Source: a virus
Virus record (IMG/VR): IMGVR_UViG_3300033979_000348
Location: 1 to 46,949 of that record
Strand: one strand, 5' to 3'
DNA: 46,949 nucleotides
In this document: one piece after another, positions 1-46,949 of the stretch
Layout: each line of letters starts with the position of its first letter
Numbering within the stretch: position 1 is the stretch's first letter
Notes under the pieces: model-generated
What the model saw: the letters and a program-made list of their open reading frames with translations, nothing else
Database searches by the model: none
Told to the model about the DNA's origin: nothing
Program-made: the position numbers and the translations under genes

Positions 1-1
1 T

Positions 2-355
2 ACAACTGATCATGCAGTTCAGACAAAAGTTCTCAGTTCTTATGGGATTAAGTCTGAGTTTAGGTATAATCTTTCATTTGCAGATCTTGATCGTGAGTTA
101 TCTGCTGGTAGACCCGTTGTTATTGGGGTACTCCATCGTGGCACTTTATCTTCTCCTACTGGTGGGCACATGTGTGTAGTCATAGGAAAGAAAGGTGATT
201 GTTATGTAGTAAATGATCCTTATGGTTCTTTGAATGATGGGTACACAGGACCTGTTACAAATGGTAAGGGTGTAGTTTATAAGAAGACGGATCTTCAATA
301 TCGTTGGTTGGAGAAAGGGAAAGATAAAACTGGTTGGGGCAGAATCTTCAAATGA
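2..355 (+). CDS. C39-type cysteine peptidase-like protein, 3' part only
   Basis: The reading frame is open from the first base, so the start lies outside the window; 117 residues are visible. The visible part has the second half of a papain-like C39 fold: the segment RPVVIGVLH, then GGHMCVVIG with the probable catalytic histidine, then VVNDPYGS with the aspartate that usually orients it. The catalytic cysteine should lie upstream. Such domains cleave peptides or bind cell-wall peptides. Its stop overlaps the start of the lysozyme gene (ATGA), so the two are probably translated together, which suggests a role in lysis or wall degradation. The fold assignment rests on motif spacing only. Confidence 0.6.
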   Translation, partial: TTDHAVQTKVLSSYGIKSEFRYNLSFADLDRELSAGRPVVIGVLHRGTLSSPTGGHMCVVIGKKGDCYVVNDPYGSLNDGYTGPVTNGKGVVYKKTDLQYRWLEKGKDKTGWGRIFK

Positions 356-969
356 CTATAAAATTTATTGATGCAGTAAAGAATCATAAAGATCTTCCAC
401 ATCAAAATAATGCTTGGCAGTTTCTTCAAGCATCAGTTCATAAAGAAATTCTAGATGAGTTTGCAAGAATTTATCGTAATCAACAGATCAATTTAACATT
501 AGAGGGTCTCCCTGAACCTGGAGTTTTTCTCATCAAAGAGTTTGAAGGATGCCATCTTTCTGCATACTATGACCCCCTCACAGGAGGACTTCCGATCACA
601 ATAGGGTGGGGAAGCACCAGAAGAAAAGATGGATCCATTTTTATGATTGGGAATCGTATTTCTCAAGAAGAAGCAGATGATCTTTTATACTTTCAATTGC
701 GTCGTGAGTTTCTTCCAACACTTCAAAAAATTCCATATTGGAGGGAGATGAATGAAAATCAACAAGGCGCAATTCTTAGCTTTGCTTATAATCTTGGTGC
801 TGATTTTTATGGAAGCCCTGACTTTAATACGATAACTAAAGTCCTTAAGAATAAGGAGTGGGGTAAAGTTCCAGAGGCACTCAAACTCTATCGTAATCCT
901 GGTAGTAAAGTAGAGAAAGGATTACTCAGAAGAAGAACTGCCGAAGGTGCCCTCTGGTCTTCCAAGTAA
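352..969 (+). CDS. Phage lysozyme (GH24-type endolysin)
   Basis: A 205-residue muramidase expected to cleave peptidoglycan at lysis. The catalytic region is KEFEGCHLSAYYDPLTGG followed by ITIGWGST: Glu65, Asp74 and Thr83 match the Glu-Asp-Thr set of GH24 lysozymes, with a longer Asp-Thr loop than in T4. The later GAILSFAYNLG is the usual GH24 core helix. About 50 N-terminal residues precede the catalytic domain and have no assigned role. The start is the ATG at 352, which overlaps the upstream stop; an in-frame TTG further upstream is unlikely. No signal peptide is seen, so a holin would be needed for export. Confidence 0.85.
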   Translation: MTIKFIDAVKNHKDLPHQNNAWQFLQASVHKEILDEFARIYRNQQINLTLEGLPEPGVFLIKEFEGCHLSAYYDPLTGGLPITIGWGSTRRKDGSIFMIGNRISQEEADDLLYFQLRREFLPTLQKIPYWREMNENQQGAILSFAYNLGADFYGSPDFNTITKVLKNKEWGKVPEALKLYRNPGSKVEKGLLRRRTAEGALWSSK

Positions 970-1116
970 CTTTCTACCACGCCTCCAAGTTCTACGAATT
1001 GCAGAACGAACTTCTGGTGGTTGTTGTTTAATTTTTATATTTCTATTCTCATTAAAGAAACCATCATTAGTCAGTAATCTAATGAGGATGATTATCGGAA
1101 GAATTGTTTTCTTCAT
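922..1116 (-). CDS. Doubtful 64-residue ORF overlapping the lysozyme 3' end
   Basis: The ORF begins with a short hydrophobic run (KKTILPIIILIRLL) and continues as a basic, polar tail rich in Arg. It overlaps the preceding minus-strand 42-residue gene by 38 bases and the lysozyme gene by 48 bases on the opposite strand. A hydrophobic N-terminus plus a basic tail next to lysis genes would suit a spanin or other lysis accessory protein, but no lipobox is visible and the ribosome site is weak. It is listed because it otherwise fills the gap between the convergent groups. It may not be expressed. Confidence 0.3.
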   Translation of the reverse strand: MKKTILPIIILIRLLTNDGFFNENRNIKIKQQPPEVRSAIRRTWRRGRKLLGRPEGTFGSSSSE

Positions 1117-1207
1117 TATCCCAGATAAGAATTTTGTAGATACACCAAATAACTCCTATCAGACCAACACCTAACAATATATTTACACTCCAAACTACAT
1201 CACTCAT
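1079..1207 (-). CDS. 42-residue single-pass membrane protein
   Basis: The protein starts MSDVVWSVNILLGVGLIGV and carries one membrane helix at residues about 8-27, followed by an acidic, Asn/His-rich tail. Its ATG overlaps the stop of the upstream two-helix protein by eight bases and has an AAGGAAA ribosome site, so the pair looks translationally coupled. Position beside lysozyme suggests a lysis accessory protein (small holin, antiholin or spanin partner). This is inferred from context only; no family is recognised. Confidence 0.5.
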   Translation of the reverse strand: MSDVVWSVNILLGVGLIGVIWCIYKILIWDNEENNSSDNHPH

Positions 1208-1493
1208 TTTCCTTTTCTTCAGATTTTTTATTTAAGTTTGCTTTTAAAGCAATGATGGTTGCTAGAAGAGACATCAAAACTTGAATTGATTCTGATGTAT
1301 TATCATCACATTTACTTGGAGGTTTTGCTCCACTTTTATCAAATGCTTTTACAAGATACAAGTAATGTAAACTAGACATCACTTTGAAATTACATATCAC
1401 ATAGTTAGTGAATGTCATTCCAACAATTGCTGTTGCTACAAAGGCAACTAACATAGGAACAATATTATCAAGTGTTGGATATTTAAATTTCAT
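1200..1493 (-). CDS. Two-helix membrane protein, holin candidate
   Basis: A 97-residue protein with two predicted membrane segments: residues about 11-31 (IVPMLVAFVATAIVG) and about 70-86 (VLMSLLATIIALKANL), and a charged C-terminus ending in Lys/Glu. Size, two helices and the charged tail fit a class II holin, which would let the neighbouring lysozyme reach peptidoglycan. The start is the ATG at 1493, because it overlaps the upstream stop (ATGA) and has an AGGAGG-like site 4-5 bases before it; the longer frame beginning at 1517 is less likely. It lies on the opposite strand from the lysozyme. No sequence family was recognised. Confidence 0.6.
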   Translation of the reverse strand: MKFKYPTLDNIVPMLVAFVATAIVGMTFTNYVICNFKVMSSLHYLYLVKAFDKSGAKPPSKCDDNTSESIQVLMSLLATIIALKANLNKKSEEKENE

Positions 1494-1681
1494 CTTCCCT
1501 CCTCTTTGTGAACCCAAGTCTTAAGTTCATTTAAATATTGTCTCAACATATCCGCTTTTTTTAAATGCCAAACATCACCACTCTTGAAGTACTCTTGAGT
1601 GTGATTATCTATTGCTTTGAGAATATGATGGATGGGAGAATTCCAAGGCTCACGCTTTGGAGTATTCCATTCTCTTGGCAT
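1490..1681 (-). CDS. Small conserved-looking cyanophage protein (63 aa)
   Basis: A 63-residue soluble protein rich in Trp, His and charged residues (starts MPREWNTPKREPWNSP). It has no membrane segment and no recognised motif. It sits second in the minus-strand group, 6 bases after the 34-residue gene, and its stop overlaps the start of the holin candidate. The ribosome site GAGG lies across the stop codon of the gene before it. Function is unknown. Confidence 0.55.
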   Translation of the reverse strand: MPREWNTPKREPWNSPIHHILKAIDNHTQEYFKSGDVWHLKKADMLRQYLNELKTWVHKEEGR

Positions 1682-1687
1682 AAATCC

Positions 1688-1792
1688 TCACTTTTTCTTA
1701 CCACCATTCTTTGCTTTCTTAGCAGTTGCATTGCCCTGATTCTGTTTAGAACCATTAGATCCTTTCTTACCTTTATTTGCAGATTTTGCCAT
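1688..1792 (-). CDS. 34-residue Lys/Asn/Gly-rich basic protein
   Basis: A very short gene starting MAKSANKGKKGSNGSKQ and ending in a run of Lys, composed almost only of Lys, Asn, Gly, Ala, Ser and Gln. It is probably disordered and nucleic-acid binding or virion associated. It opens the minus-strand group and has a T4-type late promoter about 23 bases upstream (1815-1822), which supports it as a real, late-expressed gene. Similar tiny lysine-rich proteins occur in other cyanomyoviruses (from memory). Function is unknown. Confidence 0.6.
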   Translation of the reverse strand: MAKSANKGKKGSNGSKQNQGNATAKKAKNGGKKK

Positions 1793-1814
1793 AGTAGTGA
1801 GTTGGGCACTTATT

Positions 1815-1822
1815 TATTTATG
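1815..1822 (-). promoter_or_regulatory. T4-type late promoter (CATAAATA), minus strand
   Basis: Read on the minus strand the bases are CATAAATA, one off the T4 late consensus TATAAATA recognised by gp55/gp33. The start codon of the 34-residue gene lies 23 bases downstream, a spacing like that of other late promoters in this window. Confidence 0.5.
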
Positions 1823-1844
1823 GATAGACATGCATTTGGATAGC

Positions 1845-1873
1845 TTGACAGGATTTCCTGACAATGCTATAAT
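1845..1873 (+). promoter_or_regulatory. Consensus sigma-70 promoter of psbA with internal palindrome
   Basis: TTGACA (1845-1850) and TATAAT (1868-1873) are separated by exactly 17 bases, a perfect housekeeping promoter that host RNA polymerase should read early. A 12-base inverted repeat CAGGATTTCCTG (1849-1860) lies inside the spacer and could be an operator. A late-type ATAAAT box (1872-1877) follows directly, so the gene may have both early and late promoters. Confidence 0.8.
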
Positions 1874-1880
1874 AAATACA

Positions 1881-2000
1881 TGTTAAGGAATGAAATATTT
1901 CTTAACCTTCTCTAACCGAGATCATGAGAAGTAAAGCATCTCTCATACCCATGATGGAGGGTGTCATGGGAAATACTGTACCTGTTCAGTCCCCCTGAAC
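1881..2000 (+). ncRNA. Structured psbA leader RNA of four hairpins (PhotoRC-like cis-regulatory RNA candidate)
   Basis: The untranslated leader can fold into four successive hairpins: GTTAAGGAA/TTTCTTAAC (1882-1890 with 1898-1906, one wobble), ATGAGA/TCTCAT (1924-1929 with 1941-1946), CCCATGA/TCATGGG (1948-1954 with 1964-1970) and GTTCAG/CTGAAC (1984-1989 with 1995-2000). Conserved RNA structures called PhotoRC-I and PhotoRC-II are known upstream of psbA in marine cyanobacteria and a cyanophage, and this leader is a good candidate for that class. I cannot confirm the match without a covariance-model search. No clear ribosome site stands before the psbA ATG, which fits control by RNA structure. 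Confidence 0.6.
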
Positions 2001-2023
2001 CATACTTACCCTTTAAATAAAAA

Positions 2024-3103
2024 ATGACTGCTACTATTGCTTCACGTAATTCTACTAACCTCTGGCAAGAATTTTGCGAGTGGGTTACTTCAACAAACAA
2101 TCGTCTTTATGTTGGTTGGTTTGGAGTCCTTATGATTCCATGCCTTCTTGCTGCAACTACTTGCTTTATTGTTGCATTTGTAGGTGCTCCTCCTGTGGAC
2201 ATTGATGGTATTCGCGAACCAGTTGCTGGTTCTCTGATGTATGGAAACAACATCATCTCTGGTGCCGTTGTTCCTTCTTCTAATGCTATTGGTCTTCACT
2301 TCTATCCTATCTGGGAAGCTGCTTCTCTGGATGAGTGGTTGTACAATGGTGGACCTTTCCAACTTGTTGTATTTCACTTCCTCATTGGCATTTATGCTTA
2401 CATGGGTCGTGAATGGGAACTCTCTTATCGTTTGGGTATGCGTCCTTGGATCTGTGTTGCTTACTCAGCACCTGTTGCTGCTGCTTCTGCAGTTTTCCTG
2501 GTCTATCCTTTTGGTCAAGGTTCTTTCTCTGATGCTATGCCCCTGGGCATTTCTGGTACTTTTAACTATATGCTTGTATTCCAGGCAGAACATAACATTC
2601 TGATGCACCCCTTCCACATGCTTGGAGTTGCTGGTGTCTTTGGTGGTTCATTGTTCTCTGCAATGCACGGTTCTCTGGTTACTTCTTCACTGGTTCGTGA
2701 GACCACTGAAACTGAATCACAGAATTATGGTTATAAGTTTGGACAAGAAGAAGAGACATACAATATTGTTGCTGCTCATGGATACTTTGGTCGTCTGATC
2801 TTCCAATATGCATCTTTTAATAATTCTCGTTCACTACACTTCTTCCTTGCTGCTTGGCCTGTAGTTGGCATCTGGTTTACTGCTCTTGGTGTTAGCACTA
2901 TGGCATTTAACCTCAATGGTTTCAACTTTAACCAGTCTATTGTTGATAGTCAGAATCGTGTGATCCCTACCTGGGCAGATGTGCTTAACCGTGCTGGTCT
3001 TGGTATGGAAGTGATGCATGAAAGAAATGCTCACAACTTCCCTCTTGACCTTGCTGCTGCAGAGACAACTTCTGTTGCTCTGACTGCTCCAAGTATTGGT
3101 TGA
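2024..3103 (+). CDS. psbA: Photosystem II reaction-centre protein D1
   Basis: A full-length 359-residue D1 protein that, in the thylakoid membrane, binds P680, pheophytin, QB and the manganese cluster. All key residues sit at their standard numbers: Tyr161, Asp170, Glu189, His190, His198, His215, Ser264, His272, His332, Glu333, Asp342 and Ala344. A 15-residue tail follows Ala344, to be removed by the host CtpA protease. Residue 130 is Glu, as in the high-light type of D1. Cyanophages use such genes to replace damaged D1 during infection. It is a separate unit: its own promoter and hairpin leader upstream, a strong terminator downstream. No intron, frameshift or missing residue is seen. Confidence 0.98.
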
Positions 3104-3125
3104 TATAAAACCTCAAAAAATAAAT

Positions 3126-3154
3126 AAGGGAGTTCCACAAGAACTCCTTTTTTT
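3126..3154 (+). terminator. Rho-independent terminator of psbA
   Basis: GGAGTTC (3129-3135), loop CACAA and GAACTCC (3141-3147) form a perfect 7-bp stem extended by A-T pairs and followed by seven T. It ends the psbA transcript 20 bases after the stop codon. Confidence 0.92.
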
Positions 3155-3220
3155 ATGCTTTTAATCCTCCTACTCTTTCAACTCTTCGGAGTATTCCTTT
3201 TCTTAATGTCCCTACTATGA
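3155..3220 (+). CDS. Possible 21-residue hydrophobic micro-protein
   Basis: An ATG directly after the T-run of the psbA terminator opens a 21-codon frame of almost only Leu, Phe, Ile, Val and Met, beginning MLLILLLFQLFGV: one membrane helix with no charged residue. Its stop overlaps the ATG of the next small gene (ATGA), as in real phage operons. It lacks a ribosome site and would be made only on read-through of the terminator. It could be chance. Confidence 0.25.
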   Translation: MLLILLLFQLFGVFLFLMSLL

Positions 3221-3345
3221 TATCATCAGAAACTCCACATAAACTTGCAGAAATTATTAGGGATACCTGGCCTAACCTTTACAGGAAACCACAACCCAAG
3301 TATAATAATCAAAAGACTTCAGAAGATGAACAAGTACAACAGTGA
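3217..3345 (+). CDS. Small unknown protein (42 aa)
   Basis: The frame starts MISSETPHKLAEIIRDTWPN and ends in a polar Gln/Lys/Glu tail. Composition is that of a normal soluble protein with an N-terminal helix. It overlaps the micro-ORF before it by four bases and the next gene by 20 bases. No family is recognised. Overlaps at both ends and a natural composition favour a real gene, but the ribosome site is poor. Confidence 0.45.
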   Translation: MISSETPHKLAEIIRDTWPNLYRKPQPKYNNQKTSEDEQVQQ

Positions 3346-3649
3346 AGATTATTTCTCAGTAAGAGAAAGAAGGACTGGAAGAAAGATTTGTGATTGTGGA
3401 GATTTTGAAGATGCAAGAATGATAATGTATATGGATGCACCAAATCGTGAAATTGTAAAAAACAAAACACTCATGAGTCCAGTTGTTGATATTGAGATGC
3501 CAAAAGCACTCCCAACCTCAGAGATTGTTGTAAATATGAATGGTGGAGTTGGTGGTTCCTGGAGAGTAGAAGAGGCAACAGGAAATGGACCTGGGGCTCC
3601 CCCTCAAATCAAACTTCCAGAAGGACAACAAGAACCTGTAATAGTATGA
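3326..3649 (+). CDS. Unknown cyanophage protein (107 aa)
   Basis: The preferred start is the ATG at 3326 (MNKYNSEDYFSVRERRTGR); a longer frame from 3245 would overlap the preceding small gene almost entirely. The N-terminal part has the pattern RTGRKICDCGDFEDARMI, and the C-terminal third is rich in Gly, Pro and Glu and probably flexible. No catalytic motif is seen. Its stop overlaps the next start (ATGA), so it belongs to the operon leading into the sugar cassette. Function is unknown. Confidence 0.6.
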   Translation: MNKYNSEDYFSVRERRTGRKICDCGDFEDARMIMYMDAPNREIVKNKTLMSPVVDIEMPKALPTSEIVVNMNGGVGGSWRVEEATGNGPGAPPQIKLPEGQQEPVIV

Positions 3650-3855
3650 ATCATCGCAAATATAAGCAAGCAGAGAATGTAAGAAGACCAAGAAAGGAAA
3701 AATACAATCCTTATGCAAATGACCCATCAGATGCAAAGTGTCCTTATTGTGGTCAGGGTGGGAAGATTTGTTCCTATGTAAATAGTGTTAGTCGTGGTTG
3801 GGGCAGAGGTGCTTGTGCCACAAAACATAATAATATTAAATTGGATGACCTATGA
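3646..3855 (+). CDS. Small basic protein with a CPYC motif (69 aa)
   Basis: The N-terminus is strongly basic (MNHRKYKQAENVRRPRKEK). A single CPYC pair (DAKCPYCGQGGKIC) with two further Cys downstream could bind one zinc ion as a small ribbon, which together with the basic arm suggests nucleic-acid binding. It overlaps both neighbours by ATGA. It is not a glutaredoxin, since that fold needs more sequence. Function is unknown. Confidence 0.6.
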   Translation: MNHRKYKQAENVRRPRKEKYNPYANDPSDAKCPYCGQGGKICSYVNSVSRGWGRGACATKHNNIKLDDL

Positions 3856-4604
3856 AGTTACTTCATGTAGTTTTTTCTACTAATAGAGTAGAATTTTTGA
3901 AAAAAACATTTGAAGCAAATAAAAAATTAGATTTTAGTGAATTGGATGTAGACCATTTATTCATTGATGATTATCCAAATGGACGGGATAATGAATCTTT
4001 AGCAGAGTTTGTAGTAGCAAATGGATATAATGAAATTATTTTTCATGAAGAAAATCAAGGCATTACAAAAACTTGGCAAGAACTTTTCAATTTGGTTAGA
4101 CAAAAAGATTATGATTATATCTTTCATCATGAAGATGATGTTGAAGTAATGTGTCCATTAAAGATAATGGATTTGATTGAACTTCTTGAACAAGACAAGA
4201 CCTTATCTCAAATACAATTGAAAAGAAATAATTGGTATGATTTTGAAAAAGAAGAAATAGGTCCAAAAGATGATGATGTAATTTTTAAACACTATAGATA
4301 TGAAAAGGCAACTCCATATTTTTGGATGCTGATGTCTTTATATCCTGCTTGGATTGCTAAAGAACCTATCTTTGAAGAGACAGGATTCAATCCATCAGAA
4401 TCAGTAATTGCAAATTACTTATTGAATAAGTATAATATTGGAGCAGGATTGTTGAAAACTGCTGAAGGTGGTATAATGGTAAATCATATTGGCGAATACT
4501 TTCATGGACAAAGAGTTTCTGAAGGAGAACCTGGATGGGATGGGTTTAAATATATTGATCCTAATGTAAAATATTGTTCTAAAACTGGTGTTATTTTGGG
4601 ATGA
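3852..4604 (+). CDS. GT-A-type glycosyltransferase
   Basis: A 250-residue enzyme with the layout of a GT2-like glycosyltransferase: an N-terminal Rossmann-like part (MKLLHVVFSTNRVEFLKKTF), then FHHEDDVEV with the DxD-type metal and nucleotide-sugar site (Glu94-Asp95-Asp96), then an acceptor-side half with HIGEYFHGQ. It should transfer a sugar from a nucleotide donor to an unknown acceptor in the host cytoplasm. It is short for the family but looks complete. It is the first gene of the sugar cassette and overlaps genes on both sides. Confidence 0.75.
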   Translation: MKLLHVVFSTNRVEFLKKTFEANKKLDFSELDVDHLFIDDYPNGRDNESLAEFVVANGYNEIIFHEENQGITKTWQELFNLVRQKDYDYIFHHEDDVEVMCPLKIMDLIELLEQDKTLSQIQLKRNNWYDFEKEEIGPKDDDVIFKHYRYEKATPYFWMLMSLYPAWIAKEPIFEETGFNPSESVIANYLLNKYNIGAGLLKTAEGGIMVNHIGEYFHGQRVSEGEPGWDGFKYIDPNVKYCSKTGVILG

Positions 4605-5167
4605 ATGTAAATCTTATAGTTGCAGATAACTTTTATAACAATCCTGATGATGTAAGAAACTTTGCATTATCACAGGAGTTTGCAGTAAGAGGAAACTATC
4701 CAGGATTGAGAACTAAATCATTTCTCAATGAAAGTAATAGAGAAGTCATAGATGCTCTTGTCTCTCATGCCTCTGGAGGTGTGACTGATTGGTTACTTGA
4801 TGAAAATGGCGATGGATATACAGGAGCATTTCAAATTTGTACATCAATGGATCGTACATGGATTCACTCTGACTATAATAATATGTGGGCAGGAGTATGC
4901 TATCTAACGCCAAATGCTCCATTAAGTGCTGGTACTGCATTGTATAGGCACAAAAAAACTGGGGAGAGAGCATCTATAGACAACATTGATCATGGTGAGG
5001 ATGGACATGATTATACAAAATGGGAAACTGTAGATAGGATAGGAAACATTTACAATAGATTAATTTTATATCCTGGTAAGTTATTTCACGCTTCTATAGA
5101 TTATTTTGGAAGTAATCTTCAAGATGGTAGATTATTTCAAACATTTTTTTTCAATACAAGGTACTGA
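4601..5167 (+). CDS. Fe(II)/2-oxoglutarate oxygenase-like protein, copy 1
   Basis: A 188-residue protein with the jelly-roll metal triad pattern: His89-x-Asp91 (WIHSDY), distal His163 (LFHAS) and Arg177 (DGRLFQTFFF), the last placed to bind 2-oxoglutarate. Members of this superfamily hydroxylate side chains, sugars or bases using iron and oxygen. It resembles DUF6445-type proteins seen in phages and marine bacteria (from memory). It lies between a glycosyltransferase and the mutase and is paralogous to the protein at 7347-7931 (shared WAGxxYLTPNAP segment), which points to a role in the same cassette. The substrate is unknown. Confidence 0.65.
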   Translation: MNVNLIVADNFYNNPDDVRNFALSQEFAVRGNYPGLRTKSFLNESNREVIDALVSHASGGVTDWLLDENGDGYTGAFQICTSMDRTWIHSDYNNMWAGVCYLTPNAPLSAGTALYRHKKTGERASIDNIDHGEDGHDYTKWETVDRIGNIYNRLILYPGKLFHASIDYFGSNLQDGRLFQTFFFNTRY

Positions 5168-5169
5168 TA

Positions 5170-6201
5170 ATGTCATTAGCATATGTGATTGGTTCTGGAA
5201 CTGCTGGTGCTACATCAGCAAGGATACTCAAAGATAATGGATGGGACGTAGAGGTCTTTGAAACCAGAGAATATCTTTCTGGCAATTGTTATGACTATGT
5301 TGATGAAAAAACAGGATGTGTAATTCATGCACATGGACCTCATGCTATCCATACAGATAATGATCGTGTTTGGGATTGGTTGAATCAATTTGCAGTTTTC
5401 AATAATTTTTCTGTTGAAGTATGGGCAAACACAAGTCTTGGAAAAATTCCTATTCCATATAATGACAACTCAGATAAAATTATTGGCAGAAGATTATCTG
5501 ACACTGAAATTAAGGAATTAGTATTCAGAGATTATTCTGAAAAAATGTGGGGAGTTAAGTTAGAGGAACTTCCTATGGGCATTTTGAATAGACTTCCTAT
5601 AAGAAAAAAAGGTTCTAATGGGTCTTTCACTCAACAAAAGTATCAAGGTCTACCTAAGAATGGATTTGTGGACATGTTCAAGAATATCTTTGATGATATT
5701 CCAGTTCATTTAAATGTATCAAAAGATGAATGGCGAACACTCAAAGACAAATGTGACTTGTTAGTTTTTACTGGAAAGGTTGATAATTATTTTGATTATC
5801 AGTATGGAAAGTTATCTTATAGGTCATTGAACTTTGAACATGTCTATTGTCCTAAGACAGTGTATATCCAACTTAATGAATGCAACAGAAATAATGAATG
5901 GAATCGTGCTATTGACCACTCTTATTGGTACAATCAAGATGTTGAAACTACAGTAGTTACAAGAGAATATCCAGTAGAACATATTGAAGGATTGAATAAT
6001 CCATATTATCCTATGATTTTTGGAAAGTATCTGGAACAGTTTGAACAATATAAACCATTAATGCAAGCAGAAAAAAATACAATTTTTGTTGGAAGAACTG
6101 CTACTTACAAATACTTGACTATAGATCAGACTATAGCAAGAACAGCAAACAAACTCAAAAGAATGGGATTTGTTGATAGAATACTTACACCTGAATTATG
6201 A
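5170..6201 (+). CDS. glf: UDP-galactopyranose mutase
   Basis: A 343-residue flavoenzyme that converts UDP-galactopyranose to UDP-galactofuranose. Evidence: an N-terminal FAD-binding GSGTAGA (residues 8-14), Glu31 ending the second strand, SGNCYDY, the HGPHAIHT segment, SEKMWG, GSNGSFTQQKYQGLPKNGF in the middle, and GRTATYKYLTIDQTIARTA at the C-terminus. It is slightly shorter than most bacterial enzymes (about 360-380) but has both ends. The dinucleotide motif has Thr where Phe is usual (GxGTAG). Galactofuranose is a surface-glycan sugar, so this gene explains the glycosyltransferases around it. Confidence 0.93.
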   Translation: MSLAYVIGSGTAGATSARILKDNGWDVEVFETREYLSGNCYDYVDEKTGCVIHAHGPHAIHTDNDRVWDWLNQFAVFNNFSVEVWANTSLGKIPIPYNDNSDKIIGRRLSDTEIKELVFRDYSEKMWGVKLEELPMGILNRLPIRKKGSNGSFTQQKYQGLPKNGFVDMFKNIFDDIPVHLNVSKDEWRTLKDKCDLLVFTGKVDNYFDYQYGKLSYRSLNFEHVYCPKTVYIQLNECNRNNEWNRAIDHSYWYNQDVETTVVTREYPVEHIEGLNNPYYPMIFGKYLEQFEQYKPLMQAEKNTIFVGRTATYKYLTIDQTIARTANKLKRMGFVDRILTPEL

Positions 6202-7304
6202 TGAAAAATACGAAAATTTGTTTGAATATGATGGTTGGTAATGAATCTCATATCATTACTAGAGTTCTTGAGTCTTGCTATAATCACATTGACTATTGGG
6301 TTATCCAATGTAATGGCACTGATAATACGCAACAAATTATAGAAAAGTTTTTTGAAGAAAAAAATATTCCAGGATATTGTTATAATGTTGAGTGGCAATA
6401 TCCTGGTTGGAATAGTGATCATTTAATTCAAGAATGTTATGATGCAAATCACCAGTGTGATTGGTTGTTTAGAATTGATGCAGATGAAGAACTTTTAGTA
6501 GATGATGATTTTGATTGGAGTGTATTTGAAGATACCTCAATTCAATCTTGGGATGTTGTTGCTACCACTGGAGATTCATCCTGGTTAAGAAATAGAGTTT
6601 GGAATGCTAATTTTTCTTGGAGATTTAAGCACGATAAAAGACATGAGTGTATCATTCTTCCTGGATGTGGTCCAACAGGAGAAGAATTTCAAAGAGTTCT
6701 TTTGGACAAAGGGTTTAGGCATTTTATCAGAAGTGAAGGAGATACTTATACAAGTCCAACAAAATTTGTAGTAGATGCATTAGAACTTGAACAACAGCAT
6801 GTATCTAAAGGTTCTTTATTGTCAGACCCTTATCATTTCTTTTATATTGGAAAAAGTTATAGCGATTGTTATGGTGTAGATGGTCTTCCTTTGGGATATG
6901 AACATCAAAAAGAATATGCAAGAAGATGTATTTTTTACTTTACTGAGTATATAAAAAACTTTTATAATGGTAATGAGAATGAAATGATATATTATTCTCA
7001 ATATCTTATAGGTAGTGCTTATAGATTTTGTGGAGAGCATGATATAGCAATTGAAGAGTATATGAAATGCACCCCACTTTGTTTAAGTAGAAATGAACAC
7101 TTTTGTGGCCTAATTGAATTGTATTTATATAAAGGTGAGTATGAAAATGCTTATGTCTATGCTTCTATGTTAATGCAAGAAGACAGAAAAAATCCTTTTC
7201 CAAGAATTGGATTTTTGATCCACAATCAATGTTATTATGATACTGGAACATATGTAAAAGTATTGTTTGATCAAGCAAAAGAAAAGTTAGAATCTATTAG
7301 TTGA
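6198..7304 (+). CDS. GT2-type glycosyltransferase with helical C-terminal region
   Basis: A 368-residue protein. The N-terminal half is a GT2-like fold (MMVGNESHIITRVLESC, then LFRIDADEEL with the DxD motif at 94-98). The C-terminal third (about 250-360) has repeated helical pairs (YLIGSAYRFCGEHDIAIEEY, then GLIELYLYKGEYENAYVY) resembling TPR units, as in some GT2 enzymes that recognise protein acceptors. Its start overlaps the glf stop (ATGATGA; start at 6198 or 6201). Donor and acceptor are unknown; UDP-galactofuranose is possible given the neighbour. Confidence 0.75.
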   Translation: MMKNTKICLNMMVGNESHIITRVLESCYNHIDYWVIQCNGTDNTQQIIEKFFEEKNIPGYCYNVEWQYPGWNSDHLIQECYDANHQCDWLFRIDADEELLVDDDFDWSVFEDTSIQSWDVVATTGDSSWLRNRVWNANFSWRFKHDKRHECIILPGCGPTGEEFQRVLLDKGFRHFIRSEGDTYTSPTKFVVDALELEQQHVSKGSLLSDPYHFFYIGKSYSDCYGVDGLPLGYEHQKEYARRCIFYFTEYIKNFYNGNENEMIYYSQYLIGSAYRFCGEHDIAIEEYMKCTPLCLSRNEHFCGLIELYLYKGEYENAYVYASMLMQEDRKNPFPRIGFLIHNQCYYDTGTYVKVLFDQAKEKLESIS

Positions 7305-7329
7305 CATTTTATTATGTGTAATGTATAGT
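7301..7329 (+). promoter_or_regulatory. Sigma-70 promoter inside the sugar cassette
   Basis: TTGACA (7301-7306) and TATAGT (7324-7329) are 17 bases apart. The -35 box overlaps the stop codon of the upstream glycosyltransferase, and the next gene begins 17 bases after the -10 box. It lets the second half of the cassette be expressed separately. Confidence 0.72.
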
Positions 7330-7346
7330 ATAAGTTAAAAGCTCCA

Positions 7347-7931
7347 ATGAAGTTTATCACAGTAAGTAATTTAAATCCTAACCCAGACAAAAGAATTTTT
7401 GTAGTAGATAATTTTTATTCTGACCCTTATGAGGTAAGAAATTATGCACTACAACAAGAATTTATAGAGGATTTGAGATATTATAAAGGTAAGAGAACAG
7501 AGGAAAAATTTTTTGTTCCTGGAACAAAAAAAGCATTTGAAGAAATCATAGGTCAAAAAATAAATGTTTGGGATGAATATGGAATGAATGGGGTTTTTCA
7601 AACTTGTAATCCACAAGACCCATTAGTATATCATACAGATCATCAACAATGGGCTGGTATGATATACTTAACACCAAATGCACCATTTCAAGCAGGAACA
7701 TCTATGTATGCTCACAAAGAAACAAAAGCACGACATGTTTCTGACCCTGAAATTGAATCTGCTTTTGATGGTGGATTTTATGATGGAACAAAGTTTGAAC
7801 TTGTTGATTCTATTGGCAATGTTTTCAATAGGTTAGTTATTTTTAATGGCAAATGTATTCATTCTGCTTCACAATATTTTGGACAAACATTAGAAGATTC
7901 AAGATTATTTCACATGTTCTTTTTTGATTGA
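7347..7931 (+). CDS. Fe(II)/2-oxoglutarate oxygenase-like protein, copy 2
   Basis: A 194-residue paralogue of the protein at 4601-5167. The metal and cosubstrate residues are kept: His96-x-Asp98 (YHTDH), His172 (CIHSAS) and Arg186 (DSRLFHMFFF), together with WAGMIYLTPNAPFQAGT. It differs at the N-terminus and in the loop between the first and second His, so the two may act on different substrates. It is the first gene after the internal sigma-70 promoter. No further specificity can be read from the sequence. Confidence 0.65.
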   Translation: MKFITVSNLNPNPDKRIFVVDNFYSDPYEVRNYALQQEFIEDLRYYKGKRTEEKFFVPGTKKAFEEIIGQKINVWDEYGMNGVFQTCNPQDPLVYHTDHQQWAGMIYLTPNAPFQAGTSMYAHKETKARHVSDPEIESAFDGGFYDGTKFELVDSIGNVFNRLVIFNGKCIHSASQYFGQTLEDSRLFHMFFFD

Positions 7932-7932
7932 T

Positions 7933-9186
7933 ATGAATTACAAGTTTAGTATTATTACACCAGAGCACAGAAAAGAAAACATTCCTTTTTTGATGGAACT
8001 TTATGAAACCATCAAACAACAAACATATACAAATTGGGAATGGATTATATACTTGAATGGTAATTGTAAAGCATCTCATCTTCCTCAAGAATTGAAAGAT
8101 GACCAAAGAATTAAAGTTCGTAATGGAATCACACATCCTAATGTTGGGTTTGTGAAAAACAGGGCATTTAGTTTGGGGTCAGGTGATATTCTTGTTGAGG
8201 TAGACCATGATGATTTACTTTCTGAGGATTGTTTAGAAGAACTTAATAACGCATTTCAAGACCAAGAAGTTGGATTTGTTTATAGCGAAGATCTTCTTTA
8301 TGATATGAGAGGTGATGAATATAAGATTCCTTGGAATCCTGAAAATGGATGGACTTATAAATGGATGAACTTCAGAGGGGAAGATTTTATTAAAATTGAT
8401 ATGTTTCCTGCAACAAGTCACAGCATTGGTATTATTTGGTATGCTCCTGACCATGTTCGTGCTTGGAGGAAAAAAGTATATGACCAAGTTGGAGGACACA
8501 ATCCAGACTTGAATATTTGTGATGACCATGATTTAGTCATCAGAACATACTTACAAACTAAGTTCTGTTTTATTCCAAAAGTTCTTTATTATTATAGATG
8601 GTTGCCTGGAGGAGACAATACTCAACTTCAACGAAATCAAGATATTCAAATTAAAACTTTTGAATTGTTTCATCAATATGGACAACAACTTGCAGAAAGA
8701 GATGCTGAACTAAATGGGTTGATGAAGGTTGATATTGGTGGAGGATTATTCCCAAGACCAGGATATACTACAATTGATCAGGAAGGTGCAGACATCACAT
8801 GCGATTTGAATGATGGTATACCATTGCCAGATAATAGTGTTGGTGTTATCAATGCAAGTCATGTCATTGAGCATTTAAAAGACCCAATCAAAACTATGTC
8901 TGAAATTCATAGAGTTTTATGTGATGGAGGTTGGGCATTTATTGAAGTTCCTTCTACTGATGGTAGAGGAGCATGGCAAGACCCAACACATGTAAGCTAT
9001 TGGAATGAAAATAGTTTTTGGTATTACACAAGAGCAGATAAAGCACAATATATAAGAAACACCACAATTAGATTTCAAGAATTTAGACTTGAAACTACTT
9101 GGTGGGAAAACAATGTTGCAGTAACTACAGCATGGTTATGTGCCATAAAATCAGATAAAAAACGTCCACATCCAGTAAGAATCTAA
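7933..9186 (+). CDS. Fused GT2 glycosyltransferase and SAM-dependent methyltransferase
   Basis: A 417-residue two-domain protein. Residues about 1-230 are a GT2 glycosyltransferase (FSIITPEHRKENIPFL at the N-terminus, ILVEVDHDDLLSEDC with the DxD motif, and NICDDHDLVIRTYL in the acceptor half). Residues about 263-410 are a class I methyltransferase: VDIGGGLFPRPGYTTID (motif I), CDLNDGIPLPDNSVGVI, HVIEHLKDP, and GGWAFIEVPS. The frame is continuous. The enzyme probably adds a sugar and methylates it or its neighbour. The start is the ATG at 7933, just after the upstream stop, rather than an in-frame TTG at 7924. Confidence 0.82.
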   Translation: MNYKFSIITPEHRKENIPFLMELYETIKQQTYTNWEWIIYLNGNCKASHLPQELKDDQRIKVRNGITHPNVGFVKNRAFSLGSGDILVEVDHDDLLSEDCLEELNNAFQDQEVGFVYSEDLLYDMRGDEYKIPWNPENGWTYKWMNFRGEDFIKIDMFPATSHSIGIIWYAPDHVRAWRKKVYDQVGGHNPDLNICDDHDLVIRTYLQTKFCFIPKVLYYYRWLPGGDNTQLQRNQDIQIKTFELFHQYGQQLAERDAELNGLMKVDIGGGLFPRPGYTTIDQEGADITCDLNDGIPLPDNSVGVINASHVIEHLKDPIKTMSEIHRVLCDGGWAFIEVPSTDGRGAWQDPTHVSYWNENSFWYYTRADKAQYIRNTTIRFQEFRLETTWWENNVAVTTAWLCAIKSDKKRPHPVRI

Positions 9187-9190
9187 GGTT

Positions 9191-9439
9191 ATGAATTTTA
9201 CAGTTTACAGCAAACATGGTTGCCCATATTGTACTAAAGTTATTCAAGTTTTGAATACTCTTAGTGTATCAAAGGGGTATTCAATAAGAGAGTATGTTCT
9301 TGGAACAAACTTTACAAAAGAAGAATTTTATAAAGAATTTGGAGAAGGTTCAACATTCCCTCAAGTTATTTTTAATGATAAACATCTTGGGGGTTGTTCA
9401 GATACAGTCAAATACCTTAAAGAGAATAATTTGATTTGA
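9191..9439 (+). CDS. Glutaredoxin
   Basis: An 82-residue thiol-disulfide oxidoreductase with active site CPYC at residues 11-14, the cis-Pro segment TFPQVIF, and the glutathione-binding GGCSDTVKYL. Full length for a phage glutaredoxin. Phage glutaredoxins typically supply electrons to ribonucleotide reductase, though no reductase gene lies in this window. It follows the sugar cassette by four bases with an AAGG ribosome site, and a late promoter lies just after its stop. Confidence 0.93.
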   Translation: MNFTVYSKHGCPYCTKVIQVLNTLSVSKGYSIREYVLGTNFTKEEFYKEFGEGSTFPQVIFNDKHLGGCSDTVKYLKENNLI

Positions 9440-9446
9440 TGGACTC

Positions 9447-9633
9447 TATAAATAATGACAGTACTCTTCCTGTTAACAGGGGTATAGAGCTAGTCTTAAA
9501 AAGGAGGACTCCAAACAAAAAAACATTCTCAATATGTTTTGAAAGAGTGGTTATTTTTTTCAAACGAAAGATAACCATTTACTTTAATTTTTCCTTGAAT
9601 GTAGGAAAACCAAAGTAATTTAGGAGAAACACT
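9447..9633 (+). promoter_or_regulatory. Late promoter and structured leader before the small membrane protein
   Basis: An exact T4 late box TATAAATA (9447-9454) is followed by about 180 bases rich in inverted repeats: CCTGTTAACAGG (9469-9480, a perfect palindrome), TGGTTAT/ATAACCA enclosing TTTC/GAAA (9548-9577), and TTTTCC/GGAAAA (9589-9609). GTTTTGAAA upstream could pair instead with TTTCAAAC (9558-9565), which excludes the 9548-9577 hairpin. A strong AAGGAGG near 9500 has no start codon at the usual distance. A 59-codon frame from 9439 runs through but has poor protein-like composition. The real ribosome site is TAGGAGA just before 9634. Confidence 0.55.
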
Positions 9634-9858
9634 ATGTTAGCAATAACCCTTGTCTTTACTGTATTATTTGTAATAATGGCAATTGTTTTAGGTGGTTTAG
9701 TTGGTTGGACATTAAATCAATATGTCTCACAAAAACAACCATATACTTATCATCCAGAAATGTTTGATGAAAATGGTGATGTATTAGCAGACGACCTTAT
9801 AGCATTTAGATTTGAAGGTACAGAAAATATGGAAGAGGAAGAAGAAACAGAAGATTAA
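9634..9858 (+). CDS. Small single-pass membrane protein (74 aa)
   Basis: One membrane helix at residues about 4-28 (LVFTVLFVIMAIVLGGLVGWTL), then the cytoplasmic-looking segment YHPEMFDENGDVLADD, and a very acidic C-terminus of Glu. A good ribosome site (TAGGAGA) stands before the ATG. Proteins like this are common in cyanomyoviruses but have no known role (from memory). It is expressed behind a long structured leader with a late promoter. Confidence 0.7.
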   Translation: MLAITLVFTVLFVIMAIVLGGLVGWTLNQYVSQKQPYTYHPEMFDENGDVLADDLIAFRFEGTENMEEEEETED

Positions 9859-9873
9859 TTAATGGAGTTGAAA

Positions 9874-10308
9874 ATGAAGTTGCCACCAGACCAGTTGTTA
9901 TCTGAGATTATTCAAAAGGTATCAAATTGTAAAACAAGAGACGAGAAAATAGAAATTCTTCGTCATTATGATTCCCCTGCTTTGAGAGCTATTTTAATTT
10001 GGAACTTTGACCAAAGAGTTCAATCTGCTCTCCCAGAAGGTGAAGTCCCATACACCCCAAATGATGCTCCAATTGGAACAGAGCATACAAGACTTGTTCA
10101 GGAATGGAGAAAGTTTAACTATTTTGTAAAAGGAGTAACTAATACTCCTCAAGCAAAAAGAGAAACTATGTTTATTCAAATGTTAGAATCTCTTCAAGAA
10201 GTTGAGGCAGAATTAATATGTCTTGTAAAAGATAAGCAATTGCATAAAAGGTATAAAGTTACTAAAGTAGTAGTTCAAGAAGCATTTCCTGATATTGTTT
10301 GGGGATAA
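9874..10308 (+). CDS. DUF6433-like T4-type phage protein
   Basis: A protein of about 144 residues, mostly helical and charged, with the pattern EIIQKVSNCKTRDEKIEIL, then SPALRAILIWNFD, EHTRLVQEWRKFNYFV, and ESLQEVEAELICLVKDK. This matches my memory of the DUF6433 family found in T4-like phages, whose function is unknown. The start chosen is the ATG at 9874, because GGAG at 9864-9867 stands six bases before it and family members begin near this point; an upstream ATG at 9862 would add four residues. Confidence 0.65.
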   Translation: MKLPPDQLLSEIIQKVSNCKTRDEKIEILRHYDSPALRAILIWNFDQRVQSALPEGEVPYTPNDAPIGTEHTRLVQEWRKFNYFVKGVTNTPQAKRETMFIQMLESLQEVEAELICLVKDKQLHKRYKVTKVVVQEAFPDIVWG

Positions 10309-10309
10309 A

Positions 10310-10564
10310 GTGAAAAGTAAAATTAGAGTTATAAAAGAAAATTGTGATTTATCTGCAGCAAAAGATAAATCACTTCCTTTAGATTCTTACATTGTTGAAT
10401 ATGACAATGGTGATGGAGTTTGTATTGATATATCACAAGGATTGCGAGTAGATATTTTTGACCATTATTATGATAGATATGGAAATGTTATTTCTATGAA
10501 ATGGACTGATGGAAGGGTAAATCCAAAACTTTATAGCGAGCAACAAAAGAAAAAGAAAAAATAA
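10310..10564 (+). CDS. Small unknown protein (84 aa)
   Basis: The start is a GTG at 10310, one base after the upstream stop, with a GGGG ribosome site; the longer frame from a TTG at 10295 would overlap the previous gene. The sequence is an alternating charged and hydrophobic beta-type protein (SYIVEYDNGDGVCIDISQG) ending in a run of six Lys coded by A-rich DNA. It abuts speD with no gap. No family is recognised. Confidence 0.6.
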   Translation: MKSKIRVIKENCDLSAAKDKSLPLDSYIVEYDNGDGVCIDISQGLRVDIFDHYYDRYGNVISMKWTDGRVNPKLYSEQQKKKKK

Positions 10565-10891
10565 ATGGGAAAACATTATCTACTAAATCTGTATGGTTGT
10601 TCGTTTGTTCTTCTGGATGATGAGCGCTGTCTTATAGACCTATTGGAAAATGCAGCAGCAGCAAGTGGAGCAACAGTGGTTCAGACTGTATCTAAAAAGT
10701 TTGAACCACAAGGAGTAACTGTACTCTGTTTGTTGTCTGAAAGTCACATCAGCATTCATACTTGGCCTGAAGAAGGAAAGGCTGCAGTAGATGTGTATAC
10801 TTGTGGGGATTGTAATCCTAAGATTGGATGTGATATTATTATACAGCAGCTCTATGCACAAACCCACACTCTTAGTTACATTGAAAGGTAA
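10565..10891 (+). CDS. speD: S-adenosylmethionine decarboxylase proenzyme
   Basis: A 108-residue prokaryotic-type proenzyme that decarboxylates SAM for polyamine (spermidine) synthesis. The self-cleavage site is LSESHISIHTWPEEG: cleavage between Glu59 and Ser60 makes the pyruvoyl group. His65 and Cys80 (YTCGDC) correspond to the processing and catalytic residues of the Thermotoga enzyme. Length is slightly below the usual 115-130 but both termini look complete. It is a known auxiliary metabolic gene of cyanomyoviruses, where polyamines may help DNA packaging or host physiology. Confidence 0.93.
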   Translation: MGKHYLLNLYGCSFVLLDDERCLIDLLENAAAASGATVVQTVSKKFEPQGVTVLCLLSESHISIHTWPEEGKAAVDVYTCGDCNPKIGCDIIIQQLYAQTHTLSYIER

Positions 10892-10893
10892 AT

Positions 10894-10901
10894 GCTAAAT
10901 A
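10894..10901 (+). promoter_or_regulatory. Late-promoter-like box GCTAAATA
   Basis: GCTAAATAAC lies just after the speD stop and 21 bases before the GGAG-preceded ATG at 10922. It resembles other late boxes here (GATAAATAAC at 40199), with two changes from TATAAATA. Confidence 0.4.
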
Positions 10902-10921
10902 ACCCTATATGGAGACTACAT

Positions 10922-11242
10922 ATGCTCTCTACCCAGTATAGACTACGCTTAGAGGCAATTTGTGCAAAGATTGTACAACATGAAGAAGTAAGTCTAGAAG
11001 ATATGATCTGGGCAGAAAAACTTTCAAGAGTTAATAGAACTGCAACAACAATGTTGAGGCAAGCAAGAAGGAAAGCAGAGAATCCTGATATGCAGGAGGG
11101 TGATTTGGACGACTTCCTCAATCAATTAGATATTGGTGGATTAGGTAACGAAAGATTTGGTGTCAATAGATTTAATAATGTAGATGATATTGTAGATTTC
11201 TTCAAAGAAGATAAACCAGAAGATTGGAGACAAAGAGACTAA
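10922..11242 (+). CDS. Conserved cyanomyovirus protein of unknown function (106 aa)
   Basis: The start is the ATG at 10922 (MLSTQYRLRLEAICAKI), which has GGAG eight bases upstream; an earlier ATG at 10892 has none. The protein is helical in its first half (EDMIWAEKLSRVNRTATTMLRQARRKA) and acidic later, with NPDMQEGDLDDFLNQLDIG and the C-terminus KPEDWRQRD. I recall this type in many cyanomyoviruses without a known role. It ends before an intergenic promoter region. Confidence 0.65.
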   Translation: MLSTQYRLRLEAICAKIVQHEEVSLEDMIWAEKLSRVNRTATTMLRQARRKAENPDMQEGDLDDFLNQLDIGGLGNERFGVNRFNNVDDIVDFFKEDKPEDWRQRD

Positions 11243-11261
11243 ACTGTATAAGTAAGTAGGC

Positions 11262-11311
11262 ATAAATTTTTGTTAAGGAATCCTGACAAATACCATACAT
11301 AATGTTAGAAT
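11262..11311 (+). promoter_or_regulatory. Dual promoter region sharing a leader element with psbA
   Basis: ATAAAT (11262-11267), three bases, then TGTTAAGGAAT (11271-11281) repeats the psbA region at 1872-1891 with the same spacing; only the three middle bases differ. A sigma-70 promoter CTGACA (11283-11288), 17 bases, TAGAAT (11306-11311) overlaps it. It serves the 58-residue twin-CX3C gene. Confidence 0.6.
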
Positions 11312-11326
11312 TATGAGGTCATACAA

Positions 11327-11422
11327 ATGAAAGAAATTCTTTGTGATGATATTCTTTGTGCGTGGAGGTCATTATGCACAATCTTATTTCTTACAATCAA
11401 CTTGCATCTTGGAATCATTTAG
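11327..11422 (+). CDS. Possible 31-residue leader peptide
   Basis: An ATG with its own GAGG site opens a frame starting MKEILCDDILCAWRSLC that runs into the next gene in another frame. It contains a 10-base direct repeat ATTCTTTGTG (11336-11345 and 11351-11360). The same GAGGTCAT precedes both this ATG and the ATG at 11374, so the two may be coupled or compete for ribosomes. Expression is uncertain. Confidence 0.25.
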   Translation: MKEILCDDILCAWRSLCTILFLTINLHLGII

Positions 11423-11550
11423 AAAATACAATTAGTAAATTTACTGAGGAAAACGAATTGATGAATGATTACTTTAATTGTTTAATTGAGTGTGATAATA
11501 ATCAACAACAATGTAAAAAAATCTGTAGAGAGATATTAAAACAATTGTAA
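11374..11550 (+). CDS. 58-residue twin-CX3C small protein
   Basis: A helical small protein (MHNLISYNQLASWNHLENT) with two CX3C motifs near its C-terminus (NCLIEC and CKKIC, six residues between), which could form two disulfides in a helical hairpin or bind a metal. The ribosome site GGAGG stands five bases before the ATG; an in-frame TTG at 11356 is a worse start. It is a single-gene unit: dual promoter upstream and a strong terminator nine bases downstream. This isolation suggests high, separately controlled expression. Function is unknown. Confidence 0.7.
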   Translation: MHNLISYNQLASWNHLENTISKFTEENELMNDYFNCLIECDNNQQQCKKICREILKQL

Positions 11551-11558
11551 TGATGGTT

Positions 11559-11584
11559 GGGGGAGTTGCTCTCCCCCTTTTTTT
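11559..11584 (+). terminator. Strong rho-independent terminator
   Basis: GGGGGAG (11559-11565) pairs perfectly with CTCCCCC (11571-11577) around a five-base loop and is followed by seven T. It ends the twin-CX3C transcript. Confidence 0.93.
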
Positions 11585-11613
11585 ATGTTAGAATACCTGA
11601 AAAGAATTAACTT

Positions 11614-11772
11614 ATGAACAAAGAAAGAGTAAAATTAATAGTCAAAAATATGGAACTATTAATTGATTCACTTAAAAAAGAATTAAATGAAACTGAAACT
11701 GAAGATGTAGGAGAACAAATCATAACTACAATTCCTTATGTAGAAGATTATGATGAGGTATTTTCTGGATGA
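11614..11772 (+). CDS. Small acidic unknown protein (52 aa)
   Basis: A 52-residue frame beginning MNKERVKLIVKNMELLIDSL, an amphipathic helix, followed by an acidic half with EDYDEVFSG at the end. No ribosome site is strong. It overlaps the next small gene by ATGA, and the series continues into thyX. Function is unknown. Confidence 0.55.
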   Translation: MNKERVKLIVKNMELLIDSLKKELNETETEDVGEQIITTIPYVEDYDEVFSG

Positions 11773-11948
11773 GACTTAAAAAAATGTTAAAGTTGCTCAA
11801 AGAAGCAACAAAAAATAATGGGTCAATCTATACTCAAGCAGAATTAAATTATATGAATAATCAACTTGAAGTGATTGAAAGCGAATTAAAAAAATTAGAA
11901 CATAGAGACTATAAAGGATTTGGAAAAAAGTATGAAACCAATAGTTAA
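11769..11948 (+). CDS. Small helical unknown protein (59 aa)
   Basis: The frame begins MRLKKMLKLLKEATKNNGSI and continues with a coiled-coil-like stretch (QLEVIESELKKLEHRD) and KGFGKKY near the end. It overlaps the gene before by four bases and thyX by 17 bases. Composition is typical of small cyanophage host-takeover proteins, but no function can be assigned. Confidence 0.55.
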   Translation: MRLKKMLKLLKEATKNNGSIYTQAELNYMNNQLEVIESELKKLEHRDYKGFGKKYETNS

Positions 11949-12573
11949 ATTTGTTAGTGTAACTCCAGATGCAGAAAAGGCTATGGCATATATTGCCAGA
12001 GTTTCTAATCCATCAAATCAGGATAATGACAATTATGCAGGTCTTCTGAAGTATTGTATTAAGCACCAACACTGGTCTGTGTTTGAGCAGTCACACATGT
12101 CCCTTGAGATTGAAACTACAAGGGGAATTGCTGCACAGATTTTGAGGCATAGGAGTTTTACATTCCAAGAGTTTTCTCAAAGGTATGCTGATACAAATCT
12201 TCTTTCTGAACATATTCCTATCCCAGATTTGCGTAGGCAAGACACAAAGAATCGTCAAAACTCAATTGATGACATCTCTGAGTATGTAAAATTAAAACTT
12301 CAAGGAGAAATTTCAGGGCATTTTATTGCATCTAAAAATCTTTATAATCGTCTTTTGGAAGCAGGAGTTGCTAAAGAATGTGCAAGGTTTGTTCTACCTC
12401 TTGCAACACCAACAAGAATTTACATGACTGGTTCTTGTAGGAGTTGGGTACATTACATTCAACTTAGAGAAAAGAATGGGACTCAAAAAGAACATATGGA
12501 TATTGCTCTTGAGTGTAAGAAAATATTCATTGAACAATTCCCATCAGTATCAGAAGCTCTTGAATGGGTCTAA
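11932..12573 (+). CDS. thyX: Flavin-dependent thymidylate synthase
   Basis: A 213-residue enzyme that makes dTMP from dUMP using FAD, NADPH and methylene-tetrahydrofolate. The ThyX signature RHRSFTFQEFSQRY is at residues 72-85, fitting RHR, seven residues, Ser. Further family features are HWSVFEQSHMSLEIET near 47-62 and RSWVHYIQLR towards the C-terminus. Length is normal. The start is the ATG at 11932, not the in-frame TTG at 11920. It supports phage DNA synthesis and is common in cyanomyoviruses. Confidence 0.96.
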   Translation: MKPIVKFVSVTPDAEKAMAYIARVSNPSNQDNDNYAGLLKYCIKHQHWSVFEQSHMSLEIETTRGIAAQILRHRSFTFQEFSQRYADTNLLSEHIPIPDLRRQDTKNRQNSIDDISEYVKLKLQGEISGHFIASKNLYNRLLEAGVAKECARFVLPLATPTRIYMTGSCRSWVHYIQLREKNGTQKEHMDIALECKKIFIEQFPSVSEALEWV

Positions 12574-12576
12574 ATA
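12569..12576 (+). promoter_or_regulatory. Late-promoter-like box TCTAAATA
   Basis: TCTAAATA overlaps the thyX stop codon and lies 22 bases before the next ATG. One base differs from the T4 consensus. Confidence 0.4.
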
Positions 12577-12598
12577 AATTATCTTGAATTTGTAACTT

Positions 12599-12841
12599 AT
12601 GGCATTATATCCCATTATCCATGTAGAAACTGGTGAAAAAAAAGTAGTTGAAATGAGTGTTCATGACATTATGGAATGGTATAAAGACAATCCTGAATGG
12701 AAAAGGGATTGGTCTGAAGGATGTGCAACTCCAGGAGAGGTTGGTGATTGGCGTAACAAGTTAATCAGCAAGAGACCTGGATGGAATGACGTTCTCGAAA
12801 AGGCATCAAAAGCACCTGGATCACGAGTAAAAAAAATCTAA
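12599..12841 (+). CDS. Small conserved cyanomyovirus protein (80 aa)
   Basis: The protein starts MALYPIIHVETGEKKVVEM and carries NPEWKRDWSEGCATPGEVGDW and a basic end (KAPGSRVKKI). The pattern Trp-Lys-Arg-Asp-Trp-x5-Cys suggests a compact fold, but no domain is recognised. I recall close relatives next to phoH in other cyanomyoviruses. It abuts phoH (TAATG), so the two are probably co-translated. Function is unknown. Confidence 0.7.
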   Translation: MALYPIIHVETGEKKVVEMSVHDIMEWYKDNPEWKRDWSEGCATPGEVGDWRNKLISKRPGWNDVLEKASKAPGSRVKKI

Positions 12842-13602
12842 TGGCAAGAAACAGAAGAAGAAACACAGGAGATTCTCCTATTGGTATTGGCACTACAGCA
12901 AGAAACAGGAAAAAGAAAAAACCAATTAGTGCAGAAAGTTTAGTTGATATTCAACCATTAACTGCAAATCAAAAGATACTTTTTGAGTCTTACAAACAAG
13001 ATAAGCACTTGTTTGTTTATGGTTGTGCTGGAACTGGTAAAACATTTTGTGCATTATATTTGGCACTCAAGGATGTTCTTGATGAATTAACACCATATGA
13101 TAAAATTGTTATTGTAAGGTCACTTGTGTCTACAAGGGAAATTGGGTTTCTTCCTGGAGACCATGAAGACAAATCAAGTCTTTATCAGATTCCATACAAG
13201 AATATGGTAAAGTATATGTTTGAACTCTCAAGTGATTCTGAGTTTGAAATGCTTTATGGCAATCTTAAGTCTCAAGAAACAGTTACTTTTTGGAGCACAT
13301 CATTCATTAGAGGAACTACTTTAGACAACTCTATTATCATTGTAGATGAAAGTCAGAACCTTAATTTCCACGAGCTTGATTCTATTATCACTCGTGTTGG
13401 TGATAACTCAAGGATTGTATTTTGTGGTGATGCTACACAATCTGATTTAACTAGAAATAACGAAAAGGATGGTATCCTAAACTTTATGAAAATTATTCAA
13501 AGAATGCCTGAGTTTGAATCAATTGAGTTTGGTGTAGAAGATATTGTCAGGTCTGGATTAGTCAAGTCTTACATTGTGAATAAAATGGCAGCTGGATTTT
13601 AA
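12841..13602 (+). CDS. phoH: PhoH-like P-loop ATPase
   Basis: A 253-residue P-loop NTPase with Walker A GCAGTGKT (61-68), IVRSLVSTREIGFLPGD in the middle, Walker B VDESQN (168-173) and FCGDATQSDL, all PhoH hallmarks. The first 35 residues are basic (MARNRRRNTG, RNRKKKK) and may bind RNA or DNA. PhoH proteins are linked to phosphate starvation in bacteria and to RNA metabolism; their role in phages is unknown. Overlaps on both sides place it in the replication operon. Confidence 0.93.
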   Translation: MARNRRRNTGDSPIGIGTTARNRKKKKPISAESLVDIQPLTANQKILFESYKQDKHLFVYGCAGTGKTFCALYLALKDVLDELTPYDKIVIVRSLVSTREIGFLPGDHEDKSSLYQIPYKNMVKYMFELSSDSEFEMLYGNLKSQETVTFWSTSFIRGTTLDNSIIIVDESQNLNFHELDSIITRVGDNSRIVFCGDATQSDLTRNNEKDGILNFMKIIQRMPEFESIEFGVEDIVRSGLVKSYIVNKMAAGF

Positions 13603-14279
13603 TGTTTAGACATATTGATATGAATCTTCCCAAGTTAGAAAGGGAAGAAATTGATGGGGTAAGATATTATAAACTACCTGGAGAGGATAAACTTTCCAGG
13701 TTAGTTTCTATTACATCAGTTACAAGTTTTCATAATAGACATATTTTTGAAAACTGGCGAAAGAAAGTTGGAGAAGAAGAAGCAAACAGAATTAATAAGA
13801 AAGCAACAAGTCGTGGTACTGATTTGCACTCTTTAGTAGAAAATTATCTTCTTAATGAACATCTTCCAGAAGTTCAACCAATTTCAAATTTTCTATTCAA
13901 AATTGCTAAGGAAAAACTTGGCAACATAAATAACATTCATGCTCTTGAAAGTTCTCTTTATAGCAAACAGTTAGGCATTGCAGGAACTGTAGATTGTATT
14001 GCTGAATATAATGGTGAACTGGCAGTCATAGATTTCAAGACATCTAAAAAACCAAAACCAAAAAATTGGGTTGAACATTATTTTGTTCAGTGTGCTGCAT
14101 ATGCTTGTATGTTTTATGAAATTACAGGCATCCCAGTTAAGAAACTGGTCATCTTAATGGCATGTGAAGATGGGGATTGCGTTGTCTATGAAGAGTATGA
14201 TAAAATGAAGTATATTAGGTTACTAAATGATTACATTAGAGAATTTGTTCAATCTAAACTACAAGAATATGGAAGATAA
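13602..14279 (+). CDS. PD-(D/E)XK exonuclease (RecB/MGME1-like)
   Basis: A 225-residue nuclease of the PD-(D/E)XK superfamily. Visible catalytic elements: GTDLHSLVE with His76, Glu117 in the helix before the core, GTVDCIAEY with Asp131, and AVIDFKTSKK with Asp144 and Lys146. The order of motifs is that of RecB-type and mitochondrial MGME1 exonucleases. It probably trims DNA ends during replication or recombination. The group it opens (33, 59, DUF1825, 32) supports that role. Confidence 0.82.
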   Translation: MFRHIDMNLPKLEREEIDGVRYYKLPGEDKLSRLVSITSVTSFHNRHIFENWRKKVGEEEANRINKKATSRGTDLHSLVENYLLNEHLPEVQPISNFLFKIAKEKLGNINNIHALESSLYSKQLGIAGTVDCIAEYNGELAVIDFKTSKKPKPKNWVEHYFVQCAAYACMFYEITGIPVKKLVILMACEDGDCVVYEEYDKMKYIRLLNDYIREFVQSKLQEYGR

Positions 14280-14526
14280 ATTAAAAGACGCATTAGAACT
14301 AAAGTTCCTATGTCCAGCAAAGTTTTCTCAAATCATAGAAGAACTTGTGAAGACAAACGAAGAAATGAATTACATAGATGCTATAGTTCATTACTGCGAA
14401 GAGAATGGATTGGAAGTAGATTCTGTATCTAAACTTATTAGCAAACCACTAAAAGAAAAAATTAAGTGTGATGCTATCAACTTAAACTTTTTGAAAAGAA
14501 CATCCAGAGCTAAACTTTTGATATGA
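14269..14526 (+). CDS. gp33: Late transcription coactivator gp33
   Basis: An 85-residue helical protein (MEDKLKDALELKFLCPAKF, then NYIDAIVHYCEENGLEV, KLISKPLKEKI, and FLKRTSRAKLLI). I recognise this pattern from cyanomyovirus gp33, which links the sigma factor gp55 and RNA polymerase to the sliding clamp at late promoters. Its place directly before gene 59 and near 32 matches the T4 33/59/32 neighbourhood. The start is the ATG at 14269, overlapping the exonuclease end by 11 bases; the longer frame from 14227 is unlikely. Confidence 0.75.
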   Translation: MEDKLKDALELKFLCPAKFSQIIEELVKTNEEMNYIDAIVHYCEENGLEVDSVSKLISKPLKEKIKCDAINLNFLKRTSRAKLLI

Positions 14527-15113
14527 CCTCCTTTGATGCTTATAAAACTTACCTTGCACTGAAGAACCACTTTAGTAAACCAAAGTATGACTACTTCAAA
14601 TATGCAGGTAAGTCCAGAGCATCAGTAGAAACATTTAACAAACGTAAAGATAAGTATTGGTTTGAGAGAATTAGTAGACAAAAAAATGACCAGGAAATAA
14701 AAGATTTCTTTGTTGCTAATTTTGTGAAAAGTGATAATCCACAGTCAATGTGGATTGGGCAATTGATGCGTGAAGGTGAGGACTGTTATAAGGAATGGTC
14801 TAAAAGACAACAAAGTTTGTCTTACATTTTTAAACAAGAGTCAGAAGATTTGTTGTCATCAGGAACCATAGATGAGATTCTTGATGCCTCAAGGCAACAT
14901 CCAATCATTCTTAAAATGTTCCTGAGCGGGAAAATTAGTATAGAAACACTAGTGGTTTGGGATAAAATTTTCCTGTTCAGGAACAATTTTGATAAGCAAC
15001 TTTTGGACCCTGTGTGGGAGATAGTGTCTTTAAAGATACAGAAGTATTCTTTGTTTCTAAATATCAGTATACAGGATTACAAAAAAATGTTGAGAAACAT
15101 TGTAGAGGGGTAA
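14523..15113 (+). CDS. gp59: DNA helicase loader gp59
   Basis: A 196-residue basic, helical protein (MTSFDAYKTYLALKNHF at the start; PQSMWIGQLMREGEDCYKEW; DEILDASRQHPIILKMFLSG). It matches the T4 gp59 family, which loads the gp41 helicase onto forked DNA coated with gp32. Length is close to T4 gp59 (217). The ATGA overlap with gp33 and the nearby gp32 gene are as expected for T4-like phages. Confidence 0.85.
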   Translation: MTSFDAYKTYLALKNHFSKPKYDYFKYAGKSRASVETFNKRKDKYWFERISRQKNDQEIKDFFVANFVKSDNPQSMWIGQLMREGEDCYKEWSKRQQSLSYIFKQESEDLLSSGTIDEILDASRQHPIILKMFLSGKISIETLVVWDKIFLFRNNFDKQLLDPVWEIVSLKIQKYSLFLNISIQDYKKMLRNIVEG

Positions 15114-15114
15114 T

Positions 15115-15450
15115 ATGGCCTTCTTTGATTCAGAAATAGTTCAGAACGAATTAAAAACTATAGAAAATCTTCAAAGGCATTTGACCAGAGGAGTTTTGAG
15201 ACTACCAATAATGTCAAAGGCAGAAAAGCTTGAGCATGTAAATTTGTTATCTGAACTATTAGAGAAACAAAAAATCCTGTATACCAGATTGTCATTGTCA
15301 GATGACCCTCAAGCCATAGAAAAAAAGAATGAAATTATTGAATCATCTAAACTTTTAGGTTATGGCAACCCTTCAAATATGAATCTGGTTTTTGAAAATA
15401 TGCAAAAGGTTATTGCCAGACTCAAGAAAGAAGCAGAGGTTGACAAGTAA
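15115..15450 (+). CDS. DUF1825-like protein
   Basis: A 111-residue helical protein beginning MAFFDSEIVQ, the typical N-terminus of the cyanobacterial DUF1825 family, followed by two or three long charged helices. It has a GAGGGG ribosome site and follows gp59 by one base. The family's function is unknown. Its fixed place between 59 and 32 suggests a part in replication or in adapting it to cyanobacterial hosts. The gp32 promoter overlaps its last codons. Confidence 0.7.
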   Translation: MAFFDSEIVQNELKTIENLQRHLTRGVLRLPIMSKAEKLEHVNLLSELLEKQKILYTRLSLSDDPQAIEKKNEIIESSKLLGYGNPSNMNLVFENMQKVIARLKKEAEVDK

Positions 15451-15468
15451 CCTTTGTTTTGTTATGAT
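15440..15468 (+). promoter_or_regulatory. Sigma-70 promoter of gene 32
   Basis: TTGACA (15440-15445) and TATGAT (15463-15468) are 17 bases apart. The -35 box lies in the last codons of the DUF1825 gene. The 48-base leader that follows carries three AATCC units (15483-15505) and a GAGG ribosome site, a possible target of autogenous control as known for T4 gp32. Confidence 0.75.
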
Positions 15469-15516
15469 GTCTGTGGATAACTAATCCAATCAATCCAACT
15501 AATCCGAGGTAATCTA

Positions 15517-16431
15517 ATGTCTTTTTCGGACCTTAAGAAAAAATCAAGTCTTGGTTCACTCACTTCTAAACTGGTTCAAGAAGTTGAGAAAATGAATTCA
15601 AGCAGTGGTTCTACAGATGAACGTCTGTGGCGACCTGAAGTGGATAAAGCAGGCAATGGGTTTGCTGTTATTCGTTTTCTTCCTGCACCATTGGGTGAGG
15701 AACTTCCTTGGGCAAAGGTTTATACCCATGCCTTTCAAGGTTCTGGTGGATGGTTTATTGACAACTGTCTGACCACACTGAATCAAAACTGTCCTGTATG
15801 TGAGGCAAACAGGGAACTGTGGAACACAGGAAGTAAAGCAAATCAAGATATTGTTCGTGATCGTAAGCGCAAACTGTCTTACTATTCCAACATCTATGTT
15901 GTTCAGGACAAAACACATCCTGAAAATGAAGGAAAGGTATTCCTTTATAAGTTTGGCAAAAAAATCTTTGATAAGATTACTGCAGCAATGCAACCAGAGT
16001 TTGATGATGAAACTCCCATTGACCCATTTGATTTTTGGAAAGGTGCTAATTTCAAACTGAAAATCACCAAGAAAGATGGGTATTGGAACTATGACAAGTC
16101 AGAGTTTGGTAGTTCAGAACCACTCTTTGATGATGATGATGTTATGGAAGCAGTCTGGAAAAAGACTTATTCTCTTGCTGAATTTACTGATGCAGAGAAG
16201 ATGAAAACCTATGAACAGTTGAACACTCGTCTGAAAGCTGTTCTTGGTAAGAAACCAGTTCAACAAGATGAATCATTTGATGATGAAGATGATGAACGTG
16301 GTCCTGTTCCTACTAATGAAGAACTACTGCAGGGAAAATCTGGTGGAACTCGCTCACAAAAGAGTTCTGTATCTTCTAATGAAGATGATGATGACACCCT
16401 TGCATACTTTGCCAGGTTGGCTGAAGAGTGA
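15517..16431 (+). CDS. gp32: Single-stranded DNA-binding protein gp32
   Basis: A 304-residue T4-type ssDNA-binding protein. Parts in order: a basic N-terminus (MSFSDLKKKSSLGSL) for cooperativity; the OB-fold core with zinc ligands His71, Cys84, Cys92 and Cys95 (spacing close to T4 His64, Cys77, Cys87, Cys90); and a Gly/Ser-rich acidic tail of Asp and Glu ending DDDDTLAYFARLAEE, used to bind partner proteins. It coats ssDNA in replication, repair and recombination. It has its own promoter and a terminator directly after its stop. Confidence 0.97.
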   Translation: MSFSDLKKKSSLGSLTSKLVQEVEKMNSSSGSTDERLWRPEVDKAGNGFAVIRFLPAPLGEELPWAKVYTHAFQGSGGWFIDNCLTTLNQNCPVCEANRELWNTGSKANQDIVRDRKRKLSYYSNIYVVQDKTHPENEGKVFLYKFGKKIFDKITAAMQPEFDDETPIDPFDFWKGANFKLKITKKDGYWNYDKSEFGSSEPLFDDDDVMEAVWKKTYSLAEFTDAEKMKTYEQLNTRLKAVLGKKPVQQDESFDDEDDERGPVPTNEELLQGKSGGTRSQKSSVSSNEDDDDTLAYFARLAEE

Positions 16432-17094
16432 TTATCTTGGGGAGAGGACTCTTAAGTTCTCTCCCTTTTTAGTGTTGTCATTAATATATTGAGAAGAGAA
16501 TCCATAAGACATAATAGTTCTTAAATCATCAAGAGCAGCTTGTAAGAATCTTGGTCTTAAAAGATAAATGTTTCTCTTCTTATCATTCTGTGCAATCTCA
16601 TACTCATAGATACTGACAAGTTTAACTGGAGTTTCTGTAATGGTTAAGTTTGTTCTTTCATCATAGTAAGTTACAGAAAAATTAGAATCCACAATTTTGC
16701 CTGCAGGAACAATCAGTCTTCCTCTTGAATCAGACAAAGGAGTTGTTTCATAATGATGTGGTGATGCTAACTCTGCTTCTGTATATTTTCTTTCTAAGTA
16801 ATCAGTAAACTCTGAATCAGACAGTGGCCATTCAGTTCTTACATTTAGGATATTGTTGGAGATTAAAACTAACCAATCATAGGTAGGACTTCCATAAGTT
16901 TTTTCTGCTACTTGTTCTGGTCGCTCTTCACCAATAATTTTATACTTGGTGAACACAGTTGCAGACTGGAAAAAGTCATCACGAATCTTTGCTCTACGAA
17001 AAAGATTTTTGACTCTTGCATAATCATATGAAGAGTTTCTGTTTGGATTTTGTGACTGATAAAGTAAGTCTGATACTTCTCTGAAATACGTCAT
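16432..17094 (-). CDS. gp53: Baseplate wedge protein gp53
   Basis: A 220-residue protein with the T4 gp53 pattern: MTYFREVSDLLYQS at the N-terminus, then GEERPEQVAEKTYGSPTYDW (the LysM-like core) and WPLSDSEFTDYLERKY. In T4 it clamps the wedge assemblies around the hub. It is the last gene of a minus-strand group with 4 and 48 and meets gene 32 tail to tail with no spacer. Its final codons lie in the terminator hairpin, which gives an unusual basic end (KKGENLRVLSPR). Confidence 0.85.
   Translation of the reverse strand: MTYFREVSDLLYQSQNPNRNSSYDYARVKNLFRRAKIRDDFFQSATVFTKYKIIGEERPEQVAEKTYGSPTYDWLVLISNNILNVRTEWPLSDSEFTDYLERKYTEAELASPHHYETTPLSDSRGRLIVPAGKIVDSNFSVTYYDERTNLTITETPVKLVSIYEYEIAQNDKKRNIYLLRPRFLQAALDDLRTIMSYGFSSQYINDNTKKGENLRVLSPR
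16440..16470 (+). terminator. Terminator after gene 32, inside the end of gene 53
   Basis: GGGAGAG (16440-16446) pairs with CTCTCCC (16459-16465), extended inward by GACT/AGTT with one wobble, then five T. On the other strand the same bases encode the last residues of gp53. Confidence 0.88.
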
Positions 17095-18752
17095 TATCTT
17101 CCTCCTGGATTTATTCCTGGTAGACCTATTCCTGGTAAACCGTTTGCTAGATCATTTGGCAGTCCTATTCCAGAAGAAGGTGTTGGGGATTCTGAAGACC
17201 CAGTAATTTTATATTCAGACCCTTCAGGACCTATGCTGTTTTCTGCTCCATCACCTTCTGCATCATATTCATCATTATAAACTGGAGTAAGTTCTGTAAA
17301 TGCAAGTTGCATTACTGTTGCTATTGGTTGAGATCCATTTGGTCCATCATAGGCAGCATAAAATCCATCAGGAGTATAGTTGACTGTACAAGATACTAAT
17401 GCACAAGTTTTTATTCTTCCAATACCCTCAATATCTTTATCTGCTCCAGTTACAAATTTTAATTTAAAAACATTTGGAGTTCCAAGATATATTGATTTTT
17501 CTGCTACTGTGCTTCTTCTTGGAGCCATTCCTTTTTTGAAGAATTTTACAATACTTCTAATATTTCTTGCTTCATCTGCACTTCTTGGCGTCATTTTAAA
17601 ACTAAATCCAAACTGTCTTAGTTTTGGACCATTAAATAAAAGTTCTAAGTTTGGATTAATAGCAACTCCAGTAACTCTGTTTAAATATGCTTCTGGGTCT
17701 ACGTTTATTCCTCCAAGTTTTATTAAAGATGCTGCAGCATTTGTAGTTAAAAATTGATTCAACCTGTTTTTAGTTTGACCACTAAATAAAGTTTCTCCAA
17801 GTCCTCTAACTGCATCTATTGATTCTCCAGGATTAGCAGTGGCAAGTCCTTGAGCAGCACGAGCAGCAGGATTCATTAAAGCTGCAGCAATAGTTGATAG
17901 GGAACTTTCTCCCCATGCAGTTTGGTTTGTTTCTGAAATATCATTAGGCATAGGTAATACAACCATACCTAAAGATTTTGTTAATTGAGAATCTCTATTT
18001 CCCAATAATTCAGATATTTGATTTATATTTGTATTGGCAGCAGTGATACCAGAAGGGACATATTCAATTTGAGTTATCATAATTCTATCTTGTCCATTAT
18101 CAATAGATGTGGGATATTTTAAAAATGATTCTTTTAAAGCTCCAAATGTATTTGTTGTATCAAAGTTTTCTAATTGACTTCCTAATCCAGTAAGTGCTTG
18201 TGGATCTATGTTTGCATTTGGATTTTCTGAATTTGGTCCAGTAGCAATTGGATTTTGATCTAAATTGGGGTCAGTTGGTGTTGATGTTTGTAATGATGAT
18301 GCAAGTTGAGGTGCTAGTCCAGATCTAGTATTAACTGCAGCATTAATAACTTGGTTTTGAACTGCTTCATAGTAAGGACTTCCAGGAGTGTTTAATGATG
18401 CTATAGCAGCAGCACCTAAAATAGGATCTCCAACTTTTGCGCCAGGAGGAAGGGAATTTTCTGATCTATAATTAAGTGTTCTAAATGTTTTCCCACCATC
18501 ATTACTATAAGCTGCTATAGAATATCCTCCAGGGTCAAAATTGGATGTACTTGTAGGAGTTCCTCCACCAAAAGTATTTCCAGCACTATCTCTTCCTCCT
18601 GGAATTGCAGAATAATATACATAAATTTCGCTTGAAGTCACAGTTCCTGAAGAATCTTCTTCGTATTTTACAATTGTTCTAGTTGGCAAATTAACTCCAT
18701 TTACAGTTGGAGTTGTTTGTTCTCCATATAAAAATTTTACTGTATCAGCCAT
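17094..18752 (-). CDS. gp48: Baseplate tail-tube cap protein gp48-like
   Basis: A 552-residue structural protein. The core at about residues 360-480 (GVAINPNLELLFNGPKLRQF, then MTPRSADEARNIRSIVKFFKKG and YTPDGFYAAYDG) is the tail-tube-like part expected in gp48/gp54 baseplate proteins, which sit at the top of the hub and start tube growth. The first 200 residues and the last 70 (Gly/Pro-rich) are flexible-looking. It is larger than T4 gp48 (364), as usual in cyanomyoviruses. It overlaps gp53 by one base. Confidence 0.8.
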   Translation of the reverse strand: MADTVKFLYGEQTTPTVNGVNLPTRTIVKYEEDSSGTVTSSEIYVYYSAIPGGRDSAGNTFGGGTPTSTSNFDPGGYSIAAYSNDGGKTFRTLNYRSENSLPPGAKVGDPILGAAAIASLNTPGSPYYEAVQNQVINAAVNTRSGLAPQLASSLQTSTPTDPNLDQNPIATGPNSENPNANIDPQALTGLGSQLENFDTTNTFGALKESFLKYPTSIDNGQDRIMITQIEYVPSGITAANTNINQISELLGNRDSQLTKSLGMVVLPMPNDISETNQTAWGESSLSTIAAALMNPAARAAQGLATANPGESIDAVRGLGETLFSGQTKNRLNQFLTTNAAASLIKLGGINVDPEAYLNRVTGVAINPNLELLFNGPKLRQFGFSFKMTPRSADEARNIRSIVKFFKKGMAPRRSTVAEKSIYLGTPNVFKLKFVTGADKDIEGIGRIKTCALVSCTVNYTPDGFYAAYDGPNGSQPIATVMQLAFTELTPVYNDEYDAEGDGAENSIGPEGSEYKITGSSESPTPSSGIGLPNDLANGLPGIGLPGINPGGR

Positions 18753-18754
18753 TC

Positions 18755-19294
18755 TTATCTACCCCACACCTTGTCTGAACGGATTGGTATCTCTACCCCA
18801 CCCAAGTCCCTTACAAATTCTTCTACTGGTAATAGACACATAGTTTGCCATTCTTGTTGTGCTAATATCAAGTAAGGGCTTCTTACCTCTGATAATAAGT
18901 ATTTATGTGCTCCTTTACGAAACTTTGGGATTCTATCTTCCATTAAACTCATCACAAGACCCATTCTTTGTTCAGGAGAATAGTAATGTAAGTTCACTGC
19001 AAAGAATGACCTTGCATCCATTTCTAAAACAAATGCTAAAGGATACTTATCATAAAAGGGAAGGTCTCTTCTTGTCTTTGCTTTATACTTATAAAGCATT
19101 AAGTTGAATAGCAAAGGAAATGATGTGCTTCTATTTTGGTCTCGCTCCAAAACATCTCCAACTTCATCTGCCCTTTCTTCTGTTATAATATTTTCAGGAC
19201 TTTTATCAAATACTTTTTCTCTATACCATTCTCTTGGTTGACTTCTTCCTCCAGTCTCTTCTTGGATTTCTTCGAAGATAGTTTTATAAGCCAT
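18755..19294 (-). CDS. Conserved cyanomyovirus protein, probable assembly role (179 aa)
   Basis: A soluble, helical, charged protein with MAYKTIFEEIQEETGG at the start, FPLLFNLMLYKYKAKTRRD and FALNLHYY-like aromatic stretches (FFAVNLHYYSPEQRMGLVM). No catalytic motif is visible. It overlaps gp4 by one base and precedes gp48 by two, so it is co-translated with head-completion and baseplate genes. I recall the same neighbour in other cyanomyoviruses but no function. A virion or assembly role is inferred from context. Confidence 0.65.
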   Translation of the reverse strand: MAYKTIFEEIQEETGGRSQPREWYREKVFDKSPENIITEERADEVGDVLERDQNRSTSFPLLFNLMLYKYKAKTRRDLPFYDKYPLAFVLEMDARSFFAVNLHYYSPEQRMGLVMSLMEDRIPKFRKGAHKYLLSEVRSPYLILAQQEWQTMCLLPVEEFVRDLGGVEIPIRSDKVWGR

Positions 19295-19728
19295 TATACC
19301 CCCAAGTGGTCTTCAGTCAATATTTGAAACTCCCATCTTCTATCCTCACAAAATTCTTTTGCTGCTTTCCATTTTGCTTGGTTCTTAGCAAACTCTTTTA
19401 TTTCATACATTTGCTTTTGTGACACACGCTTTTGTGCTTTAGGTCCTTCAACTTGTCTTTTTGGTTTTATTTCAATCAAACTTTCTTTGATATTACCTTT
19501 ACTATCTTTGTATTTTATAAAAAAGTCAGGAAAATATCTATGTACTCTTCTATCTATTGGTGACAAATAAGGAATCCAAATTTCTTCTGATGCCCACTTC
19601 ATTATATTTTCATTCAAATCACAGTAGGTCATAAACTTTCTTTCCCACAATGACCTGTAGACAATATTGTTTGGGTCTCCTATGTATTTTTGTGGATAAG
19701 AAGGTTTGTATATTCCTTTATAACTCAT
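19294..19728 (-). CDS. gp4: Head completion protein gp4
   Basis: A 144-residue protein with the gp4 (gp50) pattern YRSLWERKFMTYCDLNENI, then RYFPDFFIKYKDSKG and SLIEIKPKRQ. The FPDF and EIKPK segments form a PD-(D/E)XK-like nuclease core (Asp, Glu, Lys). In T4, gp4 completes the DNA-filled head before tail joining. Length is near that of T4 gp4 (150). It opens the minus-strand group. Confidence 0.9.
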   Translation of the reverse strand: MSYKGIYKPSYPQKYIGDPNNIVYRSLWERKFMTYCDLNENIMKWASEEIWIPYLSPIDRRVHRYFPDFFIKYKDSKGNIKESLIEIKPKRQVEGPKAQKRVSQKQMYEIKEFAKNQAKWKAAKEFCEDRRWEFQILTEDHLGV

Positions 19729-19752
19729 ACATATAATATAGGCACTTCAAAG

Positions 19753-19759
19753 TATTTAG
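19753..19759 (-). promoter_or_regulatory. Possible late promoter (CTAAATA) of the gp4 group
   Basis: On the minus strand CTAAATA stands 25 bases before the gp4 ATG in the 31-base divergent gap. The plus strand of the gap has TATAATATA (19732-19740), which may serve the opposite gene. Both are weak matches. Confidence 0.3.
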
Positions 19760-20536
19760 ATGGCAGTAGATTACACTAAGTTGTATTATAAAACTGATGA
19801 TATATTAAAGAAATTTAAACCTTCTTTATCTAATTATTTTAATGTGCATGTAAGTGCTGACTATGATGGTATCAACCAATCTTTTGAAAAGGATATAGAT
19901 TTTTTGGCATATGAGGCAGTTCTTCCAGGAACTTCATATGAAACCACGCAAGTATTTGGAGACAGACAAGGAATCACAGAAACATTTGCAAATAAAAGAG
20001 TTTATCCTCCTGTAGATATAAGTTTTTATATTGATAATAACTATAATATTTTAAGATTTTTTGAAAGTTGGATGGGATATATTAGTCCAAATTCAGGGGT
20101 TCCTTATGAGTCATATCAAAAGTTTAATTATCCTCAAAATAATGGATTAAGTGGATATAAAAAAGAAGTTATTATAACTAAATTTGAAAGAAATTTTAGA
20201 ACCCCTGACCAAAGATTAGTTGAGAATGGAGTATATGATGTTCCTGATAGTAACTGCACTTATATTTTAAGAAATGCTTATCCAACTAATGTAATTGCAG
20301 TTCCAGTTTCATATGAAGGCGCAAATATATTAAGAACAACAGTAACATTTAATTATGATATTTACAGATTTGAAAAGTCTGATGGAAAACCAATAAATGG
20401 TGATGGTGGAAATTCAAGTGCTCAACCTGGAGGAGATTCTGGAGCAACATTGGGGGAATTAAATAGACAAGTTAGATTGATTAATGAAAATATTCCTATC
20501 ACTGGATTAAATCCTAACCCAAGAGATGTGGGATAA
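19760..20536 (+). CDS. Tail-tube-like protein, gp54/gp19 type
   Basis: A 258-residue protein with a tube-protein pattern: DFLAYEAVLPGTSYETTQVF, then GITETFANKRVYPPVDISFY and FFESWMGYISP, followed by a C-terminal Gly/Asn-rich tail. T4 gp19 (tube), gp48 and gp54 share this fold. Because it sits with baseplate genes and diverges from gp4, a tube initiator (gp54-like) is the better guess; a second tube protein is possible. A late box overlaps its stop codon for the next gene. Confidence 0.65.
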   Translation: MAVDYTKLYYKTDDILKKFKPSLSNYFNVHVSADYDGINQSFEKDIDFLAYEAVLPGTSYETTQVFGDRQGITETFANKRVYPPVDISFYIDNNYNILRFFESWMGYISPNSGVPYESYQKFNYPQNNGLSGYKKEVIITKFERNFRTPDQRLVENGVYDVPDSNCTYILRNAYPTNVIAVPVSYEGANILRTTVTFNYDIYRFEKSDGKPINGDGGNSSAQPGGDSGATLGELNRQVRLINENIPITGLNPNPRDVG

Positions 20537-20539
20537 ATA
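20532..20539 (+). promoter_or_regulatory. T4-type late promoter (GATAAATA)
   Basis: GATAAATA overlaps the stop of the tube-like gene and lies 26 bases before the gene 26 ATG. One base differs from TATAAATA. Confidence 0.6.
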
Positions 20540-20565
20540 ACTAAACCTGAATTTTATATTTTAAT

Positions 20566-21297
20566 ATGCCTTTACCTACAGTTGCAACTCCAACCTATGA
20601 GTTGACATTACCATCAAACAAAAAGACTATTAAGTACAGACCTTTCTTAGTCAAGGAAGAAAAGATTCTTATCTTGGCTATGGAAAGTGGTAATTCAAAA
20701 GATATTACTAATGCAGTTAAGAATACATTGAAAGATTGTATTTTAACCAGAGGCATTAAGATTGATTCTCTTCCAAGTTTTGATATTGAGTATCTGTTTT
20801 TAAATATTAGAGCAAAGTCAGTTGGAGAATCAGTAGAATTAATCATCACCTGTCCAGATGATAATGAAACACGTGTAGATGTTACTGTTAATATTGATGA
20901 GATTGAAGTTGTAATTCCAGAAAATCATACATCTGAAATTAAAGTTGATGATAGTATTACAGTTAAGATGAAGTATCCATCACTTCAAGAGTTTATTGAT
21001 AATAATTTTGATTTCTCTGGACAAACTGGAAGTAAAGAAACTATTGACAAATCATTTGATATTGTTGCATCTTGTGTGGATATGGTTTATACCAAAGATG
21101 AATCTTGGTCTGCTGCTGATGTTACTAAGAAAGAATTGATTGAATGGTTACAGACATTTGATTCAAATCAATTCAAAGGTATTGAAGAGTTCTTTGATAC
21201 TATGCCTAAACTTTCTCACACATTAACAGTTAAGAATCCAAACACTGGCGTTGAGAATGAAATTGTATTGGAGGGACTCTCAAGTTTTTTCGGATAG
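20566..21297 (+). CDS. gp26: Baseplate hub subunit gp26
   Basis: A 243-residue protein matching the T4 gp26 baseplate family: an N-terminal MPLPTVATPTYELTLPSNKK, then YRPFLVKEEKILILAMESG, CILTRGIKIDSLPSFDIEYL, FLNIRAKSVGE and a helical C-terminal half. In T4 gp26 takes part in hub assembly. It ends with AGT TTT TTC GGA TAG, which contains a classic -1 slip site, so part of the product is probably extended into the next frame. It is larger than T4 gp26 (208). Confidence 0.85.
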   Translation: MPLPTVATPTYELTLPSNKKTIKYRPFLVKEEKILILAMESGNSKDITNAVKNTLKDCILTRGIKIDSLPSFDIEYLFLNIRAKSVGESVELIITCPDDNETRVDVTVNIDEIEVVIPENHTSEIKVDDSITVKMKYPSLQEFIDNNFDFSGQTGSKETIDKSFDIVASCVDMVYTKDESWSAADVTKKELIEWLQTFDSNQFKGIEEFFDTMPKLSHTLTVKNPNTGVENEIVLEGLSSFFG

Positions 21298-21300
21298 TCC
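21270..21300 (+). promoter_or_regulatory. Programmed -1 frameshift signal
   Basis: The slip heptamer T TTT TTC (21285-21291) is in the gene 26 frame, two codons before its stop. GGAGGG (21270-21275) lies nine bases upstream, the position of the stimulating Shine-Dalgarno-like element of dnaX. GGACT (21274-21278) can pair with AGTCC (21296-21300) around the slip site. After slipping, the -1 frame stays open for 60 codons. Confidence 0.65.
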
Positions 21301-21473
21301 TTAGTCATGAAGATTTGGAGTCTTATTATAGAGTTAATTTTGCCTTGATGCAGTATCATAAATACTCTTTGACTGAGATTGAAAATATGATGCCGTGGGA
21401 ACGTGAAATCTACTTAACTCTTTTAGAAAATCATATCAAAGAAGAAGAAGAAAAAGCATCAAGAGTAAAATAA
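21291..21473 (+). CDS. gp51-like hub assembly chaperone domain, -1 frame extension of gene 26
   Basis: The -1 frame continues from the slip site with HEDLESYYRVNFALMQYHKY and SLTEIENMMPWEREIYLTLL, then an acidic/basic helix ending at 21473. Fusion with gp26 gives about 302 residues. The WEREIY and leucine-rich helix resemble the T part of phage tail chaperones (lambda G/GT). Free initiation is possible only at an ATG at 21348 (41 residues), without a good ribosome site. It lies directly before two large tail-hub genes, the usual place for a tail chaperone. I call it gp51-like by position and pattern. Confidence 0.6.
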   Translation, partial: RIVLSHEDLESYYRVNFALMQYHKYSLTEIENMMPWEREIYLTLLENHIKEEEEKASRVK

Positions 21474-23192
21474 ATGACTCCAGGAGATTTTGGATTTAAA
21501 GATAGAGTATCTAGATTTATTTCAGGAGCAAGTTCCAGAAGTAAATTTGGATTCTCTGCTACGCCAAAACTCACAAGAATTGCTGGGATGTTTCCAAAAA
21601 GACAAGTCCCTCAACAAATTGTATCTGGGTCTTCTGAACAAACAGATCCAGAAATTGGAGCGCCAAAAAGAGTTATTTCTTCTTTAGGAAGATTGACTTT
21701 AGACCTTGAGATTGTCAACAATAATCTTGATAGAATTGCATCAATTATTCTTCAAGATTATAAAGAAACTCAAGATACAAATAAAAAAGAAATAGAAGAT
21801 TTTAGAAAAAGAGTTGCAAATAGAGGTAGATTATTTGGTAAGAAAGAGTTAGGAGATAAGAAATCTGATGTTCTTGGTGCAGTTAAAAAATATGTAGGGT
21901 CATTCTTTAGTGGTGCTGGAGGTGCTATCAGAGCACTCTCTATGTTTAATTTGATGCAGGGGATTTTATCTGGAGACCCATCTAAAATTATTGGACCACT
22001 TCTTGGAATAGGATTAACATATCTTCCTGCTATTGGTGCTGGAATTGCTGGTGCAGTAGCAACATCTTTGGTTGGGAAGTTATTTGGAGGTGGGGCAGCA
22101 ACAAGAGCAGCAGCATCAGCAGCTCCTGCAGCAGCTGGAGCAGGGGGAGCACTTGGAAGATTGGGTAAATTTGGTGGAAGAGCTGCACTTGTTGGTGGAG
22201 GAATTGCATTAGCAAGTAGTATCTTCAATAGACCACAAGAAGATCAATCACAACAAAGATTAGAAGAACTTACACAACAACAAAAAGCATCAGTAGAACC
22301 TGGAAATTTAGTTCCAATTCCACAAGATGATTTGAGGAGATTCGAAAAATTAAACAAAAAATTTGAAGCAGCACTTGACTTTTTATTAGGCAAACAAAAA
22401 GAACAAGACAGGCAACCTCAAAAAACAGGTGGGAGAGGAGGTGGAGGAGGTGGGGGTGCTCCTCCCCCTCCTGGTCAAATTATGTCAGGACCTGCCCCTG
22501 GAGAAATTAATGCTTTGATGTCAGCAATTTCTGGAGCAGAAGGTGGATTAGAATCAGTTAATAAAATAGGTCCTATGCCTGGTTTGTCTCAAATGACTAT
22601 TGATGAAGCCATATCAAAAGTTGAATCATTCAGAGCACAAGGTAAAACCTCAGGGGCTATGGGCAACATGCAGCAAATGTCTTATTACTTGAGAGAAAGA
22701 GCTATAGCAGCAGGGTTAGATCCATCAACAGCATTGTATAATCAAGAAAATCAATACAAAATTAATAGAGCATATCTTGCCGGTCTTTTTTCTGGAGGAG
22801 AACAGGAAATAGTTAATTTAATTAGGTCAGGTAAAATCAATGAAGTAGTGAATAAATTAAAAGGAGTTTGGCCATCTCTTCCTGGAGGATCTCAAGAAAA
22901 TGTTCATACATCAGATTTTTATAGAAGATTTCAAACTTTCTTAGGGCAAATATCATCTCCTGGAACTGTAACACCACCAATAAGTCCTGTTGCACCAGCA
23001 CCAAGATCTGCAGCAACTGCTGCTCCAAGAGCACCACAAACACAAGTTACAGTTCTTCCTTTACCAACTCAACAACAATCTTCCCAAGCATCTGCAGTTT
23101 CTGGAGGAAATGATACTGTTCCATCAATAGATACTACTTATCCTGAAAACTTCTTGGCTTTGTATTCTAAACTAATCTATCAGATTGTTTGA
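21474..23192 (+). CDS. Large tail-hub or tape-measure-like protein with lysozyme-like domain
   Basis: A 572-residue protein. Residues 1-140 are basic and helical; about 140-250 is a long Ala/Gly hydrophobic stretch after KKYVGSFF, as in tape-measure proteins; about 320-345 is a Gly/Pro linker. From about 345 to 500 there is a lysozyme-like domain (ISGAEGGLESVNK with probable catalytic Glu356, AMGNMQQMSYYLRERA). The C-terminal 70 residues are Pro/Gln/Ser-rich. It could cleave peptidoglycan when the tail penetrates. It follows the putative tail chaperone directly, as a tape-measure gene should. The catalytic assignment is tentative. Confidence 0.6.
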   Translation: MTPGDFGFKDRVSRFISGASSRSKFGFSATPKLTRIAGMFPKRQVPQQIVSGSSEQTDPEIGAPKRVISSLGRLTLDLEIVNNNLDRIASIILQDYKETQDTNKKEIEDFRKRVANRGRLFGKKELGDKKSDVLGAVKKYVGSFFSGAGGAIRALSMFNLMQGILSGDPSKIIGPLLGIGLTYLPAIGAGIAGAVATSLVGKLFGGGAATRAAASAAPAAAGAGGALGRLGKFGGRAALVGGGIALASSIFNRPQEDQSQQRLEELTQQQKASVEPGNLVPIPQDDLRRFEKLNKKFEAALDFLLGKQKEQDRQPQKTGGRGGGGGGGAPPPPGQIMSGPAPGEINALMSAISGAEGGLESVNKIGPMPGLSQMTIDEAISKVESFRAQGKTSGAMGNMQQMSYYLRERAIAAGLDPSTALYNQENQYKINRAYLAGLFSGGEQEIVNLIRSGKINEVVNKLKGVWPSLPGGSQENVHTSDFYRRFQTFLGQISSPGTVTPPISPVAPAPRSAATAAPRAPQTQVTVLPLPTQQQSSQASAVSGGNDTVPSIDTTYPENFLALYSKLIYQIV

Positions 23193-23195
23193 TAA

Positions 23196-25181
23196 ATGGA
23201 CCCAACATTACTTCTTAACAGACCAGTTGTAAAACCAAGAATAGTAGCAAAGATTACGAAGTTTAATAATCTTGTTGAGGTTTCTACTGAAGCTAGAAAG
23301 TCTTCTACTAAACTTAGAAAGGTTTTTGAAAAGGGAAGTTACCAAAAGAAAACCCAACTTTCAGTATTAAACAGATATAAAAAACGATTAGAAACTATTC
23401 AGAAACAAAATGATAGATCATTTCGTAAAAAACAAAGAGTAAAAGTTAAGTTACCAGACATTAAAAAGTATGTTGGAAACTTTTTTACGCCAGGATCTGC
23501 TGATGATCCTCTCAAAGCAATAGGAGCACTTGCAGCATTTAAAGCAGTTCAAAAAGGTTCTAAAGGTGATTGGGGTGGGGCATTAGCTTCTGGTTTAGTT
23601 GCAGCAGGATTAACTCTTGGACCTTCACTGTTGGGATTTGGTGCTGGTGCTTTGATGGGTAGAGGGGGAAGAGGAGGAGGTGTTGGTCCTGAAGTAGGAG
23701 TTACTCCTCCCAAACCATTAAAACCAGGGTCTATAAGTAGATTAAATGCATCACAAGCAAGATTCATTCAAGGTAGTGCAAATATTGGTGATAGGGCAAG
23801 ATTAATTCGTAGAGGAACTATTTCTCCTACAGGGGCATTTTCTCGTGGTGGTCCAGAGCAAATGGCAAAGTATGGGGCAGACACCTCAAAAGTTGGAAAA
23901 GCATTTGGTAGATTTGGTAAAGCAATTATTCCAGGCGTTGGTGCTGCAGTTGGGGCTATTGATGCAGGATTGAGAACAAGTGAAGGTGATTACACAGGAG
24001 CTAAAATAGCAGGAACATCAGCAACTTTAGATGCACTTGCTGCTGCATCTGCTGCTACTGGAATTGGATTGCCAGTTGCTGGATTACTTTCTATTGCATC
24101 ATTTGCATTAGATGTAACTAATCTTGTTCGTGATTTAAGTGGCTCAAGTGAAAAAGAAGCACTGGCAAATAAATCTCAGCAAAATAGGTTAAAACAACAA
24201 ACAGAAAAACAAAAACAAGCAGTTGAGGGTAAGAAGGAAGAAGGTGGAGCACTTACCTTTAGAAAAACTTTGAATGGTTATGAAAAGGCAGTTAATAAAT
24301 TTGAAGAATTTGTTAAAGGATTTAAAGGTGGTATGGGAATGGGTGGGGAACAGTCTGGAGTTATTGAAACTGGAAATAGAGGATTAACTACTGGTGAATC
24401 CCTTCAAGATTTAGAAGCAACTGGAGGAGAAGTTCCAGGAAGACCAGATTCTGCTTATGGCCCAAGAGGAGGAAGACTACACAAGGGGAACGATTATAAT
24501 AGATCAGTTGGCACTCCAATCAGTATCATACAACCAGGAACTGTAACTGTTGCAGATATGAATTATGACCCCAGTGGATGGGGAGCAGTAGTTGAGATTA
24601 GACATCAAGATGGGTCTATAAGTAGGTATGCACACCTAAGTCAAATAAATGTTGCAGCAGGAACTCAAGTTTCTCCTGGACAAGTAATAGGAAAAGTTGG
24701 TGGTGCTCCTGGTGCTCCAGGATCTGGAAACTCTACAGGAGCGCATTTGCATTTTGAATATGAAAATGGTTCAGGAAGAATTGATCCAACTGCAATAGCA
24801 CCAAGAATTTTTAGATTTGGTGGCGATGTAAGAGTTAAGCAACAATCAACACAACCACAACCTCCTGGTTCCAGACCAAGCACTGCAGCACAATTGAGAG
24901 CAATTGGACAATCTGATGCTGCTTCACTATTAGAAAGACAACAACCTCCTGCTCCACGTAGACCTCCTTCAATTACACCTCCACCACGAACACCAAGACC
25001 TGTTGGAAGTTTTCTTCCATATCAACAAGGAAGTCAACAACAAGTCACGGCATTTTATCCTGTGTCACAACCACAACAACAACCTATGCCATCTGAAGAT
25101 GTTCCTATGATGATGACAGGTCCATCAGAGCAACAGTTGTTAAATAGTTTCTATAAGAGAGTCCTTCTTAATACTGTATAG
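23196..25181 (+). CDS. Large tail-hub protein with M23 (LytM) peptidase domain
   Basis: A 661-residue protein. Residues 1-85 are basic and coiled-coil-like; after KKYVGNFF comes an Ala/Gly hydrophobic stretch (about 105-155), as in the preceding gene, so the two are probably paralogues. Residues about 405-545 are an M23 zinc endopeptidase: His429-x3-Asp433 (LHKGNDY), YAHLSQINVAAGTQV, and His517/His519 in GAHLHFEY. All metal and catalytic residues are present. The C-terminal 110 residues are Pro/Gln-rich. It should cut peptide cross-links in the host wall during DNA injection. Confidence 0.8.
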   Translation: MDPTLLLNRPVVKPRIVAKITKFNNLVEVSTEARKSSTKLRKVFEKGSYQKKTQLSVLNRYKKRLETIQKQNDRSFRKKQRVKVKLPDIKKYVGNFFTPGSADDPLKAIGALAAFKAVQKGSKGDWGGALASGLVAAGLTLGPSLLGFGAGALMGRGGRGGGVGPEVGVTPPKPLKPGSISRLNASQARFIQGSANIGDRARLIRRGTISPTGAFSRGGPEQMAKYGADTSKVGKAFGRFGKAIIPGVGAAVGAIDAGLRTSEGDYTGAKIAGTSATLDALAAASAATGIGLPVAGLLSIASFALDVTNLVRDLSGSSEKEALANKSQQNRLKQQTEKQKQAVEGKKEEGGALTFRKTLNGYEKAVNKFEEFVKGFKGGMGMGGEQSGVIETGNRGLTTGESLQDLEATGGEVPGRPDSAYGPRGGRLHKGNDYNRSVGTPISIIQPGTVTVADMNYDPSGWGAVVEIRHQDGSISRYAHLSQINVAAGTQVSPGQVIGKVGGAPGAPGSGNSTGAHLHFEYENGSGRIDPTAIAPRIFRFGGDVRVKQQSTQPQPPGSRPSTAAQLRAIGQSDAASLLERQQPPAPRRPPSITPPPRTPRPVGSFLPYQQGSQQQVTAFYPVSQPQQQPMPSEDVPMMMTGPSEQQLLNSFYKRVLLNTV

Positions 25182-25182
25182 C

Positions 25183-26544
25183 ATGGAAGATACAAGTTCA
25201 TATTTTAATTGGAAACTTAGAGAGTTTTTGATTGAGTCACAGGATGATACTAAGTTTTATAATATGACTCCTTATGTGAGTGCTGTTCAATATTATGAAG
25301 ACTTGTTTTCGCCATCTATTTTTCTTACAGTATTACTTGTAGACACTGATGGTAAGTTATCTTCGTTGATTGATGGAAGAACATCAGGACAAAATGGACT
25401 TAAAGGTGGAGAGAGAGTTAGATTAATTATAGATCAAACTGCTACAGGGGAATCTATTTCTTTAAAGGAAGATAGTAATAAGACTAACTATTACATTTAC
25501 AAAATCTATGCTTCAACTACAGAGTATACAAGAGAAGCATTTATTGTAGAGTTATGTCCTGCTGAAGTTTTTCAGAATGAAACTTCAAGAGTGGTTAGAA
25601 AGTATAAAGGTAATATTGGCAATAGTGTAAATCAAATTTTAAAAGATGTATTAAAAACTAATAATTATGATCAAAATAACATAGAACAAACTCAAAATGA
25701 TTATGTCTTTTATGGAAATACAAAAAGACCTTTTACTGTTGTAACTTGGTTGTGTCCTAAATCTATACCAGGAAAAAATAAGTCCAGTCCAACTGAAGGG
25801 ACTGCAGGATTTCTTTTTTATCAAAATAAAAATGGATTTAATTTTAAAAGTTTAGATTCTTTAATCAGTGGATATGTGTTGGGGACAACAAATACAAAAC
25901 CATATGTGACATACAGATACAATCCAGTTGGAAATCCTGCAAGTTATGATTCTAATTTTTTAATTCAGAACACTCCAACTTTTGAAAAGAACGTAAATAT
26001 TATGGAAAACTTGAGGATAGGAATGTATGCAAGTAAAAGTTACTTCTTTGATATTAATTCAAGAAAATTTTATGAATATGATTACTCTTTAAACAGTAGT
26101 TATGATTTGATGGAGCATACATCAGGGTCAAATAAAAAACCTCAAGTTCCTTTAGACCTCGATAAAAATCCATCAAGAGTTATGGTAAGAACTTTAGATA
26201 ATTTTAATGCAGACCCAGCAATACTTGAAGATTCTAATACTGCTGCAATAAATAATCCTAATGAAGATAAAACTACTTTATATCAGGCAGCTTCATTGGC
26301 AAGATACAATCTTGCATTTTCTCAAAAGTTAAATATAACAATCCCCTTAAATTTAAAATTGACTGTTGGTGATTTAATTAAGTTAGAATTTCCAGAAATT
26401 AAAGTTGGAACTGATAAAGTTAGAGATGATAATAAATCTGGATTCTATTTGATTAAAGAATTATCCCATGTATTTTCGCAAAATAAAGGATACACTGGAC
26501 TTAAGTTAATTAGGGATTCTTATGGAGTCAAACAAAATGTCTAA
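25183..26544 (+). CDS. Baseplate hub protein, gp27-like
   Basis: A 453-residue protein with hub features: an N-terminal WKLREFLIESQDD and NMTPYVSAVQYYEDLFSPSI, a middle domain, and LTVGDLIKLEFPEI followed by SGFYLIKELSHVFSQNKGY near the C-terminus, the end pattern of gp27/gpD-type hubs that encircle the spike. It sits one gene before the gp5-type spike-hub gene, as gp27 and gp5 work together in T4. Its end overlaps the next small gene. Confidence 0.7.
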   Translation: MEDTSSYFNWKLREFLIESQDDTKFYNMTPYVSAVQYYEDLFSPSIFLTVLLVDTDGKLSSLIDGRTSGQNGLKGGERVRLIIDQTATGESISLKEDSNKTNYYIYKIYASTTEYTREAFIVELCPAEVFQNETSRVVRKYKGNIGNSVNQILKDVLKTNNYDQNNIEQTQNDYVFYGNTKRPFTVVTWLCPKSIPGKNKSSPTEGTAGFLFYQNKNGFNFKSLDSLISGYVLGTTNTKPYVTYRYNPVGNPASYDSNFLIQNTPTFEKNVNIMENLRIGMYASKSYFFDINSRKFYEYDYSLNSSYDLMEHTSGSNKKPQVPLDLDKNPSRVMVRTLDNFNADPAILEDSNTAAINNPNEDKTTLYQAASLARYNLAFSQKLNITIPLNLKLTVGDLIKLEFPEIKVGTDKVRDDNKSGFYLIKELSHVFSQNKGYTGLKLIRDSYGVKQNV

Positions 26545-26749
26545 CATCAACGATCATATCCAAAAAGACATAGATGAACTAAGTAATCCTATGCTTTCAT
26601 CTCAAAGACGTAGACACGTAGAAGAAGAGTTAGAGTCTTTGAAGAAGTATCATGTTAATCATCCAGAAGATGATCATGACCCAACTTCTTTGGAATTATT
26701 TTGTGATGAAAATCCAGATGCTTTAGAATGTAAGGTATACGACTTATGA
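26537..26749 (+). CDS. Small conserved cyanomyovirus protein (70 aa)
   Basis: The start is the ATG at 26537 (MSNINDHIQKDIDELSNP), which has GGAG nine bases upstream; an ATG at 26522 is less likely. The first part is a charged helix; the second is conserved-looking and acidic (YHVNHPEDDHDPTSLELFCD, then NPDALECKVYDL). It overlaps the gp27-like gene by 8 bases and the gp5 gene by four. I recall it from other cyanomyoviruses between hub genes. Function is unknown. Confidence 0.65.
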   Translation: MSNINDHIQKDIDELSNPMLSSQRRRHVEEELESLKKYHVNHPEDDHDPTSLELFCDENPDALECKVYDL

Positions 26750-28782
26750 TGCTTGAGCAATCCCTAATTAGTCCCAACTTTTTAGGTAAAGAATCCTTTA
26801 GATGGTTCATTGGTAAAGTTACAGACTATGGAAAAATTCAAGACTCTAACATTGGTGGAGGATATAAAGCCAAAGTTAGAATTATGGGTTATCACCCAGA
26901 TCTTCAAAGTGTCATACATGATGATGAACTTCCTTGGGCACATGTTCTTGTTCCATTGAATATGGGATGTGGAAATGGTGGAAATACTGGTGGGACAATT
27001 CCCAATGGAGGAGAAACAGTTATAGGTTTTTTTCTGGATGGTGATAATGCTCAACAACCAGTTATCATAGGAGGTTTATTTTCTGGATATGATGTAGACC
27101 ATACAAATACTTTTGAACAAGGAACAGATAAATTTAATACATTTCAAAGAAAAACTTCTGCTTTTAATGAAAATAATGTAAATTCAAAGACTGGAAGTGC
27201 AACAAATCCAAATACTAAAGCCACTAATGTTCCAGATCCAAGTAATCAAGTAGTAACAGAAGATGGGTCAGTAAATACAACAGGATCAGATAAAACTGAT
27301 ATTGGAGGTAAAGCAGGAACAGTAGTTGTTTCTAATGTTCAAACCTGTGATAGATCAGATAGTACGTTTGGAAAAATAGTAAAAGCACTTAAACAATTTT
27401 TATTAACAGCACAACAAATTACAAATGGTTTTATCAATCCAGCTTTAAATGCAATAAGTAATATACCAGCACTTGTTGGACAAGTGACAATTGTATTGAC
27501 TGATTTGTTTAGTAGATTTATTTTAAGAGCAAAAAATTTAGTCTTAGGTCAAATTTATGCTCAACTGGAACAAATTATAGGTAGATTATTACCAAAGGAT
27601 ATTAAACTTTTCAAACAACTCGCCACTGATAAAGTAGTTGATGCTATTCAGTGTGCATTTTTGAAAACAATTAAACAACTTGCAGAATTTTTTACTGAAT
27701 TTTTATTGCAACTTGCAGACTCTGCAATTAGTGTTCCTCTTTGTGCAGTAGAAGCATTGGTTGGCAGCACATTATCTTCAGTAACATCGACAATTAATGA
27801 TACAATAGGTCCTGCAATACAAGAATTTACCACAGAAGTTGGTGGTGTTATTGGGTCTATTAATGGATACATTTCTCAAGCATTATCTTATCTTGATGCA
27901 ACAGTTAATTTTCTTACTTGTGATAGTGTTGAGTGTAAGGTGGTATATGATTATTCTCTTTCCGTAGGATGGATTCCACCAGAATCTGTATCAGATTTTC
28001 AAAATGCTTTAAATTACCCATCTAATGCTATTGCTAATGCATCTCAGTCTGCCACTAATTTAATAAATGGACTTGGTGGTGATGCAGCAACAATTCCTCC
28101 AGAATTGTCTGGTTCAATTCCATTAGATTGTAACATAGCAGCACTTGATTGTGGTCCACCAGAAATAATCTTCTTTGGTGGAGGTGGTTCTGAAGCTGCT
28201 GGAGAAGCAATTATTGATTCATTCAATCAACTTATTGGCGTTAACATCATCAATCCAGGTTCTGGATATTCCCAAGCACCATATGTTTCCATTCAAGATG
28301 CTTGTAATAATGGATTAGGTGCTCAAGCAACTGCAACAGTTGGATCTGGTGGAACAATAACTCAAGTAATAGTTACTAATCCTGGTTCAGGATACTTAGG
28401 ACCAATAAAGACAGATAAAGATCCTTGTGATGTAAATCCAGTCACATCATCTGGGTCTGAAGTTGTTGGATCTATTGTTGGGGTTGCTATTATTAGAAAT
28501 GGAATTGGATATAAACCAACAGATGTAATCACAAACATTACTTGTAGTAGTGATGTTGAGATTTATCCAGTAGTAGATGATAGAGGAAGAATTATAGATG
28601 TTAATATTGTAAATCCAGGTACTGCAATTAGGGTTCTTCCAGAACTTTCAATAAATACTGAGAGTGGTGAAGGGGCAATCTTGAAACCAATATTATCATT
28701 CAAACCAATTGAACCTGTGACTTCAGAAACTAATAGAGAAAAGGTTCAAAGAGTAATCCTTTGTGCAGAAAATCATGGCTGA
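26746..28782 (+). CDS. gp5: Baseplate hub/spike protein gp5-like
   Basis: A 678-residue protein. Residues about 15-115 are the gp5 OB-fold (FRWFIGKVTDYGKIQ, MGYHPDLQSVIHDDELPWAH, then NGGETVIGFFLDGDN and QPVIIGGLFSGYD). The T4 lysozyme domain is absent; instead there are long helical hydrophobic stretches (about 205-390) and a C-terminal part with repeated NPGSGY motifs (VNIINPGSGYSQAPYVSI, VTNPGSGYLGPI, VNIVNPGTAI). In cyanomyoviruses the wall-cutting function thus seems moved to the preceding two genes. The start may be 26746 or 26749. Confidence 0.8.
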   Translation: MMLEQSLISPNFLGKESFRWFIGKVTDYGKIQDSNIGGGYKAKVRIMGYHPDLQSVIHDDELPWAHVLVPLNMGCGNGGNTGGTIPNGGETVIGFFLDGDNAQQPVIIGGLFSGYDVDHTNTFEQGTDKFNTFQRKTSAFNENNVNSKTGSATNPNTKATNVPDPSNQVVTEDGSVNTTGSDKTDIGGKAGTVVVSNVQTCDRSDSTFGKIVKALKQFLLTAQQITNGFINPALNAISNIPALVGQVTIVLTDLFSRFILRAKNLVLGQIYAQLEQIIGRLLPKDIKLFKQLATDKVVDAIQCAFLKTIKQLAEFFTEFLLQLADSAISVPLCAVEALVGSTLSSVTSTINDTIGPAIQEFTTEVGGVIGSINGYISQALSYLDATVNFLTCDSVECKVVYDYSLSVGWIPPESVSDFQNALNYPSNAIANASQSATNLINGLGGDAATIPPELSGSIPLDCNIAALDCGPPEIIFFGGGGSEAAGEAIIDSFNQLIGVNIINPGSGYSQAPYVSIQDACNNGLGAQATATVGSGGTITQVIVTNPGSGYLGPIKTDKDPCDVNPVTSSGSEVVGSIVGVAIIRNGIGYKPTDVITNITCSSDVEIYPVVDDRGRIIDVNIVNPGTAIRVLPELSINTESGEGAILKPILSFKPIEPVTSETNREKVQRVILCAENHG

Positions 28783-29341
28783 TTATCAACATCCTTCAGG
28801 ATATGTAATTAATAATGCTGATTATGGAAGTATTTTTATAGGTGAGGACAAAGGGACTCAAAGAACAAGGCAAATAGAACTTCATTCTGCATCTAATGCA
28901 GCACTAAAACTTTTTAGTGATGGTGGATTTCAAATACAAAGTCAAAAAAGTGGGACTTCTGGTTCAAATAAGGAAGATTCTATTGTCAGTAGATCTGATG
29001 ATGGATTGTTTATTAATGCTGATAGCAATATTCACATATCTGCTGGTCCTACAGGAGCTATAACACTTGCTGCAAGAGAAATAAGGTTTGAATCAACTGC
29101 ACATGATGAAACTTTTGTCATTAGAGCAACTAAAAATTTACAATTGCAAGCAGATAATATAAAAATTGATGGTGGAACTGTTGCAATTGGTGCAAAAGTT
29201 AAAATGTTACTTCGTTCTCCTGGACCAATCTATATAAATTCAAGTGCAGGAGTTTCCATTGTGGAACCAAAGTTATCATTATGCCCTAAAAATCTTTTGC
29301 AAGTTGTTCAAACTTTAGCTACTAATGTATTTGGATATTAA
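28775..29341 (+). CDS. Beta-helical spike-associated protein
   Basis: A 188-residue protein with short alternating beta strands typical of a triple-stranded beta-helix (LFINADSNIHISAGPTGAIT, then ATKNLQLQADNIKIDGGTV), like the needle part of gp5/VgrG. The start is the ATG at 28775, overlapping gp5 by 8 bases; an upstream GTG is less likely. It may form the cell-puncturing needle or a gp5 partner, because gp5 here lacks an evident beta-helix. This role is inferred from composition and position. Confidence 0.55.
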   Translation: MADYQHPSGYVINNADYGSIFIGEDKGTQRTRQIELHSASNAALKLFSDGGFQIQSQKSGTSGSNKEDSIVSRSDDGLFINADSNIHISAGPTGAITLAAREIRFESTAHDETFVIRATKNLQLQADNIKIDGGTVAIGAKVKMLLRSPGPIYINSSAGVSIVEPKLSLCPKNLLQVVQTLATNVFGY

Positions 29342-29343
29342 AC

Positions 29344-30003
29344 ATGGCAAACATTAATACCATAGAAACTGAATCAATTCAGGTTGGGACAGCTCTTGCT
29401 CCTGCTATTGCTGCTGTAGATATTTGGCCATCTTTAGATCCAACTGTGCCATTTTCACAACAAGTTAATGGTATTAATAATTTTGTAGCACTGACAAATC
29501 AAATTGGTTTGTATAATGGTATAGGACTACAATCTATTACTGGTCTTAGTAATTTGCTTGGATTTAAAACTGGTGTTGGTGGGCAAGCAAATGCAGAACC
29601 AAAACAAGACAATGCAACTCCTACTGCAAAGCATAGTTCTCCAAATGGCAATCTTCTTGGAAGTTGGAAGTTAAATGGAGTACCTATACAAACAGTATCA
29701 GACATTAAATTTAAAGTAAATATAAAACCTCTTCAAAATTCTTTAGATAAAGTTTTGAAGTTGCAAGGTATGGAATATGATAGGACTGATTATGAAAAGC
29801 ACGAATATGGATTAATTGCACAACAAGTAGAACAAGTAATTCCAGAACTTGTAGATGAAAATTCAGAAAAAACTAAATTAGTTCATTATCAAAACTTAAC
29901 TGCTGTTCTTGTAGAGGCGATTAAAGAACAACAAGAACAGATCAATTCCCTCAAGCAGACAGTTCAGGAACTGTCCACCAAACTTGCAGAGTGCTGCTCT
30001 TGA
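29344..30003 (+). CDS. Short virion protein with S74-type intramolecular chaperone domain
   Basis: A 219-residue protein. The C-terminal 105 residues are an S74 (intramolecular chaperone autoprocessing) domain: VSDIKFKVNIKPLQNSLDKV with Ser-Asp and Lys in the usual places, KLQGMEYDR, YGLIAQQVEQVIPELVDE and YQNLTAVLVEAIKEQQEQI with a terminal coiled coil. These domains trimerise fibres and then cut themselves off. The remaining 110 residues are too short for an ordinary fibre, so this may be a small trimeric tip. It is related to the C-terminus of the collagen-like fibre at 44 kb. Confidence 0.75.
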   Translation: MANINTIETESIQVGTALAPAIAAVDIWPSLDPTVPFSQQVNGINNFVALTNQIGLYNGIGLQSITGLSNLLGFKTGVGGQANAEPKQDNATPTAKHSSPNGNLLGSWKLNGVPIQTVSDIKFKVNIKPLQNSLDKVLKLQGMEYDRTDYEKHEYGLIAQQVEQVIPELVDENSEKTKLVHYQNLTAVLVEAIKEQQEQINSLKQTVQELSTKLAECCS

Positions 30004-30039
30004 TGCTATGATGGATAGGTAAGCAACCCCTGTAATCAA

Positions 30040-30210
30040 ATGCAAATCAACCGTGACCAACTGGATGAACTGAAAGGACTTCAAGAAGATACTGCTGCCC
30101 ATTTCACTGATGGCAATCTTGTAAGTGGTGAAACCTATTGGACTTGCGTTGAAGCATTTGCCCAAGCAAAACTGGCAGAACTTCGTGGTGAGTTGGTTTA
30201 TGAGGGTTGA
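30040..30210 (+). CDS. Small unknown protein (56 aa)
   Basis: The frame begins MQINRDQLDELKGLQEDTAA and includes TYWTCVEAFAQAKLAELRGEL, two amphipathic helices. Codons are richer in G and C (several CTG, GCC) than neighbouring structural genes. No ribosome site is clear. The tRNA promoter's -35 box overlaps its stop codon. I recall similar small proteins in cyanophages; function is unknown. Confidence 0.6.
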   Translation: MQINRDQLDELKGLQEDTAAHFTDGNLVSGETYWTCVEAFAQAKLAELRGELVYEG

Positions 30211-30235
30211 CTTGGTGGTGGCAGTGTGGTATAAT
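30207..30235 (+). promoter_or_regulatory. Sigma-70 promoter of the tRNA gene
   Basis: TTGACT (30207-30212) and TATAAT (30230-30235) are 17 bases apart. The tRNA begins 47 bases after the -10 box. Confidence 0.78.
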
Positions 30236-30282
30236 ATCAAGGTGTGAAGGAAGTGCTGGAGAGGATTCTTTCTCTCCACTTT

Positions 30283-30366
30283 GGGAGCATGGCGTAATTG
30301 GTAGCCGCACCAGACTTAAAATCTGTTGGTCTTAAGACCGTGGGAGTTCGACCCTCCCTGCTCCTA
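30283..30366 (+). tRNA. tRNA-Leu (anticodon UAA)
   Basis: The acceptor strands GGGAGCA (30283-30289) and TGCTCCT (30359-30365) pair with one wobble. The anticodon arm is CAGA-CTTAAAA-TCTG with anticodon TAA. A long variable arm GGTC-TTAA-GACC is typical of leucine tRNAs. The T arm is GGGAG-TTCGACC-CTCCC (30342-30358). No CCA is encoded after the discriminator A. It reads UUA codons, which are frequent in this AT-rich genome. Confidence 0.95.
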
Positions 30367-30402
30367 TTTCAAAATTGACTTTTTATTTCAAAAATCCCCT
30401 CG

Positions 30403-30438
30403 AAAAAACTCCAGGCAAAAATTGCCTGTAGGGTTTTT
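30403..30438. terminator. Bidirectional terminator between the tRNA and the minus-strand repeat gene
   Basis: CAGGCA (30412-30417) and TGCCTG (30423-30428) form a perfect stem. On the plus side it is followed by GGGTTTTT, and on the minus side by GGAGTTTTTT, so it can stop transcripts from both directions. It overlaps the stop codon of the minus-strand gene. Confidence 0.7.
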
Positions 30439-31759
30439 ACAACCATTCATCATTTGCAGGGTCTTGGAAGAAACTTAATAAAGCATTATTGACTGCAATA
30501 GATTGATTCAGTTGTGCAGTTGATTCATTGTAAGCATAATTCTGTAATTCATATCCAGATTTTCCTGCTTTTAATATATTTACTTTTGTGATTAAATTAT
30601 TTCTTTGTGTTCTTAAAGTTGTAATTTGTGAATTTAGGTTTGAAATAGATGTAGCATAACCAGTACAAGTTCCTGAATCGCAAGATAATCCAATACAAGT
30701 TCCAATTGGGTCTATGTAGATGCCAATAGACACTGAATCTACATAAGTTTCTGTTCCAAGACCAGCAGTATCTCCTGGAGTACCTACATATACAATTGGT
30801 GTAGTTATGTAATTTGAACCTGGATTTACAACAGTAATGGATTGAAGTCTTCCATTACTATCAATTGTAGATGTTGCAGTTGCAGTAGTTCCAAATCCAA
30901 CAGAGGATAGTGTAACAGTTGGAGTAAATGTATAACCATATCCAGGATTAGTTACTTCAAATCCAGTTACTACGCCAACAGATACATATGCAGTTGCAGT
31001 TGCTGTGGTTCCTATTCCAGGTCCTATTACGGTTGGAGGTTGAATAGAAACTGAAGGTGCTTGAGTGTAACCATATCCTGCATTAGATACATTTATTGCA
31101 GTTACTATTCCAGGAGCACCAGTGGTTGCAACACCAACAGCAGATTGTATTAGTGGTGAGGCAATAGTTACTGATGGTGCAGAAACATAACCTTTTCCAG
31201 CATTGACTACAGAAATTGATGTAACTCTTCCATTTGATACTAATGCAGTAGCAGATTGGGAATCCGAAGATGCAACACTGACTAATGTTCCATTGATAGT
31301 TTCAAATGGATTGGGGGAAAGATATGTGTATCCTCTGTATCTTAAGGTATCTTTATAAACTACAACTATGTCTTCTGGGAGAATCCCACTAAACAAATCA
31401 CTTCTTCCAGAAAATAAAAGGAATAATACTGTAGCAAAACTATAAAAAAGAAACGACAAAGGGTCTACGCCACAACCAATAAGGTTTGCTTCTTGTCCAA
31501 GAGACAACAACTGTAATTGTAATGTATTAATTTGATTATTGATTTCTACAATTTTATCATCTAATTTTTCAATAGGGGTGTCATAGTTTGCTATAACTTC
31601 ATTAACGCCCCAAATTTTGATTTGTTCTGTAGTACCAATTCCAGTTTTTATATTATATCCACCTTGAACTAAAGCAACCTGAGATAATTGTTGTGAATCT
31701 AAAGAATTTTTTTGGTTATATAATTCAATAAGTGCCTCAGTTTGTGTGCTAATTGCCAT
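30437..31759 (-). CDS. Virion structural protein with NxGxGY repeats
   Basis: A 440-residue protein. The N-terminus is a coiled coil (KLDDKIVEINNQINTLQLQL), followed by one hydrophobic segment near residues 97-117. Then come four repeats of a beta unit with the signature VNAGKGYVSAPSVTI, VSNAGYGYTQAPSVSI, VTNPGYGYTFTPTVTL and VVNPGSNYITTPIVYV. A second coiled coil closes the protein. The same unit occurs at the C-terminus of gp5 and in the 945-residue protein at 37-40 kb. It probably forms part of a fibre or baseplate appendage. It is alone on the minus strand with its own late promoter. Confidence 0.6.
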   Translation of the reverse strand: MAISTQTEALIELYNQKNSLDSQQLSQVALVQGGYNIKTGIGTTEQIKIWGVNEVIANYDTPIEKLDDKIVEINNQINTLQLQLLSLGQEANLIGCGVDPLSFLFYSFATVLFLLFSGRSDLFSGILPEDIVVVYKDTLRYRGYTYLSPNPFETINGTLVSVASSDSQSATALVSNGRVTSISVVNAGKGYVSAPSVTIASPLIQSAVGVATTGAPGIVTAINVSNAGYGYTQAPSVSIQPPTVIGPGIGTTATATAYVSVGVVTGFEVTNPGYGYTFTPTVTLSSVGFGTTATATSTIDSNGRLQSITVVNPGSNYITTPIVYVGTPGDTAGLGTETYVDSVSIGIYIDPIGTCIGLSCDSGTCTGYATSISNLNSQITTLRTQRNNLITKVNILKAGKSGYELQNYAYNESTAQLNQSIAVNNALLSFFQDPANDEWL

Positions 31760-31783
31760 TATTCAATCAATTATGAGTAATCC

Positions 31784-31799
31784 TATTTATTGATAAATA
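31784..31799. promoter_or_regulatory. Divergent late promoters arranged as an inverted repeat
   Basis: TATTTAT-TG-ATAAATA gives a late box on each strand: CAATAAATA on the minus strand, 25 bases before the repeat-protein ATG, and GATAAATA on the plus strand, 35 bases before the giant fibre gene. Only two bases separate the boxes. Confidence 0.6.
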
Positions 31800-31833
31800 A
31801 GACAAGAGAAGTATAACAACAGGATAATCTGCA

Positions 31834-34800
31834 ATGCCCTTAGCGAGATTAGAGAACTTTCTTAAAAATCTTAATGGTAATACATTATATGTTGACCCCA
31901 ATGAATTAGATTCAACTGATTCTATTGAAAATAGAGGTAACTCAAGATTACGCCCATTTAAAACTATTCAAAGGGCACTCTTAGAGGCAGCAAGATTTTC
32001 TTATGTTGCTGGGTCAAATAATGATTTGTTTGACCAAACCACAATCATCATTTCTCCAGGTACTCATTACATTGATAATAGACCTGGATATTATGTTGAT
32101 GCAAGCAATATTTTAAAAGATGTTAATAATTCAACTGTAACTATTTCTGAATTTAATATCTTAAGTAATTTTGATGCTACTGACCCAACTAATGAACTTT
32201 ATATTTACAATAGCGTAAATGGTGGTGTAATTTTACCAAAAGGAACTTCTTTAGTAGCAACTGATTTAAGAAAAACAAAAATTAGACCATTATTTGTTCC
32301 AGATCCAGGAAATAGTGGTATAGAAAAAACATCAATCTTTAGATTGACTGGTTCTTGTTATTTCTTTGGATTTAGTATTTTTGATGGCGATCCACTGGGT
32401 AAAGTTTATAATACTTATGCAACAAACACAGTAACTCCTGCATTTTCCCACCACAAATTAACTGCATTTGAGTATGCTGATGGTGTCAATGATGTAGTTA
32501 AGAACAGTACAAATCTTGGTCGTACTGACCTTGAAATGTATTATTATAAACTTTCACTGGGATTTGGTCAGCAATCAGGACGAAATGTCATTGATGGATA
32601 TGCTAACTTCCAACCTAATATTGATGAATATAGAATTGTTGGTGAACTTGGTGTAGGTTCTATTAATATTAATCCAGTAGCAGGTTCAGTAAAATCTGGT
32701 GATGGCGTAACTGGAACCAATGTTATTACTGTAGTTACTGAAACAGAGCACGGATTGACTCCATTGTCTCCTATTTTGATTTCTGGCGTTGGAATAGCAG
32801 AGGGAAGTCCAACAACAACTGAATACAATGGCAACTTTATTGTTGCTCAAGTCATAGATTCAAAAACATTTACTTACTTAACTCAAGCAATTCCAACTGC
32901 AACTTTAAATCCAAGTTCTGATGGTGCAGCAGTTAAAGTTATTTCCGACACAACCACTTCATCATCACCATACATCTTCAACTGTAGTTTGAAGTCAGTT
33001 TATGGTATGAGTGGACTTCATGCTGATGGTTCTAAGGCAACTGGATTTAGGTCAATGGTGACTGCCCAGTTCACTGGAATTTCACTGCAAAAAGATGATA
33101 GGGCATTTGTAAAGTATGATGATGTTACTGGTGGATATTTAGATCAGACAAGTTTTGGGGTAAGTGAATTCTTACATCAACAAATAGATTCAGTTTACAA
33201 ACCAGATTGGGCAAGTTTCCATATCAAGGCATCTAATGATTCTTTCATTCAGTGCGTTTCTATCTTCGCTATTGGTTATGCAAATCAGTTTGTTGCAGAT
33301 ACTGGTGGAGACCAGAGCATCACAAACTCAAATAGCAACTTTGGACAAAGAGCATTAATTTCAGAGGGATTCAAGGCAGAGGCATTTCCAAAAGATGATT
33401 ATGGATTTGTCACGCACATTATCCCACCAAAAGATGTTTCAATGGAAGAAAGAAACATCAATACTTATGGTGTTGATAGTAACCTTCCAAATTCAAATAC
33501 TAAAATTTATTTGAGAGGGTTTGATGATGTCCTAACTCCTCCAAATGCAAAAGTTAGAGGATACTCTATTGGTGGTAGGGAAAATGATAAAATCTATTAC
33601 AATTACTTTGGGACAGAGTATTTTGCAGATATTACTCCAAACTATCAAGTAAAACCTAATGTAACCACTATTGATACTGGAAACAATACCTTAACATTAT
33701 CAAGTGTATCTGGAATAAGCACAGGAGCACCTGTAAAAGTTGTTTCTAAAAATGCTCTCTTGCCTGATGGTATTGAGTATGACCAGACATATTTTGCAAG
33801 AATAGTTTCAGGTAACATTGTTAGAATTTATGAAAACTTAGAAAATTGTACCTCTGATGTTACAAGTAGTGGCGTAACAGCAGTAGATATCAAAAATACA
33901 GTTGGATTGACTTCAGGTAATTTGTCTGTATTAAGTAAAGTTTCAGATTTGTCTTCTGGAAGTGTTGGAAGCCCTGTTCAATGGGATAATACAAATAAAA
34001 ATTGGTACATTGGCATTACTACAAGTGCAAGTTCTCCAACTTTTGTTTCTAATATTATAACACAAGATATTTCTCCAACTTTATACCTGAAGAGAATTAT
34101 TGATACAAGACTTGATGAGGATAAAACATATAGAGTTAGATATGTAGTTCCAAAAGAATCTTCAAATGCTGCAGTCCCATCTTCAGGATTTGTATTTGAA
34201 AAATCTGGGTATCCACTCAATTCATCTTATCCAACTTCAACTGATTCTGGATTACAAGCATCATCTGGAGGAGAATTAACATCAATCAGAAATAAAAATG
34301 TTATTGTTGATGCTTCTTATACAGGTGGAACTGTAACAGTAACTACCAAAAATCCACATGGACTTAGAACTGGTAATAAAATCAGTATTTACAACCTCAA
34401 GAGTTCTAATGAACCTGCTCCAATTGGAATTGGAACTGGGACTGGATTCAATGGAAGTTTTGAAGTAGCAAGTGTTCCAAATGATATATCATTTACATAT
34501 TCAATTTCAAGAAATCCAGGAACAATCACTGTTGGAGTATCAACAGTTGCCACTTGGTTAAATGATCGTGATTGTAATCAAGTAACAAGAATTCCTCCCT
34601 ATACAGTTTATGAGACAGATAGAGGAAATCTTCCATATTTTACTTGCAATCAAATTAGTAATCATCATACTTCTTATGAAATAAAGGAAATACAAAAATA
34701 TACTCAAGGTTCTACTGATGGTGTTTATCACATTACATTAGATACATTTAAAAATACCCCTACAGTTTCTCCTTTCAATACCTCAGATTATAAGTTTGGT

Positions 34801-36939
34801 CAAAGTTTAAATAATGTTTATCCAAAAACAGATTTTGATAATCTCATAGTTGACCCTGAATCAACAACCACTGTTGCATCAAGAAAAACTATAGGAACTG
34901 TAGATATTAGTGACCCATACTACAGTTCTACTAAAGAAACTGCAATTGAATTCTTAAAAGATTTTAATTTTGGTCAAAAAATTACAGGATTTGTTAAGTC
35001 TGGAAGTAATGTAACCATTACAACTGAACAAAATCATGGATTGGGAGGAATCAGAAGAGTCACTGGAACTATTTTAGGTTCTGGATATTTGCAAGGAAAA
35101 TATTATGACCTTCCTCTTTGTGGAGGAACAGGTTCTAATGCTACAATTAATTTAGAAGTTAACTCTGGTGGTAGCGTAATTTCAAGTTCTCTGGAAATTG
35201 CAAACTCAGGTTCTGGATATACTATTGGAGATACTTTATCAGTAAAGGGTATTCCAGGTTCAACTAATGCCACAACTGTCACAATTCCTTCCAATGTTGG
35301 ATTGAATTTTGATGCAAATGATTCTGATTTGATTCAGATTTTTGGAGCAACAAATACAGGAAATAATGGGCCATTTATTATTTCATCAGTTACTGCTAAT
35401 ACAATCACATTTGCAAATACTTTAGGTGCAACAGAAGCAACTACAAATGCAGTTATTGTTCTTTCTGGTCAAGGGTTCCCAATTGATTCAGTTTCTTATA
35501 GTGCCACAACTGGAATCAGTACCATTACCACATCTACCTTAACTCCACATCCATTTGCTCCTGGAAATAAAATTGTTTTCAATAACATTAATGTTGGCAT
35601 CTGCACAGTAACAACTGTAGTTGGGGTTAATACTTTTACAGTACAAGGAAACATCACTGGAGCAGATAGGTCTTATTTGATTGGATTGATTCCAACATTG
35701 AGGGATACTAATGCACTTAATGAAAACTTAAATGTAAGACAATTTACAACATATGCTGGATATAAGAGTAGATTGGGACAAGATGTTTCTACCTCTGCTT
35801 CATCATTCACTGTAGATAATGTTCAAGGATTGAAGAAAGGTGACTTTATTGAAGTTTTAAGTGAAATAATGTTAATTACCAGAATTACTGGTAGCTCAAT
35901 TACAGTAAAAAGAGCTCTGTTTGGAACACAGGCAGTAGCACATCCTGATAATACATCTTTCCAAACTATTTTCATCCCTGCAGTAGAAATTAGAAGACCT
36001 TCTATTTTAAGAGCATCTAGCCACACCTTTGAATATACTGGATTTGGTCCAGGAAACTATTCAACTGCAATGCCAAGCAATCAGACTAAAGTCTTGAGTG
36101 ATGAAGAAGTTCTTAATTCACAATCACTTTCGAACAGAGGTGGTTTGGTAGTTTACACTGGTATGAATAGTAATGGTGAGTTCTTTATTGGTAAGAAAAA
36201 GTTTAATGCAGCATCTGGTAATGAAATAGTAGGGGCAGGAACCGTAGAGGAAACAGTAGTTTCTGATTTTGATGTATTGACTGTCAATAAACTTATTGTT
36301 AATGAAGAAATTGATTCATCTACTGCATTCCAAGAGATAAGAGATTTAACTATTACTGGCATTACATCAATCACTAACGCCACAGAATCAAATTCTTGTG
36401 ATACTGGTGCTTTGGTTGTTGAAGGTGGTGTTGGTGTTGCTAAAAACTTAAATGTTTGTGGTAGTGTAAATGTAACTGGTGCTGTAACTGGTGATGTAAC
36501 TGGCAATGTTACAGGAAATGTAACTGGTAATGTTACAGGAAATGTGACTGGTAATGTTACAGGAAATCTTACAGGAAATGTAACTGGTAATGTTACTGGT
36601 AATGCAGGCACTGTAACTAATGGTGTTTATACTACCAATTTCACTGGAATTAACCAAGACTTTGTTGGAACTTCTGGGTATCAAATAATGCCTGGAGGAT
36701 TGATTATTCAATGGGGAGTATCATCATCATTGGGGCAAGCATCAGAAGTTCAAACATTTGCTACACCATTTACTACTGCAGTATTTTCTATTGTAGCAAC
36801 ACCAACTACTGGTAATACTGCTAATGGCGATAGAAGGGATCATTGGGGAGTTACTAATTTTACCTTAAATAATTTTACATTAGTTAGTTGGTTTGAAAAT
36901 ACAACAACCACTTATAATTGGATTGCAATAGGGTATTAA
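31834..36939 (+). CDS. Giant tail fibre/adhesin-like virion protein (1701 aa)
   Basis: The N-terminal 200 residues have a pectin-lyase-like beta-helix look (NTLYVDPNELDSTDSIENRG, RLRPFKTIQRALLEAARFSY, IIISPGTHYID), followed by many beta-rich units. The C-terminal part has VEGGVGVAKNLNVCGSVNVT, about eleven VTGN-type repeats, and a terminal domain starting YQIMPGGLIIQWG and ending in YNWIAIGY, the pattern of gp53-like tail fibre C-terminal domains that bind host surfaces. It is probably a long fibre. No frameshift is seen over 5.1 kb. It is transcribed from the divergent late promoter. Confidence 0.7.
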   Translation: MPLARLENFLKNLNGNTLYVDPNELDSTDSIENRGNSRLRPFKTIQRALLEAARFSYVAGSNNDLFDQTTIIISPGTHYIDNRPGYYVDASNILKDVNNSTVTISEFNILSNFDATDPTNELYIYNSVNGGVILPKGTSLVATDLRKTKIRPLFVPDPGNSGIEKTSIFRLTGSCYFFGFSIFDGDPLGKVYNTYATNTVTPAFSHHKLTAFEYADGVNDVVKNSTNLGRTDLEMYYYKLSLGFGQQSGRNVIDGYANFQPNIDEYRIVGELGVGSININPVAGSVKSGDGVTGTNVITVVTETEHGLTPLSPILISGVGIAEGSPTTTEYNGNFIVAQVIDSKTFTYLTQAIPTATLNPSSDGAAVKVISDTTTSSSPYIFNCSLKSVYGMSGLHADGSKATGFRSMVTAQFTGISLQKDDRAFVKYDDVTGGYLDQTSFGVSEFLHQQIDSVYKPDWASFHIKASNDSFIQCVSIFAIGYANQFVADTGGDQSITNSNSNFGQRALISEGFKAEAFPKDDYGFVTHIIPPKDVSMEERNINTYGVDSNLPNSNTKIYLRGFDDVLTPPNAKVRGYSIGGRENDKIYYNYFGTEYFADITPNYQVKPNVTTIDTGNNTLTLSSVSGISTGAPVKVVSKNALLPDGIEYDQTYFARIVSGNIVRIYENLENCTSDVTSSGVTAVDIKNTVGLTSGNLSVLSKVSDLSSGSVGSPVQWDNTNKNWYIGITTSASSPTFVSNIITQDISPTLYLKRIIDTRLDEDKTYRVRYVVPKESSNAAVPSSGFVFEKSGYPLNSSYPTSTDSGLQASSGGELTSIRNKNVIVDASYTGGTVTVTTKNPHGLRTGNKISIYNLKSSNEPAPIGIGTGTGFNGSFEVASVPNDISFTYSISRNPGTITVGVSTVATWLNDRDCNQVTRIPPYTVYETDRGNLPYFTCNQISNHHTSYEIKEIQKYTQGSTDGVYHITLDTFKNTPTVSPFNTSDYKFGQSLNNVYPKTDFDNLIVDPESTTTVASRKTIGTVDISDPYYSSTKETAIEFLKDFNFGQKITGFVKSGSNVTITTEQNHGLGGIRRVTGTILGSGYLQGKYYDLPLCGGTGSNATINLEVNSGGSVISSSLEIANSGSGYTIGDTLSVKGIPGSTNATTVTIPSNVGLNFDANDSDLIQIFGATNTGNNGPFIISSVTANTITFANTLGATEATTNAVIVLSGQGFPIDSVSYSATTGISTITTSTLTPHPFAPGNKIVFNNINVGICTVTTVVGVNTFTVQGNITGADRSYLIGLIPTLRDTNALNENLNVRQFTTYAGYKSRLGQDVSTSASSFTVDNVQGLKKGDFIEVLSEIMLITRITGSSITVKRALFGTQAVAHPDNTSFQTIFIPAVEIRRPSILRASSHTFEYTGFGPGNYSTAMPSNQTKVLSDEEVLNSQSLSNRGGLVVYTGMNSNGEFFIGKKKFNAASGNEIVGAGTVEETVVSDFDVLTVNKLIVNEEIDSSTAFQEIRDLTITGITSITNATESNSCDTGALVVEGGVGVAKNLNVCGSVNVTGAVTGDVTGNVTGNVTGNVTGNVTGNVTGNLTGNVTGNVTGNAGTVTNGVYTTNFTGINQDFVGTSGYQIMPGGLIIQWGVSSSLGQASEVQTFATPFTTAVFSIVATPTTGNTANGDRRDHWGVTNFTLNNFTLVSWFENTTTTYNWIAIGY
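36472..36606 (+). repeat. 12-base tandem repeat coding for VTGN units
   Basis: About eleven copies of a 12-base unit near GTAACTGGTAAT encode (N/A/D)VTG repeats in the giant fibre gene. Copies alternate between two close DNA variants. Such tracts can change length by slippage. Confidence 0.8.
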
Positions 36940-36975
36940 TATAAATAATCTTATAAAAGGGGGATAGGGAACCCG
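36940..36975 (+). promoter_or_regulatory. Exact late promoter with conserved leader, copy 1
   Basis: TATAAATA (36940-36947) is followed by TCTTATAAAAGGGGGATAGG and GAACCC before the ATG at 36976. The arrangement is nearly repeated at 40199-40237, including the G-run and GGAACCC, so the leader as well as the box is duplicated. Confidence 0.75.
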
Positions 36976-39813
36976 ATGGCTTCACAAGATAGATATTTTG
37001 TAGTTAAGAAAGGAATAGGAGTAGGGTCTGAAGCATTATATGCTGATGGTGCTTCTAAAAGAGTTGCTATTGGTAAAACAACAGCAAACTATCCTCTTGA
37101 TGTAGTAGGAGATATAAATGCAAGTGATTCTGTTTATGCGCAAACTGCAGTTGCTATTGGAACAAATTTAAATTATCAGCAACTTGATGTAATAGGTTCT
37201 GCATATATTCAGAATAATATCGGTATTGGTACAACAAACCCAACTCAAGTTGTTCAGGTTGGAGTTGCTGCATCACAATCAGTTGTAGTTACAGGAATTG
37301 GTTCTGTTGGTGTAGGAACTCTTACACCTTTTTATAAGTTAGATGTTTTTGGTAATGCAAGAGTTACTGGACTTGCCACAATTAGTCAAGTTTATGCTGG
37401 CATTGCCACTATTGGTATTGCTTCTATTTCGCAAGAACGTGTAGGATTATCTACAGTATCTACTGCTAATATTCAAGAAGAAACAGTAGGAATATCAACC
37501 ATTGGCAATCTGAATGTCACTGGAATCACCACAACAGCATTACTTGATGTAGGTATTGGTGGGACAATTGTAAAGGCAGCAAACTTTGCAATCAGCACTA
37601 CAACCACTTCAAGTGGTGGTGTCAAAACTATCAAACCTTTAGTTGGTATTGGTACTGAAATTGCAACAAGCACATTAGATGTTGCTGGTGATATCAGAAT
37701 CAGAGGAGAAGTATTAGATGCTAACAATAATGTAGGATTTGCTTATTCCGTTTTAGCATCTGATGGAAATGGTAAGGCAGTTTGGAATCCTCCTGGCGCA
37801 AGAATTGGAAATCAGTATTTTGTAAACAAGTTTGGTGATGATGATAACTTTGGTAGAAGTCCTGGTGATGCATTCTTGACCATCAAAAAAGCATGTTCAG
37901 TTGCACATCCTGGAGACACAATCAAAGTATTTGCTGGACTTTATACTGAAGATGGTCCTATTCAGGTCCCAGAGAGAGTTGCTATTGTTGGAGAAGATTT
38001 GAGAAGAGTATTGGTTACAACATCAGGACAAACTGATTTGTATCATGTTAGAAGAGGTTGTTATATTTCTGGTCAATCATTTGTTGGTCCAGCAAATCCA
38101 AATGCAATAGTTTCATTCCCAACACAGGGTAATGGATATGCTAATGGAACAGAAGAAGATTGGCAGTCTCCATATGTACAGAACTGTACAAACTTTGTTC
38201 CAAATAGCGTTGGAATGAGAATTGATGGTAATAGAGCTGGTGGTTTCAAATCAATGGTTCTTGATGCTTTTACTCAATATAATCAAGGTGGTATTGGAGT
38301 TTCCATTACTAATTTTGGATATGCTCAGTTAGTTTCACTCTTTACTATTTGCTGTGACATTGCAGTATATTGTGACAGTGGTGGTGTTTGTGACCTTAAT
38401 AACTCAAACTCCTCATTTGGTAATTTTGGATTAGTTTCTGATGGTGTTACGCCACTTCAATATATTGGAACAGTTTTAGAAACTCCAACTGCAGAAAATG
38501 TTGATAGTTTAGTCATCAATGTTGGAGTAGGTGCATCTCAAGAGTTTATTGATACTGTTGAATTATTGAGAGAAAACAAAGAATTTATTGCAACAGAAGC
38601 AGTAGGATTTCTTACTAGCACTTCTGGTCCTTATGGTGCAAATGGTCCAAACTTTGATTATGGTGGTTCAACTGTTGGTAGGTCTAAGTGCATTAGAGAT
38701 GGTCAGATTATTATAGAATCTATTTGTTCTGATATTCTAACTCTTGGAAATGCAAATTCAATCAATGCAGGATTAGCATATAGAGATTCAGTAGGTGGAA
38801 CACTTACATATCTCAATGAAACTGTTCCCCCACCAACAGGATTTAGTACTGGATATGTAAAAGATGGTGAAGTTGCCATAGTCAATTATATTGCTGGTAT
38901 TTCCACATATGTTGCCAACAACTTAATTTTACCAAATAGTTATCAAAGTGGTGTTGGTTCAGTTGCTCAAACTATTGATTTAACAAAGACATACTCACCT
39001 TTGGTTAAACCTTTCATCACCAGTAAAGCGGGTATTATTACAAGTATTGTTGGGATTGGAACTTCTGCTGCTCCAGCATTAGAACTTCCAAAAGGTCAAA
39101 GACCTTATGATGGTCAAGTTGCAATTATTGATACTCAATATTACTTTATCAGTAGAATTAATATTGATTTTCCTGGTATAGGATATGACCCTAATGTTCC
39201 AGTAGAGGTTACAATTGATTTACCTCCAGATAGTGATTTCTTTATTCCTGCAGAAGCTGCAGTTTTTGAATCAGATATTAATGATGATGGCACAATTAAC
39301 AATGTTTCCATCCTCGTTTCTGGAACTGGATATACAGTAACACCACCAACAGTAACTATTTCTCCTCCTCCTGGTTCTGGAACTAATGCACAAGCAAGTG
39401 CAGTAATGGAAAAATATTACTTCAATCCAGTTGTCTCAACACCTGTTTCTATTGGTGGTACAACAACAGTAACATTTGATGAGTTTATTACATATCCTGT
39501 AAGTGCTGGTTCTACTGTTCATTTCTTCCAATCCAGTAAAATTATTGCCAGTTCTATTACATTTGAATATATAGGAACAGGAACTACTATAACTCAAGCT
39601 GTTCCATCTAAAGGTGCTGTTCCTATAGATGATAATCAGGTGATCGCTACAAATGGAGGAAAAGTTCCATTTACTAGCACAGACCAAAGTGGAGACTTTA
39701 GAATTAGCAAAGGTATTACAATCAATCAAAATACTGGAACTATCAGTGGTCAGGCATTTAGTAAGAGCTTACAAGCAGAAGTTACCCCATTAATTATTGC
39801 CCTTCAACAATAA
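36976..39813 (+). CDS. Virion structural protein with beta-helix domain (945 aa)
   Basis: The first 260 residues are repeats of short beta units with IGIGTTNP and LDVVGDINAS or LDVAGDIRIRG patterns, common in phage fibre stalks. From about 275 comes a pectin-lyase-like segment (NQYFVNKFGDDDNFGRSPGD, FLTIKKACSVAHPGDTIKVF) related to the start of the previous fibre gene. Later there is an NxGxGY-type unit (ILVSGTGYTVTPPTVTISPP). It is probably a baseplate appendage or side fibre. It has an exact late promoter. No enzyme motif is seen. Confidence 0.6.
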   Translation: MASQDRYFVVKKGIGVGSEALYADGASKRVAIGKTTANYPLDVVGDINASDSVYAQTAVAIGTNLNYQQLDVIGSAYIQNNIGIGTTNPTQVVQVGVAASQSVVVTGIGSVGVGTLTPFYKLDVFGNARVTGLATISQVYAGIATIGIASISQERVGLSTVSTANIQEETVGISTIGNLNVTGITTTALLDVGIGGTIVKAANFAISTTTTSSGGVKTIKPLVGIGTEIATSTLDVAGDIRIRGEVLDANNNVGFAYSVLASDGNGKAVWNPPGARIGNQYFVNKFGDDDNFGRSPGDAFLTIKKACSVAHPGDTIKVFAGLYTEDGPIQVPERVAIVGEDLRRVLVTTSGQTDLYHVRRGCYISGQSFVGPANPNAIVSFPTQGNGYANGTEEDWQSPYVQNCTNFVPNSVGMRIDGNRAGGFKSMVLDAFTQYNQGGIGVSITNFGYAQLVSLFTICCDIAVYCDSGGVCDLNNSNSSFGNFGLVSDGVTPLQYIGTVLETPTAENVDSLVINVGVGASQEFIDTVELLRENKEFIATEAVGFLTSTSGPYGANGPNFDYGGSTVGRSKCIRDGQIIIESICSDILTLGNANSINAGLAYRDSVGGTLTYLNETVPPPTGFSTGYVKDGEVAIVNYIAGISTYVANNLILPNSYQSGVGSVAQTIDLTKTYSPLVKPFITSKAGIITSIVGIGTSAAPALELPKGQRPYDGQVAIIDTQYYFISRINIDFPGIGYDPNVPVEVTIDLPPDSDFFIPAEAAVFESDINDDGTINNVSILVSGTGYTVTPPTVTISPPPGSGTNAQASAVMEKYYFNPVVSTPVSIGGTTTVTFDEFITYPVSAGSTVHFFQSSKIIASSITFEYIGTGTTITQAVPSKGAVPIDDNQVIATNGGKVPFTSTDQSGDFRISKGITINQNTGTISGQAFSKSLQAEVTPLIIALQQ

Positions 39814-39819
39814 CCAATT

Positions 39820-40200
39820 ATGGCTTTACAACCTTTAAATCAATATAAAACAGTAGTGGGAGTAGTAAGCACTACTGATACAGAAATCTATAGAACTAAA
39901 ACTGGTTACACCAGCATTGTTTTGTATGCACAAGTAGCAAACACTGGTGTTGGGGTTGGAACGGTTACTTTTGTTCATCAGAGAGAAACAAGAGGTCAAT
40001 CTGGCATCACTACAGGAACTACAGAACTCATTGTGGGAGGATTAGTTCCAGATAATGATGCCTTGATTTTGTTGGATGGTAGATTAGTTTTAGAGAAAAC
40101 TGCTTTAAAAACAGATAGCATTAGAATGGTTGGTGTTTCGTCAACAACTCCAAATACTTTAAAGTATACAGTTAGTATTTTGGAGACTCTTAATCAGTGA
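39820..40200 (+). CDS. Small beta-rich structural protein (126 aa)
   Basis: A soluble beta-sandwich-like protein (MALQPLNQYKTVVGVVSTTD, then TGYTSIVLYAQVANTGVGVG and ELIVGGLVPDNDALILLDG). It follows the 945-residue protein by six bases and probably attaches to it or to the following fibre. No family is recognised. Its stop codon is part of the next late promoter. Confidence 0.6.
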   Translation: MALQPLNQYKTVVGVVSTTDTEIYRTKTGYTSIVLYAQVANTGVGVGTVTFVHQRETRGQSGITTGTTELIVGGLVPDNDALILLDGRLVLEKTALKTDSIRMVGVSSTTPNTLKYTVSILETLNQ

Positions 40201-40237
40201 TAAATAACCTTATATAGGGGGATAGTGGAACCCAAGT
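40199..40237 (+). promoter_or_regulatory. Late promoter with conserved leader, copy 2
   Basis: GATAAATA (40199-40206) overlaps the upstream stop and is followed by ACCTTATATAGGGGGATAG and GGAACCC before the ATG at 40238, nearly the same as the leader at 36940-36975. Confidence 0.7.
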
Positions 40238-43200
40238 ATGGCTAAGTATTTAAGTAGAAGAGTACCAACAACTCCAGCAGCAAAACTACCAGCAAGTAGA
40301 TACGATTTTTTAAGGATTGCTGATGCTGAGCCTAACTTAGGACAACCTCCTGGCGATGGTAATGTACCTATTGGAACGCAATATTTTCCTGTAAGTGTTC
40401 CTGGATATCCCCAAAGATATTGGATTCCTGTTCCACCTGCAGTATTTTCTCAAGGTATTACAGTTAGAGATGAAGGAACCATTGTAGGTGTTGCAGGTTC
40501 TATTTCTCAACTGAATTTTGTTGGTCTTGGTGTAGTAGCAACTGCTGATGCAGCTATTGGCATTGCCACTATTACAATTTCCAACCCTCCTATATTAGAA
40601 CCCACTGATTCTAGAGTAAGATATTTAGGATTTACTAGCGAAAGAGCTGGTGCTGCTTTAACTTCTTTTGAAATTGCACCATCATCTTTAGTTTTTGTTC
40701 CAAGTAGTGGAAATCTGGGGATTGCTAATACTCAGCCAGCTTATCCAGTAGATATTAATGCTAATGTAAGAATTAGTGCAGACATTGTTAATAGAGATGG
40801 TATAACTGGTACATATGCAGAAGTATTAACATCTCTTGGACCAGGATTAGGGTTTACTTGGGCATATGCTTCAGGACCTCTTGGACCTCAAGGATTTCAA
40901 GGTCTTCAAGGTCCTCAAGGACCTATTGGTCCACAAGGATTTCAAGGACCTCAAGGACCTCAAGGAGCACAAGGTGATATAGGTCCTCAGGGTTCTATAG
41001 GACCTCAAGGTTCAATTGGACCTCAAGGAGCACAAGGTGATATAGGACCTCAGGGTTCTATTGGACCTCAAGGTGCACAAGGAGCACAAGGATCTCAAGG
41101 ATTTCAGGGTCCTCAAGGAGCACAAGGTGCTGCAGGGGCTCAAGGAACTGCAGGTGCTCAAGGTTCTATAGGACCTCAAGGTGCACAAGGAGTACAAGGA
41201 TCTCAAGGATTTCAGGGTCCTCAAGGAGCACAAGGAACTGCAGGTGCACAAGGAACTGCAGGTGCACAAGGTTTCATAGGACCTCAAGGTGCTCAAGGTG
41301 CTAGTGGTGGTGTAGGAATATCAGGACCTCAAGGTGCTCAAGGGCCACAAGGAGGAATTGGACCTCAAGGACCTCAAGGAGTTGGACCACAAGGTGCACA
41401 AGGTCCTCAAGGATTTCAAGGTCCTCAAGGTTTTGTAGGTCCACAAGGTGCACAAGGACAATCTGGAACTTCTGTAACTATTGTAGGAAGCAAATCATTA
41501 ACTGTTGGAATTGAAACATATCAATTAAATGAACAATTAAATTCTTGGTATCCTGCTCAAAATGGCAATGGTGTTCTTGACAACAACTTAGGAAATCTTT
41601 GGGTTGCTGCTGTTGGACTTGCTACCACAAGTTGGACTAATGTTGGACAAATTAGAGGACCTATTGGACCACAAGGTTCCATTGGACCACAAGGAGCACA
41701 AGGAAATACAGGTGCTCAGGGTGCTGTAGGTTCTCAAGGTTCTTCAGGAGCTCAAGGTGCTGCAGGTGCACAAGGTGTTCAAGGTCTTCAGGGGTTTGGA
41801 CCTCAAGGTGCTGTAGGTGCTCAAGGTACTGCAGGTGCTCAAGGTGCTGCAGGTGCTCAAGGTGCTGCAGGAGCACAGGGATCTACAGGATCTACAGGTG
41901 CTCAAGGTTCTGCAGGAGCACAAGGTGCTACAGGATCTACAGGTGCTCAAGGTGCTCAAGGAACTGCAGGTGCACAAGGAACTGCAGGTGCTCAAGGAAC
42001 TGCAGGTGCTCAAGGAACTGCAGGTGCTCAAGGTATATCAGGGGCTCAAGGTTCTACAGGTGCTCAAGGAGCACAAGGTGTTGCAGGTGCTCAAGGTTCT
42101 GCAGGTTCTGCAGGTGCTCAAGGCACTACAGGTTCTACAGGAGCACAGGGAGCTACAGGTGCTCAGGGTACTCAAGGTTCAGTGGGAGTACAAGGCCCAC
42201 AAGGATCTCAAGGTCTTACAGGACCTCAAGGATCTCCTGGAATTACAGGTGCTCAAGGATTTCAGGGAATAATTGGACCTCAAGGTTCACAAGGATTCCA
42301 AGGTTTACAAGGACCACAAGGTGCTCAAGGATTTCAGGGAGTTAGAGGTCCTCAAGGTCCACAAGGATTCCAAGGTCCACAAGGAGTACAAGGTCCACAA
42401 GGAACTGGACCACAAGGTGCTCAAGGATTCCAAGGTCCACAAGGAGTACAAGGTCCACAAGGAACTGGACCACAAGGTGCTCAAGGATTCCAAGGAAATA
42501 CAGGACTTCAAGGGCCACAAGGTGCTCAAGGATTCCAAGGTCTTCAAGGATTCCAAGGTCCACAAGGATTCCAAGGTCCACAAGGAACTGGACCTCAAGG
42601 TCCACAAGGTGCTCAAGGTCCACAGGGAAGAGTTGGACCTCAAGGTGCTCAAGGTTCTAGTGGTGCTGTAGGAACAGCAGGACCTCAAGGTGCTCAAGGT
42701 CCACAGGGAAGAGTTGGTCCTCAAGGTGCTCAAGGTTCAATAGGACCTCAAGGTTCTCAAGGTGTTCAAGGAAATTCTGGTTCTTTAGGACCACAAGGTA
42801 TAAGAGGACCTCAAGGTTCTACAGGAGCACAGGGTTCTCAAGGATTCCAGGGACCTCAAGGGCCTCAAGGTGCACAAGGACCTCAAGGTGCACAAGGTGC
42901 TACTGGAACTTCTATAACTATTGTAGGAAGTAAGGCGTTAACTGTTGGTATTGAAACATATCAACTGAATGAGGATGTAAATTCTTGGTATCCTGCACAA
43001 TCTGGAGATGGTGTTCTTGATATTAATTTAGGTAATTTGTGGGTTGCAACAGTTGGTATCGCCACTACAAGTTGGGGTAATGTTGGTCAAATTAGAGGAC
43101 CTGTTGGACCACAAGGCGTAAGAGGACCACAAGGACCACAAGGACCACAAGGTGCTCAAGGTACTGCAGGTGCTCAAGGTGCTCAAGGAGCTAGAGGACC

Positions 43201-44116
43201 TCAAGGTGCACAAGGTGTTCAAGGACTTCAAGGTTTTGGACCTCAAGGTGCACAAGGAGCACAAGGTGCACAAGGTACTACAGGTTCTACAGGTGCTCAA
43301 GGAGCACAAGGACTTAGAGGACCTCAAGGTGCACAAGGTGCTCAAGGTCCTCAAGGAACTGGACCTCAAGGAACACCAGGACCTCAAGGTGCACAGGGAG
43401 CTACAGGTTCTCAAGGGGCACTGGGTTTAAGAGGACCTCAAGGTGCTCAAGGTTCTTCTGGTATTGGGGTTGATGGTGCTCAAGGTTCTCAAGGTTCAAG
43501 AGGACCTCAAGGTGCACAAGGTGCTGCAGGCACTACAGGTGCTCAGGGTGCTGCAGGTGCACAAGGTGCTACAGGTTCTACAGGTGCTCAAGGTTCTCAA
43601 GGTCCTCAAGGAATTGGACCTCAAGGTGCTCAAGGTGCTACAGGCCCATCAACTGAAATAAATGCTACAAATACAACAACAAATGATACATATTATCCAG
43701 TATTTGTAGCTGCTGCTGGGTTTAATCAAACCGCAAGAGTAAGAACTACAGCAACTGCATTTTCATTTAATGCCTCTACTGGAGACCTTGTAGTTGGTGG
43801 TACAGTCAGTGCATCTTCTGATGAAAAATTAAAAACTGATATTTCTGTTATAACAGATGCATTAGATAAAGTATTAAAACTGAGGGGTGTTGAATTTACA
43901 TATAAAGAGCATGGTGGCAAATCTATTGGATTTATTGCACAAGAAGTTGAAAAGATAATTCCAGAATTGGTGACAAACCAATTAGATTCTAATAATGAAA
44001 TATTTAAGACTGTTGCTTATCAAAACTTTGTTGCTATTCTTGTAGAAGCAATAAAAGAATTGAAGCAAGAGATTAATGAATTGAACAAAAAAATAGAAGA
44101 TTTATCTCAACCATAA
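40238..44116 (+). CDS. Collagen-like tail fibre with S74 chaperone domain (1292 aa)
   Basis: Residues 1-210 form an attachment domain (KYLSRRVPTTPAAKLPASRY). From about 213 to 1137 the protein is collagen-like Gly-X-Y, mostly GPQGxQG and GAQGxxG, in three blocks. Two globular inserts of about 63 residues (TIVGSKSLTVGIETYQLNEQ and its near copy) separate the blocks. The last 110 residues are an S74 self-cleaving chaperone (SSDEKLKTDISVITDALDKV, IGFIAQEVEKIIPELV, AILVEAIKELKQEI). It should form a trimeric, triple-helical fibre. Gln is unusually frequent. The sequence is continuous despite long repeats. Confidence 0.88.
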   Translation: MAKYLSRRVPTTPAAKLPASRYDFLRIADAEPNLGQPPGDGNVPIGTQYFPVSVPGYPQRYWIPVPPAVFSQGITVRDEGTIVGVAGSISQLNFVGLGVVATADAAIGIATITISNPPILEPTDSRVRYLGFTSERAGAALTSFEIAPSSLVFVPSSGNLGIANTQPAYPVDINANVRISADIVNRDGITGTYAEVLTSLGPGLGFTWAYASGPLGPQGFQGLQGPQGPIGPQGFQGPQGPQGAQGDIGPQGSIGPQGSIGPQGAQGDIGPQGSIGPQGAQGAQGSQGFQGPQGAQGAAGAQGTAGAQGSIGPQGAQGVQGSQGFQGPQGAQGTAGAQGTAGAQGFIGPQGAQGASGGVGISGPQGAQGPQGGIGPQGPQGVGPQGAQGPQGFQGPQGFVGPQGAQGQSGTSVTIVGSKSLTVGIETYQLNEQLNSWYPAQNGNGVLDNNLGNLWVAAVGLATTSWTNVGQIRGPIGPQGSIGPQGAQGNTGAQGAVGSQGSSGAQGAAGAQGVQGLQGFGPQGAVGAQGTAGAQGAAGAQGAAGAQGSTGSTGAQGSAGAQGATGSTGAQGAQGTAGAQGTAGAQGTAGAQGTAGAQGISGAQGSTGAQGAQGVAGAQGSAGSAGAQGTTGSTGAQGATGAQGTQGSVGVQGPQGSQGLTGPQGSPGITGAQGFQGIIGPQGSQGFQGLQGPQGAQGFQGVRGPQGPQGFQGPQGVQGPQGTGPQGAQGFQGPQGVQGPQGTGPQGAQGFQGNTGLQGPQGAQGFQGLQGFQGPQGFQGPQGTGPQGPQGAQGPQGRVGPQGAQGSSGAVGTAGPQGAQGPQGRVGPQGAQGSIGPQGSQGVQGNSGSLGPQGIRGPQGSTGAQGSQGFQGPQGPQGAQGPQGAQGATGTSITIVGSKALTVGIETYQLNEDVNSWYPAQSGDGVLDINLGNLWVATVGIATTSWGNVGQIRGPVGPQGVRGPQGPQGPQGAQGTAGAQGAQGARGPQGAQGVQGLQGFGPQGAQGAQGAQGTTGSTGAQGAQGLRGPQGAQGAQGPQGTGPQGTPGPQGAQGATGSQGALGLRGPQGAQGSSGIGVDGAQGSQGSRGPQGAQGAAGTTGAQGAAGAQGATGSTGAQGSQGPQGIGPQGAQGATGPSTEINATNTTTNDTYYPVFVAAAGFNQTARVRTTATAFSFNASTGDLVVGGTVSASSDEKLKTDISVITDALDKVLKLRGVEFTYKEHGGKSIGFIAQEVEKIIPELVTNQLDSNNEIFKTVAYQNFVAILVEAIKELKQEINELNKKIEDLSQP
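40874..43648 (+). repeat. Collagen-coding repeat tract in three blocks
   Basis: Imperfect 9- and 18-base units near GGTGCTCAAGGT and GGACCTCAAGGA fill 40874-41466, 41657-42906 and 43097-43648. The gaps hold two near-identical 190-base inserts. Exact copies longer than 60 bases occur (42409-42468 region repeats), so recombination or slippage and assembly errors are possible. Confidence 0.85.
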
Positions 44117-44119
44117 ATA
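44112..44119 (+). promoter_or_regulatory. T4-type late promoter (CATAAATA)
   Basis: CATAAATA overlaps the stop of the fibre gene and stands 14 bases before the next ATG, closer than elsewhere in this window. Confidence 0.5.
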
Positions 44120-44133
44120 ATTAAAAAACTGAA

Positions 44134-44463
44134 ATGGCAGTACCATCAGTTAACATAGTCATAGAAAAAAACACTGACTTTTCAACTAATTTTAAGTTGA
44201 AAAAGGATGGTGCTCTTCTTGATTTGTCTTCGTATACATTTACATCCAAATTACGTAAACACTATACAGCATCATCATCTTATAATTTTACAGTGACTCC
44301 AATAGCACCATTGACAAGTGGAATTGTTAGAATTGGAATGGCGAGTACAATCACTGCAACTATTCCAAGTGGAAGGTATGTTTATGATGTCTTGGCAACT
44401 TCTTCTGGAACAACTATAAAAGTTATTGAAGGAACTGTAATAGTCAAAGGAACTGCAACATAA
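44134..44463 (+). CDS. Small Ig-like virion protein (109 aa)
   Basis: A beta-rich protein (MAVPSVNIVIEKNTDFSTNF, DLSSYTFTSKLRKHY, GRYVYDVLATSSGTTIKVIE, GTVIVKG) with the strand pattern of small baseplate or fibre-attachment proteins in cyanomyoviruses. It abuts the next gene (TAATG). It may link fibres to the baseplate; that is inferred from position. Confidence 0.6.
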   Translation: MAVPSVNIVIEKNTDFSTNFKLKKDGALLDLSSYTFTSKLRKHYTASSSYNFTVTPIAPLTSGIVRIGMASTITATIPSGRYVYDVLATSSGTTIKVIEGTVIVKGTAT

Positions 44464-44777
44464 TGGATATAGAAGTGGAGGTTATATCATCATCTTTTGA
44501 TGTTAGTTTTGATTTATCCCAAACCATAGATGTAGATACTAACGTGGCAGCAACAAGATTAGAAGATTTAATAAATTTTGATGGAAGTAATAAAAATGAC
44601 CAATATGTTATTATGTACAATTCTTCCACACAAAAATATGAATTAGTTAACCCAGACAAAGTTTTGTCTTCTGCTGCTGTAGATGAACCTATTCAACCAG
44701 GATTGCCTAATGATTTTGTAGATGAATTGGATGTTGACTTGGATGATAGAATTGATTTGGATGCTGGCAACTTTTAA
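44463..44777 (+). CDS. Small acidic virion-associated protein (104 aa)
   Basis: An acidic protein (MDIEVEVISSSFDVSFDLSQ, LINFDGSNKNDQYVIMYNSS, ending VDLDDRIDLDAGNF) with the pattern of an adaptor that precedes a fibre gene. Its ATG overlaps the upstream stop. No domain is recognised. Confidence 0.6.
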   Translation: MDIEVEVISSSFDVSFDLSQTIDVDTNVAATRLEDLINFDGSNKNDQYVIMYNSSTQKYELVNPDKVLSSAAVDEPIQPGLPNDFVDELDVDLDDRIDLDAGNF

Positions 44778-44779
44778 AT

Positions 44780-44787
44780 AATAAATA
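44780..44787 (+). promoter_or_regulatory. T4-type late promoter (AATAAATA)
   Basis: AATAAATA lies three bases after the preceding stop and 22 bases before the ATG at 44809. One base differs from TATAAATA. Confidence 0.6.
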
Positions 44788-44808
44788 GAAAAAAGAGAAC
44801 TGAGAATC

Positions 44809-46949
44809 ATGCCAGCACCAGTTTTACAGGTAAAAAGGGGTGCTTTATCAAATCTGCCAGGTTTAAGAGCAGGTGAACCAGCCTTTACTACAGATACATT
44901 TGATTTTTATGTAGGTATTAACAGCACAACAAACAATAATAAGTTTGTAGGTTCCCATAGATATTGGACCAAAGAAACTGCTTCTAAAGGTAGTGGAATT
45001 AACCTTGTAGAAGCAACTGGAGGTTCAGATTTTATTACTCTTGCATCTCCAGCATCTGTTGGAGCTGCAGTTACTTATTATTTTCCTGCTACTCAGGGAA
45101 TTAATGGTACAGTTTTAACTAATGATGGAAGTGGAAATCTTTCTTGGGGAAGTGGTTCTAATAATGCTATTTTTAGTGGCATCACAACATTTTCAGATAC
45201 CACTGACTCCACTGATAAAGACACTGGAGCAATTATTGTAGAAGGTGGTATTGGGGTAGAAAAGAGCGTTAATATTGGTGGAAATCTTAATGTCACTGGA
45301 TTATCAACATTCAATGGATTAGTTGTTGGTAACAATGGCATTAATGTCTCTGGATTTTCGACAATTTATAATTTACATGTTACTACTGGATTAAATGTTG
45401 GAGGAAAATTAGACCTTGATGGTGTTCTTGATGCTGGAAATGATGCAGTATTTGCAGGAATTACATCATTTACCAATCAAACACAATCAACAACCTATGA
45501 TGATGGTGCAGTAGTTCTTGATGGTGGATTAGGAGTTCAAAAAAATGTTAATATTGGTGGAAATCTTGATGTTGCTGGAAATGTCACTATTGGGGGAACC
45601 ACCATTGTATTGCGTGGTCAAGATGTTTTCATTCAAAACAAAGATATTGTTTTAGGGTATACAACAAGTGTTACTGGACAAGACATTTCTAATGATGACA
45701 CAGCAAATCATGCTGGTGTTGCCATTGCATCGACAATAGGAAGTCCATTAGTTTCATTTGTTGCAACTGGAATTAATACTCTTCCAGATACTTATAAGCA
45801 AATGATGTGGTTCAAGAGTGGAACTCTTGGATTCTCTACTGATGCTTTTGCCTTTAACTATGGACTTGCCATTGGCACCACAACAATGGCAAATGGTGTT
45901 CGTCTTGCTGTTGGTTCAGGCATTACAATGTCTGATGATTCCATTTCAGCAACTAATGGATACTTTACAAATATTTCAGCATCTAATATTACTGGTACTG
46001 CATCAACTGCAACCAGAGCAACTACAGTAGATACAACAGGAACTTCATCTAATGCTGATTACTATGTAACTTTTGTTGATACTCTCTCAGGTCAAACTGG
46101 TGAAACTTTAAGAGTTGGTGCAGGATTATCAGTCAATCCTTCTACTGGAGATGTAAAAGTTTCTAATTCTTTAAGTGTTACTAATAATGCAAACATAACT
46201 GGGATTGCAACTGTAGGAACATTTAAGTTAAGTGGAACTTCTGGTATTGGAATTACTGGTATTTCTGCAAGCACTGCACTTGTAGAAAATAGCAATAGTT
46301 ACTTACCAACTCAAGCAGCAGTCAAGGCATATGTAGATGCTGTTGATGTAACTCTTGGTCTTAATGCTGATACTGGTGGCCCAAGTACAGTTAATACTTC
46401 ACAAACACTGACTATCAGTGGAACTGCTAATGAAGTTAATACTTCAGTTTCTGGACAAACAGTCACTGTTGGACTTCCAGATACAGTTAATATTACAACT
46501 TTACTTGATGTCCCAACTATTGAAGTTACTGATGTTAAAGCAAAGGATGGAACTACCTCAATTACAATTACTAATGGGACAGGTGCAGTAGGATTTGCTA
46601 ATAGTGTTACTATCAGTGGAGACTTATATGTTCTTGGAACAGCTACTGAAGTCAACACATCAACATTGAAAGTTGAGGATACTTTAGTTGATTTAGGTCT
46701 TGTTAATGATAATGGTGTTCTTGTTCCCCCATCTTCAGATTTAAACCTTGATATTGGTATTTTACTTAATTGGTATAGTGGTTCTGCTAAGAAAGCATCA
46801 CTGTATTGGGATGATAGTGCACAAAGAGTTGGTATTGCATCAGATGTAACTGAATCTACTGGAGTACTGACTGCAAATGCTTATGCTGCAGTTGAAATTG
46901 GAGCACTTTGGGTCACTGATTGTGCAGGAACTTCACAAGTCATTTCTTG
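44809..46949 (+). CDS. Tail fibre-like structural protein, 5' part only
   Basis: The frame is open from the ATG at 44809 to the window end (713 codons seen), so the C-terminus is missing. It begins MPAPVLQVKRGALSNLPGLR and GEPAFTTDTFDFYVGI, the attachment-type N-terminus found in many phage fibre and tropism-determinant proteins. Then follow beta units with VEGGIGVEKSVNIGGNLNVT, LDGGLGVQKNVNIGGNLDV, an FIQNKDIVLGY segment and YLPTQAAVKAYVDA, typical of fibre shafts. A late promoter and a weak GAG ribosome site precede it. Host-range function is inferred. Confidence 0.75.
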   Translation, partial: MPAPVLQVKRGALSNLPGLRAGEPAFTTDTFDFYVGINSTTNNNKFVGSHRYWTKETASKGSGINLVEATGGSDFITLASPASVGAAVTYYFPATQGINGTVLTNDGSGNLSWGSGSNNAIFSGITTFSDTTDSTDKDTGAIIVEGGIGVEKSVNIGGNLNVTGLSTFNGLVVGNNGINVSGFSTIYNLHVTTGLNVGGKLDLDGVLDAGNDAVFAGITSFTNQTQSTTYDDGAVVLDGGLGVQKNVNIGGNLDVAGNVTIGGTTIVLRGQDVFIQNKDIVLGYTTSVTGQDISNDDTANHAGVAIASTIGSPLVSFVATGINTLPDTYKQMMWFKSGTLGFSTDAFAFNYGLAIGTTTMANGVRLAVGSGITMSDDSISATNGYFTNISASNITGTASTATRATTVDTTGTSSNADYYVTFVDTLSGQTGETLRVGAGLSVNPSTGDVKVSNSLSVTNNANITGIATVGTFKLSGTSGIGITGISASTALVENSNSYLPTQAAVKAYVDAVDVTLGLNADTGGPSTVNTSQTLTISGTANEVNTSVSGQTVTVGLPDTVNITTLLDVPTIEVTDVKAKDGTTSITITNGTGAVGFANSVTISGDLYVLGTATEVNTSTLKVEDTLVDLGLVNDNGVLVPPSSDLNLDIGILLNWYSGSAKKASLYWDDSAQRVGIASDVTESTGVLTANAYAAVEIGALWVTDCAGTSQVIS

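Follow-up and report, generated by a model that had tools for sequence, protein, structure and literature searches.

A −1 programmed frameshift very probably joins gp26 to a gp51-like domain in a T4-like cyanophage

In phage lambda, a single gene located between the tail tube gene and the tail-length gene yields a short and a long protein, gpG and gpGT, through a −1 shift close to its 3′ end; the slip sequence is G GGA AAG. As to T4 itself, the 2022 abstract of Vladimirov, Gautam and Davidson is said to name genes 26 and 51. Passages in two later papers (PMC10885494, PMC12846349) attribute to this work (Vladimirov et al., Virology 2022, 566:9–15) poly-T −1 frameshift signals in the genes for the short form of the tail assembly chaperone (TAC), TAC-N, of T4-like phages, and in some T4-like phages, according to the relevant passage of PMC10885494, there are instead two genes, a short one and a fused long one. 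In the Pakpunavirus/Vandenendeviridae, as described for phage Adele, the TAC is likewise made by a −1 shift with a conserved poly-T at the 3′ end of TAC-N, which annotation routinely misses (PMC12846349). Our literature search on cyanophage frameshifts returned no paper specific to gp26/51.

The locus considered here lies in a stretch of DNA of 46,949 nucleotides from a T4-like cyanophage (IMG/VR record IMGVR_UViG_3300033979_000348), the whole of which is called the window below. The original prediction held that T4-like phages are not usually described as using a frameshift device. This was overtaken by the 2022 report, at least as it is conveyed in PMC10885494 and PMC12846349, and the gene 26 frameshift thus belongs to a system already described and is not a new device; with the mechanism already published, the gain is modest. 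As with lambda gpG/gpGT, a short and a long form would come from one gene by a −1 shift, but the slip sequences differ, sequence homology is not seen and the window phage is contractile-tailed. The TAC of phage Adele shares the −1 shift and the poly-T at the end of TAC-N with the window, whereas it belongs to another phage family and its motif is given as GTTTTT. The elements of the locus are the following.

20566–21297, plus strand: gene 26, short chaperone form TAC-N, 243 aa (PF12322 T4_baseplate, E 2.1e-75; PHROG_150, E 1e-81)
21285–21291, plus strand: T TTT TTC, the slippery heptamer, separated from the TAG by a single sense codon and kept as NNT TTT TTN in 240/242 distinct relatives
21295–21297, plus strand: 0-frame stop TAG, which terminates the short form
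21291–21473, plus strand: −1 frame C-terminal domain, gp51-like TAC-C, 60 aa followed by TAA (21471–21473) (PHROG_634 'baseplate hub assembly catalyst', E 1.8e-28)
20566–21473, plus strand: predicted frameshift product TAC-NC, 242 + 60 = 302 aa, with the junction ...SFF/RIVLSHEDL..., deduced from the frames; domain order as in T4 gp51

The 0 frame of gene 26 ends AGT (from 21283) TTT TTC (to 21291) GGA TAG, exactly as had been claimed, and its product matches T4 gp26 in a profile comparison over 200 columns (E 1.1e-14). The window's 12,923 codons contain 58 in-frame heptamers of the XXXYYYZ type; a −1 frame of at least 40 codons follows just two of them, the gene 26 site and one in a DUF6445 gene.

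The best explanation for this arrangement, and a very probable one on the strength of the sequences, is −1 programmed frameshifting at gene 26, by which the long TAC-NC would be made from the gp26 (TAC-N) frame. Most ribosomes would halt at the TAG and release the short form, while a fraction would slip by −1 at T TTT TTC, where both Phe tRNAs would shift their pairing from TTT TTC to TTT TTT, and would go on to translate 60 further codons to give the long form, the C-terminal domain of which would be the "gp51" of the databases. If lambda G/GT is a guide, the tape measure protein would be coated by the short form, and the long form would bring in the tail tube subunits or the hub. We infer the slippage itself and its rate from the frames, conservation and homology, and the chaperone role of the gene 26 products is predicted from analogy and family naming. 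An AlphaFold (AF2) model of gp26 (pLDDT 86.8) has strong matches to viral gp26-type models. A fold search of the PDB with this model gave no significant match, the HK97 chaperone 2ob9 being among the top matches at insignificant values (E 1.7–1.9, probability 0.16–0.47), and a sequence search of the PDB gave nothing useful.

The −1 frame is open over the 60 codons originally claimed for it, and the proposed identity as a gp51-like domain is confirmed: besides its match to PHROG_634, hhalign aligns it with residues 205–245 of T4 gp51 (E 4.8e-6), the profile comparison that the original prediction had suggested, and PHROG_634 itself matches residues 147–246 of the same protein. The domain also matches the C-terminal part of PHROG_150 (last 49 positions, E 1.8e-8), so that some PHROG_150 members have both parts in one frame, and matches to it occur in 644 phage records. 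It was further claimed to have no good start of its own, and indeed the earliest candidate in the −1 frame of the window is a TTG at 21315, within the conserved domain. Among 24 loci of the window's freshwater clade, ATG, GTG and TTG are absent from the first 16 codons past the slip site. Their divergence per site is 0.174 at the first, 0.072 at the second and 0.278 at the third position of the −1 codons, which is the pattern of a translated frame, and purifying selection acts on the extension.

T4 offers an instructive comparison. Its genes 26 and 51 are two separate genes in divergent orientation, for which no frameshift is needed, and T4 gene 26 reads AAA GAG TTC TTT GAG, with the heptamer absent. 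The kinship of gp26 and gp51 was hardly visible pairwise (BLASTP of gp26 against T4 gp51 was not significant and hhalign of the same pair weak), and it was the family models that settled the question: T4 gp26 consists of PF12322 alone, whereas T4 gp51 consists of a full PF12322 plus the C-terminal domain seen here in the −1 frame. T4 thus has a second gene for the in-frame product that the window phage appears to obtain by frameshifting.

Relatives were drawn from viral contigs and annotated phage records, giving 242 distinct loci with a usable junction. In 240 of them NNT TTT TTN is present in phase, across many T4-like lineages including the Kyanoviridae, the Straboviridae (PX29, Aeromonas 65, nt-1, LPCS28), pf16, Mendera and Rhizobium phages. 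The slip site that was to be looked for at the 26/51 junction of other cyanomyoviruses is thus found almost throughout these relatives. Within the heptamer, the second codon is always TTT; the first codon varies in its amino acid (Ser, Asp, Asn, Ala, Arg) and always has T as its third base; at the last position, 208 have C, 22 A, 9 T and one G. A Phe-to-Leu change in the P-HM2 clade yields TTA, which is slippery still. We also scanned codon conservation over 121 clusters at 85% nucleotide identity and 146 scored gp26 columns. The three codons of the heptamer rank 1st, 3rd and 5th of the 146 columns in excess codon identity, and the Glu-Gly-Leu codons directly upstream show zero excess. Against background codon use in 114 clusters, with heptamer-less clusters excluded and relatedness making the figures optimistic, the log10 P is −21.5 for a first codon ending in T throughout and −16.3 for TTT throughout at the second. 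The same scan picked out two Leu columns close to the start of gp26 (columns 10 and 22 of the alignment; window 20566–20605) that are unusually codon-conserved, with TTA in 96/119 and TTG in 78/115 clusters, respectively, perhaps a start-region signal.

The second heptamer of the window provides a control. Near its end, the DUF6445 gene (4601–5167) encodes a Thr-Phe-Phe-Phe stretch that contains T TTT TTC and leads into a long −1 frame. In relatives this stretch is written in 25 different codings and the heptamer is silently lost; as a candidate for a second frameshift site it was rejected and attributed to chance. The original prediction would have been refuted by silent breakage of the gene 26 heptamer among relatives; no such breakage is seen, while the control site does break. 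The −1 frame behind the DUF6445 heptamer is a UDP-galactopyranose mutase-like gene (5170–6201), and the region has the look of a glycan-synthesis cluster.

Several relatives depart from the common arrangement. Two distant ones, Vibrio phages D528 (L095) and Kuja (L097), have CTT TTC or CTT TTT instead of a proper heptamer and retain the −1 extension, D528 with an overlapping TAATG. In Pelagibacter phage Mosig (L101, ~1490–1530) the 0-frame stop comes 8 codons past the heptamer, where one codon or none is usual. S-SCSM1 (L102, 1490–1680) has the heptamer with the gp51-like domain in the +1 frame, possibly with an ATG of its own; this may reflect either an error in the sequence or a genuine change to separate initiation.

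Could the downstream domain be an independent small gene, gp51, whose translation begins by coupled re-initiation at or just after the gp26 stop, without any fusion to gp26? A −1-frame ATG does lie 5 nt past the stop in 78 scored loci and 2 nt past it in 26, and GenBank annotates such gp51 starts in P-SSM2 and S-SKS1. However, no start precedes the conserved region in the window, 97 loci lack an ATG anywhere within 25 nt of the stop, and the heptamer is retained whether an ATG is present or not. Moreover, the ATG annotated in GenBank as the gp51 start in the P-SSM2 clade is contained in the stem of a hairpin (see below), and annotated short fragments of the domain begin in its middle, as in P-HM2 with 31 codons including the stop. 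We therefore regard re-initiation without fusion as improbable.

Slippage of the polymerase on the T run, giving mRNAs with an altered number of U residues from which the fusion would be read by standard decoding, seems slightly less probable still. The run is six T long in the window (21285–21290) and reaches eight in HTVC008M-like phages, but six is short for the polymerase by what is generally known of bacterial slippage sites. Conservation moreover tracks the codon phase NNT TTT TTN, including the third base of the preceding codon while its amino acid is free, and the downstream hairpins found in relatives suit ribosomal slippage. Only the additional frame change in S-SCSM1 speaks for a sequencing or assembly error or for the decayed remnant of a gene 51; the identical frame relation in more than 230 distinct contigs and isolates, together with the selection on the extension, makes the chance of this negligible, and the comparative data already refute it. 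Ribosomal −1 frameshifting on the heptamer is thus the explanation retained, and the core of the original prediction, a −1 shift fusing gp26 to a gp51-like domain in the manner of lambda G/GT, is well supported by the unbroken heptamer and the confirmed identity of the extension. Weighing against it are the ATG just past the stop in some relatives, the divergent arrangements of S-SCSM1 and the two Vibrio phages, the insignificant fold match to 2ob9 and, in the window's own clade, a weak downstream hairpin and a patchy SD-like element.

Two elements of the window were considered as possible stimulators of the shift.

21270–21275, plus strand: SD-like GGAGGG, 9 nt 5′ of the heptamer, possible stimulator, enriched among relatives and not strictly conserved
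21300–21318, plus strand: weak candidate hairpin CTTAGTC-ATGAA-GATTTGG, 6/7 pairs including G-U, well formed in some close relatives only

The SD-like motif lies exactly at the distance originally claimed; its conservation is another matter. GAGG is present at the slip-site Glu-Gly in 64/119 clusters versus 13/49 at Glu-Gly elsewhere (Fisher p 0.0013, relatedness uncorrected), and its distribution is patchy, with 16/29 clusters in the window's clade, 16/17 in that of P-SSM2 and 3/24 in the P-HM2 core. The codons that make it up, GAG/GAA and GGN, vary freely. The 5-bp pairing said to span the slip site, GGACT/AGTCC, can indeed form. It was rejected as a conserved element and looks like chance because the two upstream codons involved vary silently.

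For the hairpins, the 50 nt past the slip site were folded and compared with random synonymous recodings that preserve the −1 protein. The P-SSM2 clade has a mean fold-energy z of −4.7 (17/17 within the lowest 5%) and the P-HM2 set one of −2.9, against about −0.2 in the internal controls; diverse named phages have −1.8; the −0.85 of the window's clade is near its control of −0.49, internal gp26 controls ranging from −0.2 to −0.9. The hairpins lie 3–8 nt past the heptamer, and their registers and sequences differ among lineages. In P-SSM2-like loci (L105–L184; e.g. L184:2208–2256) an 11-bp hairpin, AAGTATGGCTC...GAGTCATACT, starts 5 nt past the slip site, and P-HM2-like loci (L185–L230), in which the SD-like element is mostly absent, have a compact hairpin GCCCTC-TTCCAT-GAGGGC, or variants of it, 5–6 nt past the heptamer. 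Of the features of a dnaX-type cassette, the downstream hairpin is therefore strong in the P-SSM2 clade and the P-HM2 set and weak in the window's clade. With at best a weak hairpin and a patchy SD-like element, the window probably depends on the heptamer, possibly with some help from the SD-like motif. We tentatively suggest that the heptamer could have stayed fixed throughout the T4-like phages while its stimulators were replaced from lineage to lineage, each of which may have re-tuned its short-to-long ratio; if true, the chaperone ratio would be adjusted lineage by lineage, perhaps to the translation of the host or to the length of the tail. In any case, the relatives offer naturally occurring variants of the slip site whose stimulators differ.

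Annotation of the domain has suffered accordingly. It is missed by GenBank in S-CAM1, ACG-2014e, DSL-LC03, LPCS28 and S-PRM1, other records let a small gene begin at a nearby ATG or, in P-HM2, in mid-domain, and a joined coding sequence for gp26/gp51 is found in none of the annotated T4-like records examined. The 'gp51' entries of cyanophages are hence mostly fragments with guessed starts, or missing. Cyanophage gp51 has been described as having ~20% of the usual length, with the first ~200 residues absent (Sullivan 2010, PMC3037559); it would be short because these residues come from gp26 via the frameshift.

Two further genes follow the −1 frame directly.

21474–23192, plus strand: first downstream gene, 572 aa, candidate tape measure on positional grounds only
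23196–25181, plus strand: second downstream gene, 661 aa, M23 peptidase domain (PF01551, E 6.5e-22)

Both had been called tape-measure-like. Their position agrees with this and makes it plausible, whereas the first has no detectable similarity to T4 gp29. The M23 region of the second has PHROG matches to peptidase, endolysin and tape-measure families, and M23 domains occur in some tape measures; its product is a candidate for either a tape-measure-like protein or a tail-associated peptidase.
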